From assembly GCA_032358165.1 (NCBI GenBank), contig JAALGY010000044.1, positions 558,001 through 622,000 of the forward strand: a stretch of 64,000 nucleotides of DNA. The letters run 5' to 3'. Source of the DNA: Diplosphaera chodatii (lineage: Eukaryota; Chlorophyta; Trebouxiophyceae; Prasiolales; Stichococcaceae). Under the pieces are notes generated by a model. The model searched no databases, was not told the DNA's origin, and saw nothing but the letters and a program-made list of their open reading frames with translations. Of this stretch, positions 1 through 64,000 are shown one piece after another. Positions within the stretch are counted from its first letter, which is position 1. Every line of letters begins with the position of its first letter. The position numbers and the translations under genes are program-made.

Positions 1-324
1 GCGCTGCTGTCAGTGTTTGCTGTCAGCACGGTCGACGGTTTGCCAGACAATGCCTCTCGGCTGTGCAGAAGAGGCATTGCTGGATCCTGGAGAGCGGTGA
101 TGGCAAACAAGACTTGCACAGCCCAAATGTCTCTCGGGGCCAATGCCCACAGGGCTGCACATCAGCCATGCGCTCAGCTACACCGGCGGTTGCAGCAGCT
201 GACCCAGAACCTGCTGCCGTTTTGCTGCGGGTAATGCTCCTCATGTGGGCTGCCCGTGAGGCCTGCCGCACAGTACTGAACCCCACCCCACATTGCCGCC
301 GTGCAAGGATATTGCACAGCCCAC

Positions 325-537
325 CTGGGCTGTACTGATGGCGGAGCGGACGGGGCCGCCCTTGAGGGGGGTTGCCGCCTGCTCATCGTCATCGCTGCCG
401 GCGTCGGAGCGCGGCTTGTGCTGGCCGCTGCCCACGCTGTGATGGCCGCCAGACGCTGTGCGGCTGGCGGCTATGGGCAACGCCGCGCTCATGAGGTCGT
501 CCTGCAGAGTGTTCATCAGATCTATTTGATTAGACAT
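325..537 (-). CDS. First coding exon of an unidentified gene (partial)
   Basis: The exon opens with an ATG at 537 and encodes a start reading MSNQIDLMNTLQDDLMSAAL, then a Ser/Gly/Asp-rich stretch ending in PVRSAISTAQ. It closes at a plausible 5' splice site (CCCAG/GTGGGC). The rest of the gene would lie to the left; no second exon could be chosen with confidence in the remaining 324 bases. There is no recognisable domain. The even composition and clean donor argue for real coding, but the product is unknown. Confidence 0.45.
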
Positions 538-1788
538 GCATGAATACTAGCGCCACCCGTGCCGTGCCAACATGCTGGAATGTTGACAACCCTTCAGGTG
601 GGTCGTAGCCAGCCGCAGAAGCATGCAGAAGGACACGCCGTGCGCGCAGCGTTGGTGCTGATGTTGAACTCTGCATGCCGATCGCAGTCGAATTTATGGC
701 TGTCTATCAATAGCCCCCTTGCCTGCGAAGCGGACCAGGTGGCGGTGGTGCCGTGCCGCGCCCGCACCCCTGGCGAGCGGGGAGCTGCCTGTGCATCTGC
801 CTTGTGCGAGTCCCGCCTGCATGCATTAGATCACCGACTAGTCCACTACAGCAGGGCAGCTGCTCCAAGCACCGACATCGCCATGCTGCTTGGCGCGCTA
901 TATGGGTTGCAGGCAACATGCTGTCAAAGAGCCGGATTCCATGCACGTGGCATGCACCGTGCAAATCGCATCAAAAAGATCGGCTCAGTCTTCAAGCACA
1001 GCATTGGCTGCGGAAAAGCATCAGCATGTACTGCCTCATGCTTGCCTGGTGCTCAAGATCGGCAGGGCGTCGTGCTTCATACGCTGCTGCGCAGCATTAC
1101 TGACCACACTCAGCCTCCTTCTCCTGCCTTCTTTGCAAAGCTAAGACGGCGAGTCACGGACTACTATTGCTGATACTCACGTGGGTATCTGTCCCAGAAC
1201 AGCTGGTGATCGAAGTCTGTCGTAAGGGCGTGGCGAGACCGATCACAAGCAGCGCAGCACTGATCTGCGGAACAGATGCAACAGCAGGCCAGCATATGAC
1301 GATGACACGATGTCCGAGGCGCAAAGTTTGCTACTGCGGAGTGTGCGGGGCCACAAAGGCTGTAGTCAGATGCCGTTCAGAATGCTCAAGGCAGCCCCTT
1401 CGGCCATGACAAACGGCCTTTCAGATCGAGGCCGAAGCCCAGCGCCCGAGTGCCCCTGCGCTGTGCGCTTGGCGCAAACTTCTGTCTATGCACGTTAAAC
1501 GCTGAAATATGTAAGTGAGCTGCTGAATGCATGAAAGACGAGCACCGGGCCCCTGACACATAGCTGTGCCCGTTCCAGCACATGCTAACGGGATCTGAGG
1601 TGACAACCTGAACGAGGCGTGAAACTTTGGCGGCATGAGTGCTGCCACCGCAGCCTATGTGCAGGTGCAATGATAGAGCAATGATCTTGGCCGACCCATT
1701 ACGTATATTGATTATCATATTACATGCATGTTCACGATGCATACCCAGGAGCGGGCGTCAGTGTCAGCTTCTGCATCATGCATCACAG
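538..1788. other. Intergenic stretch, nothing convincing
   Basis: It lies between the minus-strand start at 537 and the first recognised SYLF exon at 1789. The open frames here have no domain, no matching splice sites and uneven composition. The promoter and an unrecognised first exon of the SYLF gene should lie here. Confidence 0.4.
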
Positions 1789-3867
1789 GAGGAGGACGCG
1801 ATCGCCATCGAGCTGCTGCAGAACCTGACAAAACGCGATCCGCCAAGGTGGCCATGCGGCCAGATGAACCCCAAGCCGCTGAAGGCCTGCCGGGTGCGGC
1901 CGACATGCATTGCCAAACGATGTCAACCACCGCTGAGATGCCATGTATGGCGACCGCCGTGGCTATGTGGTCGGATACACAACCACGCTGGTGACACAAC
2001 CCAAAGTGACATGACCTCCACCAATGTGACCGTATGCAGGGGGTGTTCTTTTACCACACCCAGAAGATGGGGCTGGGGTTGGGTGTCAAGTGGGGCCGCG
2101 GCTGGCTGCTCATGCGGACAGGTGCCCGAGCAGCAGATCAGGGCCGTCTCGCTACCATGCACAGAGCAGCCAGATGTCCTTTGTGTGATGCGAGTTGTGC
2201 AATCCCGGCAGGGCGCTGCAATCGGGTGGGTGTCACAGAACTGCCAGATGTGCACAGCCAGCACACTGCAGGTAGCTTCGACCGTTTGGATGTAACGCCA
2301 CAGGGCTGGACCCGCCTGCCTGGAGCCCGCCGGTCTTCTACAAGGTGCTGGAGGGCTCCATCGGGTTCACAGCAGGTGAGGCACATGGCTGTCGCCAGAT
2401 GGCACCGCACACGACTTACCGGCAGACTCCACGTTCAAGGTGTGCTGTGCCATTGCATATGCTGCATTTGAATGCACTCCGTATCATGTCTGGCAGGTGC
2501 TGGCGGGTCATCGACCCTCATCGCGCTCGGCACCGACGCCGCAGTGGAGGCCTTCTGCAGCGGCAAGGCGGTGCTCGGCGATGATTTCAGCCTGTCGCTG
2601 GGTGCACACTGTTCCTGGCCCCCAACTTTAACTTGCGCGTGCTGGTACTGTACTGGTCAGCGAGGTTAGGTGCCTGGCAATCCGTAACGAGACTGTGACG
2701 GCAACGCCAGGTTCTCCTTCGTCCGTGCAGGCGGCAAGGATGACAGCGCGGACTCATCCAATGCCTTTGACCGCAGCTGGAAGGAGAGCATTGCATGGAC
2801 CATTGCTGATGGCCTCATGATGGATGCCAGCCTGACAGGTATCTGGTCAACATCACCCCTCTCTGGTACTACAGCTTGGCAGCTGTCCATGAGGTTTAGG
2901 CAAAGTGCAGCGTCAGAGCATCGCAAGTGCAACACATCAGTTGTGTGTCTCCTTGTGTTGCTGGCACATTTGAGGGTGCACATGGTGTGCAGGCGGCAGG
3001 ATCACAGTTGACAACGAGCACAATCACGCGTTGTATGGTCCCACAGCGTCGCCCACCATGGTGAGGTAGCATCATGAACCGTCTGTGAGCCGGGCAGCTC
3101 ATGCCGGGAGCAGATGACGCTGCCCTGAGGAGGACGTCTGCTGCCATAGGTCGCCACCCTGCACCACCCTGCTGACAATTTAGCACAATGTTGCTGCAGA
3201 TCCTGGTGACAGCGGAAACCCGGAAGCAGCCGGAGGGCTTCAAGGGGGTGTACAAGGAGCTCAACCGGATCATCGCCACCGCGGAGTCGGACCCGCGGAA
3301 GTTCAGCGGCTTCGAGAAGCACTGGCACCCGCAGAAGGTGCGATCGGAGCCGCCAATCGGTACACCAACACGGTGTGCGACGGCAGAACGTGCACAGCTG
3401 TCACAGGCAGAGGTACAGCAGTGCGCCGAGCTTGATTGCTGGCCAGCTGTGCACCAGATGCGTGGACTCCAGGCCATGTGATGTGGGCTACAACTGCAGT
3501 GTTCGGAGGCTACGTCACAGCGCTCCACAACCCTCAGTTTGCTGTGCGGCAGGTGCTGAGGCAGCCGTCCACCGAGCAGCACCTGGCGACAGGCTCAGCT
3601 GCCCCCGGCACAGAGGAGAACCCGCTGGTACAGGTGCACATGATGGTACCACATGGCATGCACCCACCCATAACAATTGGTGATTCTATAGTTGCCGCTG
3701 GCGGGTGCGTGGTAACTTCCTTCAGACCCGGTTGACACACCTGTGATCTGAACGTCTTGCAAATGCAGCCGGCGGGCGGGGTCAACAAGGCGGGTGCCGG
3801 CGCGCCCGCCTCGGCGGAGGAGAAGCAGGGCCTGCTGGCGAGCCCCTCGCACTCGAAGCAGGCGTGA
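1789..3867 (+). CDS. SYLF (Ysc84/DUF500) domain protein
   Basis: Exons 1789-1893, 2040-2121, 2304-2375, 2497-2601 and 2731-2838 join in phase and give a SYLF domain. Recognisable pieces are AIAIELLQNLTKRD, GVFFYHTQKMGLGLGVKWGR, WSPPVFYKVLEGSIGFTAG, STLIALGTDAAVEAFCSGKA and AWTIADGLMMDASLTG, in the family order. SYLF domains bind phosphoinositides and, in yeast Ysc84, actin; the role here is inferred from the family. Further exons 3200-3337, 3553-3633 and 3769-3867 give a charged, then Ala/Gly/Ser-rich tail ending in SHSKQA and a TGA. The phase between 2838 and 3200 does not match, so one small exon is probably missing from this model. The first exon with the start codon was not found and should lie upstream of 1789. 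Confidence 0.75.
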
Positions 3868-4601
3868 GCGGTCGCTGGGAGGTGCCGGTGCGGCAGCAGC
3901 GGCAGCAGAACTGGCCTGCACATACATACTGAGGTCTATGGCGGCACCGGGCTGGCGTGGCACAAGGCCGCAAGCCGGATGGCCCGGCCTGATCTGAAAG
4001 CAGCACACCCTCGTGAGTTGAGGATATGAAGTTGCAGGTCGCCATCGCACCACTGTACCGCAACAGTAGGGCATGTGCACTGGGTCAGCCATCAAGCGAT
4101 GGGCGACAGGCGCGCGAGGTGTCAGGGCCGCCATTTTTGGGGTGCAGACTGCAGAGCGACAGCGGCACGCCAGCCAGGTTCTACGGTCATATCAGGTCTT
4201 GAGGGCTACGCACATCACAAGGTGTATGTACTGACACATTGTTTTGGTCGGTCAGGACTGACATCCTCTCAGTGCTTTGGATTGACAACACGATGCTATT
4301 CTGCGACGATGTGCTTGCTGTGTAGTCTGTCCATTACTTGACGCGCGGGTATTCACAGCAGAAGGAGAACGAGGTGACCCACAAATCCAGACAAAACAAA
4401 GGACAAGCAGCCCAGTCCTGAGATGCACACTTCGGTCTGAGGCACCGAACCATGATCAGCACCGTTCGCTTCCGCAGTAGCTATGTGTATGGTGAGCTGC
4501 AAACCAATATAAACCTTTGAACACGCACCCCAACGCAATCAACCCACCCTGCAGTTCTGCCGCATGTGACCCCTTGCCCCAGCCCGCGCGACATGCCGAC
4601 A
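3868..4601. other. Convergent 3' region
   Basis: It lies between the stop of the SYLF gene (+) and the last stop of the minus-strand exons at 4602. It should contain both 3' UTRs. No convincing coding exon was seen. Confidence 0.45.
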
Positions 4602-7600
4602 TCATTCAGCCAGCTTGCCCGACTTATAGCCCTTGGTCGCCAGCAGCTTGGCTCGTCGCCGGGCACTGGGGTCGTCTTCCGCATCCGCCTCCGCCTGTGC
4701 CTGCTCCCGCGCTTCAGCCCGAGCATACCGCACCTGATGAGATGCGGTGCCAAACCTCAGAGCGTGCCCCCATGCATGCTCGACGCAACGCGTCTGTAGC
4801 ATGTGTGCGTGCTCATGATCATGCACATGGCTCAGGGAAGACTTCTGCAACTAGTCCAATGCAGTGGGGCCGGATTCTCACCGGCTCTGGCTCTGGGGCT
4901 TCTGCGGGCTCTTCCTCAGCGGGCTCCCGCCGGTGTGCGGAGTGCGGCGCGCTCTTTGGCAGCAGCGGCCCGGGCTGCACAGCCGACATCGTCGACAGTC
5001 AAGCATGCTGTGTGCAGATGGTGTTGTCCACAGGCGATGTGTGATGATGATCGTCGGCAGCACCAGCAGCATCGCTGCCGGTCAGGCTGCAGCTCGGAGC
5101 TCAGCATCGCTCAACAGCGCAAGCCGCCACGCGCTGCAGGTGCAGGGGCGCACCTGCATCGCGGGGGGCGCCTCCGAGGAGTTCATCGCCAGCTGCGCGG
5201 CGCTGAGGCTGTCGCTGCGCTCGGCGCCGCCGCCGCCCTTGCTGCCGGCGCTGCTGGTGGGGTGCGGCCCTGGCAACCCAGCACCCAACCGACACGTCAC
5301 ATTGCGATGGCCACTGCACAAGGGCCGGGCACTTCGGACACCGTACACAGCAATCCGTGCATCGACCTGACTCGCACACCTGTGCGCAATCTGAAACCCT
5401 CAGGGACGGACCTGAAAGCCGCTGCCACGCCTCTGAGGGCTGCCGTTCCGGCGGCGCGTCCGCCCCCGGCTCCGAACCCTGCCACGACGGCAGCGACGAC
5501 AGCTGCCGCGCCGCGTCGGGCCCCATGTCCCGCACAGTCAGCTCGTTGGCCGCCTGCAGCCGTGCGGAACAATCAGGGTCTCAGACGCCACTGCTCGATC
5601 ACGGGACCTTCAGCGAACGTTGCCACGCTATAGCCATATTTCATTCTGCAGGCTCCACTCACAAGGAAAAGCCAAGAAGCTTCAACAGAGCACACCCGCA
5701 GCTGCAACCCACCTCGTTGGCTGTGCCGCTGGAGGCGTTGCTGTGCCCCCTGGACATTGGGCGGGCCCCGCCGCCGCTCGGCTGCTGCTCGCCGGACCGC
5801 CGGTCCGGCGACGCCGGCTCGGCAGCCCGCGTCGCGAAGGCCGACGGCTGCTGCCTCAGCCGGTGCTGCTGCGGCTGGTGCACGCTGTCCGGCTGCCGGT
5901 CGGTGCTGCCGGCGCTGCCGCGCTCGGAGGGCGCTGGCGACGGCTCCGAAGCCGCCCCGCCCGCCGCAGAGAAGATCGCCCGCATGGCGGGCAGCTTCTG
6001 CGGAGATGGAGCCGCAGACTGTCAGCGTTTGTCCCCTCGAGCCGCGCTTCCGGTGCACATGGGTGATGACATGCATAACAGCTGCAGCTGAGCCCCATTT
6101 TGGCTGGGTACGGTGATTTTTGAAAACAGAGGGGGTCCGGCACCCGTTGCCTAAATCTGGCAAGTGCCAGCGGATGGTGAACTTTGCCAGCATGTTCAGG
6201 GTACAGTCATTACCGCATTGCACTAGAGGAACCGCGCCCACCTGCGCTGCCGGGGTGTAGCTGCCGGCGCGCTGGGCGACATCGGTGGCGCCCAGGTTGC
6301 GCATCGTCAGCTCGTTCACCTCGGCCCGGCCCGCGGCGTCCTGCGCAGCACGCGGCACCCCGGGTCAGCAGCGCAGCATCGCATGCCGCCAGATGCCGGC
6401 GCCAATGAGTGCGCGGCCGCTGCCAAGTACCCTGCTCACCCTTGTGCCCTCGGTGCCGATGCAGGTCAGGAGGATGAACAACTGCCATCTCAACAGCATA
6501 ACCTGGTAGGAAATTTGATAGGAAACATGGATGCGTGTTTGCTCACCGGGTCCACCGGGCTGGCGTCCAGGGCGGGCGTGACCACGGGGGTGGAGGGCGC
6601 GGAGTCGCTGCCGCCGGCGCTGCTGGCGGTGTAGTTGTTGGGCGCCAGCTCGAAGGACTTGGCGCTGCTGTGCCGCTGCACCAGCGGCTTGCCGGCCCTG
6701 CAGCGGCAGCATGAACGCTGCAGGTCAGCATCTGGGCGTGCAGCAGCATCTGTCCAGAGCCGCCAATGCCAAGCATGCCGGGTGTGCACGGGCGGGGGAG
6801 ATAACACAACAGCTGTGACACATGCATCGCTGCTGAAGCACAGTGCTGTTTTCCAGAGGTCAGCTTGAAGGCTTTGAGGCAGAAGGTGATGCCTCACCCT
6901 GTCGTCGGCGCTGGGACCTCCTTGTCATCATCATCATCGCCGCCCCATGCGTCATCAAAGGACTGCAGGGTGCGGCGGGGGCGCCTCGGCACATTGGACT
7001 CGGTCGCCCGCCGCGGCCTGCCGTCCGTGCCTGTACAGAAAGTCGGTAGGGAAAGCCCTGTCAGTAGCTGCCAGCCAGGAAGAAGGATGGCTGGCAGGAA
7101 GAAGGATGCGAGTGTATCTGGTGGGCTCGTGTACGGGGTTGCAGAGTTGGCAGAAGGTATGCACGAGTGAAATGCAGATTGCCATTGCTGTGTGGCAGCG
7201 CGGCCATCGCTCTGCAGGCAAGGCCCGCGTGCCCCCATGTACCCTGAAGGGCGGTGGTGCAGCCAACAGAGCAGGCAGAGGTTAGGCCGCACCTGTGGGC
7301 AGGTTACGTGGCGGCGAGGGAGGCGGCGACCGCCGGCCGACCGTGCCCGGAGCCTTGGGAGTGGACCCGCCTGCAGGCAGGGCGTGCGGTCTGTCGGCGT
7401 GCAGGTTTTGCCACCCTTGCTGCCATCACAAGACGGCTTGGAGTGACGGGCAGTGCGCACCGTCAAAGCCGTTGCATGGTAGCATGTCGCGTCGCCTGCT
7501 ACAGCTTTTGGACGCTAAGGCAGCTGCGACAGAGGGGTTTGAAGGTAGAGATAGCACCTGACGTGAACGTGTCGGAGTGCCGGCCATTCGCGTGCGTGGG

Positions 7601-7983
7601 GCTCGCCACTGGGGACGCGTTCGGCAGGCCGTGCTGCGACACGAACTGCCCGACCTCGCCGCTGGAGCTGCCCTGCAGGGCCGCCGCCGCCGCGCCCCCA
7701 CCATGCTGTGTTTACAGAGCACACGCCTGACTTCGCATCAAGCTTTAAACAACGGACCAGAATCTCTGGCAGTGAAACAAGTATCAGCCTTCAAGTCGGG
7801 GCTCATCGAAGCTGGGCACCAGAGCGCAGTATGCATTGCACAAGTAGGTACTCCTGTGATGGATGCTTTTCCTAGTGCAGCAGGGCCACAATGCCGTGCA
7901 CACCTGGGAGTTGTTTGGGGTGCGGCGCGGCGTACGGCCGCCGTCAGTGCTGGCTGTCAGGCTGTTGGCCGCGCTGCGGCCGC
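4602..7983 (-). CDS. Disordered-protein exons: long AZG tail or separate gene
   Basis: Exons read leftwards on the minus strand at 7904-7983, 7558-7705, 6898-7030, 6547-6697, 6242-6340, 5713-5997, about 5390-5553, 5154-5269, 4882-4974 and 4602-4733. Most have good GTGAG/GTGGG donors and TGCAG acceptors, and phases agree down to about 5398; the junction near 5269 is not in phase as drawn. The product is Ser/Pro/Gly/Ala-rich with an acidic patch (AWGGDDDDDKEVPAP), two related short motifs (NELTMRNLGATDVAQRA and NELTVRDMGPDAARQLSS) and a charged C-terminus ending GYKSGKLAE. No known domain is seen. The preceding AZG exon can splice in phase into 7983. An alternative start is an ATG at 8029. Function is unknown. 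Confidence 0.5.
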
Positions 7984-8295
7984 CTGCAACCCAAGCAACA
8001 GTTGCACTGATTACAGGCCTAAAGCACACAACCTCTGGTGCATGCCACAGCGCGACAGCAGCAAGCTCGAAAGAGCGGGAAGCTCGTTTTATAGACCTAG
8101 CAGCAGTGGCTGTGAATGCTCCTTATTGCGATAAGCCTCAGGCATGCATTCCTAACTATTCCTACCAGCTCCACAGGCATATGCTGCAGTCAGGCGCTTT
8201 GCATGCTGCATGCATGCTGCAGAGACGGCACCGCCGCCGCCGACCGGCAGGTGCCACGTCTACGCGAAAGCAGCATATGCACAGGACACCAGACC

Positions 8296-11200
8296 CTAAA
8301 ACCCTGGCGCACCGCGGTTGGAGCCGAGGGGCGGCTTCCCGCCGCGCACGCTGCCGTTGAGCGCGGCGGTGCTGGCGCCGTGCACGCTGCCGTTGGCGGA
8401 GGGCGGGCTGCCGTCCTCCGTGCCCTCGTTGCCCTTCATGCGCCAGGTGTAGCTGACCTTGGGCGACACGTCGCCGTTCTCACCGCCGTGCTGGTGCCGC
8501 TGCAGCAACACCGTCAAAGGTCAGGCTTGCAGCGCCGGGAGTTTTGTAGCTGAAACTGGAGAACGGCGGAGGCGCTTGCGCCTGCATGCGCTCTGCCATG
8601 CTGCGCATGGGGCGCACATGTAGCCTTCTGAAACCTGTCACGCTGTGACCGGAGGCAGGCCAGCTGCATGTGATGAAAGCACTGCCGAACCATGTGTCGA
8701 CAGAAGCGCCAGCCGTCTTTTGATGCCGCCTTCCAGTCGAGCTACCACAGAGAGCACAGCAGGGCAGGCTGGCAGCCACAGGAAGCAGCAACGAAGAGTC
8801 AGGGGACAGAATGGTTGAAGACAATTGGACTGCTGGTTTGGCTGCTCACATGGCGGACGTGCGCCACCCACTGCGGGAGTGACTTGGCTCCCGTCGTCAC
8901 ATTGTCCAGCAGCCAGTTGGTGCCGTTGATGATGACGTAGGCGACCAGCCCCGCGACCACGCCGTACGCGATGGAGTACGTCAGCGGCATAACCGCCAGC
9001 GTCAGGAAGGCCGGGATCGCCTGCGCACGCCGTCGCACATGAATGTCAGCAGGCGGGTCGTGTGGGTGACAGCACAGCATGGTTACAGCTTCAGCATCCC
9101 TTGTCAGCGCACGCAGCAGCTCGGGGTTTTTTGCCACAAGAGTGGCGTTTAAATACAGCACACCTGGCCAATACGATCCCAGGGGATCTTCGCCACATTG
9201 GCAACCATCAGAGCGCCCACAATCAACAGCGCGCCGCCCACTGCATACGGCGGGATGTTTGCTGCAGCCACAGGAGGAGAAGTCAGCAATGATGAATCGA
9301 CGTCTCCAGCTGCAATCACACTCCCACAGCCCCTGAAGTACAACTGTGATGCAACTGAGGCTGCTACAAAGTTCAGCCTGCCAAGAAACAAGATCGTATG
9401 CATGCTGCAGGCGCAAGTCATGTGAGGTCTGCGCAGCATACAGTAGGTCCAGCTAAGCGGAGGGCAGGGCACACATCGGCATGGCCACCCTGCGCACACC
9501 CACTCATGCACATATTTCGGCCTGCGCAAAAGCGGGCAGGGTGCTCGGGTCACTCACAGAGCACGGGCACGAAGAACAGCGCGATGAAGAAGTAGAAGGC
9601 GCAGGTCAGCGCGGTGATGCCGGTGCGGCCGCCCTCCCGGATGCCCGCCGCCGACTCGATGTAGGTGGCGATGGGGGAGGTGCCCATCAGGCTGCCCGCC
9701 ACCGTTGCCAGACCGTCCACCACAAACGTCGCCTGCTGCCGCGGGAACTGCTTCTTCTCGTTGACGAAACCTGTAGACGCAAGCTCAAACCATGAGGTGC
9801 AGAGGCCAGGCCATTCCAACACACGACCGATAGTACCGAGTCTCATGACCCCTCCAGACTTGCACAGCCTCCTGCACAACGGACTGCCCACGGCATACCC
9901 ACAGCAGGTGACATGCGCTGCGGAGCAGTGTCAAGGCAGTCGGCATAACTATGGTGACTGGCACGGACAGGACAGAATGGTGCACACTCAGCAGACTGGA
10001 AGGGGGGAGTGTGCATGGTGTGGGCACGCCGACACCAGGCGCTCTGCTGCTCACCCGGAATAAAATTGTTCATGAAGTTGGCCATCGAGAACAGCGTGCC
10101 AGTGGTGTCCAGGAAGTCGACGTACAGGAACGTCAGCATCGCCAGCCACAGCTGCAGGGCAGGAAGCAGGGTGTGTTGGACTAGGAGGAAGCATAGTCGC
10201 TGCAGTTCCCACCGACCACATGTGTACGTTTAAGCATGGTTGCGCTGAAAAAGGCCACGGCACACGTGCCCAGAGACCATGGTCTGGAACTGCCATGCGT
10301 TCCAGACCATGGTCTCTTGCTGCCGGGGCAGCAGGGTGGCGCGATCCCACCCTCCACGCACTGGCTGTCAAACATCAGCATGACATGCAGCTTGCATGCA
10401 TGCTGAGGTCGGAGGCCGCCGCAGCAGCTGGATCAGCAAAGGCGACTCACGTGGCCGTTGGCGAAGCCGTGGAAGTCGAGCGCCAGGCCGGTCTTGGAGA
10501 CGCTGGGGGCGCGCACGATCTGCTTGAAGTTCTGCAGCCGCGCCTCGCCGCCCGGGTACGGGCTGCCGGCGCCGAAGTAGCTGGCGCCGTGCCCCGGGAT
10601 CCACGCGATCACCGTCACGAACACGATGCCCACCATGATGGAGCCCTGCACACCCACATGCGTGAGCATGTTCATCACCGGCCGCACCGGGTCGGCTACA
10701 TGCTGCAGGGTGCGTGCAGTGCTGGTCGTTTCACAGCGTTGTGCCTATGCTGGTTGCCGAATACCTCAGGGGTCATCTGCAAGGCTGCCGTTGGGGGAGG
10801 AGGCCCAGCGGCATGGCCGGGTCAGAAGCAAAACATCAACAGGGTTGTCGGGGTTCCAGTTCTATCGCCCACCTTGACGCGGCGCTGCAGCATGATGGCG
10901 GAGATGCAAAAGCCCGCGATGCCGAGCCACATGGTGGCGGACTCCATGCGGCCGTGCAGGCACGCGTAGTTGGGGGAGCCCGCCCCCAGCACCGACTCCA
11001 CCGCCGTGCCGTTCGCGGCCAGCGTGCACACCTGCGACGAGTTTCGCACCACGAATGTCGGCGCCTGGTACTGCGCCGGGCACCCGCCTGCAGCAGGATG
11101 GGAGCACACGTCAGCACACCCTGAAGTGAAGTGACGGTTCCGACAGCAGCCGTGCACTGATGCTCGATCACCCTGGCAGCTGGCGACACACGAGCGCGAG

Positions 11201-12803
11201 CAATGAAGCAGAGGCATGGGCGCGTCATTTCACACCGCCCCACTTGCCAGCGCGACAGGCAAAATTGTCCGCTGGACAGCCCAGGCGGGCGGCAGCGCAC
11301 CGAGGGTCACGACGCTGGTGGGGCTGTAGGTGGAGACGCCCAGGCCCTGCTGCGCCTGCAGCCCGATGAACGCCAGGAACAGGCCGATGCCAGAGCTGGT
11401 CGCCAGCATGATGGACCTGCCGGCACAGGTGTGCAGGACTGTGAGACCCGGCCAAGATCCCAGGCACATAGGTGTGACTCAGCATGAGGCCTGCCAGAAC
11501 CTGGGCAGAATGCAAGCAGGGTGGAATGGTCACCATGAGCCGGGAGGCTGGCCAGCAGCGCATCATCTGGGCGACCAGCAGTCAACAGCGGCGCCAGCAC
11601 AGCAGCGCCTGCAGTGCGGCGCCTGTCGGCAGGGCGCACCTGGGCACGAGCTTGATGATGGCGGCGCGCACGCCCGTGACGGCCAGGAACACGAAGAGCC
11701 AGCCCTCCACGAAGATGCCGGCCAGCGCCTCCTCGTACGGCACGTTGCCCGTGCCGCGGTAGCCCACCACCGAGCTGGCAAAGTACGCGTTCAGCCCCAT
11801 CCTGCAGGCGGCACCATGCCAGCTGACACCCCTGAGCAGCACCTGTGACACTTCGCCTCGATCGAATCTCGTTTCCCAGCATGTGACCCGCCGCAACATC
11901 CACAGGCCGCTGTGCGCGCTCCAGGACCTCCAGAACGCCTGGTGCAGCAGGCTTTGCAGCCCTGCAGCTTGTGCTGGCCACCCCTGCTGCCTGCCGTCCG
12001 TCTGCAGGATGTGGGCCCCCCCACATCTGCACGGTGCACGACTGGCAGCAGAACACCCCAGCGGCCCCGCCTGCCATTGCACACCCCGCTGCTGCTCACC
12101 CGGGCGCCAGCGCGAGCGGCATGTTGGCCATGGCGCCCATGATGAAGCACGCCACGATGCTGCTGGCTGCTGTGGCCGTCACCAGATCCTGCCGCACCTC
12201 TTGCTGCAGCACAAGGGTGGCAAGGGAAAGCCACTCGGTGTGTTGGAGATCATGAGTGTCCAGCAGGAACCATGCGAACGCAATGGGAGATGCTTGCGCG
12301 ACCACACACCCGAGCATTTGCTGTGTCATTTAGGCAGCAAGCAATATCTGACGGTAAGCAAGGGCATGGGCGCGAACATGGGAGTGCGCACCACACATGC
12401 CAGGTAGCCGGGGTCAAAGAACCGGCAGTCGAAGCCCTTGTCCGGACCCTGAGGCAGCCAGTGCAGACTGCTCAACATGCCTATCGCAGTGTTTGACAAA
12501 CATGCAGCCAGCCCACACCTGATGCCTGCTCCCAGCACACAGCACTCACTGTGCAGTCACTCGAGTTGCAGGGACCGCCCGTATCCGCAATGATGTTGGC
12601 GTTGACCGCCATGATATACGCCATCTGCAACAGGCTCAGATGGGAACTTATGTGAGCACTGCCAGGCACCGAGGCAGTACCCTGCAGCGCCGCCGCTGCA
12701 ATGCCGCCCCAAGCACACCCACCGTCAGAAAGGTGACGGTCCCAGCGCGCAGCTCCAGCGTGAAGGTGGACTTGCGGCCCTCCAGGTCGAAGTACCGGCC
12801 CAG
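8296..12803 (-). CDS. AZG: AZG-type adenine/guanine permease
   Basis: Thirteen exons join in phase: 12723-12803, 12550-12624, 12392-12448, 12100-12203, 11640-11801, 11301-11416, 10873-11087, 10451-10702, 10055-10151, 9558-9770, 9164-9261, 8850-9020 and 8296-8499. The product follows the AzgA/AZG subgroup of the NCS2 purine transporters from end to end: [108 protein letters not shown] and [18 protein letters not shown]. Plant AZG1/AZG2 import adenine and guanine (and cytokinin) with protons across the plasma membrane; the substrate here is inferred. The exon with the start codon, upstream of 12803, was not resolved. Exon 13 either stops at 8296 or splices at a GTGCGC donor just before that stop into the exons further left. 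Confidence 0.92.
10272..10317. repeat. Perfect 19-bp inverted repeat in an AZG intron
   Basis: Arms at 10272-10290 and 10299-10317 are exact reverse complements around an 8-base loop. Each arm also contains the self-complementary 12-mer AGACCATGGTCT, so the structure is nested. It lies in the intron between the exons at 10055-10151 and 10451-10702. Confidence 0.9.
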
Positions 12804-14218
12804 CTGCAGGCAGAGACAGGCGATTTTGGGTGGTGGGTGGCGCCGCAAAGGCAATGCCGTAACGCCGCGGTCTGACAAACTTCAGCAGCTGCAGCCTGCA
12901 GGGCCTTGAGATGGACCGCGCAGCCCGCTGCCAGCCGCAGTAAACTTGCCACTCCTGCTGCCAGACCTCCTGCCAACCTTGTCAGACCGTGCCAGTGTAA
13001 TAGTCAAGTGACGTTGTTTGTGCACAACCCCAGCTTCGAAGCAGCGGCCAGGCGCATGGCGAGGCCGTAGCGTTGCTGCTACCTAACAAGGTTCGCTCTG
13101 GCCACTGCCAGCCGGCGCTGAGGCTGTCAGACGGCAAGGGCGTGAGACATGTAGTAAGCCATCCAGCCTGTAAGCGGAAGTGCCGCGGCCATGTGGAGGT
13201 GATGCCGTGGAGTGCCGAGCTCCTGGCAAATGCTAGAGGCAACACAAGCGCGTGGGCCAATCTGCAAGGATCACTGCGACCGTTGCAGACGCAATGTGCT
13301 CCCTCCCATGTGCAAAGGACACCCGCATATCAGTGACTGGCGCGCTCACGCACTCCTTGTTGCGTTGTGCTCATGTGTGAGCGCTGTATGAAGCCTGCTG
13401 CAGGAGGGTGGGACACTACAGGGAGCCCACAAGCCAGCGCCGCACAGACATCCCAAGTGTTACAACACGACGCTGGCGTCAGCAGCACCGGTGCACCCGA
13501 TCCAGCACGCACAGGGTATACATTGCTGTTGCCGTGACACGCATGTGCAGCACGTACAGGTGTCGCCAGTTGAACAGCCTCGGCTGATACTGCACGCTTG
13601 GCTCAAGCACGACCTAAGTGCACGAGCAACGTGCCTCCTGGCCACGCGCCACGATCTCATCAGTAAAGCAGCTGCGTTCGTGTTCCAAGCCATGTGAAAT
13701 TTCATACACATCATGTTGGGTTCATGGGTGCGCGACAGCCTACCCATGAGTTGCCCACAGCCTCGTTCAGACGCTCCAATGAGGTTTCCCACCACTCCTT
13801 AAGCCCTCTGTAGCTGGCGCCGCAGCTGCGCATGGCGGCGGCTCGCCCTCAAGCACCGCGACGTCTACATTCGGTTGATGCCGCACGCACGACAAGTGTG
13901 TGTTGTGTTTGCGCTCTGCAGCGTAAAGCCTCGTTGGAAAGCCCTAAGATCTCCCCATGTGAAGACCTAGTGTAGAATACTGACCAGCGCACGTGCGCCT
14001 TGCAACTGAGGTGCAGCGCTTTCTGCAAGCGGTTGCAAGCGGCTGCAGTCTTGCGAAAGACCTGTGGGGTAGCGCAAGGTGAAATGGACCAACTGCTGCC
14101 AACTTTGCAGCAACAGCTTGGCGCAACCGGTTCTGATTTGCACTTCAGGTTGTTTTGTTGAGCTCCTGCTTGGCAGCAAGCTTGCTCGCGAGACGCCCGA
14201 CACACCTCTTCACCCCTC
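12804..14218. other. Divergent intergenic region
   Basis: It separates the minus-strand AZG gene from the plus-strand F-box-like gene and should hold both promoters and the missing first AZG exon. A candidate ATG with a short coding run occurs on the minus strand near 13055, but its splice junction does not fit. No other gene was recognised. Confidence 0.4.
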
Positions 14219-16131
14219 ATGGCTGCTGCCCAGCGCGTTGCGGATGTGGTGCCTATGTCAAGCCCCACAGATACACCGCCGCAGCAGGCGCATGGCTTGG
14301 TGACCTTGCCGCGAGATGTGCAGCTGTGCATCCTGGCCCGGTGTGGCACCCCGGACCTGGCAGCGGTGTCGGTCACCTGCTCGCACCTGCGCGCCGTGAC
14401 GCAGACGGATGAGCTGTGGCGCTCCGCCGCTGATCGCGCCATTGCATGGAAGCCCGCGCTGGCGACACTCCTCCGTGCCGTGATCGGACATGCGCGCTGG
14501 CTGCCGAAGCAAGCGCCAGCCGTGCCGCCGGGTGGACATGCAGCGCCTGCCGTGCAGACAGTCACGTCTGGTGTCGCTGACGGCGGGTCTGTAGCGGATG
14601 GTGGCGCATGGCTTCTGACCCGCACTGGCAGCCAGCTGCGTGAGTGCTCAGGACACTGCTGACCAACCCGAGCCTTCTGTGAAAAGATTTGATGCACGTT
14701 TTCAGTCAACATCGCAAGTCACAGCTTCAGGATCACGGCGCTCAGCGTTGTGTTTGGTCTTGCAGGCCTGCTCAGCATCCAGCTGCGGCACACACAGCTT
14801 GGCGTGCCAGAGGCTTGCCTGTCGTTCTGTCGAGACGTGCTACAGCTCTGGCTGGTGAGTGGTAAGGCCAGGATGAAGCAGCTTACGCGCCAAGTGAGGC
14901 GTGCAAAGCAGGAGAAAACTCTGTACACATACCATGGTGCTCATCCAACTGCAGGATCAAGGGCAGCCACATACCATTGCCTCCGAGGCGATATTGCACA
15001 GCCACTTCGCGCTGCGGAACAGGAATCACTTGCAGCACTTCCTGCAGACGTTCCGCATCGCTGCTACGCTCGTTGCCGACAGCATCTCCCTCCAGCTGCG
15101 GGCGCTGCTCCTGCAGGGCAGCAGGTGCTGGCCACCTTCTGTCTCAGTAGCACCTGCGCACATTGACGGTGGCGCTGTGCCTGCTCTCACGTCTGCCTTG
15201 CTTGTCACCGATACCAGACAGACGCAAGAAGTGCATCCAGAAACGTTGCGTTTCCACAGCTCAACGGGTGGAACGGCACCCTGCAGGATGCCGGCTGAGC
15301 AGCCGCCAGTGGCGGGGGACGCCTGGGGTCTGGTGCACGCGGCGGCGGCGGCGTACAACGCCTGGCTCCGCAGCGTGGCGTCCGCAGTGGGCAGCATGCA
15401 CCTCATGCGGGCGGGGGTCGACCCCCTGGGCGACCTCAACATGGCCCGCGGAGGGGCGGCCGCCTTCCGGTCCCAGGTGCACATTCAGCTTCTGAACGGA
15501 ACAACCTGGTCGTATGCTGCATGCGTGTCTGGCCCGCTCGAGGACCTACATGGCGCAAAGAGGGCAGCAGCCTCCATGTGACATGCTACGTGCATGGGTT
15601 TATCAGATGCAGTCAGCATGCTTGCCCACTTCGATGCAGTTGGCCCTGTTGGCGCCTTCATTATGAATGCACGTCATACACCAAGATGTCAACCTTGCAA
15701 CGCAGGTGCTGCTAGGATACTGTATACGAGGGGAGCTGCAGCGCAGCGCGGCCAGCGCCATCTGGCGCCTTCGTGCTTTGCTCGGCAGCAGGGTTTACCA
15801 GTCAGCAGCCCCTGCAGCGGATGTGGTGCTGGTGCAGCGCCTGGCCCTGGAGCGCGGCAGCTCGGATGCAGCAACGGAGGATTGCCGGCAGCCTGCGGTG
15901 ACTCAGGAAGCGCTGTCGGCTGAGGTGGCGGCGATGGCGCGGCTGCTTGACGCCTTTGATGTGACGGATGAGCGGCGCAGCTACTGGTGGAACCGTGACG
16001 GCACGCATGCGGCGGGCCGGCTGCAGAGGCACTTCGGCTTCGTGCTGCGGGCAGGGCAGGACATCAGCATTGCAAGCGACGCACGGGCTAATTGCATTGA
16101 CATGCAAACTTGCTGGGAGGCAGGGGCGTAA
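14219..16131 (+). CDS. F-box-like protein
   Basis: Five exons (14219-14639, 14766-14854, 14955-15124, 15287-15476, 15706-16131) join in phase to a 431-residue protein. The start ATG at 14219 is the first in frame. Residues about 25-70 match the F-box pattern: LVTLPRDVQLCILARCGTPD followed by LAAVSVTCSHLRAVTQTDEL and W. F-box proteins usually bring substrates to SCF ubiquitin ligases through Skp1. The C-terminal part is helical and charged (QRHFGFVLRAGQ near the end) but no substrate-binding repeat (LRR, Kelch, WD) is seen, so the target is unknown. The last exon carries a strong GTAAGT donor at 16127 that overlaps the TAA stop, so a longer form is possible. The aminotransferase follows on the same strand. 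Confidence 0.7.
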
Positions 16132-16367
16132 GTTTCGTTGTCATGCTGCAGGGTTCTGTGCATGCACATGCACGGCACCACGTGTTGCTTCAATCGAGGT
16201 GCAGTCGCCCATCTGCAATGCATGCAGTTCGCAGGCTAGTCGCAATTGGACGCCATTCATCAAGCTACTGTGTATGTCTGTCACAACACGTAGGGCTGCT
16301 CAAGAAACTGGCTCCTCTCAGCAACGCACCACAGCAATCTCTGCAGACACACGCTCGCTTCCGTGCA

Positions 16368-19300
16368 ATGACGCAGTTCGTAGCGAAACAGGACGGGGAG
16401 CAGGCTGATATGACTGAGCCAAAGCCGCTCAACGACACGTTTGACAGCCTGCCGACCACGATCTTTGAGCTCATGACGCGCGCCTCGCTGCAGCACAACA
16501 GTGTCAATTTGGGTCAAGGTAGAGCAACGACCAGCACCGCGCAAGGCATGTAGCGCTTGGTCTCATGACTCGTGTGCGTCTCATACTTCAGTTGACATCG
16601 GCCGCAGGGTTCCCGGATGATGAGGGACCCGACAGCATGAAGCGCAAGGCGGGCGATGCACTGCTGCAGTTCCCAAACCAGGTCAGCTGCCCGCTCAACA
16701 TAACTCGTTCATCCTTTTTTGGTGTATGGTGCATCTTTCTTGGACGCCTAGCAAAGTACCAATTGCCTGGCGCCTGGCGCGCACAGTATGCGCCGCTGCT
16801 GGGCGTGCCGGAGCTGCGGCAGGCGGTGGCCGCCTACGCGGAGGCGGCCCATCCGGGCGTCGCAGTGGACCCCGCCACCGAGGTCCTCATCACGCTGGGC
16901 GCCTCGGAAGCGCTGGCGTGCGCCATGCTGGCGCTGCTGAACTCCGGCGACGAGGTGATGGGCCCACCCATCATACCCTTGCACATGACACCTTGTCCGC
17001 CGCCAGAAGTGCTGACAACGAGCATGCCAGCACAAAGTCTGGCTGCACAACCAGGTTTGGACCCTACGTCGGGTGCAGTTGTCTGCGCCCCCAAGGCTCA
17101 CACAAATCTGACGTCACAGCAGGGTGCGCTATGTAGGTGGTACTGCTTGATCCAATGTACGATGCATATGGCCCCATGTGCCGCCGCGCTGGCGGCGTGC
17201 CAAAAATGGTGCCGCTTGACCCCGAGACATGGGACATCAGGTGGAGCGCAGCCCGCACTGCTGAGACTCTGCTGCAAGGCGTATCACCTGTGGCGCTCGG
17301 CAGAGGTGCACCGTTCAAGTACATCACTGTTGGCAGCTTGCTGAGATGCGCATTGCTACTGACCAGGCGAGACGCGCTCGCTGCAGCCTTCTCCCCGAAG
17401 ACGAAGGCGCTGCTGCTGAACAGCCCGCACAATCCCACAGGTGAGCCCAGCCATTTACAGCTCCGGCCGCCTCTGTAGTATGTGCACCGTGCCGCCGGCA
17501 TTCCTACAGCCAGATGTATGTTGTGTCGGAAGGAGTGTATGGTATTTGAAAGCTCTAACGTGTCCTGACCCGCTGGCTTTGCAGGGAAGGTGCTCTCGAG
17601 GAGCGACCTCGAGTTCATTGCGCAGCTATGCGTGCAGCACAATGTTTACGTCATCTCAGGTGCAGTCAACACAGACCAACTCCTCATTGCTGTGTGTGAG
17701 CTGTGCCGTGCAATCTGGTCGATGCTTAGGCCTAATCATGTACCACCTCAAACACCCTTGTGCCATACACCTGACATGCAGACGAGGTGTACGAGCACCT
17801 GGTGTTCGCGGGGCACGAGCACATCACCATCCGCAGCCTGCCGGGCATGGCGGAGCGGGTAGTGCGCATCGGATCGGCGGGCAAGACGTTCTCGTTGACG
17901 GCTTGGAAGGTGAACATCCTGCTGGTGTGGTATGGGGAAGCTTGGGGCTACGCTGCTGACCTGCTGCCATCTCCCGGGTGCGCGTGTGCGATCGAGCATA
18001 GCACAGCGTGAGGGGCTGCTGAAGGCCAACCATGCCGGCTGCCGAGCACAGCTCACGGCAGCTCGTCTTTGGGTGGCAGCTCTGCACCCCACATGGTTCG
18101 GCCGCGGTTTTCAGCCGCGCACCCGACGACCCAGACATCACGGAGGGCTGGTGGCATGATGTGTGATCGAGCCACCGCATTGGTGTCATGTCCTCTCCAC
18201 AGACACCGAAGCATCCATATGTTGCCTGCAGGTCGGGTGGGTGACCGGGCCGGCGAGGCTGGTGGGCGCGATTGCAAAGGCGCACCAGTTCGTCAACTTC
18301 TGCATCCCCAGCAACCTGCAGCGCGCGGTCGCCTTTGGCCTGCAGCACGAGCAGTCCTTCTACAAGTGAGCCCTGCGCTGTGTCAGTGGTCCTGGTACTG
18401 GACAGCGCCTGCGCAGCCGGCATGCACTCGAGCCTGTTGCACGCCTAAAGCACCAGATGCAGCTCACCGATGCAGGTCATGCCATGCAACAACCAAGCCA
18501 AGTGTACACTTTCTTGGCTCAACCGAACAGTGTGCATGCCCAGCGTCTGCCCACTGCTGTCCAAAACATGCAGCGGAGGTCTGAGTGCTCAACGAGTCCA
18601 TCGACACGTGCAGGGGCCTTGGCGCATCACTACAGGGTCACCGAGAGTATCTGCAGCAGCGGCTGGAAGCTATTGGCTTCCGGGTCCTCCCCGGACAGGT
18701 GAGCCGCTTCCTGCTGTCACACTTGGCACACCACTACATGCAGCCCGGTCAGCACAGTACTACAGCGAAAGCAGAGTGCAGCACTACACCAACACAAAGT
18801 AGGAAAGTTCGCCTGATTGTGCGCTGCGGAGTGGTACCACGTCATCGGCCTCTGGCTGAGTCAGTCGTGTTCCACAAGCTGATTGGTATCTGGCAGTACC
18901 CGAGTGCCAGCTGGGCTGCAGGGCACCTATTTCCTGGTAGCAGACATCCGTCCGCTGGCAGGGCGCGGCAGCAGAAAGCAGCGGCACGATGCCAGTGTGG
19001 CCAGCGGCAACAGCAGCAGCAACGGCAGCGCTGTGCAAAACGGCAGCTCTGCAGGCAGCCCTGAAACCGATGCAGGTGCTGGCAGCGCCAAGGAGACGGA
19101 TGTGTCCTTTTGCCAGCGGCTCACAGTGCAGGCTGGGGTGACGCTCATACCGGTGGGGACATGTGCACCTGATAAACTGATGGCCGCTCCAGGCAGTGCA
19201 CTAATTCTGCACTTATGTGTGTCCATGCCCACACTCAGTGAGTGGTTGAAGCAGCTAACAGGCGAGTAAACTCGGTTGCCATTAGTGCACGCTGAAACCT

Positions 19301-19438
19301 GCACATTGCCGACTGCAGGTCAGCGCATTTTACAGCAGCCCAGACCCGCCACACCACCTCGTGCGGTTCTGCTTTTGCAAATCCATGGACAAGCTCCGGC
19401 GGGCATGCGATCAGCTGGAGGAGTACTTCAGGAGGTAG
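16368..19438 (+). CDS. Class I/II PLP-dependent aminotransferase (kynurenine/glutamine transaminase type)
   Basis: Eleven exons join in phase to 457 residues: 16368-16518, 16608-16681, 16757-16954, 17137-17240, 17367-17440, 17585-17659, 17782-17909, 18232-18365, 18614-18698, 18922-19152 and 19319-19438. Hallmarks in order are SVNLGQGFPDDEGP, GASEALACAMLALLNSGDEV, VLLDPMYDAYGP, LLLNSPHNPTGKVLSR, ISDEVYEHLVFAGHEH and GSAGKTFSLTAWKVGW (the PLP lysine lies in SAGKT), then GTYFLVADI and VSAFYSS near the end. This is the fold-type I pattern of kynurenine aminotransferase / cysteine-S-conjugate beta-lyase and related enzymes. The exact amino donor cannot be read from sequence. About 45 low-complexity Ser/Gly/Asn residues are inserted after YFLVADIRPL. 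The ATG at 16368 is the likely start. Confidence 0.9.
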
Positions 19439-20123
19439 TACGACCTGAGCGTGTGAGCAGCAGCACATTCGTCCTGGGCATGGCAAGCCCAGGGTAGACC
19501 AGCAAGTGCTGGTGCTGGAAGTCAAGTGACGTAGCCGTTAAATGTAGAAGTGACATATTCTTTTCATATTGTCGACACCAATTGATACGATAATTGCTTA
19601 TAGGGCTGATCCGAAAAAAGTCAATTCAGTGGACAGCACATACATACAGCTTCAAAGATACAAACCAGAAGCAGACAAACAATGTCAGGTCAGGTGCTGA
19701 GTCTCTGATACACAGAAGTAATCATGCTGGCATACACAAAGAGTTCAAACACTGATCCACTGCAGTCGGTGCATGAAACCACTCGCGTTCTGCTGCTGCT
19801 CGTCGATCACAACGAGCCTTGGCAATGAGCATATGCAATGCCTGCCAGATGACTGGCGGCTTGACTGGGCAGATTCGCGGCAGCAGTGGCAGCAGCAACA
19901 GCCTATATTTGAACACTGGGCAACATCGTCAGCGTGAGCCTGCTGCGCAGCGCACACCTGCAATTCAGGGTTTGTACATGGTCTCATACCAAAACACGTT
20001 GTTGGCGCAACAACAAGCACACTCACGCCTCTTGATGCGAACCACCTGGTTTCGCACAATGATATCTGGATGAACACCAGCAAGCTGAGCGCTGCCACAG
20101 CGACCTTCATGGCAGCTGGCCAT
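19439..20123. other. Convergent 3' region, locally AT-rich
   Basis: The aminotransferase (+) and the dehydrogenase-like gene (-) end towards each other here. The stretch around 19530-19720 is clearly richer in A and T than its surroundings, as expected of 3' UTR and spacer. No gene was seen. Confidence 0.55.
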
Positions 20124-22183
20124 TCAATTAAGGTTGAACATGACCTGCAAAAGGAAGGCCTGTTGTGAGGGTTGCTGCGAGTGAGCGCACTGCAGACCAT
20201 TGGCACAGGCAGCACTGCGCTTGCTGGATCACATGTGGTAGGGTAGGTCTGAAACAACAGCTGCCCTGGCCCCCATGCCCCAGCAACAGCGTCGTGCAGC
20301 ATATCTGCAAGCATGGCTTGCACTGGCCCACCTTGACTGCCCCCGTCTGCGCTGACCGCGCGGCGCAGTCGAAGCCGTCGGCGACGCCCTGCGCGCTGAA
20401 GCCAAAGCGGTGCGTGATCATGGGCATCACGTCCACCGCCCCGCGCTGCAGCAGCTCCAGGCACAGCGGCCACTGCGGACGCACCAGATGTGCTCCTGGA
20501 ACACTGCACAGTGTGTGCCGATGCTTGAGCACAGTGTACACACGCGGAGCATTGGCACAGCAGCACGACAGGCACCACAGAGGGCATATGCCGGCAGGGC
20601 GGACCAGCACACGTCCGGCAGAACTGCAAGCGAACGGCACCGGCAGCATAGGGTGACGCACCTCCAGGTTGGCTTGCTTCATGTCCACGACCGCCACCCT
20701 GCCGGCGCCCAGCGCCTTGGCTGCCATGGTCGTCACAAGGCCTGCACATCATATGCGCAGAGCAGTGACTGGCGCTGACTCCACATGCCGTATACATGGC
20801 CGCCGGTGGGCTGCTGACATAGTTTCTATCATCCGTAGCACTGGGGGATGCTGTAGTGCAGTCAGCTGGCCCACGAGTGTGTCCACACTCAAGACAGCCA
20901 GCATGTTGAGCGGCCTGTGCCTACCGATTGGCCCTGAGCCGATGACGGCGACATCCGCGCCCGGCGGTATCGCGGCCCGCCGCACCGCGTGCACGCCGAC
21001 CGACAGCGGCTCGCACATCGCGCCCTGCTCGTGGCTCACGCCCTCCGGCAGCTTGTAGCAGAAGCTCGCAGGGTGGTCCACGAACTGCAGAGACGCGTGA
21101 TTGACGCACAATCACCTCGCTGGTGTTGGTGTTACTGGTGTCGGTGTCGACCATGTCAAATCATCAGGGGTTTCAACCGACCTTTGCCTGTGCCCAGGCA
21201 GTCGAGCAGCACAGCTTGACGCAGATGTATGCAGGGTTGCCAAGATGCGACGTGCTGCATGCTGAGACACCTATCCACCTGAGCCAGGGCACCGTGGTTT
21301 GGCGGCGTCGCAAACATCTTGATGTCCGGATCCAGGTTGTAGCGGCCCTCGCGTGTGTAGATATTGTTGCAGCACGGCACGCCTGGCTCCAGGGCCACCG
21401 GGTCGCCCACCTGAAAGGCAGGTCACGCACTGAAAGGCACTTCAGCCACGAAAGGCATGTCTTTGCCTGCCAGGCACGGGAACATGGCCAGTGACAGGCA
21501 GCCATCACCTCACCATTCTGTGAGGATAGAAAGGAAATTTCTGGTCAAGTTCCTTCCCGTGCATGTATATGAGTGCAAATGCTCGCGTGCTTGCTGTAGG
21601 CAGGTGCAGGCAGGTGCATCATCACCTGCAGGTGCTGCACCCCGTGCCCGACCTCGACCACGCTGCCGGCGGCCTCATGGCCGATCACCATGGGCTCGTT
21701 GACCACAAAGTGCCCGAAGTGGCCCTGCATGCAGCTGAGGCAAACTGTGCATAGGCCATTGTTACCACGCCATCGCCAGCCTCTCACGGCGTCATCAAGA
21801 GAATGGGTTTTGTGAAGATGTTGCTCTGGGAGCAATAATGCTGCCCAGAACCACACCGCAGCGAAATGCAGACGGTGACGGCGCAATAACATGCCGCCTA
21901 CCTTCTGCAGGTAGTGGATGTCAGTGCGACAGATGCCCATTGCCTTGATGGCCACCCTGACCTCCCCTGGGGGTGGCACCTCTGGCAGCGGCGGCGCCTG
22001 TGTATTTAAGCAGAGTTGTGAGTAGTCACAGTGCCCACAGGTGCTTTGCCAGGCAATCGAGCTTGCGAAGCGGGGAGGTCATTGATACGGCTGTTAACCA
22101 TGGCTGTCAACATTGCAGCTTGCCTGCTCAAAGCGCAGGTCGTTGATGCCGTACAGCAGCGCAGCGTTGTTGCCAGCGGAAGG
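20124..22183 (-). CDS. Sorbitol (L-iditol) dehydrogenase-like protein with internal deletion
   Basis: Minus-strand exons 22124-22183, 21902-21997, 21625-21723, 21279-21410, 20925-21084, 20662-20741, 20332-20472 and 20124-20144 all join in phase. The product is a zinc-type medium-chain dehydrogenase: NNAALLYGINDLRFEQ, AIKAMGICRTDIHYLQK, MVIGHEAAGSVVEVGHGVQH, EGRYNLDPDIKMFATPPNHG, EQGAMCEPLSVGVHAVRRAA, VAVIGSGPIGLVTTMAAKAL, then WPLCLELLQRG, MPMITHRFGFSAQGV and KVMFNLN. Family members oxidise polyols such as sorbitol with NAD. About 262 residues are encoded, whereas the family has about 360: the part between the second Rossmann strand (VVDMKQANLE) and WPLCLELL is missing. Catalytic Cys and His-Glu remain, but most structural-zinc cysteines are replaced. 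The first intron has a GC donor. The exon with the start codon, upstream of 22183, was not found. Activity is doubtful. Confidence 0.8.
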
Positions 22184-23405
22184 CTGTGGGCTGGCGCTGA
22201 GGTGGCGGAGATGCTGCAAGCCGCTGCATGTATTGCAAACAATCTTGCAAACAAATCAGCCGTTCGGATCGCACCATGTGATTTGTAGCGACCGTACGTG
22301 GGTGTTGCAGTTGCAGCATGCAGAGCTGAAGACTGGGCATGGCGATGGGGCTAGCGCTTGCAATGCCATGGCATGGCATGCCGGTCCAGCCTGCAGGGCT
22401 TGCCTGTGATGTGTTGCATTGCCCTTTTCCAAGCTGATCCGTGACATGTCCGCTGCAGCTGCTGCATTGTGGTGCAGTGTGCGCATCCAGTGCTGTGCTA
22501 GTCCCACCACAGCACGCCTGCTGGCGGCCATGGGATGCCGTGGGTTGATCGAACGTCTTCGGATCACTTAGGACATGTCTAATGCTAGTCTTACTAACAG
22601 CGCGACTTTGCAGGCGGCAATGATGGGAATGTAGGGTATGGATCACTTTGGTCGGCTTGGAATGTGATCAGTGCTGTGACTGGCCGAGCGACTGCTGGCA
22701 AACACGTAATACGTGCAGCAACCACACAGTTCTGCTCCTGATCGTGCAGGCGTTGTGTGTCCCAGGTAATCCAGTATGGTGGCAGACTTGAATATTGTGA
22801 TCTCGACAGTGCAGGTGCTTGACAGCTTCACACATACCCAGGGGGTTGCAACAAGCGCCTTGCCAAGTTGGGGCCAGTTTCGGTCTTCGCCGCTCAACAC
22901 ACCCAAAACGCTCAGTGCTCGGATGTCAGCACTTCGCAATTTCGAGAGTTGCACGGCCCCCTACGGCGCGTGACCTCTGCCATGATTGGACCTGCAAACC
23001 CGTTCTATCTTCAAGACACTAGCGCCGCAAGCGCTGACCCTACACATACCACAACATGTAAATCTGAATGTGCAACATTACGTGATCATGCACAGCCGGA
23101 CTTTAACGTTCGCTGTGCAAAGGGTGATATGCATCAGTGAGCTTACCTGTACCACTGCTGAGACAGGCTTTGACAATGCTGCGCCTGGGCGCATCAGAAT
23201 TTGCCAATGTGCTGCGCACGCAGCTGTGCCTGCTGCTGCATGAACTCGAGCGGCAGCACCAGCCGTGCCTATTCATCAGGGTGGTTGCCATGCTGCTGCC
23301 TGAGCACCTGCTGTGACCGGTGTATCTCCAGCTGCTGTGACTTTCGTACCTGGTGCTCACTCAGCTGCTGTCATTGCTGCATTGTGCTGCCGTATGTGCC
23401 TGATC
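22184..23405. other. Intergenic region
   Basis: It lies between the first recognised dehydrogenase exon and the LSm10-like stop, and should hold the start of the former and the 3' UTR of the latter. A short run of overlapping GCCATGGCATGGCATGCC occurs near 22363. Minus-strand frames near 23130-23400 are Gln-rich but interrupted by stops. No gene was recognised. Confidence 0.4.
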
Positions 23406-24450
23406 TCAGGATGCTGCACAATCATCTGCCGCTTGCCCGGTAGCCTCATTCACGTTGTTGGCGCCCCTGACCGTTGCTGCCATTGACGCCGCAGCCGCCA
23501 TAGCTGCAAGAAGCGAGAAAGGCAGGCTATACATCCGTGGACCTTGACAGCGAGTTGCAGCCGCATGCAAGTGCAGGGCCAGATATGCCCCATGCCCCAT
23601 GATTGCACAGAATGGCCGTAAGCAGCGGCGGACTGCTGGCAGTTCTGCAGGCATTCAGGCTTTTGCTGGAAGCGCTGCAGCTGCTGTTGGTGATATGCAG
23701 CTTGCAGTCCCCAGGTGCAGCGTGACCGCGCCCACTACGCTGGTATGGCGGCTGACCTGCGTCATGCTGGCGGCGGGCGGCCTTGGCGGCCTCCGCGACC
23801 CGCTTCCGGTGCGCCACAATGGCACTGTTGGGGTCCAGCCGCCCAGGCACGTGCACGAAGCGCACCGCCGCGCCGCGCACGTGCAGCATGGCCAGATGCG
23901 TCTTCTCCTTCTGCATGCAGTCAGACAGCCACGCCTCAAGGTGTGACATGCAGGCGGTGCTCCTTCTGATGAGACAGCCGTGCACGTCTCGCAGCATGCA
24001 CAACGGAGGATTGAAGCCGCGGACTGTGTCTCAAGGCCTGTCTGCAAGTGTGGAGTTCAGATGTGCATGCCAACATGACTGCGCCTGGGCGAAGTGCTCC
24101 ACCTACAAGCACCCACCTCCATGTTCTCGAACACAACATCCGTCAGCGTGAGGCCCATGCCAGCGTCCACGCTCTCCAGCGTGCCACGCACAATCATGTC
24201 ACGCTTCAGCTCTACCACCAGCCTGCACATCAGCGCACATGCCACATCAGCATGGCACGCCGCTAGCCAGTGTCTTCAAGATCAACGCGATTCATATTGT
24301 GTATACTGTGTATCTGCAGAGTTCACACGCTTATGTGTTGTTGATGGTGATAGTCTGGGTAACACAAAGGCGATGAGGATCAGGCTAGGCGTCGCACTTG
24401 GACCCTTGCAGCGCTTGCAGGAAGCAGGCGAGCGTGTTGTCTCGCGGCAT
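23406..24450 (-). CDS. LSm10-like Sm-fold protein
   Basis: Four exons (24404-24450, 24117-24222, 23757-23910, 23406-23503) join exactly in phase to 134 residues starting at the ATG at 24450. Residues about 6-86 form an Sm fold: LACFLQALQG, then LVVELKRDMIVRGTLESVDA and GMGLTLTDVVFENME for Sm1, and HVRGAAVRFVHVPGRLDP for Sm2. The Sm2 reading VRFVHVP and the spacing resemble LSm10, the U7 snRNP subunit of animals, and plant LSm10-like proteins more than LSm1-8; the RNA partner is inferred only. The last exon adds an Ala-rich and then Asn/Asp-rich tail. The first intron has a weak GTCCAAG donor. A decayed copy of the Sm1 region lies nearby at 25383-25455. Confidence 0.82.
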
Positions 24451-24693
24451 GCCAGCTACCAGCTCGTTGACTGCGTAATGTGCTAGCTCTGGATCACCCG
24501 CGAATCAATCTGCTGCGCATTGCCTACGAGGCAAGTGGCTCAAGGCGCAGGCGCGGTCCCCATATGCTGCAGCATCGAGATTGCGGCGACCTTGCTTCGC
24601 ACGCCATCGAGGTTTATCAGCAGGACTGCAGGCCTCATGTCGATGGCGACCGGATCATCGTGTGTTGGCTACGCCAGTGGCAGGTTGGCATGC

Positions 24694-24697
24694 AAAA
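24694..24697 (-). terminator. Pol III TTTT terminator of the permuted tRNA
   Basis: On the minus strand a run of four T stands 20 bases after the end of the downstream (5') half of the tRNA, as expected for RNA polymerase III termination after a short trailer. Confidence 0.6.
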
Positions 24698-24717
24698 GGA
24701 ATGCGGAAGCGAGTTTG

Positions 24718-24817
24718 CCCTAAGCGAGAATCATACCACTAGACCAATCACCCAGTTGGACACCTATCGAATCGCTAGGGAGGGGTGATCCGCGAATTGA
24801 ACGCGGGACCTCTCGCA
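24718..24817 (-). tRNA. Circularly permuted tRNA-Pro (AGG)
   Basis: On the minus strand the 3' half comes first (24817-24782): T38, GCGAG, variable AGGTC, T arm CCGCG-TTCAATT-CGCGG, ATCACCC and discriminator C. After a 28-base spacer (24781-24754) comes the 5' half (24753-24718): GGGTGAT, TG, D arm with GTCTAGTGGTATGAT, T, CTCGC, TT, anticodon AGG and G37. Rejoined at position 37/38, the acceptor (7 bp), anticodon (5 bp) and T (5 bp) stems pair perfectly, and the D and anticodon arms read as a standard eukaryotic tRNA-Pro. The B box therefore precedes the A box (TGGTCTAGTGG). Such genes are known from Cyanidioschyzon, some prasinophyte algae and nucleomorphs; their transcripts are circularised at 37/38 and the spacer is then cut out. 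No ordinary copy of this tRNA was seen in the window. Confidence 0.93.
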
Positions 24818-24860
24818 AGTCAGTACCGGCTGGTTGGCAAGTTCCACATATGATCACATG

Positions 24861-24880
24861 GCAATAAATAAAAGTATACA
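24861..24880 (-). promoter_or_regulatory. A/T-rich TATA-like element upstream of the permuted tRNA
   Basis: Read on the minus strand, this stretch contains TATACTTTTATTTATTG, about 45-60 bases before the first tRNA base. Plant-type Pol III tRNA genes often carry TATA-like elements upstream. The distance is slightly long, and function is inferred. Confidence 0.35.
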
Positions 24881-25382
24881 TCCTATTGTTATCAAGCCAC
24901 TTTTCAGAAAACTAGCGGTTTCAGGGTTTAGCAGACTCTCATCAACCTTCTGGATGCAGCAGCTACGTTCCTGTGAGAAGCGGCGTGAATTGACGACGCT
25001 TTCCGCCTCAGTACCTCATCACAGAAGGTTTGCAAGGCCCATGCCGGCTCCTTTGACTCCGGCTTTGGCCGTCATATATGGACAGCACATTACACAGCCA
25101 ACCTCAAGCTGCCAGCATTGCTGGGTGCAGAATAGAGAGGAGCCTTGTTTCAACAATCAATCAATCTGCTGAGTTTCCCAGCAACCTCTTAGAGCAGTGT
25201 TGCAGCATGGCGTCCCAGACTCGTATAGCTGTATGCAGCCTCATATACTAATAAAATGCTGCCAGCTGCGGACTGAGTACTGCGGCCTCTGCTGCAGCAG
25301 CATGCACAGCGCCCGATGCCTGGCGCAGCTGCTGAGAGGCAGCGGCATCGTGCAGCAGCAATGCTGCCTGCATGCACAACAG
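24881..25382. other. AT-richer spacer
   Basis: It lies between the permuted tRNA and the LSm remnant and is less GC-rich than its surroundings. A short plus-strand frame around 24834-25172 has no domain or coding look. No gene was recognised. Confidence 0.4.
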
Positions 25383-25455
25383 CATCATCCTTTGCATATG
25401 AGCAATGCATCTCTACATCAAGGCTCTCTACGGTGCCTCGCACCATCCACGTGCC
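25383..25455 (-). pseudogene. Remnant of an LSm10-like exon
   Basis: The minus-strand frame reads TWMVRGTVESLDVEMHCSYA, which lines up with DMIVRGTLESVDAGMGLTL in exon 2 of the LSm10-like gene one kilobase away; the DNA is also alike over this core. No partner exons, start or Sm2 motif surround it, so it looks like a decayed duplicate. It sits immediately after the proposed stop of the WD40-like gene. Confidence 0.4.
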
Positions 25456-25458
25456 ATC

Positions 25459-28400
25459 CTAAACGCTGCAATAGGTCGACCTGCAGAGCCCCACCTGAGC
25501 TGCAAGGTCGGCTCGTCCAAGCACTTGCGCTTGCAGCATCCGCTGACGTAGCACTGCAATTCCATCCGCCGCAACAGGGTCCCTGACCTGCGCTGAGGTT
25601 TTCATGGTGAAGGCATGACCCTACTGATAACATGCGCTGTGATGGGCAGCAGCCTCACCTTCAAGAAAGCAATATCAGGCAGGCACATTCAGGCTGTCAC
25701 AACGTTTGATTCCAAGCGACTGCTTGCCATGCTGGAGGTGTGTGCTGCACAGAGATGAGTGTTGAACATCACTTTGTGGATAACATTCTGCATGAAGCAC
25801 CTGCAGGTGGGTGTGCGTCTCCAGAACCGAGGCCTCCAGCTCGCCAGAAGCCGCCTGACGCAGCAGCACGCCATTCCGGAGACACAGCCACAGGCCGTCG
25901 CTGCTGCAGCTGCAGGGCAAGAAGTGCCACTGCCTCAGCTGACTAACTGCGCAAGACGCTGGCTGTGCAGCCACAACATTGTGCATGGCTTGCATCATAT
26001 CGGTGCATGTGCTCAGCGTGGGGCGGCCATCTGAACGCCATCATCAGCTTATGCTGCAGCCGGAACAACGGGCATACTGCGTCGCCACCTGCCATCAACG
26101 TGTTGCAGTGCCAGCCGCTGCACCCCAAACCGGCCGTCACTGAGAGCCGCCAGGCAGCGGAAGATATGCACTGCCGCAGCGTCTGCCACCACAAAGGTCG
26201 AGGTACTGGCCATGTCCCACAGCAGGCTGCATGAGGAGGGACAACGGTCGACTGTCCTCAAGAGTGGCCAGGACAACAACAGGGCAGACGTGCAGTGCAG
26301 CCAAGCAGACGAAAAGGACGAACCAACATCATTTCGGTGCAAGCACAGGAGGCCTGGCAGCACGTCAGCACCTCCAACGTGGGGCAGGCAGAGCGCTGCC
26401 ATCATGGCTGCCCTGCTTTGATCTCCTGCAGCTGTCCACTGTCACGCCCCCAGCCGCACTCCCTGGCTGCGGCAACCGTACATCAGCATGTCGGCCGGTG
26501 GCTGCTTCGTACACATGCACTGCACCTGCTGCGTCCTCTGCCAAGAGCCTGCACGCATGATGGGTGATACTGAACAATATGGAGCCCCATGAGGCTGCAC
26601 AGACCCCAACAGCTGCTATGTTTTACATTTGCACCACTTGCAGATGTCCCTTCCAGAGGTTTGTATGATGCATGCATATGTGCCATCCAGTGGCACCAGC
26701 TGGCCGTCCTCCTGCACTGTGCTTTTGCAAAGCACCAACCAAGTTCTAGTGTCGGACGTTGTGAGATCAGTACGACAGCCACTCGCACCTTGTGGTGTGG
26801 TCCTGTGCCACCAGCTGCAGCAGCGCTGTGCACGCGTGGTCCCAGGCTGACAAGACCTGCAGCGTCCGCGGTGGCGAAGCCTTGCTGCAGGGGGTCTGGG
26901 ACTGTCCTCCATCCAAGCAGCACACCACCAGCCGTCCACTAAGCAACTCAGCAAACAGGACTCCGCTACCTACGAAGAAGCAGACAGGTGTACTGCTTGA
27001 GGATTGCCACAATCTGCTGACATGCCTGAGTGCAGCATAAGTTGGATACTCAGTTTGATATTGTGCAGCAGATGACGCTTGATGCAGCAGGCATGAACTA
27101 CATAATCACATTGTGATCGCTGCAATGTGACACCAAAGTGCGGAGGCACCTCGTACACTACTCACTGCTCAGGCAGGCAGTGCGGACATGTCGCAGTGCT
27201 GGCTGCGGCCGCTGCAGCCCAACATCCCGCTTAGCACAGGGCGCCAGGGTCTGGTTGAATAGCTGGCCTGCGATCGTCATGTTCATGTTTCGGCGTCCCA
27301 GTTGTTCCAACTTGTCGAGCAGCAACCATGCAGCACCCTACCTACCAAAGCTGATTTGCAGTTCTGCCGATTGATCAGACTGCCCACTTGTGGATGCACA
27401 GCGACGGTCGCAACAAGACGGCAACACAGTGTTCACCCACACCTTGTGATAACACGGCAAGCCGATCGTCCTGGATGTGTAACTCCAAGACCTGCTCGGA
27501 GAATTGCAGTCGCAGCAGCGGTGCAGTCGCCGGACGGTCCCAGCAGTACACCGAGACCTGCAGTTTTAAGCAGGCAAAGTCACATATCAGCACATGGCTT
27601 ATCTGTCTTTGCCTGATTATGCTTTTCTGTTTGCTCCTGCGGCAACTATCAGCAACTCGGCAGGCGTCACATCTTGGCTCGCCTGATGGCATGTGAATGT
27701 AAGTACGGGGTTCGGAAACACGCAGATCACCTCTGTGCCATGTGCGGTCGCAAGGTGTGTGTCGCTCAGGGCGAGTGCCGACACTGCATGCTGCAGCCGC
27801 AAGCGGGCCACAGGCTGGATTGGTGCAGGCTGTGAGCTGCTGTGCTGCGGGGTGGGGGACGGGAGCGCCAAAATGTCAAAGATGCTGACCTCCTGCACAC
27901 CACCACCGACGACACGCACTGTCTGGAGAAGCTGCGACTATGCGATCCAGCATCACAGTCACTGGTGCGCATGCTCCACACCAGGAATCGACACGCAGAC
28001 CGAACTGGGTGGGATGCGCTGATGCACTGTGACGCTGCTTTGACGGTGATGGAGCAGCAGCAGCACCTGCAGTGAGCTCAGCACCGCAGCATGGCCGCCG
28101 CCGCTGGCACCAACCAGCGCCGGCGCAGCGGACAGCACATGCACGACACCATCCTGTGTGCAAAACGACAGGTGTCCTCAGGCACCCGGCAGCAGATGGG
28201 CTGGGCTTGTCCACAGCAGTGCAGATGGAGGGTCTCTGCCTGGGCACGCCAAAGCGCGCGGTGTTACAGTATCTATGTATGAATGGCCGCAAGCACAGGA
28301 CCCACCTATGGGTGGTGTCTGTGTCGATCCTTTCCAACAGTCAAGCCTTTGCAATAGAAAGAACGACGCACCTACGCACCTCGCTGGTCAGTGCGCACAT

Positions 28401-31055
28401 GCTGCCGTCAGCCGCCCAGGCCATGTGCCGGGCGGCTGCTGCACCGCTGAGAGCGAATATAGCAGTGGGGCTGTCGCCGCTTGTGCCCCTGCAACATTGC
28501 CGAGGCTGCAGCTGACACGCACAGCTTTATTCGACTGCGGAAAGACTGGCCAGAATGAAACTGCTTGGTTGTGCAACAACAACACTGCCCGTGCCCAGCA
28601 CACCCAGCAGGCTAGTGGTCCATCATGCTTGGGCACAGATGTCCATCATACCACACACCAGCTTCACCCACCCTGTCTTGGGCTGTGGGGCAATGGTGTG
28701 CAGCGCCCCAGGCCCCAGGACCGCCACTCGGCCCAGCGCCTGGCAGAAGGCGAGGGCCAGGATGCTGCCGTCTCCGCTGTCATCATTAACAGTGTCCAGG
28801 ATCTGAGATGTGCGGCACCCGAGCTGTCCGCTCCCCTCCTGTATGCTGATCTGCGGCCGCAGGCAAGCGCATCAGCAGTGGGGCTGTTAGCGCAGCGCAT
28901 ACCCAACTGCAGTGTCAGCATGGACCACTGCGCCCGCCAATGTCAAATTCACACCTGCTCATAAACAATACTGAAGTGCGTCTGTAGACCCATGCAAACA
29001 CCTTTTTGGTGGACCTGCCCCGGACCCGCTCGCCTGTGTGGCAGTGCCTTGCGCAAAGCCCAGCAGCAGGTCAGCATCGGCGCTCGCCGCATGGGCCACA
29101 AGTCTGCCGTGGTCCGGGCCGAAGAGCACGTCTAGCGGAGGGTCCACACGCTCAGCGCCTGCACCGAGCAAGGCACGCTCTGCTGGGCCAGCGGCGCAGC
29201 TGCATGTTGCCCGTTGCAGCTCGAGGTCGTTCATGGTTCCTACACCACATGGCAAACACAAGTGCTCCTGATTCGACTTTACTCACAGGTGCTGCATTGG
29301 TCTTCGCACCCAGTGTGCGAATCTGGACTGCAGCGTCAAACACCGCCGCCAGAGCAGGGACAGCAACTGGCCCCGCGGACTCGAGTCTGGCCAGGTTGGC
29401 GCATGCGGCGCCGCCTGCGATGCTGGCGTGCAGCGCTGGGGCGGCGGTGTCGCCGTCAGCCACATGCAGCAGGTAGAGCGCCTGCGGCGGCCGGCTGAAC
29501 GACAGCACCTGCGCAGTGAACTTGCGCAGCTGTCACCCAATGTTACTGCTCGTGTGCATACATGCGTGCAGATTGGAGGCCATAGTGATGCTGAGGCAGA
29601 GTCACTGGCAGGCCACATGCAAGTTGGCTTACGTCGTCCTTGACAGAACGCAGCTCAGGGGACACCACCCTGATGTCTTGCTGACAAGGCGCCGGTCATC
29701 TGTCAGCACACCTGCAGCGCTTGGTCGGGAAGGCCTGTCTGCTGCGCGACCGAGAGCAGCGTGACCTAAGCATCAGCAAGGCACAGCTCAACAAATTGTC
29801 TGCTGCAGGGGTGGCGTCTGGTCTGCGTGACCATGCCGCACGTGAGCCAGGCCATCAGCAGGTACCACTTTGGCAAGTATTGGATGACGACTTTTGATGC
29901 ATGCAGGATGAGAAAGATTTTCATGTCCCAAGAACGGGAATGAACCTGTTTGCTGGCATCGCCCACTGCAAACCAGGCGGTGCCATATGCGAGGCAGGTG
30001 ACGGCAGCGCCAGGGCCCACATTGGCGAACACCTGCGGCGACAGACCTCACACACGTTTGCGTCTTCACCAGCATCCTATCAGGCAGTAGGGTGCGGGTC
30101 GCCTGGATATTTGCAGCCTGCACTGGTGAGCATCTTTACAATGGAACCTGATTCAACACTAACCCAAGCGCATGCAAACGTGTGTGCCGCTGAAGGCATG
30201 CTGAGGACTGCGCTGATGGGCTCATGCACCTGCAGCAAGTGCAGCGCCGGGCTGAAGCACAGCACATCGCCGCCGCTGGTGCCGACAGCCAGCGCTTGCT
30301 GCAGGGGGGCCCAGGCGATGCACGTCACTTCGTCCGCCTGAGCACCAGCACCCCAATCTCGCAGTGGCAGGTATGTACATGCTGAATGGTAGTTGGGCAA
30401 CAGCGCTGGGTGCACCAGCATTTGGTTTCATATCAGGGACGGTACTATCACCTTTCGGCAGACTTCGATATTCCAGGCCTCCAGCACAGCCGCCCGCCAC
30501 AGCGCAACAGACCGGCAGCGGTGCGGCACCACCGCCAGGATCCCTCCGTCCGCAGACCAGCTCAGCTCGCGGGCGCAGCTGCGGCGGCGCTGCGCAAAGG
30601 GGAAGTCCTCTCGGGGCAGCAGGAAGGAGTCGTGGCACGCGCCGGCGTGGGTGAAGACCGCTGCCCGCCGCTGCATACGAACACAGCAGATCCATGTGTT
30701 GTTGGGTGTGTGCGTGCAGATGCCACTTCGCGTGTATCACTGTTTCCTGTGCTGTTTGGTGCAGCTTACACGCCCACACACATATCTAGTTTGGTCGCAG
30801 CCTGTCAGCAGGACGTCATGCAACGACAGAAGCACTAGTGAGATACCTGCACGGCAACTAACTCACTTCGCAGCCAACGACGGCAAGGAATTGGCTGCTT
30901 GGGTCCCAGGCAATCAGTGCCTCGCCTGGTGTGCTCGCGCCAGCACTCCATGCGTGCCTCTGTGAATTGTTCCGTGAATTGCAAGTTAGCCTCACGAGCT
31001 GTACGAATCCACCACATGGATCACTGTACACGCGTGACTGATCTTCAGAAGGCAT
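25459..31055 (-). CDS. WD40-like beta-propeller protein
   Basis: A long multi-exon minus-strand gene. Clear exons carry WD40-type repeats: GEALIAWDPSSQFLAVVGCE (near 30900), ELSWSADGGILAVVPHRC and SVALW (near 30560), EVTCIAWAPLQQALAVGTSG (near 30320), AAVTCLAYGTAWFAVGDASK (near 29990), HMAWAADGSMCALTSE (near 28410), SALALSDTHLATAHGTEVIC (near 27760), VSVYCWDR (near 27550), FAELLSGRLVVCCLDG (near 26940) and LLAEDAAGAVHVYEAATGRH (near 26520). Most exons have GTGAG/GTGCG donors and CAG acceptors. A plausible first exon begins at the ATG at 31055 and the last stops at 25459, but not every junction was phase-checked. The N-terminal repeats recall ELP1 and intraflagellar-transport WD proteins; neither match holds over the whole length, so no function is assigned. 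Confidence 0.6.
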
Positions 31056-31811
31056 TGCTGCACCAGCCGCCATGCATGCTACATTGTGCATGCGTGCACA
31101 TGCATATGTGCAGATGTCAAGAAAACGGTGAAACTGGTGGTCATGACTAAAGAACGGGCTAACGAACGACGGCGTCGCAAGCAGAAAGTCCACCCTGCAT
31201 GCGTGCTGCTGCATCGTGCCAAGGTGCACTGATTGTACACACAGGTTCAGGACGCACATCGCGATTGGACACTGTTCATTTGCGCTTTGATGTTATGCGC
31301 GAAAAAGAAATCATACAACGAGAAGATTTACCATTGAGAGCGCAGGGCATCCAAAGAGGTAGCCACCAGCTGCGGCGGCGCCTTTGGGGTGACCGCAACC
31401 CTTGATGCAGGGCTGGAGCAGTGCCGTGCGTCAATTGTGGCTTGCTGAACAGCAGGATGGGGCAGCATCAACACGTTGCTACACAGTGAAAGGCGCCGCA
31501 TCATTGGTGCGACGCTTGCACTTCAGCGTGCTGTGGATCTCGAGATCCAGCAGTGGAGTCTGCTGTCCCTCCGTTACAGGGCGGAGTGGAAGCTGTGCGA
31601 GACACTGCAGCAACAACACACCTGCAATTAAACCACTGTACGCTTGCTCATTTGCAGCTGACGAGACACATGGTAGTGTGACCCTCGCTCTGCTGTCAGC
31701 CTGTGTGCTGGCCTCTCCATGTTATGTCGTGAGGATTGTACTCAATTTTTTTTGTTTTATACGTTGATCAGCGCATCGCCGTGCTGACTCTGGCGCTGTG
31801 ACCACTTGAGC
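31056..31811. other. Divergent promoter region
   Basis: It separates the WD40-like gene (-) from the kinase gene (+) and should hold both promoters and 5' UTRs. TGCATGC-type motifs cluster near 31070-31115. No coding exon was recognised. Confidence 0.45.
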
Positions 31812-34800
31812 ATGTTGTCCGTACCATATGCAATCGACACGAGCATCAGATCAGCGCTGCGGTCCTCAGGTGCGCAAGTACTGCTGTCGCCGCACCGCAT
31901 GCAACACTACTGTGCTCACCCCATGCAAAACGTGCGGCGCGATGCAGAGCACCCTCCAAATGGGGCCTTGAATGCAATTGTATTGGGTGCAGGAGGTATG
32001 CAGTCAGAGCGAATGACGCGGGCGGAAACTTTGCCATGGCACAGGGCAGCAAGCGGTCAACCTGCCTTCAGGCGCCACCCACCCAGCTGCAGAGCACCAT
32101 GTACAGCAGGGCGCATGGCAGGCAGTCTTGTTGCTGGTTGCGCGCACGGCAGGACAGTCAGCCAGCTCAGCCACAGCAGAGGCAAGACAGCCAGCGCAGC
32201 CAGCAATCGGCAGGTTAGCCAGTTGCTGTCAGCAGCTAGCGGCGCACGGCACCTGAGGTGTGGCGCCAGCCGGCAGGACGAGCCGCAGCAGTCGCAGCAG
32301 CAGCAGAGGCAGTCGCTTGACATGCCCAGGGAGTCAGACCGCGCGTCACCAGGTGCGCTGACTAGCGCCCTGCGACGCTGCTGCCAGAATGATGTCGAAC
32401 CACTCGATCGGCAGGTTGCACCAGTGGCACAGCGACGGCCAGTTGCACAGCAGAGCAGGGGCGCTCTGCCGAATACTTTCTCAGCCCTTCATGCCAGGCG
32501 CTGGCCGCGTGACACTGCCTCTTCACACTGCCCCTCAGGTCCGGCATGGAGCGGCGACTTCCGGGCGGGGGACGTGCTGGACGGGCGCTACAGGGTGCTC
32601 GAGGTGCTGGGCCGCGGCAGCAACGGCGTCACCTACAAGGTGCGCAACCTCCGGAATCCTGGGGCACACAAGCCCTGAGTCGACGCTGCATAAAGCAACC
32701 GCCACAGCGCCAAACATGCCGCTGCCTGTGAAGCGCTGTGCCCGTGGCTTGCAGGCAGAGCCGCTGGACGGGGCATCATCTCAGCCGGTCGCGGTCAAGG
32801 CGCTGTCGCTGCGGGGCCTGCGCGGCGACTGGAAGGCGCTGGAGCTGTTCCAGCGGGAGGCCAAGACCCTGGAGGCCATGCAGCACCCGGGCATCCCCAA
32901 GTACCTGGAGTACTTCGAGGTGGACACGCCCCGCGACAAGGGCTTCTACCTGGTCCAGGTAAAAGTTGCAAGATGGATCAGGGCATTTGACACGGCCATT
33001 CAGTACTGTACGCATGCTTGGTGACAACATGATCTGCATGTCCACAGGGCTTGAGCAACGGCTTAGGCGTATCTCAGGCCCATCCGCCTGTGCCTCCATG
33101 TTTCAAGCAACCCACTCATGCCCCCTGCAGGAGCTGGCGCCCGGCAAGTCGCTGGCCCAGGTGGTGGCGGACGGCTGGCGTGGCGGCGAGGACGAGGTGA
33201 AGCAGCTGGCGGCGCAGATCCTGGAGGTGCTGCAATACCTCGGCGGCCGGCGGCCCCCCGTGACGCACAGGTGATACAACCACTCGGCGGTGTGGACCGT
33301 GTTGTCAAGTTCACCACGTCATGCCTGGTCCCACCGCAAAAGGGCTTCGAAGAGCGCCAGGGACATGCTGGGTGCCTGCGACTCGCAGGGATGTGAAGCC
33401 AGAGAACATCATCCTGGAGGGGGGCCGCCCCGAGGGGCGGGTGTACCTGGTTGACTTTGGCGGCGTGCAGGTACACTTCCACTTTGCGCTGCCCTGCTGG
33501 CACGGCATGCAAGCAATCACAGCATGCACACTTGCGACAAGCCCAATGTCTACAACAATGTCAGGGCGCCGTGCTGGCCATGCTGGATGAGGCACATGGG
33601 CGTTTGCGTCATCACACACCCATGCCGTCGCCACATGCAGGCGGCGGCTGCGGGCGCCAGCGGCATCGGCACCACGGTGGTGGGGACCTACGGCTACATG
33701 GCGCCCGAGCAGTTCCGCGGCGCGGCGTCGCCCGCCTCCGACCTGTACGGCCTCGGCGGCACGCTGCTGTTCCTGCTGTCAGGTGCACGGGTGCACCCTG
33801 CTGGGGTGCTATATGACAGGTTGCCAGGGTTTGTGGTGTTGAGTCCGTGCGGTCTCACAAGCCACTGGGCCCCTTGTGGCCTTGCGAAGGTCCCACGCGC
33901 TACTGACTGGCATAGGCCACTGCAATGCCTGTTTGCCCGCCCCCACACAACAGCAGCAGCCCCTGCTGCGGAGCTCCCAACAGCGCCTGCCTGCTATGCA
34001 CCTGTTTAATCCGCATGGCGGCTTCATCTCCTAAGACCTGACCAGCTCTGTACCTTGGGACCCCCAGGCAAGCCGCCCAGCACTTTCCCAGAGCGGGGCC
34101 TGCGGCTGGACTATGGCGAGGATCTGATCGCTGACAGCAACCTGGATGCGGTAGTGGAGGGTTTGCTGGAGCCGCTGACGGAGGACCGGCTGTCGGCGGC
34201 AGACGCGCTGCAGCTGCTGCGGGCGCCGGCTGCGGAGGCCAGGTGCGTGCGCTGCGGCTGCTGCTGAGCAGCGGTGCTTTTGCAGTACAAAGCAGTGCTG
34301 ATCGTCCAGCACTTCCTGCTTCTACTGCTTGCGGGAGGTCATGAGGCAGTTGCAGACGCCCGGCTTCTGTGAGTGCCAGCAGGAATCAGGGTGACCCCCG
34401 CGCTCTTGCTCTCAATGTTGGGGACTCTGCCGCTGCGCAGGGGACGGCAGCAAAGCAAGCGCAGCGCCAAGCGCAGCGACGCTGCTCCAGGGCAGCCCAC
34501 CGGCGGCCGGGCGGTCCTGAAGCGGCGCGGACGGTCGCTGCGGGTCGACATCCCGCCAGCAGGGCTCACAGGTAAGTGTCACCCCGACAACTCAAGCCAT
34601 CTGGAGGAAGCAGGCCAGATGTGAGCTGCAACGCTGTCCACACTCTGCAGCATGACACAGGGCAACGTATTCAGCTAGAGCGTGGTGCTGTTGTCGAGCT
34701 CGTCATTGTGCATTCACTCGCGTGCAGGCGAGTCCCTGTTCACGGGGGCCTTTGCGGTCGCATGGAACGCTTTCGTGGCAATATGGACGGTGGGGGCGTT

Positions 34801-36222
34801 GGCGGGCGGCGGCGTGCTCATGGCGCTGTTCTCGCTGCCATTCTGGGCCGCGGGCTTCGCCGTCAGCAGGTGTGCCTGGTGCACACTGATCCGTCTTGGG
34901 CAGCGCAACACTGCACAGTGGTCGGGGCACTGCCCTGCTGGCTGCTTTAGTCGTGCTGGAGTGCAGCGGCTGGCCAGCTATGCTGCTGATGCGCCTGGCA
35001 GGTAGGTGCGCGCTGTGGGTGCGGCGGGCTGCTGGGTGCTCGCAGTCAGAGACACGCGCGCATGCACTGCCATTGCCGACGTTGCAGGACGGCATTCGGC
35101 AAGGCGCTCCTGCGGGAGCGCCTGAAGCTGGGGCCCAGGCGGTGGGCGCTGCAGCGGAAGCTGGCCGTGCTGAGGCGCAGGGAGGCGGACTGGGAGGGCG
35201 GCGGGTCGAAGGGCGCCTCTGGACTGACGCAGGTGCCTCTTGCAGTCTGGCGGTTTGCAGAAACCTGGTCCCTCAACCCGTATGCAGACAGAATGCCCTT
35301 TGATGCTTGACAGCAGCAAACCGCACAGCCGCTGCTGCTGCATGGCAGCGGTTGCCCACTCAGCCTGGAACCAACCTCGCCCGACAGGTTTCAGGGGACA
35401 CTAGCCCTGAGCCGTTCTGCGCACCCAGTGGCGACTCAGCTGCACGTGCATCTGCAATCGATCGTCTGTCCAGGGCACAACTCGCCCGCCTCTGCGCAGG
35501 ATCTGCAGGGCGCTCGGCTGGTGACGACTGCATATGTGAACGGCTCCCCGCAGACCCAGGCGAGTCCATGGCACCAAAGCTCGCCAGTCCCCAAGCCTGC
35601 ACACAGCAGCACGTGACTCGTGCTGGTAGCATCAGCATCCACCGGGCGTGAGCTTCATAATTGAGCGCTGGACTACGCGTCCAACGCGTTCAAAATATAC
35701 AGATTGCCTCATTGCGCCGCAGATCGAGCTCATAGAGGGCGTCAACAAGCATGTCTTTGGGGAGGGGCTCGACATCGTTGAGCAGCAGTGGCTGGTGTCG
35801 GAGCTCAACGGCTGGCTGGAGTCGCGGCGCGGCAGCCCCATCGAGATCGACACGACCGAGGACCGCGCACAGGTGCGGCTTCCTGCTGCCGATGTGCTGC
35901 TGCCAGGGCTTCCCACAAACCTGTCCACCATCCCTGCGGTGTGCAGCAGCGCGGGAAACCTGCAGCGGCTGCACCGACACTCCAGACCTGGTGCAAGCGT
36001 GCCAACGCGACATGCAGCGCGGCGGCTGATGCACGACAGCTGGCTGCCCACCTGCTCAGTCAGACATCCTGTCGCCCATCGCAGGACGATCTCATGCGGG
36101 ATGATGACATGCTGTGGGACGATGACGTGTTTGGCGGCTCCCGCCTCAGCAGCCGGCCGCTGCACGGCGGGGACCGGTGGGGACGGATGCGCGGGTTTGA
36201 CTCCTCAGACGACGACTTCTGA
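31812..36222 (+). CDS. Ser/Thr protein kinase with C-terminal membrane segment
   Basis: Kinase exons are 31812-32639, 32755-32958, 33131-33270, 33389-33470, 33641-33782 and 34068-34242. They encode [12 protein letters not shown] (Gly loop), PVAVKAL (ATP lysine), the alphaC glutamate in [29 protein letters not shown] (DFG) and [13 protein letters not shown], so all catalytic residues are present. Later exons 34441-34571, 34728-34869, 35088-35232, 35723-35872 and 36085-36222 give a basic linker, a strong membrane segment ([20 protein letters not shown]), a basic helix, the block [20 protein letters not shown] and an acidic end [14 protein letters not shown]. This layout matches plant kinases thought to be plastid-located (inference). 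The first 150-250 residues are Ser/Arg/Gln-rich and could be a transit peptide. The start may be the ATG at 31812 or one further in; one exon near 35380 may be missing. Confidence 0.85.
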
Positions 36223-36890
36223 GACTACGGTACATTATCACACGACACTGCGATTGTTTGATCTGGCGTGCTTCTGCCGAATCAATGAATCATTGAGTTG
36301 CAAACGTGAGAAGAGAGTGTGAAGCTGACTTCTGATCGCGGCATACCGTAACTGCATGTGATTCGGATGCTGCGACCCTGTATAGTCAAGGAGCTTCGAC
36401 GAAGAGTGTTGGACGACGGTTGGCCTCCCACCAGGCCGTGACAAACCAATGCAAACCACAGCACAATTGCACATTTGGTCATTGAGCAGCACCTACGGCG
36501 CTGACATCGGTTCATACAACAGCTGCCATGGATGGCAACACACGGGCGCTGGCGCAGTTCAGCCCCTGCTTGCGGACACCGTCGAAGCGGGGTACTGTCC
36601 ATATCACAGCCCAACTGCACGTTGTTGCAACTGCAGATTGCGCCGCGTTCGGCCTGCTTGTACAGCGCCGTGCTGAGCAGCACCTGCTGCATACAGCACG
36701 CCATGCACTCTGAGCTGCAACGGCCAATGGAGACTGCTGGCCTTGCTGCCGCTGCGAGCGCGACATCTGCTGCAGGGCTTGGGGCGAGGCAGCGCTGCCA
36801 GCGGTGCCCAACTGCAACCTGGCTGCCGCTGCTTTCCTGGCACCAGCACGCACTGCTGCCGCCGCTGGCATCGCCGCCAACATCGCAGCA
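36223..36890. other. Convergent 3' region
   Basis: The kinase (+) and ADF (-) genes end towards each other here. The first part is visibly less GC-rich. No coding exon was recognised. Confidence 0.5.
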
Positions 36891-38247
36891 TCACTTGCGG
36901 GTGAGCACGCTCAGCACATGGTCGTGGATCTCGTTCTCGGTGATCTCATCCCGGTCTGATACCTGCAGCTCCACTGCCAGGCCCTCTAGGTAGGACTTGA
37001 AGAAGTCCTTTGTGCTGGCATACATCATCTTGTTCTTGATCCTCGCGTTGTCGGGCGACCAGCTGATGAACACCAGCTTATCGAAGACCCGGCCCTCGCT
37101 GTTTGTCACCTGGTAATCAAACACGGCAAACCGGCAGTCGTTGTCGGGCAACCGTGACACGAAGTCATCGTAGGGCGCATCCTTCTTGCCCACGTCCACA
37201 ATGATGATCTCGGTTCCGGCGGGGTTGATTCCCCACATGGCCCACCGGTAGGCTGCCTTGGCCTTCATGTAGTAAAACAGGTTCACCGCATCGTCGCTGA
37301 CCGCAATGCCGCTCATCGATGTCTGCGGGCCCGTCTTCTTCCGGAGGGCGCCGCCCATGCTGGGAATGTTGGCCGGCAGGTCCGCTGCCCTGCCGCCGTC
37401 GGCGCTGCCAGCGGCGCTGCAAGCACGGAGTCCAGCTCGTTGGTGCTTCTTCAGATTTGAAACTGTGGGCTCGGGCAACTAGCCGCCAGCTTGCTCTGAT
37501 GTCAGCAGCCGGACAACTGCCATGATCCACGCCCTGCGACCCGCACATGCGGGAGAGCCACACACCTGCCACGCTGCGAGGGCGGCGGCGACGCCTGCTG
37601 CTGTGCTGGCGGCGGGGCGCCCTGCTGCCCCGGCGGCTGGCTGCCTGCCTGCATTGTGCCTGTAGGGGAGCGAGCAAAGCGCTCGGATCATGCGATTCGT
37701 CAGACAGACAGTTGCCAGGTAGTTCCGGGAGTCTGAGGAGTCCTCCATGTTTGATGACACAATCGGTGTTCAGTCCTGACTTCACGTTGCTCCCTACTCC
37801 TCCGCATCAGCGGAACACCAGCCGTGGGTTGGGTGCGGGTGGCCTGGGCAGTGCCCGGCCATGCAAAACATGGTGGCATAGCTGCCGTCCGCATCGTGCC
37901 CGAGTGCGTGGCGCCTGACCTGCGGCAGTGCCCTCTCTTGCAGCCTGACACGCCTCACCTGCCATCGCAGCAGGCTGCCCGAGCGCTGGGGACGCCGCCC
38001 GCTGCGGGGTGGCCGCGCCGCTGCCGCCGCCGTTGCCGTCCGCCACGTTGAGGCCGTAGAAGGCGTCCAGGAAGCGGGTCTTGACCTCCGCGTAGTCCGC
38101 CTCGCTGATGAAGCCGGCGTCCAGGCCGGCCTTGAACTGCTGCGCCTTCAGAAACGCGGCCTTCACCACCTCATAATCTCCCTCCGTGATCAGGCCCTCC
38201 TGCATCGCCGCCCGCGCCGTGCGCAGCGTGCTCGCCGCGTCGGCCAT
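36891..38247 (-). CDS. Actin-depolymerizing factor (ADF/cofilin) with N-terminal extension
   Basis: Three exons (37959-38247, 37566-37659, 36891-37416) join in phase to 302 residues. The C-terminal 140 or so residues are an ADF-homology domain: SGIAVSDDAVNLFYYMKAKA, YRWAMWGINPAGTEIIIVDV, CRFAVFDYQVTNSEGRVFDK, LVFISWSPDNARIKNKMMYA and STKDFFKSYLEG. Plant ADFs of about 140 residues sever and depolymerise actin filaments; the Ser near the domain start (MSGIAVSDD) is the usual phosphosite position. The N-terminal 97 residues hold two related helical repeats, ARAAMQEGLITEGDYEVVKA and AGLDAGFISEADYAEVKTRF, that look like SHOCT-type short segments, followed by a Gln/Pro-rich linker. The start is the ATG at 38247; an upstream in-frame ATG at 38310 is possible. 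Confidence 0.9.
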
Positions 38248-39064
38248 GCGGCTCGCACGGCGCTGCCCCTCTCCGCCTGCAGCCACGTGCGCAGGTTGTG
38301 TCATACACATCCGGACCCGATCCGCCAGGGGTCTGAGCCGTCAGCTGACGCCCGCACCGCTTGTACCCCGCAGATAGTTGCTGATCAGGTGTGCATTGCC
38401 GCCGCTGAGAGGGCTGCAACGGGTGTTGCGCAACCTCTGGTTGCCAGGCCGCTGCTGTCGCTCAGCTGTCGTAGTCACGATTGCTAGGCAGACTTCGCAA
38501 GCCCTGACACCAGCTGCGGATGCGACGGCCGGCCTGTGAGCAACAATACACAGCATCGCCACCATCGCAGCGCACCTGGCCCGCCCTGTTGCAGGCCACA
38601 GATCGCGCCAAGTCTGCCTGTTCGCCTGTAAATGTGTTACAGAGGACTCGCTACGGTCGTGCCGGCCTCGCAGCGAACAGTGGGCTTGCAAGCTTGCAAG
38701 AGGAACGTCAGCAGGGCTCAGGTTCTGGTGTGCAGTTGTGCGCTGCCGACGCCTGCCTCGTCTTTGTGGGCAACTCTGCAGCCATGGGCCCATTGGTCCT
38801 CGAGATCCACACCTGCTTCCGGTCAGTGAAAGGTGGTGATTGGGCAATTCATCGGTAAGCCTGAAAGGCACGCTTCACACAGGATACCCCCCACAATATC
38901 TTCAGAGTCCCAGGCTTCCCTGGGTAGGCAGACGCACGCAGCGCCCAATGCTTGCCGCAGCCTGCATCTGTATAACCTGCTGATCGCAGTTGCAAAAGCC
39001 TTGTAAGCCTGCAGCGGGCCGGCCGTCAGCGTTCGGCGTTTCAAATCGACCCCGCGTCAGCAAG
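38248..39064. other. Divergent promoter region
   Basis: It lies between ADF (-) and the intronless gene (+), and should hold both promoters. No coding exon was recognised. Confidence 0.45.
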
Positions 39065-40015
39065 ATGGCGTTCCTGCTGGCGCGTGTGGGTCCGAAGGGC
39101 GCAGCCGGCGCTGCTGCCGGTCTTGCGTCGCTGCCAGCGGTTGCCGAGTGCAGAGCGGCAGCAACGGCTGGCCCTACCACCAGCCCGCTGCGGCACGTCA
39201 AGAATGGCGAGGAGTTCACTCTGTCGACGGACGGGTCCTCGTCGCAGCAGGAGGCGTGGCTGGCGCCAGAGTTCAAAGACGGGGAGTATTTAGGGTACGA
39301 CGAGGTGCAGGACGCGCTCAGCGATGTGCTCTCCGTGGCGTCAGGCCGGTCCAAGCCAGCGGCCTTTGCACCGATGTCGGACGACAACAGCAGCGTGCAG
39401 TCCTTCGGCGCCGATGCGGACAGCTGCATAGAGGCGTCGGACTCCTCCCACGACGCGCCGCCCGAGCTGTCCTCCATGATGCACCGCCTGCTGAACAATG
39501 CGGATGTGCAGCGGGCGGTGATGAGCGCGCTGCACGACTCGCCCGAGCTGGAGGGCCTCCTGGGCGCCGGCCAGCTGGAGCACATCCAGCCGCTGTACGA
39601 GTCCCAGCTGCTGATCCCGGCCGTGGCGTCGACCGCGCTGGAACATCATCCGGCGGAGCAGGAGAACCCTGTGCAGTCGGGCCTCAAGGCTGTCGAGACC
39701 GGCCTGGAGGCGGCTGCGAGCGCCGTGTTTGGCGTGCTGGCGGCGATCGGCGCCAACATCGCGGGCGCTGGGGATGGGCTGGGCCGCCTGCTGACGCGTC
39801 TGGCCGCCGAGGCCCGCGCCGCACTGCAGGGCAAGGCGACTCCTGGCCTTAGGGAGGGTGAGGCGGAGGTGGAGGCGATGGCAGGAAGCGCCGATGGCGG
39901 CGGCAGCAGCAGCCGCCGATCGCTGCTGACCGGCACGCTGTTCACGGTGGCGGTCGCCATCATCTCCATAATTGTCTTCAAGCGCGCGCGCCTGGTCCGC
40001 ATCGTGCGCGCCTGA
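39065..40015 (+). CDS. Intronless tail-anchored protein, unknown function
   Basis: A single open exon of 316 codons starts at the first ATG in frame (MAFLLARVGPKGAAGAAAGL). The N-terminus is Ala/Arg/Gly-rich and could be an organelle targeting peptide. The middle is acidic and Ser-rich, followed by helical stretches (MHRLLNNADVQRAVMSALHD). An amphipathic or hydrophobic region (AASAVFGVLAAIGANIAGAG) and a final membrane segment (LLTGTLFTVAVAIISIIVFK) with a basic end (RARLVRIVRA) suggest a tail anchor. No family was recognised. It is the only intronless gene of this size in the window. A TGTAA, the usual green-algal poly(A) signal, lies at 40434-40438. Confidence 0.8.
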   Translation: MAFLLARVGPKGAAGAAAGLASLPAVAECRAAATAGPTTSPLRHVKNGEEFTLSTDGSSSQQEAWLAPEFKDGEYLGYDEVQDALSDVLSVASGRSKPAAFAPMSDDNSSVQSFGADADSCIEASDSSHDAPPELSSMMHRLLNNADVQRAVMSALHDSPELEGLLGAGQLEHIQPLYESQLLIPAVASTALEHHPAEQENPVQSGLKAVETGLEAAASAVFGVLAAIGANIAGAGDGLGRLLTRLAAEARAALQGKATPGLREGEAEVEAMAGSADGGGSSSRRSLLTGTLFTVAVAIISIIVFKRARLVRIVRA

Positions 40016-40554
40016 GGCCCCAGTCGACAGGCTGGGGTGATGGGGTGCCCGAGCGCTGGGTCGGCTGTGCAGACCTGGTGGCTCAACGCAAGACCCCTCC
40101 TGCGACCCCTTCCCAACTGCAAATAGCCGCGATGATCCTCTGGGTGGCGGGAGAGGCGGGATGCCATGTCAGAGATGATGGCGCCGCGCCCTTGCCGGTC
40201 TGTATATGCAACCTTTCGAGATGCAGTCTGTTTGCTGCAGTCTGCTGAGACTCTGTGGGGTGTTGGGTGTTGTCTGCATGAAAGCAGCTGTGCTTTGCTG
40301 GCGCGGGATGTGGAACCTGGAGACTGCCTGTTGGCAGCTGTACATGTGTGCGCCCCCTGTGGTTTTGAGGCCCTGCGAGTCTACCGCCAACGCGCGGCGC
40401 AGGTTGCACCTGCCCTGACCATGTACTTGACGCTGTAAGCATAGCGTGTCAATTGACGGCAGCTTTACAACTCGTGCAAGCTGCCTCAGTCATCACACGG
40501 TCATCCTACATAGGTCCATCAAACCTGAACTCTACTCAGTACCCTGAAACCTGG
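40016..40554. other. Convergent 3' region
   Basis: It holds the 3' UTRs of the intronless gene (+) and the next gene (-). A candidate TGTAA poly(A) signal for the plus gene is at 40434. Nothing else was seen. Confidence 0.5.
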
Positions 40555-43280
40555 TCATTCCCTGTCAGCCATGTCCATCAGCACCTCTAGCGTTTCCCGC
40601 CTGATATCCTCCAACCGCTGCAGAATTCCTGAGCCTGCTGCATGCTTGTCTTCTGTCATCTCCGCCTGCAATAAAACAAACTCATCATAAGCACAACTGC
40701 CAACCGTCTACTAGAGCCTGAATCCATCTGCCCTGTCGTGGTTGGAGATGCGCTTGCAAAGCAACTTTGACGAGCAGGGAGCCCATCATGCTTTGGTGCC
40801 GTGACCTTTTGTCACTGTGCAAGGTGCGGTGCTGCTGATGGAGTACCTGGGTGGTGCCCAGCGCCGTGAGGAAGCGCCCCGGCCGCACCGCATCGCTCTT
40901 CTCGTCACCCTCGCTGCAGGGGGGGCAGGCACAGACCACTGAGGCGGTGCCTGTCTGCACGCGGGGTTGCGCAGCGCGCAGGCTTGTGCAAACCACGCCC
41001 TCAGAGCAGGCCCTGCGGCGGTGGCAGCGCAAGCAACAGCAGCTAAATGCTTGTGAGGAGCTGCCAACATTCTGGCAGCCCCTGCCTGTTCTGCTCATGC
41101 GCAAGTCCTGCTACGACAGCCCCTTTCCTACGCTGCGTCCGATCCTTCGCTCACCTGGCGCTGCCAGCCCGTACGGGGGCGGCCCCCTCCCAGTCCGATG
41201 TGAATGCCTTGCGCAGGTACGCGAGCCGCCCCTCCCGGTTGGGCACCTTCATGACTGCCTGCAACCCCAGACAAGGTCCAACTGCTAACCTTGATAGCAG
41301 GATCTAGTGTGAGCTTGTTGCTGCAGCAGATGGGGTGTCGAGACGAGATGCTGTGCAGTCTCGGGCATCCAGCTGATTCACAAAGTCCTTTACATTCCTA
41401 TTCGGATCCAGCAAAGAAGCCTGAACCCTAGCCTCTGGCGCCACCTGCAGGAAGGCGACGGCTCTCCGGGGCACGCCGCCCCGCAGCTGCGCGGTCCTGT
41501 CCGAGGACGGCGTCCAGCTGCCGCCGCGGGCAAAGGCGGCGGTGCGCGCCACGTTCTGCGCCTCCTCCCTGACGAGGCAGACCTGGGCCAGCAGCCGCCT
41601 GCGTCACTTGAACACGGGCTGTCAGTGCCGGTGTTTCATGTGCTTGCTACCCTGCACATGGCGCTCCGATTGCCACAGCTGAATGCAAGGGGTCTTCGCA
41701 GCAGTTTGGTGTGCAGCTCCCCACGAGTAAGCGTGGGACCTGGCAGCAGATCGGGATGCAGGGCGATCGCTGGCATTGGCGATCCGGCCAACCGCTAAAC
41801 CCTCAACCCTGCCACCCCACCTGTCGGGCACCTCCGCCTTGTCCTCCATGTCGTCGATGAACTGGGAGGCGGCCAGGTCCAGCCGCGTCGCGTCCACCGG
41901 CGGCTGCGAGGTGGCGCCCACCCCGGGGCCCGCCGTCCCGATGCGCGACTCCAGCACCGCCTGCCGGTCGTCGCTGCGCGACAACCGGACAGAATCACTG
42001 TCAGAACGCAGCTCAGCAGGTGCTGCTTGGTGGCATTGAGTCAGTTCGCATCCGAAGGTAGCTCCAGCACGATGTATGACAAGGGGCACGTCCAGCCAAA
42101 CCTGGCCACAACACCCTTGTTACCTGTTGCGCATGCCGACCAGCTGGTCCAGCAGCTGCACCTCGGGCGGCAGCTGCGACCGCACCGCGGACACCACCTC
42201 CGCGTGCATCACCGCCAGCCGGTCTGCGCCGTGAGGGCGCATGGGCACAGGTTCCAACACAGGCAGCACGAGGCAGGCCTTGAGACAGCCGGCACATGCC
42301 AGATGCCACCGCTCAGCCACAATCGCTCACCCCATTCCCTCGACATCAGGTCACATCGGAGTGAGGTCGACCGAGCAAGCGCACCATGGATGGCCTTGTC
42401 GCCCGCCTCTGCCGCCGCACGCACAAAGCCGCCGAGCGTCATCAGGAACGCCTCGTCCAGGGTGTGCATGCGGGAGGAGACCGCCTTGCGGACCGCTGTC
42501 ACCTCAGCCTGCTGCAGCTCCTCCTCTGCACGTCGAACAGGGTGCACAGTGGGCACATAGTGGGCGCCGGCTGCCTGAGCTTTTGGCATATGGTGTGGTG
42601 GTGCAACAGAGCCAAATCAACTGCATACACCTGCTGCGATAGCCAGACACCATCGGCAGAGGGCGGCACAGCACCTGACAGCTGCTCGCCGGAGGGGTCT
42701 GCGACGAAGACGTCCTTCGACACCTCCGCAATCATGGTGCCGATGACCTGGGTCGCCTTGTTGATGCGCTCCATCACTGCGGCACGCACAAGGCTCATGC
42801 TCCGATGGATGGAACGGTCTGAGGAGATGCGCCACAGTCTCGCATGTGTTATAGCGGCTCCACAGCAGACGAATGTGTCTGGTGGCAGTAGTCGCTATGC
42901 TGCACCGCGCACGCATGCCGAGCGACACAGTGCTGCTCACTCTCTTCGCTGATCTCGCCACGGGCTGCGGCGTCCAGATCGGCATCCTTGCCGGCATCAC
43001 CGCTGCCAGGGGCTGCCGCTGCTGCCAATACGGTACCCCTACGATGCCGCGATGCCTGCGGCTGCCGGTGTAGCAACGAGCTGCAAGCTGGCGGGGTTTC
43101 GCATGGCCGCCGCACTGCTGCAGGCGGCATGCTGCCCGAGCGCCGTCGACAGCTGCGGGCTGCGTGATGCGCTGTGACTGGTAGCCTGCATGTGCCGGCA
43201 TTGCTGACTACTCGAGGTACCATCGCAGATGCTTCTAACCTGTCACGGCATGATGTTTGCCAGCTGCGCGCATTCAGCAT
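40555..43280 (-). CDS. Conserved-looking protein, possibly plastid-targeted, unknown function
   Basis: Minus-strand exons with good splice sites lie at about 42947-43280, 42640-42790, 42388-42528, 42124-42223, 41821-41973, 41445-41569, 41155-41258, 40847-40923 and 40555-40665. The product is largely helical: ERINKATQVIGTMIAEVSKD, AVSSRMHTLDEAFLMTLGGF, VRSQLPPEVQLLDQLVGMRN, AASQFIDDMEDKAEVPD, MKVPNREGRLAYLRKAFTSD, RPGRFLTALGTTQ, and a final helix GILQRLEDIRRETLEVLMDM before the stop. The first exon is rich in Arg, Ala, Ser and Pro with few acids, like a chloroplast transit peptide. Not every junction was phase-checked. I do not recognise the family with certainty. Confidence 0.6.
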
Positions 43281-43667
43281 GTTACAACAGCAACCGGACC
43301 AGGGGTGAAGCTAGCTGCCGCAGTCACGTCCGCGGTGTCGTGCGCATAGAAGACGAATGCCAATGCAAGCTTATCGAATGTATATGTTGGCGCTCTGTGT
43401 GCATGCAAATATTGTTTGGCGCATAGGGCACCGTGTCCTCCGACACCACATTCAGCACTCAGCATCAAGCCTGACGTCCGGCAACCAAAATCAATGCAAT
43501 CATTCGCAACGTTGCAAGCGTCAACATCAACCGCAATAAGTGCACTTCCGTCTGTCGGTGCCTTATGATTGCGTTGATGTTGGACGCCATTGATGGGCAT
43601 GCAAGCATGATGTGTCGCAGCGCATTGCACTGAAGGCCCACGCTCTTGCGGCCCTTTTGCAGCAGGC
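43281..43667. other. Divergent intergenic stretch
   Basis: It lies between the minus-strand gene and the acyl-activating enzyme gene and should hold both promoters. No coding exon was recognised. Confidence 0.45.
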
Positions 43668-46600
43668 ATGGGCGACGCACAGCTAGACGGTGTAAAACTA
43701 GATCGTGAGCACCAGGACTGGTACCAGTCCAAAGTGCAACCAGTCCTGCAGCAGCTTGCCAGGACGGGTAACGCTGCCGAGGTCGGTGCTGCTGTCTGTC
43801 TGCAGCGAATGACTGCTGCAAGCATGGTGGAGACATGACTTTGTCAGAACAGCAATTACATGAGATCCTACAACGGTGTTGCAACGGATTCTGCCGCTGC
43901 ACCATATAGGCCTGGCGACAGCTGGCTCAGCTGCTGACGCCGCAGCATCCCTTTGCCCTGCACATTGCGCTGCTGCGCCAAGTCGAGCGGCGCTGGAACG
44001 CGGATGCCGAGGTGCTGCTGACAGCACAGCCGGAGGGCATCCTCATACACAGACAGTGGCCGGTAGGCAGCGATGTGGGCTGCAGCGCCCTAACAGATTC
44101 TCGCTGCTGCATTGCTGCAGGGACCATTTCCGCTGTGGCGCCCGGACCCTGCGGTAGTGCAGGCCACCAATCTTGCGCACTTCATGGCTCATGACTTCGA
44201 GGTGCTTGGTACTGCTCGCTGTGCACGTGCATGCGTCACCAGCAGCACAGCCTGCCGGACAACACGTTGCCGCCGTCAGCAACGTGCGCTGGCGTCTGCA
44301 GGGTGGTGAAGACTGGCAGCGCGGGTGCACCGGGGTTGCGGCGGCGGACCTGCCGCTGCTGCAGCGGCTGTCGTGGCGGGAGCCAGAGCGCTTCTGGCCG
44401 GCCGCGCTGCAGCAGCTCAACCTGCGGTTTCACCGTCCGCCACACAGGCACGCCACCTGGGACCGTGGGCGTTGGCTGACAGTTGCGCTGGCACTGTTGT
44501 GCCTCATCATGACATCAAGCATCGTTGACACTAATAGATGCTGCTGGTGTCACAAATGTTCATGGGCAACAGCAGAAAGCCTGACATGTCTGCAACGTCC
44601 GAGCACGTGATGAACATTGGTGCTGTGCCATGATGTTGCAGAATCCTGCAGGCAGCAGACGACCCCGAGCATGCCCGCTGGCTGCCGGGCGCACAGCTCA
44701 ACATAGCAGAATCCGCACTGGCAGGTCCGCTGCACCACTCCACCTGGCAGATGGTGTGCTAGCATGCATGCAGAGCAAATTTAAAAGCAGCGAGGGCAAC
44801 CTCTCAAGTCAGGCAACCAGCCCGCTGGCTATGCTCTGCAGGCGACGACGAGCAGACAGCGGTGTTGTGGGCAGCGGAAGCCGCACCTGCAGACGTTCAC
44901 ACAGTCGGCCTGGGGGATCTGCGGCGGCGCTGCTACACAGCCGCGACGGCGCTGCAGCGGTTTGGCCTCAAACCAGGTGCACAGCAGTCTAGCAGGGCAG
45001 CACAGAGAGCTGTCAGCACATCACCAATTTCCCACCCGACCGTCATCAGCTGATGGCACTTGCATGTACGTGCCCGTCCTGCAGTCCGAACGTGGCATCG
45101 CACACCTGAAGAGTCACTTGGCAGTCGCGATTTGTCAGAGTATGCTGCTGCAACTCAGGTGACGCTGTGGCCATCTACATGCCCATGTCGCTAGAGAGCG
45201 TGGTCGCATATCTGGCCATCATCCTTGCGGGCTGCGCTGCCGTCACCGTCGCAGACTCCTTCGCCCCGAAGGAGATCGCAACACGACTGCGCATCGCACG
45301 CTGCAAAACCATCTTCACTCAGGTACGAGCCTGCTGGGTATGACATGCCATTTCCAGCACAGGCTGTGGGGCTGCAATGCAGCGACACTGCCTGGGGCCC
45401 AGACCTCAGGGAGTACCAGTGACACGCTAGCCAGGCAGTGCATCCCGGGAACGGTGATAGAATCGCAATAAACCTCTGGTCTGTGACCCGTAATAGGACG
45501 TGGCAGTGCGGGGCGGGAAGGCATACCCGCTGCATGCTAACGTGGCCGCCGCCGGGGATGCGCCAGCCATTGTGGTGCCTGCCGACACTGCCAAGGGCAT
45601 TCAGGTGTGTCTGGCGGCTGCAGGCACACCTTGACATCACTGCACGGCCGCCCTCCCCCAGCAGCTGCAAGAATCTCAGCACGCATTGCAGCTGAGTGTT
45701 GGCAGCAGTGGTACATCTGGTTGCTTGCGGCAGCACGGTCACAGCAGCCAGCTGTGGCTCATCTCTTCTTATCAAACGCCTCGCCATGCAATGCTAGCCG
45801 TTTGCACAATGTGCAGGTGCAGCTGCGGAGCCAGGACACGAGCTGGTCCCAGTTCCTGCAGCGCAGTGAGCAGCACGCTTCCAGCTTCCGTCCGCATAGT
45901 GCGGACGCCGCTGCCGCTGCCAGCATCCTCTTCTCCTCTGGCACCACTGGTCAGCGACATGTTGAATCTGTGAAAGGCCATCGACCCCTCACATGGGGGC
46001 CTCACTGCCTCAACTCACAAACATGTGTAGCACCCCCTGGTATATGAAGTAACTGGCAACACCCCGTTCCCTGGTCTGCACCGCAGGCGAGCCGAAGGCG
46101 GTGGTGTGGACGCACGTCACCCCGCTGCGCTGCGGCATCGACGCCTGGGCGCACCACGATCTGAAGCCGGGGGCAGTGGCGGCCTGGCCGACCAATCTGG
46201 GTGGGACTAGTCAAAGCAGGCGGTCAATGCCACCGTGCCAAAAGGCAACACCATCTGCACATGCCCCACTGATGCCAGCCTGCTAAGACTAGTACGGCTG
46301 CCAGCTCAATGGTGGATCGTTGCGCGGATACTTTGATCAGCTGGCGCGGATGGCGGAGCGCTCCCTGCATCTGGGCGCTGCAGGGTGGATGATGGGGCCC
46401 TGGCTGGTGTTCGCCGCGCTGCTCAACCGCTGCGCGATGGCGCTGTTCCAGGGGCCGCCGCTGGGCCGGCCGTTCGGCGAGTTTGTCTCCGCAGCGCGTG
46501 TGACGATGCTGGGCGTGGTGAGCAAGTCATGAAGCTTGCAGAATGCTCAGCAGCCAGTATGCTGCCGCCGGCTCATGATGGGCCAACAGTATCGACCAAG

Positions 46601-49153
46601 CAGTACATCAGCAGCCAGCATACCACCATGTGCAATACGGCTGAGATGTTCATCTGATGCAAAGAAGTGTTGCAGCTGCTGCTGTGGCTCACTCAGGGGT
46701 GGGGCGCAGGTGCCTAGCATGGTGCGGGCGTGGCGCCACAGCGGCTGCATGGCCGGCCTCGCCTGGGAGCGCCACCTGCGCTGCTTCAGCTCCACAGGCA
46801 AGGGCTCAGCACTTCAGCTCTCCTTCTCACTCGAGTAACACTGCCCAACACCCCTGGTGACATCAGCACAACTTCAGCAGAGTACACGAGCTGTCAGGGC
46901 AGCGACACCCGGATGCCGAGGAAACGGCTGCACAGCCATGCCTGCGGTCTGCGCAGATGCACACGCTGGCGCAGCATAGGCGCTGCCATCGGACGGGATG
47001 CGCCGCCTGTTTGTGACGCATGCGACGTCAGGCTTTGTCGACTTTCAGGTCGGACAAGGATCAAATTATTGGGTCGATGCAGGCGAGGCATCCTCCCCCG
47101 AGGACTGCCAGTGGCTCATGGCCCAGACGTGCTACCGCTGCCCCATCCTGGAGTACTGCGGAGGTATGCCCCTACAAAGGCGCTTTGCTGTGCAGTCCCA
47201 CCTGCGGTCAGCTGCGAGCGGAGCGTCTTGCAGGGCTTGAGCTCCTCTGCACATGGGCCTTGATGCCGCTTGGACAGGAGACCCTGAGTGGTGCCTGATG
47301 CTGTTAGGCACCGAGATTGGTGGCGGGTACATGTGCAGCACGCTGCTGCAGCGGCAGGTGCAGCTCCGTGTCCGCCACGCAGCTGAGCTTGGTGTATCCC
47401 CGCCTCCTGCGTGCAAGCGGATGCAAATTCCTAAAACCTGAAACCCGCAGGCAGCCAGCGCCTTCAGCACCCCGACGCTGGGCACGGCATTGTGCATCCT
47501 GCTTCCAGACAGCAGCCAGATCACCAGCCTAAGTCCCAGCAGCAGTACGCCAGGTGCGCGCTCGCTCAGTCTCATGTGGTTGCCTTATCGGTACGGCTAT
47601 CTGATTGCATTGCACAGGCGTGTTGGTACACTGGTGACCAGAACACAAAGCACTATAAGCTTACCCCTACACAGTGTCAATCCGCAGGAAGCCTGGCTTC
47701 TGTTCACCTTTGCTCTGCAAGGCACAGGCAGCATGGCGGATGTGATTGTGTGGCTGCAGGGCTGGGTGCTGGGGAGGTGGCGCTCATCCCGCCCATGCCG
47801 GGCACCTCGCAGCGACTGCTGAACCGGGACCACCACGCAGCATACTTCGAGGTGCCCTGTACCCTCACTCGCACACATAAATATCTGCTTGCACGAAGCA
47901 GGCTGCCCCTCGTGGTCTGCAGAGCCGGCCTTCACGATGGTACGCGTCTGATTGCACACCCACTTCATAATGTTGCAGTCTTCCCTTCAAATGCTTGAGC
48001 CATGCGCTGCAAAGGCTATTTGTAACACCAGCAGTTGGCTGTGCTGCAGCAACCGCTACACCATTGCCTCGACGTACTGGTCCAACAGCTACCACGACTG
48101 ACTGTACGTTGTGCGTGCTGCAGGGCATGCCGCTGCTGGCGGGCAGCGGCACCCGGCTGCGGCGGCACGGCGACGAGGTGGCGCGGCTGCCCGGCAGCTA
48201 CTACCGCGCCCTGGGCCGCGCCGACGACACCATGAACCTGGGCGGCATCAAGGTCAGGGCAGCGTCGTTTGTGGCCAGGTCCACCTGTTCATGAACACCA
48301 GTATGGTGGGCGTTAGAGATGATGTTGGGTCTGCTGCTGCATGTGCCAGATCTGAAGCCGCCGGGGTGAGGTGCATGGGCACAAAAGGGGTTTCAGTTCA
48401 TGCCTGCAGGTGTCCTCGGCGGACCTGGAACGAGCCTGCGCTGCCGCACACGAGAGCATTGCAGACGTGGCTGCTGTAGCCATCCCACCAGCAGGTACAC
48501 ATTTCGGTTGCGCTATGCAAAGTTGTCCTCGACATTGGTCCCAGCTGGACTTCAAATATATACACATACATATACTGATGTGTGCTACATGCTCCATCGG
48601 ACGCAGGAGAGTCCCGAGTGATCAGCAGTGCAACGTGAGTTTGTTACCAGCAGATGATACTATGTGTCCAGGTGGCGGCCCCGACCAGCTGGTGGTCTTC
48701 GTGGCGTTGCAACCCAAATCCAGCGCAGACGAGCTGCAGCTGCGGCAGGCGTGCCAGGTGCGGGCCAAGGCTCGGAGGGTTCTTGCCATGCTTCACGGGC
48801 AGCTTGCAGTGCTAAGAGTGTGGTGCAAGCTGAAAGGTGGATTGCACCACTGATCACACCTGCCGACAGCTGCACGGCTGTCAAGTATGCAGGACAACTC
48901 GTTGTACCCTTTGCTCCATGTCTGCCTTCAGCAGTGGCTGGCACTCGGCCATGCCACCATCCTGACCTCTGTTGCCACTGAACGCTCGTGTGCTCTGCAG
49001 GCAGCCATCCGCTTGCAGCTGAACCCGCTGTTCAAGGTGTCACGGGTGGTGGTCAAGGATGCGCTGCCGCGCACCGCCAGCAACAAGCTCATGCGGCGGG
49101 TGCTGCGGGCCGAGGGCCTGCCGACAGAGCAGGCGGCCACATCAAAGTTATGA
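43668..49153 (+). CDS. AAE17/18-like acyl-activating enzyme, peroxisomal
   Basis: A many-exon AMP-binding enzyme of the acetyl-CoA synthetase-like branch. In order: [76 protein letters not shown] with [18 protein letters not shown], the AMP-binding motif [92 protein letters not shown], the [20 protein letters not shown] hinge and the catalytic lysine region [17 protein letters not shown]. The stop follows ATSKL, so the protein ends in SKL, a type 1 peroxisomal signal. Arabidopsis AAE17/AAE18 are peroxisomal acyl-activating enzymes (AAE18 acts on 2,4-DB); the natural substrate here is unknown. The start ATG at 43668 is likely but not certain. Confidence 0.9.
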
Positions 49154-49928
49154 CTTCAGGGTGCGGAGTGTCCACAGGGCAATCCCGTCGCAGCTGCTGC
49201 AGCGTCGTGGGGGTAAGAACCCGATGCTGCTTGGACACCCGAGTACGAGTTGCTGGACAGACAAAAAGATGTGCACACAAGGTGCACAAGGAGTTCTCTG
49301 ATTTACTGTTCGTGTGTTTGTGCGACTTGCACACACCTGGTGTTTGTGTATACCCCAGCCGGCTGTGGCACTGCCCATCTGTAGCTAGCGCTTCGCCTGG
49401 ACGGCCCAAGGTCCAGCTGCATTTTCGTTGCATGGCTGGGGAGCTTTCGCACGCTTCACCTTATGGGTTTGTCGTGATGGATGCTGACATGCACGTCAAC
49501 TCCTTCAGTTGCACTTGACTGCATGTGCAGTGTGACAGCGCCCAGTGGGCCAGCTTTCCAGCTGAGCCTCGAATGTTGCAGTACAGCGTCCAACTTCCAC
49601 AGCCCTGCACTTCAGACCAACCCTGGTCACCAGCTTCTTTGCACGCACTGTCACCACGAGCTCAGCTGCAATACGATCGCTTGTAGGCAAAGGGGGCAAG
49701 CGCCACGCAGTGTTGGTGTTGTCTTGGCGCTGGAGATCCACATGGCCACAACACGTGGGATTTGCACAACCTGAGGTGCAAGCCACAGGCCGCGGGCGAG
49801 GACTCGATCGGCCCCCAGGCCGTTCTATCTTCCATAAAAAGAAAATCTGATGAGCATGCGTCAGCTGGGGTGCGCAGCAAGGCAGCACGGTGGTGCAGCA
49901 CTCAGCCTGAACCTGCTTTGGCCAACAC
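49154..49928. other. Intergenic region
   Basis: It lies between two plus-strand genes and should hold the 3' UTR of the acyl-activating enzyme and the promoter of the next gene. No gene was recognised. Confidence 0.5.
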
Positions 49929-51719
49929 ATGCAAACACTTTATGTGATCGAGCCTGCCAGAAACGGCAGCGCAGTGGCGCTGCAGAAGCTCGATCGGCGA
50001 CGGGCAGCGGCTGCCCTGTTCGACAGCCGCTTGGCAGCCGCGGATCTGGCGGTGCACAGCGGGTGCGTTGCGGCATGCTGATCCATTCCATTCCAGCAAC
50101 GCCATTTGCATCGTTGACATGTCGGGTCCGCTGCTCACCTGTTGGTCTGTTGGCGGGTCGTGCTGCATGGATGGGATGTTGATTTTGGAGATACTTTGCG
50201 CATAGGTGTCAGTCCACCATGGCAACGTGCGACACATCGCCGGCGGCAGCGCCCCGCTCCGGGCGCAGCCGGTCGCCAGGCCAGCAGCGCGGCGCCGCCG
50301 GCGGCAGGCGGCCAGCGCCAGCGCCGACAGGCAGCGAGCAGCGTCAGACGTGACGCTGTGGGCGGGCGACGCCATCGTGCTGCTGCTCACACAAATGGTG
50401 AGGACCCGCATTGCCACCGAGATTGATCTGATGTATGCAAGCACGAGAACCTGTTCCCTGTCGAAAGACCCGTGCACACTGCCTTCGGCGCTGTTTTCAT
50501 ACCTGATGGGTGGTAGGCCCTTCCTGGCGACATCTACAATTGAACCTGCTCAAATGGACACGTAACTCTCTGCATGTCACGCACTGCAGTCCAGCGACCG
50601 GCTGCCGATGGAGAACCAGGGCCTCACCAGCATTCTGCTGCTCACCGCCTGGACCGCGGTGCGCATTGCAAAGTGCCCTGTGACACCTGCTGTTGATGTG
50701 CCACACGCTGTTGGCATGTGTCCGCGACGCTGCGCACATACCTCTAACAGGCATTGCCAGGATATCCACACACCAGTGGGTTGTCCTCAGGCACTGGTGG
50801 GACTGCCGATTGCCGCCGGCGCTGGCAATGACCACAGTTCGTGGGATGCCAACCTGCAGGTGGCGGGCGCCAAGCGGGACTACGAGCTCGGCAGCGCAGA
50901 CTACGACTTTTGGAATGTGCGGGCGCCCGTGATGTCGGCCATCCGCTCTGCAGCCCTGACATGGGTGCGCTCACTCATGTTCTGATCTCAATACACGCTT
51001 TACACTATGCATTTGGAGTGGCAGACTGCATCCAACAGCACTGGACTACAGCAGTGCCTTGCAGTGTAGCACACAGCAGTGCCTTGCGTCGGTTGTGCCC
51101 AGGTATTCGTGACACACACGCACCGCATGCCAGCCGTCATGATGCGGCAAAGCTGTAGTTGCTACATGCAAAGCCGTCTATCGAATGATTGACCAGCCCA
51201 ACCTGCCCAGCCCATGTCAAGCAGATTTGTGGCCGACGCGGTGGTCCCCTCGCGTGCAGGCGCTGTTTGCGCCCCTTGCCGCCGCCATGTATGGCCGCCT
51301 GGCGTCGCAGCACCTGCTCAAGGCGCCGACAGACGCCGCGCCGCAGCTGCCGCCGGTGCCCGGTTTTGGTGCGGCGCCGATGTGGCTCCTGGTGCGCCCT
51401 CTGATGCGCCTCCCCATGGCCCCAGCAGGCTCTGCTGCGGCTCGAAAGCCAACGCCGGGCTGGCTGCGTCAACTGGGAGCAGATGCTGACTTCACAGACA
51501 GCTTGCAAGGCAGGGCAGTGCGGACGTTGTCCGTGGCGTTCATGAGTGCGCAGAGCCTGTTGACAAAGTTGGTTCGTGCCTGACTGCGTGCAGCCGCCGG
51601 CTGCGGACGCGTCGCAGCTGCTCGCTCCGGAGCTGGAGGTCATCATTGCGGCGCTGTTCTGCGTCGGCGCCTGGCGGGGCCTGTACTCCGCGTACCGCAC
51701 CTGGAGCAACTTCCGCTGA
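49929..51719 (+). CDS. Multi-pass membrane protein, possibly DUF3054-like
   Basis: Six exons (49929-50051, 50206-50397, 50590-50658, 50791-50964, 51260-51517, 51594-51719) are each a multiple of three and join to 313 residues from MQTLYVIEPARNGSAVALQK to the end YSAYRTWSNFR. The N-terminal third is Ala/Arg-rich. Hydrophobic stretches are DVTLWAGDAIVLLLTQM, LTSILLLTAWTAALVGLPIA, AALTWALFAPLAAAMYGRL and EVIIAALFCVGAWRGLYSAY. The order of an Asp-containing first helix, a helix pair with a loop and a final GWR-like helix weakly recalls the DUF3054 family of cyanobacteria and plastids, but loops differ in length. No enzymatic motif is seen. Confidence 0.7.
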
Positions 51720-52499
51720 GTGGGCGGCGCGGACTCTGGCGCGATGTACCAGCGCGTGACAAGGGTTCTCTGCTGACAGCGCAGCATGCAGGCCGCCGCC
51801 GCCGTGCTGTGGGAAAGCCCGAGACTCAGCTTGCAGCTGGAATTCATGTACTGATGCGCTTGCGAGATAGTGCGAGTGTGATTCCATGTGCATAAAACCG
51901 CATTGATGCTTTAGGTTGCGCCTGTGGCAGCGGACAACCATGTACCAATAGCGACTGCGCGAGAAGACGATTTGCTACACATTGCAAGTGTTGAGAGCAG
52001 TACTGCAGATGCAGCGTGTCTGCAGCGAGTGCTGAGGTCTGTTGCTGAGGGCACCATTGTCGACGGAGCTGTCTGCACACGACCCATAAGATTGTGTATG
52101 GTGGGTGGCAGACAGTAAGTGGCGCTGGTATGGAACATGTATGATCTTTTGGGAACAACTGTTGTTACAATTTCACCTCACTGAAGCAACTGAAACAACG
52201 AACTGACATCAACTCCATTGTGTATCATGCAGATCACACACAACACATGCAACCAACACTGAGATGCATCCTGTATGATTGTACGAACCTGCTAGCAATC
52301 TCACCACTGCACCCATGGCATGGCCGAATGCCATTTGCATTGCTTCACGGGGCTTCATGCCATGTAAACCATGTAGGTATAGTAGATGCCTAGTCATACA
52401 AGACAGTCGGTATTCAATCTTCAACACAGTAGCACGGCTAGCTTGCCGCTTAGCTTGCTGCCTAGCCTCACGAGACGCGACACGCACATTGTGTGCCGT
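51720..52499. other. Intergenic region
   Basis: It lies between the membrane-protein gene and the degenerate gene copy. Parts near 51850-52440 are less GC-rich. No gene was recognised. Confidence 0.45.
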
Positions 52500-54026
52500 G
52501 TCAGCGCCAGCCGGGCAGGCGCAGCAGGCGCCGCGAGTGCCGGCCGGATGTGTAACACCAGGCGGCCGCCGCCCCGGCAGCCGCCAGGGACGCCCCCGCG
52601 ACGCCGGCCTGCTGCGGGGGGTCGCAGGGTGCAGCAGGGTGCCCAGCTGCGGCACGACGCGCCAATGGCGCCACCCCCAGTCGCCCGGCGCCGCCTCCGC
52701 ACCCTGCTGTTGCGGCGGCGCCCCGCCGGCCTGTGAGCCTGCCTCCCTGCCGCTGGTGGGCAAGTTGCCAGCATTCGCTGACCCTGGACTGTCAGACCTG
52801 CATGACAGCAGCGTGATCATGAGGGTGGACAGCGCAACACGAGAGCAGGTGTAGCAGGGCCCACCGCCGCAACTTTGCACCCAACAGTGCAAGCAGCTCT
52901 GGCTGAGCCACTGACGAGCTCACTCACCCTGGCGATGCAGACTGGGCCGCAGGAGAACCCTCGGCAGCCACAGCTGCAACTGTCGCAGCACCAAGCCCTG
53001 CAGCCACGGCTGCTGGCGTCGTCAGCGTCGCTAGCAGCCGCAACAGACTCCCCGGCATCCGCCCCTGCTGCTGCAGCCGCACTGCAGCCGCCAGCAGAGG
53101 GGCTGCTGACGCCGCCACCGCCGCTGCCAGCAGCCGAGCTGTGACTGCCCTTCTGCATGCCGGCCCTGCCGCCGCGGCTGCCATCGGTCACAGCGCCCCC
53201 CGCTGCAGACTCGCTGTGGAGTTGATGCGTGACGCCTTAGCCGGGCAGCAGGTCTCTGCCCATGCCAGGCGGTCTCCCGCACATGCGCGCGCCAGCAGCA
53301 ACCGCACAAACGTCGGCAGCAGCGCCAGCCGGTCCGCCAGCAGGCGCAGCGGGCCGACCAGGCCCTGCAAGGAGAAACATGCAGCATGTGAGGCATTTGC
53401 ACCCTTGGGCGAGCATTGCCGCTGTTCCTGCAATGAGAGCAACCCAAAATGCTTATCTACCAGTTAACAATAAGTACCTAGCGGACCCACCTCGACTGCA
53501 CTGCCTTTGCCCCACAGCACAGCACGCCAGAGCGGCTGCGTCCGCACCGCTAGCATCGCCGCTGCGGTCCCCGCAGCTGCTGTGCGCTGTTGGCTGCAGC
53601 ATCGGCTGAGCTGCTCGCATCATCATCTGCCGCTGGACTCTCGGATTGCCTTGGCACTGCATGACACTCAGCCGACCCGGAGGAGGCGGAGCCAGCGGTG
53701 CCACTCTGAGCAGCGCCTACAGCGACAGCATGAGCAGCTGTGGCGGAGCCTGCTTCGGACTCAGATCTAGGAGCGCCTGTGCACGGTGGACTGGCGTGCT
53801 GTGGACTTCGACACTGCAAAAACCGGCACCATTGCTGCTGTCACTGCGGCATTGCCACAGTGTCTCCAGCAACCGCACCAGTCGCCGTGCAGCTGCCGCT
53901 GTGCTGTGGGGCCCGCTGTGGGACCCTTAGTTGCCGGCGCAAGCCGCCCGGGGACGGCGACGACGTCAGGCGAGGCTGCTGCGGCAACAGCAGCGAATGC
54001 GCGGCTCAGGTCGCCTGAGGGACATC
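52500..54026 (-). pseudogene. Decayed copy of the last exon of the coiled-coil gene
   Basis: On the minus strand it mirrors 56338-57599: GDLSRAFAAVAAAASP at 54020, LWRAVLWGKGSAVE near 53510, GPLRLLADRLALLPTFVRLL near 53340, the Ser/Gly/Ala repeat-rich part and AGVAGASLAAAGAAAAWCYT near 52560. Against the intact copy it has a one-base insertion near 53533 (GACGCAGCCGCTCTGG against GACGCTGCGCTCTGG), a one-base deletion near 52614, and divergence after GDLSRAF, so no single frame is kept. It lacks the upstream coiled-coil exons. It also carries an extra 126-base intron-like insert that the intact copy lacks. Confidence 0.75.
53365..53490 (-). other. 126-base GT-AG insert absent from the paralogous segment
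   Basis: Read on the minus strand it begins GTGGGT after GCAGTCGAG and ends TCCTTGCAG before GGCCTGGTCGGCCC. The intact copy near 57075 reads GCAGTCGAGGGCCTGGCC without interruption, so removing the insert restores the alignment exactly between VE and GL. Confidence 0.8.
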
Positions 54027-54411
54027 AACAGCAACAAAGCCAACTTTGACGGTTCTGGCAGTCATCGAAAGCCAGACCTGGCGGCAGGGATGCTTGCCAA
54101 TCGCTGCCAGCGAGCAGTGTTCGGTATTTACGCCTGGACTCAGTAAGGGGAGCAGTGGCTGCTGCAGCGCCTCTTCTCGCCCCTCGCGCTGCAAGGGGTA
54201 TAAGCTGTACTTCACACCACGCCAAGGGGAATATAACTATTCCCCTTTTATTCCCCTTGCCCTTGCTGCTGTGATTGTTCCAATGCCACTACTATCTTCG
54301 TAAGCAGTAAGTGCAGCCTGATGCTGACCTCGCAAAACACTCACTTGACTATGCTTGTATTGTTTCAGTAGAGCGGTCGGTCAAGGGCTTTCCGTGTGAC
54401 ACTTGCGCGAA

Positions 54412-55881
54412 ATGGCTCCGAGGTAAGCGACGTCCGACGCAATCTTCTGACAGATAGCTTGCAGCCTTGATACAGCCTACGATAGATGTGTGGTCGTGCA
54501 GGACGATCAAGCTCAAGACAGTCTACACAGATATCCAAGCAAACGAGCTTAACGTACTGGAGCCGCTTCCAACTCAAAGGCCCTTGGGTGCAGACTATGT
54601 TGCTGATCTTGAGCACTCTGTCCGTCAGCACTTCCAAATCCCGGTCGCTGAAGGCTTGCAATACTGGCTCGAAAACACGCCAGCTCAAGGCGAATGGTCG
54701 CTGGTGCATCCATCGGCACTCGAAGGCGGAAATACTTACACTGTATCCTGGGCTGCCGCATCCGCACAATCAAGGAGGTGATGTGTAGCCTGCTGTTCGA
54801 GATGTTCAGTTGTTGTTGTTCATCATATGCACAATATTCTCTGTTCTATTGTGGAGGCTGTCGCCGCAATGCTTTGCCTGTTCATGTAGGTACTACTGTG
54901 CCGTGAAGGCTGCAAATAACTCTCAGCAAGGCTTTGCAGTGGTTGATGTGCATGGGCGCGTCGTCGACAAAGATGGACTTCTCTGCATAGACCTCGACAT
55001 CGGTCTTGAGGTCGGCCCATATGGCGGAAAGCTGGCGCAGAGCAGAGTAGAGCTGATACTATCTACTCAGCCGGAGGGTTTCACCATTTATGAGGCAAAC
55101 CCCCTCAATGAGTCGCAGATGCTGAGCATCTCATCAACAAAGTCCTCTTCCATTACTGCTGGTAAGGTATTTAACGGCCATGTTCATGGACATCTTCTGG
55201 TTACATGCATACAATGACGGTGTTCATAGGCGACATCCATGTGCGAATTTCAGGCATAATGCATATAGGTGCCGGGATATCAGCTATTGGGCCGCATCCT
55301 GTGCCAGTCGTCAACCTGTCCTACAGCAGGGGGCAACAGCAAGTCATCACGGCTAATGTATCCTCTGTTTGGGATACTGGATATGATGGCTCTTGTCAGC
55401 TCGAGGGCAAAGTCAAGTGGATCATGCATATGACAGATGCAGGATACAAAGCGCCATACATTCCAGCTGAGGTGAGGTGTCATGCAAGGCTACTGCTCAC
55501 CTGTACTAAGCTGTAACACCAAGTGGACAAGTTGTTGGGACACCAATGGGAGTGCAACACTGATATCTGCTAACTGATGTTGCTGACCATCAGGCTACTT
55601 ATGGCTTTGCAAAGCGGTTCTCTGCTGTCATCCTTTCTCCAGTTTCGTCGGACGGTGGAGCCCCGTCTCCTGTGACTGTGCGTTTGACGCTGCGGCAGCG
55701 GTGCAATGCACTCAGTAGTAACAGCAGAAATGTCAAGGAGATCAAATCTACGAAGGAAATTAGCCAAGATTCGGTTTTCGAGTTCGATGTTGGAATCCAT
55801 GAGAGGCCCAGGGTAGGTGCATGCCCAGGCTGGAGCAAGTGGCAATTGCATCTAGACAACTTCAAAGGAGCCAATAAGTAA
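54412..55881 (+). CDS. 362-residue protein of unknown family, less GC-rich than its neighbours
   Basis: Five exons (54412-54422, 54502-54777, 54890-55161, 55230-55471, 55594-55881) with good GTAAG/GTGAG donors join in phase from MAPRTIKLKTVYTDIQ to a stop at 55881 after LHLDNFKGANK. The first exon is only 11 bases. The product looks rich in beta strands: GFAVVDVHGRVVDKDGLLCI, GKLAQSRVELILSTQPEGFT, SGIMHIGAGISAIGPHPVPV, NLSYSRGQQQVITANVSS, GKVKWIMHMTDAGYKAPYIP and FAKRFSAVILSPVSSDGG. There is no signal peptide, membrane segment or recognised motif. Base composition is clearly lower in G and C than in the flanking duplicated segments, which could reflect transfer or a lineage-specific gene. Function is unknown. 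Confidence 0.75.
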
Positions 55882-56190
55882 TTTGCATCGGCATTATTGG
55901 ACCACACGCTGTCTTGGAAACCTTCTTCCAGTTTCTTGTATTTTAAGCTAACGACCTCATACATGAGTATCAGTGCTTGCTGCAAGTTACCTTGACTTTG
56001 CAGCACCCATGCGTGCACCTACTGCAGATTGTGTATGGGATCGAGTGTGTTGACTTCTAAAAAGCTTACGACTGTGGGTAGACCAGCTTGCACATAGCTC
56101 AGCCGGTCGTGCACGCAGGGTAGTAGAAAGCTGTCAATGGGATTACCCTTGTAAGCACAATGCGATAGTTTCTCACAGTCATTGCACATA
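55860..56190 (-). pseudogene. TPR-like remnant
   Basis: A minus-strand frame contains HAWVLQSQGNLQQALILMYE followed by VVSLKYKKLEEGFQD, close to the kinesin-light-chain-type TPR consensus. A stop codon (TAG) just before VHAWV interrupts the upstream part of the same frame, which reads CNDCEKLSHCAYKGN. No other TPR follows, and the 3' part overlaps the end of the plus-strand gene, so it appears to be a decayed fragment. Confidence 0.35.
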
Positions 56191-56337
56191 CAAGCAATGA
56201 CTCGTACAGCACACTTGTTGAAAGCAACACAGCAAGATCACTATCGTGTTCGATGCCATACTGATGGTGTGAACACACACACCATGGCCTCCCCTAAACA
56301 TGCGTGCGGCAGCCTGCCTGCCGAGTCATGCCTTGCA

Positions 56338-59300
56338 TCAGCGCCAGCCTGGCAGGCGCAACAGCCGCCGCGGGTGGCGGCTAGATGTGTAACACCAGGC
56401 TGCCGCCGCCCCAGCAGCCGCCAGAGACGCCCCCGCAACGCCAGCGTGCTGCAGGGGGGTCGCAGGGTGCAGCAGGGTGCCCAGCTGCGGCATGGCGCGC
56501 CAATGGCGCCACCCCCCATCGCCCGGCGCCGCCTCCGCACCCTGCTGTTGCGGCGCCCCGCCGGCCTGTGAGTCTGCCTCTTTGCCGCTGGTGGGCAACT
56601 TGCCAGCATTCGCTGACCCTGGACTGTCAGACCCTGGCGATGGAGACTGGGCAGCAGCAGAGCTCTCGGCAGCCACAGCTGCTACTGTCGCAGCACCAAG
56701 CCCTGCAGCCACACGGCGGCTGGCGTCGACAGCGTTGCCAGCAGCCGTAACAGACTCCCCGCCATCCGCCCCTGCTGCTGCAGCCGCACTGCAGCCGCCA
56801 ACAGAGGGCCTGCTGACGCGGCCGCTGCCGCTGCCAGCAGCCGGGCTGACTGCCATGCGCTGTGCGCCGCCCCTGCCGCAGCGGCGGCCTTCGACTGCAG
56901 TGGTCCCCATTGCCGGTCCGCTGCCAGGCTTTGGGTTCATGCCATAGGTCAGCAGGTCTGCCCAGGCCAGGCGGCCTCCCGCAAGCGCGCGCGCCAGCAG
57001 CAGCCGCACAAACGTCGGCAGCAGCGCCAAACGATCCGCCAGCAGGCGCAGCGGGTCGGCCAGGCCCTCGACTGCGGTGCCTTCGCCCCACAGCACAGCG
57101 CGCCAGAGCGCAGCGTCCCCACCGCTAGCATCCCCGCTGCGGTCCCCACCGCTGCTGCCGCTGTCGGTCGCGGCAGCACCTGAGCTTTTGACCGCATCGT
57201 CGGCCGTTGCCAAGACTGCGGGCTGCGGTGAAGCTGCAGGCCACTCGGCCAATCCAAAAGGAGCAGCGCTGACAGCAGCACTCTGGGGAGCGATGCTGGC
57301 GGCGGCTACAGCGGTGCCAGTGCTGCCTCCAGACCCGAACAGCGTCTGGACACCCCTGACTGGCGAGCTGCTAAAGTCAACGCTGCAGAGTTTGCCGCCG
57401 CTAGCTGGCGCTGCCGTGGCATCAGCCAAAGCACCGCCAGTGGCACCGCCGTCTGCGGTGCGGAGTCCGCTGCGGGGTGTGCATGCGCCGTGCGAAGCTG
57501 CGCGGCGCAGGCCGCCAGGAGACGGCGACGGCGTCTGGGGCGATGCTGCGGCGGCGGCGGCGGCTGCAAAGGCGCGGCTCAGGTCGCCTGCGGGATAGCA
57601 ACAGCCACCAGTTTCTGACAGGGGTCTTCGGCAGGTTCTGGGAGAAAGCTTACAACAGGATTGCTACCGAGATGCCTCTCCTTTGACGGCACCACTGACC
57701 CAGCTGTACTGTCGAGGCTGTTCAGGCCGGTGGCGGCCTGCCGGTTGCACCTCTAGTTGCTGCCACCGATTGCAATGTCCTGCTGATCAGCTCAAGATGA
57801 GTTCCGTGGGAAGGCCATGCAGCAGCCGGAGGGAGCACGGAAGCATGGGGCGCTGGCCCATGCTGCTGCGTTGCCGACCAGCTGCAGCAGGGTGTCCACC
57901 TGCACTCCCTTCCCCCCTTGGTGACGCTCCAGATCGCTTCAAATGCTCCAAGTTCCTTGTGAGCTTGAAAGCGGTTTGATCTGGCAGACCCACCGCTGGG
58001 GCGGCCGCCGCTGCGCCGCTGCAGCGCTGTGAGCTGCTGCTTGGCGGCGCTGGCGGAGCGCTGCAGGGCCGCCCGCTCGGCGGACACCGCCTCCAGCCGC
58101 TCCCACAGCTCCCCGACCGTGCGCCCCGGCGACCCTGCAGTTGCAGTTTGCTATCTCTGTAGCTCTCATTTGGATTTGATAAATCTGGATAATAACGATT
58201 TCATACGGCATTTTTGCAATTTCATTCTTGAAGTTTAGCACTGAAATGGGTTTTGTTTTCGCGCCATGTGCCCTATCAGGAATGTCGTCCACACTTTGGG
58301 TAGGAGGCTGCGGCATGTGACGGGAAAAGGTGGCTGCAGTTGCGACCAGAGTGTTGCTGTTGCTTACTGACAGCAACACTCTGGTCGCAACTGCAGCCAC
58401 CTTTTCTTGCACAGCAGGCCCCAGGCCGCAGGAAGAAAGGCTGCTCCACAGCACCTGGTGTGGCTGCGGCGCCGCCGCCGCCGCCGCTGCTCCCGTGCCT
58501 GGCGGCGGCCGCCGCCACGCGCTGCGCGGTCTCCGCCTCCAGCAGCCGGCGCCACAGCTCCTGCGGGCCCGCCCCATTGGAGGCGGCCGCACGGGCCGCG
58601 ATGTGGCGTGCTGCGTCGCGCTCGGCCCTGGTGGCGTCGAGCTCAGCCTGCAGGCCCGCGATGGCCGCGGCGTCTGCTTCCTGCCGCTCAGCAGCTTCCG
58701 CCGCTGCAGCGTCTGCCGCCGCCGCTGCTGTCGCATCTGCAAGGAAGCTGGAAGCGGCGGCACCGTGCACGGGTGGCGAGCTGGAGAGGCGGGACACGCT
58801 GCGGGGTGGGCTGCGGGCGGCGGCGCGTCCCTCCGGCGAGGGACTGCAGCAGCAGAGGGGCCAGGCCATGAGATTGAGGGTCGAGCCGCTTCTGTGTTCA
58901 ATCAATGCAAAGATCGAGACTCACAAACCCCACGGGCAATTCCTGGTAGTACTGAGCATTACTACCATCCCAGAAGCTCAGCACTGCAGGAGCTCTTCGC
59001 GTGCATTTCGCGTGCATACACCAGCAGGACCGACCTGGCGCGGCGGCAGGGCCGCGGGGCGGCGGGGGGCGCGGAGCTCGGCGCGCGGCGGCCCGCCCCC
59101 CGCGGGCTGCGCGGCGGCGTGCCCGCCCGGCTGCCCGCCAGCGCCGACTGCATCAGCGCCGCCTGCGCGCGTCCAAGAACACAGCGCGTGTCGGTCGCGG
59201 GACGCCTCTGCGCTGTCGGCGCAGGACCCATCCGCTGCGCGGATGCTGCAGAACCATGCGTACAGCAGGCGGCGACGGCTGCAAAATTGGGCCGGAGAGC

Positions 59301-60958
59301 CGCCAGAGAGAGGGTTTAGCAGGACCACCTGCAGCGCGACCAGCATGCGCTGCGCCTCGGCCCGCTGCCGCTCGGCCAGCTCGGCGCGGCGTTCCGCGGC
59401 GGCCACGTCCGACCACCGCGCCAGCAGCTGCGCCTGCAGCTCCCCGACGCGGGGCGCCTCCTGCGACGCACCCACCCTGCTGTTGGAGGGAAGACCACAA
59501 CCACCAGGCGATGCAAGCAGACACCAGCGTCATGTGACACCTCCCAGTTGCGCGACTTCGTGCTTGCGCGTGTGTGACACCGGGCGCAACCTGCTGCAGG
59601 TGGTGTCCCAGTGCATCGCAAGCCTGCTGGCAGAGGCGATCTGTTCTGGTGTCAGCAGCCCACCTGCCGCTCCTCCAGCTCGGCAGCCGCAGCCGCCAGC
59701 TGCTGTCGGAGCTCCGCATTGCACTCCGCAGCGCCTGCCAGCGCTGCTTCACGGCTGCCGGCGTCAGGGGCACCTGCTGCCGCCGCCGGCTGCTCAGAGC
59801 CCTCTGAAGCATCCGCCGACGGGGCCGCAGGGTGTTTGGCCGCTGGCGGCTGGGCGCCTGCAGCGGCGGCGGCGGCCTCGGCGGCAGCGGCACGCGCCTC
59901 GGCAGCATCCCTCGCCCAGGCGGCGACCCTGGCGGCGCCCTCGGCCGCCGCCAGCGCAGCCCGCAGCTGCGCCACCGTCTGCACATGCCACAGCAGCACA
60001 TCATGCGCATGTCACCCCTGGGAAAGCCGCGCTATCGCCTGCGTGGTCATCGGGTCGGCAGGGTGAGATGTGCGGCTGGGGGCGACGTTCCACATATTTT
60101 TCCCGTTTCAGTCGAAGCAGGCAAGGACGACATGCTGTCAGGTGGCAAGTCCCTTTCTGGCGATGGGGCAGAGGGTGACCACCTGAGGCAGGTCGTCAGC
60201 GTTATCTGCAGCAGGCCCCGCGCCAGGCGCTTCGCTGCCGTGCTTGAACCCTAGCAGCGGCGGCGGCTCCTCCTCGTCGCCGGATGTCGCCGATGGCGTA
60301 AACAGCACGCGGGCCCCCTCCAGCGGGAACTCCGCCAGGCGCGCCCGCGCGGCCCGTGCCGGCGACGTGCCCTCCCGCCTGTGGGCAGTGCGAGCAGGCT
60401 GTCGTGCCAGCGGTCACGCCGCCACGACGTGTGGTGTGGTCATAACATACGGTCCGTGCAGTGTGCCTATGCCCCAAGAGGCCGCATGCATTCGCGCTGC
60501 CGGCCGTCCCTTCCACGGCTTGCAATGCAGCAAGCTCAGCACTTTGTTTCGGTACGCGCTGCAGCATCGAGTGCAGCTCCCGACACTCACGTCTGGGGTG
60601 ATGCCGGCTGGTAGGTGGTGGCCGCGGGGCTGATCGCATGGCTGTGTGGGCCGCCACCGCTACCTCCGCCTGCCTGGCCGCCATGGAACTTGCTGCCATT
60701 GCCGAGCAAAGCTTCACGCTGCTCCGCAAACGCTGCCGCGCTCGCAGCTGCCAGCCCAAGTCCCCCGAAGCCGTGCTGGTAGCCGTGCTGGTGCAGCAGG
60801 CGGCCGTTGCTGAAGCCGCTGGGAGGCTTCAGGCCGGCGCCGGGTTGGACGGCGACATCGGCGCCCCGCTGCGACTGCTGCAGGGCCGCCACCAGGGACG
60901 CCAGGCCCCGGGGCGCGGCAGGATCCCCGCCGGCGCCACGCCGGGGGCTCCCGAACAT
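56338..60958 (-). CDS. Ala-rich coiled-coil protein with hydrophobic C-terminal part
   Basis: Exons on the minus strand: about 60594-60958 (ATG at 60958, MFGSPRRGAGGDPAAPRGLA), 60192-60378, 59656-59990, 59330-59475, 59033-59165, 58401-58870, about 57990-58137 and 56338-57599. Several give Ala/Glu/Arg/Gln heptads typical of coiled coils (LAERQRAEAQRMLVALQ; GLQAELDATRAERDAARHIA; LEAVSAERAALQRSASAAKQ). The last exon holds GDLSRAFAAAAAAASPQTPS, a conserved-looking helical block LRLLADRLALLPTFVRLLLA, and near the end AGVAGASLAAAGAAAAWCYT, possibly a membrane segment. No family was recognised. A perfect inverted repeat covers the donor after the 58401-58870 exon. The last exon has a decayed duplicate at 52500-54026. 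Confidence 0.65.
58324..58406. repeat. Perfect 36-bp inverted repeat with 11-base loop
   Basis: Arms 58324-58359 and 58371-58406 are exact reverse complements; the loop is TTGCTTACTGA (58360-58370). Pairing ends on both sides at a G/T mismatch. The right arm overlaps the 3' end of the predicted exon 58401-58870 and its GTGGCT donor (58395-58400); the rest lies in the following intron. Confidence 0.95.
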
Positions 60959-61744
60959 GCTGCGACACCGCCTGTGTATAATGCAACTGCCATCTCAGGT
61001 TCCGGCAGTCAGTCTCAGTCGCAGGAGCCAAGTCATGTTTTTCGCTGATACACAGCAGGAAGCATCTGCGTATACGGCGTTGCAACGACAGAAGCACTTC
61101 AACACTGCAAAGCAGCGCACCTGACAGTGTGTGCTTGCTGGAGGAGTGCGCCTGCGCCAGCACCCTATAAAAACCACCCCAGGCTAGCGTGTGCCACAGC
61201 CGTCGCGACAGCACCTTGAAATCCTTTGGGCCCCGTTCGTCTTGTTAGCTGAATCTGCCGCGTACAATTTGCCAGCCAACAAGGGTGTTGGCGGTTCAAG
61301 AGGATGTTCCACGTCAGACTGGCTCTCAGCCTGCTCTGTTGGCGATACACGGCATCAAGAACGCCACAATCAGATCGCAGAAGTTGTTCAATGTACTACG
61401 CAGAGCAGCAGACACCAGCATTGCACAAGCGTGCCGCAAGAGCACCGCACACAAGAAGTAGGACTGCCGAGGTCGCAAGTACGCACTGCGCCGTGCGTCC
61501 TTGCGGCTGTCGCAAGACCCAGCATCAGCCCAACCGACTGCTTTGACGTGTACGTACGCAAAAGCGGAGTCTTTCACATCAGGAGGGACGGAACAAACTT
61601 TCGGGGTGTAACGTGGGAGTCAAGTGAAGACTGCAAGCTTGCCGCCGTTGGCCGCCGATGCAGGTACCACAACCAACTCTAGCAGCCTGATGTGTCCGAG
61701 GCAATACTAGTGACGTCAAGCATCCTTTTAAACCACAAACTTTC
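60959..61744. other. Intergenic region between two minus-strand genes
   Basis: It should hold the 3' UTR of CNOT11 and the promoter of the coiled-coil gene. A plus-strand frame around 61500-61680 is open but has no start, splice partner or domain. No gene was recognised. Confidence 0.45.
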
Positions 61745-64000
61745 CTAAGGTGTAAACACAACCTCACGTGTTGTCCCAAGAAGCAGCCGGTACAGCGCAG
61801 CAGCCTCCCTGCAGCACAGGAGCACAACAAATGGTTTATGACGGCCTCATGCACATCTGCAGTGTGCTACAAACGTGCGCAGGGCACACAGTGGGCATGC
61901 ACATGGAAGCGGTTGCAGTTGGCCGTCGCTCCAACAAACACTACTAGTCTGCACACTTGCGAGCTTCACATGCCAGTCAATCAAGCCTCGAGTGTCGCAT
62001 GACTGCTTGCTATTTGCATTCCAGACCCACCGTCACCAGCAGAACACATCGTCGCCTGACCCCGGAACAGCGCACACCTGACGCGGGAGAAGCGGATGCA
62101 GAACGCCTGCGCCTCCACGATCACTGACAGAACATCGTCCAACCGTGTCCGAACCAAGGACGTCGTGAAAGCGCACACAAGCCGCACCTTGCGCCCCGCT
62201 GCCATGGCGTCCTGCAGCATGGCGGTCTGAACATGGACAAGCGCCGTTGAACTGCGGAGAATGCATGCCCGTCGATCAACTGCAGTCGTTGGGCACTTGC
62301 CGGTGGCACACCTGCTCAGCATCGCAGGCTGCGAACGAATGTACCAGAAACGCCTGCATACAATAGCCTGGCCGTTCCAACTGCCCTCTTACTGTGACTG
62401 CCGTGCAGGCACATCAACCACGCAGCAGTGCAGCAGGCAGCACATGCTGGAGGGCACACGACCTGCAGGAAACCGTCTGGGAGGGGGCCCTGGTGCTGCA
62501 CCAGGCGGCTGACCACCTCCATGCTCTGCAGGCCCAGCTCCGAGCGGGCGACCGCCTGAAAATGTGGCTCTGTCTGCAATGCAGAGTATGCCAGGTTTCT
62601 GTCGCAGTAGGCACTGGCTGTACTCAGCTCCAGGTGACGACCCAGGACAGGTGCTCGTCACACTCCCCGTTTTGGCATGTTCCAGGCGCTTGTAGTGCAG
62701 CCATCCAGACGCACACGGTTTCTGCTCGGTAGCTCACCTCCGGCACGTGTGCGAGGCGCAGCAGCAGCTGCGCGGCGAGCCCCGGGTTGTATCGCACCAG
62801 GCCGGGCAGCTGCGGCGGCGGCGGCACGACATCCAGCACGCCGGGCGGGTCGGTCTCCAGGCCGGCCGCTGCAGCCTGCGCGTCTGATGGCGCCAGGGCA
62901 CCCTGCATCACAGAGGTCCGCATAGGTCGAAGTGGGAACACCTTCAGCTGGCCGCGCAGCGACTGACACCGAAGGGCTTGGGGCGGCAAAGGCACGCATC
63001 CGCCGACTCGGCTCCTCTGACCTCGCAATGTGCGCTATCCCAATCAGCATGGTGAACGTCAGCCGATCCCCTGTCCATTCGTTTGCCGAGTTGCGGTTGA
63101 CAGCCAGCAGCACAGCCCAAAGCCGGAGGCCCGTGCAGCACCCACCTCAGCGCCATGCCGCAGAATGTCTCTGACTGCCTGCTGCTGCGGGGTGAGCCGA
63201 GGACTTTCGGCACCCCTGTCACCGCCCCCCTGCAGCGCCGCTGTGTCGCCCGCCGCCCACGCCAGCTCGCACGGCTGCACAGGCAGCGGCCGAGGGGGCG
63301 GCGGCCGCACCCACAGAAAGGGTGTCCGGCCCTCCTGCGGGGAACCCTCACTGGCGTCTGCTGCTGCGCTGCGCCTCCTGCAGTGACGAACAACAGTCTC
63401 ATCCAGCACGGTTCCTGGGTGTTGCAGTGCTGTTGCTTCAGAGGTTGTAGCGAGTGCATGTCTGCGAGGCATGACACAGCTGACAAGGCACAGCAATTGC
63501 GCAGTCCTGTGCGCATCAGGAATCTCCGTTGTTCCAGCAGGCGCACCTGTCCAGGGACAGCTGCAGCTGCTGCCGTGTGCACGGCCCCGGCGCCCGCAGC
63601 GGCCCCCCCTCCCGCGCCCACCGGCTGGGCGTCAGCCCATCAACCTGCAGCCCATCGCACACGATCCTTACTCCAAAACGACGTTGTTGACTCCCCCTGG
63701 TGCCACGGTTTTTGCAGCGCTGTATGTGATGCATGCCCGGCCGTGTGGCATGAGTCGCAACAACCTTGCATCAACAAGCTCAGGGCTGCACATCAGGACA
63801 CACTGGGACATACGGAGCTGGCGTCGCCGCTCTCGAGCAGCAGGCACCGGACGAAGGCCGCCTCGCGGCTGGGTGGGTGCTCCGGCTTCAATGCTGCCTG
63901 TTTGGCAGTTTGCACTGGTTGGGCATTTAATGCTGTGCATTCACTGCACAAGCCATGGCATCGAGCAAATGATGAATTGGTCCGATATGCTGACCACACC
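61745..64000 (-). CDS. CNOT11: CCR4-NOT complex subunit 11 (partial)
   Basis: The minus-strand gene runs off the right edge. Exons recognised: about 63830-63907 (PSREAAFVRCLLLESG), about 63550-63650 (DGLTPSRW), about 63200-63380 with FLWVRPPPPRPLPVQPCELA and SPRLTPQQQAVRDILRHGAE, about 62740-62905 with PPPPQLPGLVRYNPGLAAQL, about 62470-62570 with LQSMEVVSRLVQHQGPLPDG, 62078-62251 with GRKVRLVCAFTTSLVRTRLD and IVEAQAFCIRFSRVR, and 61745-61808 with EAAALYRLLLGTT. The order matches CNOT11: the RP-P-L linker, the NP-A-LLL block, SMEVV-RL, and the EVQAFCIEFSRIREAA-type end. CNOT11 with CNOT10 docks on CNOT1 in the deadenylase complex that shortens mRNA tails. The start lies outside the window. Confidence 0.88.

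Follow-up and report, generated by a model that had tools for sequence, protein, structure and literature searches.

A circularly permuted tRNA-Pro(AGG) gene in a green alga, its homeologs, upstream element, and predicted processing

The permuted tRNA-Pro(AGG) locus

The window (the whole 64-kb stretch of DNA analyzed, G000:C38:558001-622000 of an 85.6-Mb assembly in 55 contigs) carries on its minus strand a tRNA-Pro gene whose two halves stand in inverted order. Reading directly along that strand, we found a leader, the 3′ half from T38 to the discriminator C73 (36 nt; 24782..24817), a spacer of 28 nt that closes the acceptor stem and is predicted to be cut out (24754..24781), the 5′ half from G1 to G37 (36 nt; 24718..24753) with the anticodon AGG at 24721-24719, and a trailer. 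A survey of folds and T-runs placed a TTTT, the likely Pol III terminator, 20 nt past the 5′ half (24694..24697; minus strand, as are all features of this gene). With its 3′ half upstream of its 5′ half on one strand and a short spacer between the acceptor ends, the locus is a type II (37/38) circularly permuted tRNA gene. The sequence-only reading of this DNA had proposed the permuted layout, with halves at 24817-24782 and 24753-24718 and a 28-base spacer, and was exact to the base.

Rejoined in natural order and checked base by base, the two pieces yield a whole tRNA-Pro of eukaryotic type, anticodon AGG. As had been claimed, pairing is perfect in the acceptor stem (GGGTGAT/ATCACCC), the anticodon stem (CTCGC/GCGAG), and the T stem (CCGCG/CGCGG). 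The D stem contains one mismatch, at 13:22, that the sequence-only reading did not mention. The eukaryotic invariant bases are all found (U8, A14, G15:C48, G18G19, A21, U33, and TTCAA at 54-58). CCA is not encoded, TCCC following directly after C73.

Standard tools were silent on this gene: ARAGORN made no call of the permuted tRNA-Pro in the window, and an Rfam search of the window returned no family at its cut-off, as expected because the order of the halves is inverted. ARAGORN did call a tRNA-Arg(cct) at 44321-44407 of the window, which we dropped because we judged the sequence implausible as a tRNA. We built a covariance model of 37/38-permuted tRNAs, R1, from this genome’s ordinary nuclear and organelle tRNAs swapped in silico together with the real Pro halves. 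A permuted-tRNA search had been proposed as a check on the locus, and R1 returned this locus alone at E ≤ 10 in the window (61.1 bits), with an E value of 1.2e-16 that is flattering because the training set contains tRNA-Pro halves. The match, together with direct reading, supports the proposed break at 37/38 and covers both halves. A looser two-half pattern matched the window once, against 0.00 matches expected from 100 shuffles. The permuted Pro genes of this genome score 60.8-63.9 bits with R1, and the best match outside permuted genes, among this genome’s loci searched, reaches 27.1 bits (L077). Plain folding was left out of the evidence because the minimum-energy fold of the bare natural-order tRNA is not a cloverleaf and the whole 145-nt precursor, folded without constraint, is no more stable than its shuffles (z = 0.33).

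Permuted and ordinary tRNA genes across the genome

We searched the genome with a 22-base pattern for the 5′ half and a 27-base pattern for the 3′ half, each at ≤3 mismatches, and both searches converged on the identical eight tRNA-Pro loci. Four are permuted tRNA-Pro(AGG) genes (contigs C3, C10, C35, and C38), two are permuted tRNA-Pro(TGG) genes (C11 and C25), and two are tRNA-Pro(CGG) genes in ordinary order with an intron at 37/38 (C3 and C10). No ordinary nuclear tRNA-Pro with anticodon AGG or TGG was found by either search at this mismatch level; the plastid tRNA-Pro(TGG) is encoded separately, on contig C55. Provided that the assembly is complete and holds no more divergent gene, nuclear decoding of CCU, CCC, and CCA rests on permuted genes. 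The alga thus appears to depend on permuted genes for its nuclear AGG and TGG proline tRNAs, and the permuted tRNA-Pro gene is very probably essential.

Permutation extends to two further tRNAs. Using D-arm patterns and small stretches, we found permuted tRNA-Phe(GAA) and tRNA-Cys(GCA), a copy of each on both C17 and C45, scoring 54.8-57.4 bits with R1. The ten permuted genes found are all broken at 37/38 and have spacers of 8-31 nt; breaks elsewhere may be missed because R1 was built for 37/38. The tRNA survey was made by patterns and one query with plant tRNAs, and its counts are lower bounds. Ordinary nuclear genes include those for Thr, Arg, Lys, Val, Glu, Gln, Gly, Asp, iMet, Trp, Leu(CAG), and Ser(GCT); intron-bearing nuclear genes include Pro(CGG), Ile, Tyr, Asn, eMet, Leu(AAG), Ala, and Ser(CGA); where ARAGORN put the intron in the wrong place, we identified some of the anticodons by eye. 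A serine D-arm pattern matched one place on the plastid contig and eight in the nuclear genome; reading of these eight yielded no tRNA call. The survey also turned up a tandem array of tRNA-Trp(CCA), with eight matches at a spacing of 227-264 bases (G000:C1:1790116-1791977). Downstream of permuted tRNA-Cys 1, the end of its 5′ half recurs as a partial copy (TAGAGCGGTCGACTGCAG...; L080), which resembles the extra 5′ half noted for the tRNA-Cys of Ostreococcus lucimarinus in the accessible text of a 2014 review (PMC3978253).

An R1 score alone does not prove permutation because seams in tandem arrays of ordinary tRNA genes in other genomes reach 60.9 bits. The inverted order could on that account be an artefact, arising at the seam of an array of ordinary tRNA-Pro genes or from misassembly. 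A seam would be flanked by outer halves, and the six permuted Pro genes have none for 600 nt around them, nor do the Phe and Cys genes in the 116-180 nt on each side; the window gene is therefore not a tandem-array seam. Ten copies on several contigs, moreover, have the same order with differing spacers and flanks, and we regard an artefact as extremely unlikely.

The ten permuted genes form five homeologous pairs, the two members of each lying on different contigs, and these pairs bear on function. Across these pairs, the tRNA halves keep 360 of 361 positions, and identity outside them falls to 65-70% in the upstream 110 bases, 48-65% in the downstream 100 bases, and 55-85% in the spacers. 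The sole change within the halves, at position 5 of tRNA-Cys, turns U.G into C-G and keeps the pairing. The window gene and its homeolog (L055) are 100% identical in both halves and 68% and 60% identical in the flanks; the 28-nt spacer, which has no TTTT, is the same at 21 of 31 aligned positions. The three contig regions compared (C35/C38, C11/C25, and C3/C10) are collinear, with long blocks at about 71-81% identity and shorter blocks at up to 97%, suggesting two diverged subgenomes of a hybrid or an old polyploid. Further contig pairs (C17/C45, C46/C49, and others) were noticed by tRNA content only.

The sequence-only reading had named a rearranged pseudogene as its alternative, and such an unexpressed product of partial duplication and deletion has some precedent in this genome. 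Broken tRNA copies do exist in it, for example two Asn-like ones cut within the 3′ half and a Tyr-like one with a repeated anticodon-arm piece (L082, L084, and L087; by eye). That alternative needed ordinary tRNA-Pro(AGG) genes elsewhere, and the 5′-half and 3′-half genome searches found four permuted AGG copies and no ordinary one. Nor do the halves diverge as their flanks do, in the window pair or across the 361 positions of the five pairs; the window gene also retains a promoter-like element and a T-run (see below). Such constraint on the halves is what strong selection on a functional tRNA would produce and fits poorly with a pseudogene, a reading that we consider very unlikely. With high confidence, we read the locus as a nuclear tRNA-Pro(AGG) gene that is circularly permuted and functional.

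A shared upstream element and predicted maturation

In the aligned upstreams of 52 tRNA genes, we first recognized by eye a shared element that occurs before both permuted and ordinary genes. In the window gene, element 1 (AAACCCTGAAACCGC; 24915..24929) matches AAACCCTRAWDCCGC exactly, element 2 (CTGAAAAGTGGC; 24896..24907) begins 22 nt downstream of the first base of element 1 and has one mismatch to TTGAAAARYGGC, and a TATA-like stretch seen by eye (TATACTTTTATTTATT; 24863..24878) follows. TATA-like stretches, likewise assigned by eye, precede the other five permuted Pro genes; they are weak before Phe and absent before Cys. The first seven letters of element 1 resemble the plant telo-box.

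At ≤1 mismatch, AAACCCTRAWDCCGC occurs in 21 of the 52 tRNA upstreams (8 of 10 permuted genes and 13 of 42 others) and is absent from all 2988 stretches of 165 bases drawn at random from the window. The best TTGAAAARYGGC match begins 22 bases downstream of where element 1 starts in 13 of the 21 genes. The composite score of the window gene, 45.9, lies above all 1989 control stretches, gene scores being leave-family-out and control scores coming from the matrix of all sites. At p ≤ 0.01 with the leave-family-out matrix, 34 of the 52 genes pass for the core and 28 for the full element; eight of the ten permuted genes pass the element thresholds, the exceptions being Pro-AGG b1 and b2. Many tRNA genes have no clear copy. 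The 52-gene set omits seven further copies of the Trp array, Ala (L102 and L103), the broken copies L082, L084, and L087, the odd tRNA-like L074 and L075, L099 (the same gene as L060), organelle tRNAs, and the later loci L112-L126.

Genome-wide, element 1 occurs exactly 35 times, against once for the pattern read backwards, and 12 of the 35 are the tRNA genes from which the pattern was derived. We read 15 of the other 23: seven stand before a tRNA or 5S gene (L115, L116, L117, L120, L122, L123, and L124, of which L116 and L117 are copies of each other and L123 was judged by eye on an incomplete stretch), and eight do not (L112, L113, L114, L118, L119, L121, L125, and L126). In one of the seven (L122:4-195; G000:C46), the element starts 73 bp before a 5S rRNA gene (85.8 bits). 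By eye, the element is not there at two U6 genes (L100 and L101), and it is therefore not the promoter of every Pol III gene.

This distribution suggests that the composite element is a gene-external Pol III promoter. We lean slightly toward a broader model, in which Pol III genes of this alga (tRNA genes in either order and at least one 5S gene) would be driven by an external AAACCCTRAWDCCGC-N7-TTGAAAARYGGC about 70-145 bp upstream, together with a TATA-like stretch. Permuted genes would then be transcriptionally neutral, because internal A and B boxes need no particular order, and could replace ordinary ones entirely. On this model TFIIIC could be reduced or absent. An exon-by-exon genome search for the B-block TFIIIC domain PF04182 gave no match, and an intron-split gene could escape such a search.

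We next consider the junction. In the minimum-energy fold of the window gene’s anticodon arm with leader and trailer, the anticodon stem is followed by a three-base bulge, C-U-U38 (24817..24819), and a helix, UUAG/CUGA, in which the leader bases CUGA (24820..24823) pair with U32-U33-A34-G35; by the bulge-helix rule, the predicted 3′ cleavage site falls between U and U38. Such a bulge-helix is predicted in six of the ten permuted genes (the window copy, Pro b1 and b2, Pro TGG 1 and 2, and Phe 1). It is not in the minimum-energy fold of the other four, namely Pro a1 (the window gene’s homeolog), Phe 2, and Cys 1 and 2; by eye, the Cys pair has two bulge-helix pairs only. The helix measures 5-6 bp in Pro b1 and b2 and in both TGG genes and three pairs in Phe 1. 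That of the window copy is weaker than in Pro b and Pro TGG, with 4 bp, one of them G.U, and G36 unpaired with its would-be partner. Among three types compared by eye, base 34 covaries with its partner in the leader or intron (A-U in AGG, U-A in TGG, and C-G in the CGG intron). In all ten permuted genes, the first run of four or more T lies 5-20 nt past the 5′ half, and no spacer contains one. The catalytic domain of tRNA-splicing endonuclease (PF01974; cut-off 27) has partial matches, covering 31-34 of 85 positions, on C47 (30.6 bits) and C15 (29.3 bits).

From these features, and by analogy with work on Cyanidioschyzon merolae and prasinophytes, we infer a maturation route. Pol III would start upstream through the external element and TATA-like stretch, rather than through the inverted internal A and B boxes, and stop at the T-run. 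In the folded precursor (leader, 3′ half, spacer, 5′ half, and trailer), the molecule would be closed by the anticodon stem, and pairing of the leader with bases 32-35 would create the bulge-helix. tRNA-splicing endonuclease would then remove leader and trailer at 37/38, and tRNA ligase would circularize the molecule by joining G37 and U38. The spacer would be excised from the acceptor loop by RNase P and tRNase Z before CCA is added, and the product would decode CCU and CCC, as well as CCA if it carries inosine. The halves might instead be joined without a circle, the spacer being cut first and the two pieces trans-spliced like split tRNAs; all cut sites would coincide, and the order of cutting is not readable from DNA. 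Circular intermediates have been found for algal permuted tRNAs, according to the accessible text of PMC3978253, which makes trans-splicing very improbable here and favors the circular route.

A possible permuted tRNA in phages, and permuted tRNA genes of other algae

A permuted pattern was also found in public viral and prokaryotic contigs (37 stretches plus at least 117 more), and R1 was run on the 37 and on 80 listed loci. Among these, 26 matches reached ≥40 bits. Of the 24 that were checked, 22 span ordinary ARAGORN tRNA genes and L235 spans intron-bearing tRNA-Gly genes (by eye); the two outside the 24 (L157) have letters identical to checked ones. The remaining match, at 47.9 bits, lies on a viral contig (L134, IMGVR_UViG_3300003324_000006; 6291-6378), where ARAGORN finds no tRNA.

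The L134 match belongs to an unannotated stretch of 83-91 nt between tRNA-Pro(TGG) and tRNA-Gly(TCC) in Streptomyces phages, mostly Beephvirinae among those examined (L134:6289-6380, L281:1290-1378, L282:190-280, L283:173-263, L284:174-264, L285:190-272, L286:174-256, L287:166-251, L289:186-271, and L290:186-271), with R1 scores of up to 52.0 bits. We compared eight distinct sequences, leaving out L289 (the same letters as L287) and L283 (L284 minus one T-stem base). In all eight, the closing stem forms six of six pairs, three of which show two-sided changes, and the T stem forms five of five; the ends are constant, GA and GTGACTT (one GTAACTT). Unaided folding gives a four-armed permuted cloverleaf in five of the eight (Stella, FlowerPower, Zeigle, JPandJE, and HaugeAnator); Abafar and L134 come near it with extra pairs, and Dennebes does not fold so. 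RosePharie and WRightOn have at this place just a 43-nt hairpin bounded by those constant ends (L291:210-252 and L293:194-236), and Manuel has lost the stretch, leaving a 3-nt gap (L292:210-212).

The phage stretch is possibly a permuted tRNA-Val (GAC, one AAC), with a modeled 5′ half that ends exactly at the start of tRNA-Gly. Several observations speak against this reading: base 37 would be U, the acceptor stem is bulged in several phages, a tRNA-Val(tac) is also annotated in Stella, and R1 gives scores as high as 46.7 bits to seams within the same tRNA array. That the stretch encodes a translating tRNA is for these reasons uncertain. In our literature search we noticed no phage described as having a permuted tRNA.

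As for the alga itself, the 120 listed relatives of its mitochondrial Atp6 include four with organism names, Prasiola crispa (89%), Lobosphaera incisa (88%), Prototheca wickerhamii (84%), and Picochlorum (83%), all of which we take to be trebouxiophytes; other listed sequences reach up to 95%. Because all four belong there, the alga is very likely a trebouxiophyte, which supports the earlier view of the host as a core chlorophyte.

The 2014 review, in its accessible text, counts 34 permuted genes in seven species, the green algal ones broken at 37/38 except one and none of them for proline (PMC3978253). The type II genes of prasinophytes (Ostreococcus and Micromonas) and the Bigelowiella nucleomorph described there share with the genes reported here the order 3′ half, spacer, 5′ half, the 37/38 break, the bulge-helix (hBH) at the break, the short spacer, and, upstream of some, an AT-rich stretch. 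The review’s Table 1, however, lists no proline gene, whereas all nuclear AGG and TGG proline genes found here are permuted. An explicit upstream element common to permuted and ordinary tRNA genes further sets this alga apart. Cyanidioschyzon merolae, as covered in the same text (PMC3978253), likewise has a TATA-like signal upstream and a T-run downstream of its permuted genes; its circular maturation route is the one proposed here. Its breaks lie at 20/21, 37/38, 50/51, and 59/60, whereas ten of ten lie at 37/38 here, with a model specific for 37/38.

The sequence-only reading had suggested that a permuted tRNA gene in a core chlorophyte would widen the known range. This claim fails because Auxenochlorella, of the same class, Trebouxiophyceae, was already reported in 2025 with permuted tRNA genes; core chlorophytes were therefore already known to have such genes. 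In Auxenochlorella UTEX 250-A, according to the accessible parts of the reports, a standard tRNA search left the set incomplete and permuted genes were then found (PMC12636532, PMC12633428). The accessible text of PMC12636532 describes no promoter element for that alga, and the string ‘AAACCCT’ is absent from its main text. No published account of the upstream element stood out in our literature search, and no other core chlorophyte with permuted tRNAs was found in it, subscription papers lying outside its reach.

As far as that search reaches, the present alga is the second trebouxiophyte with permuted tRNAs, beside Auxenochlorella. Core green algae probably have more permuted tRNA genes than have been reported, since standard search programs can overlook such genes, as ARAGORN did the window gene. 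How genes with misordered internal boxes are transcribed, and what purpose permuted genes serve, are discussed and left unsettled in the accessible text of PMC3978253. This genome adds interest on two counts: its nuclear AGG and TGG proline tRNAs appear to depend on permuted genes, and the upstream element shared by permuted and ordinary genes makes the question of transcription testable.
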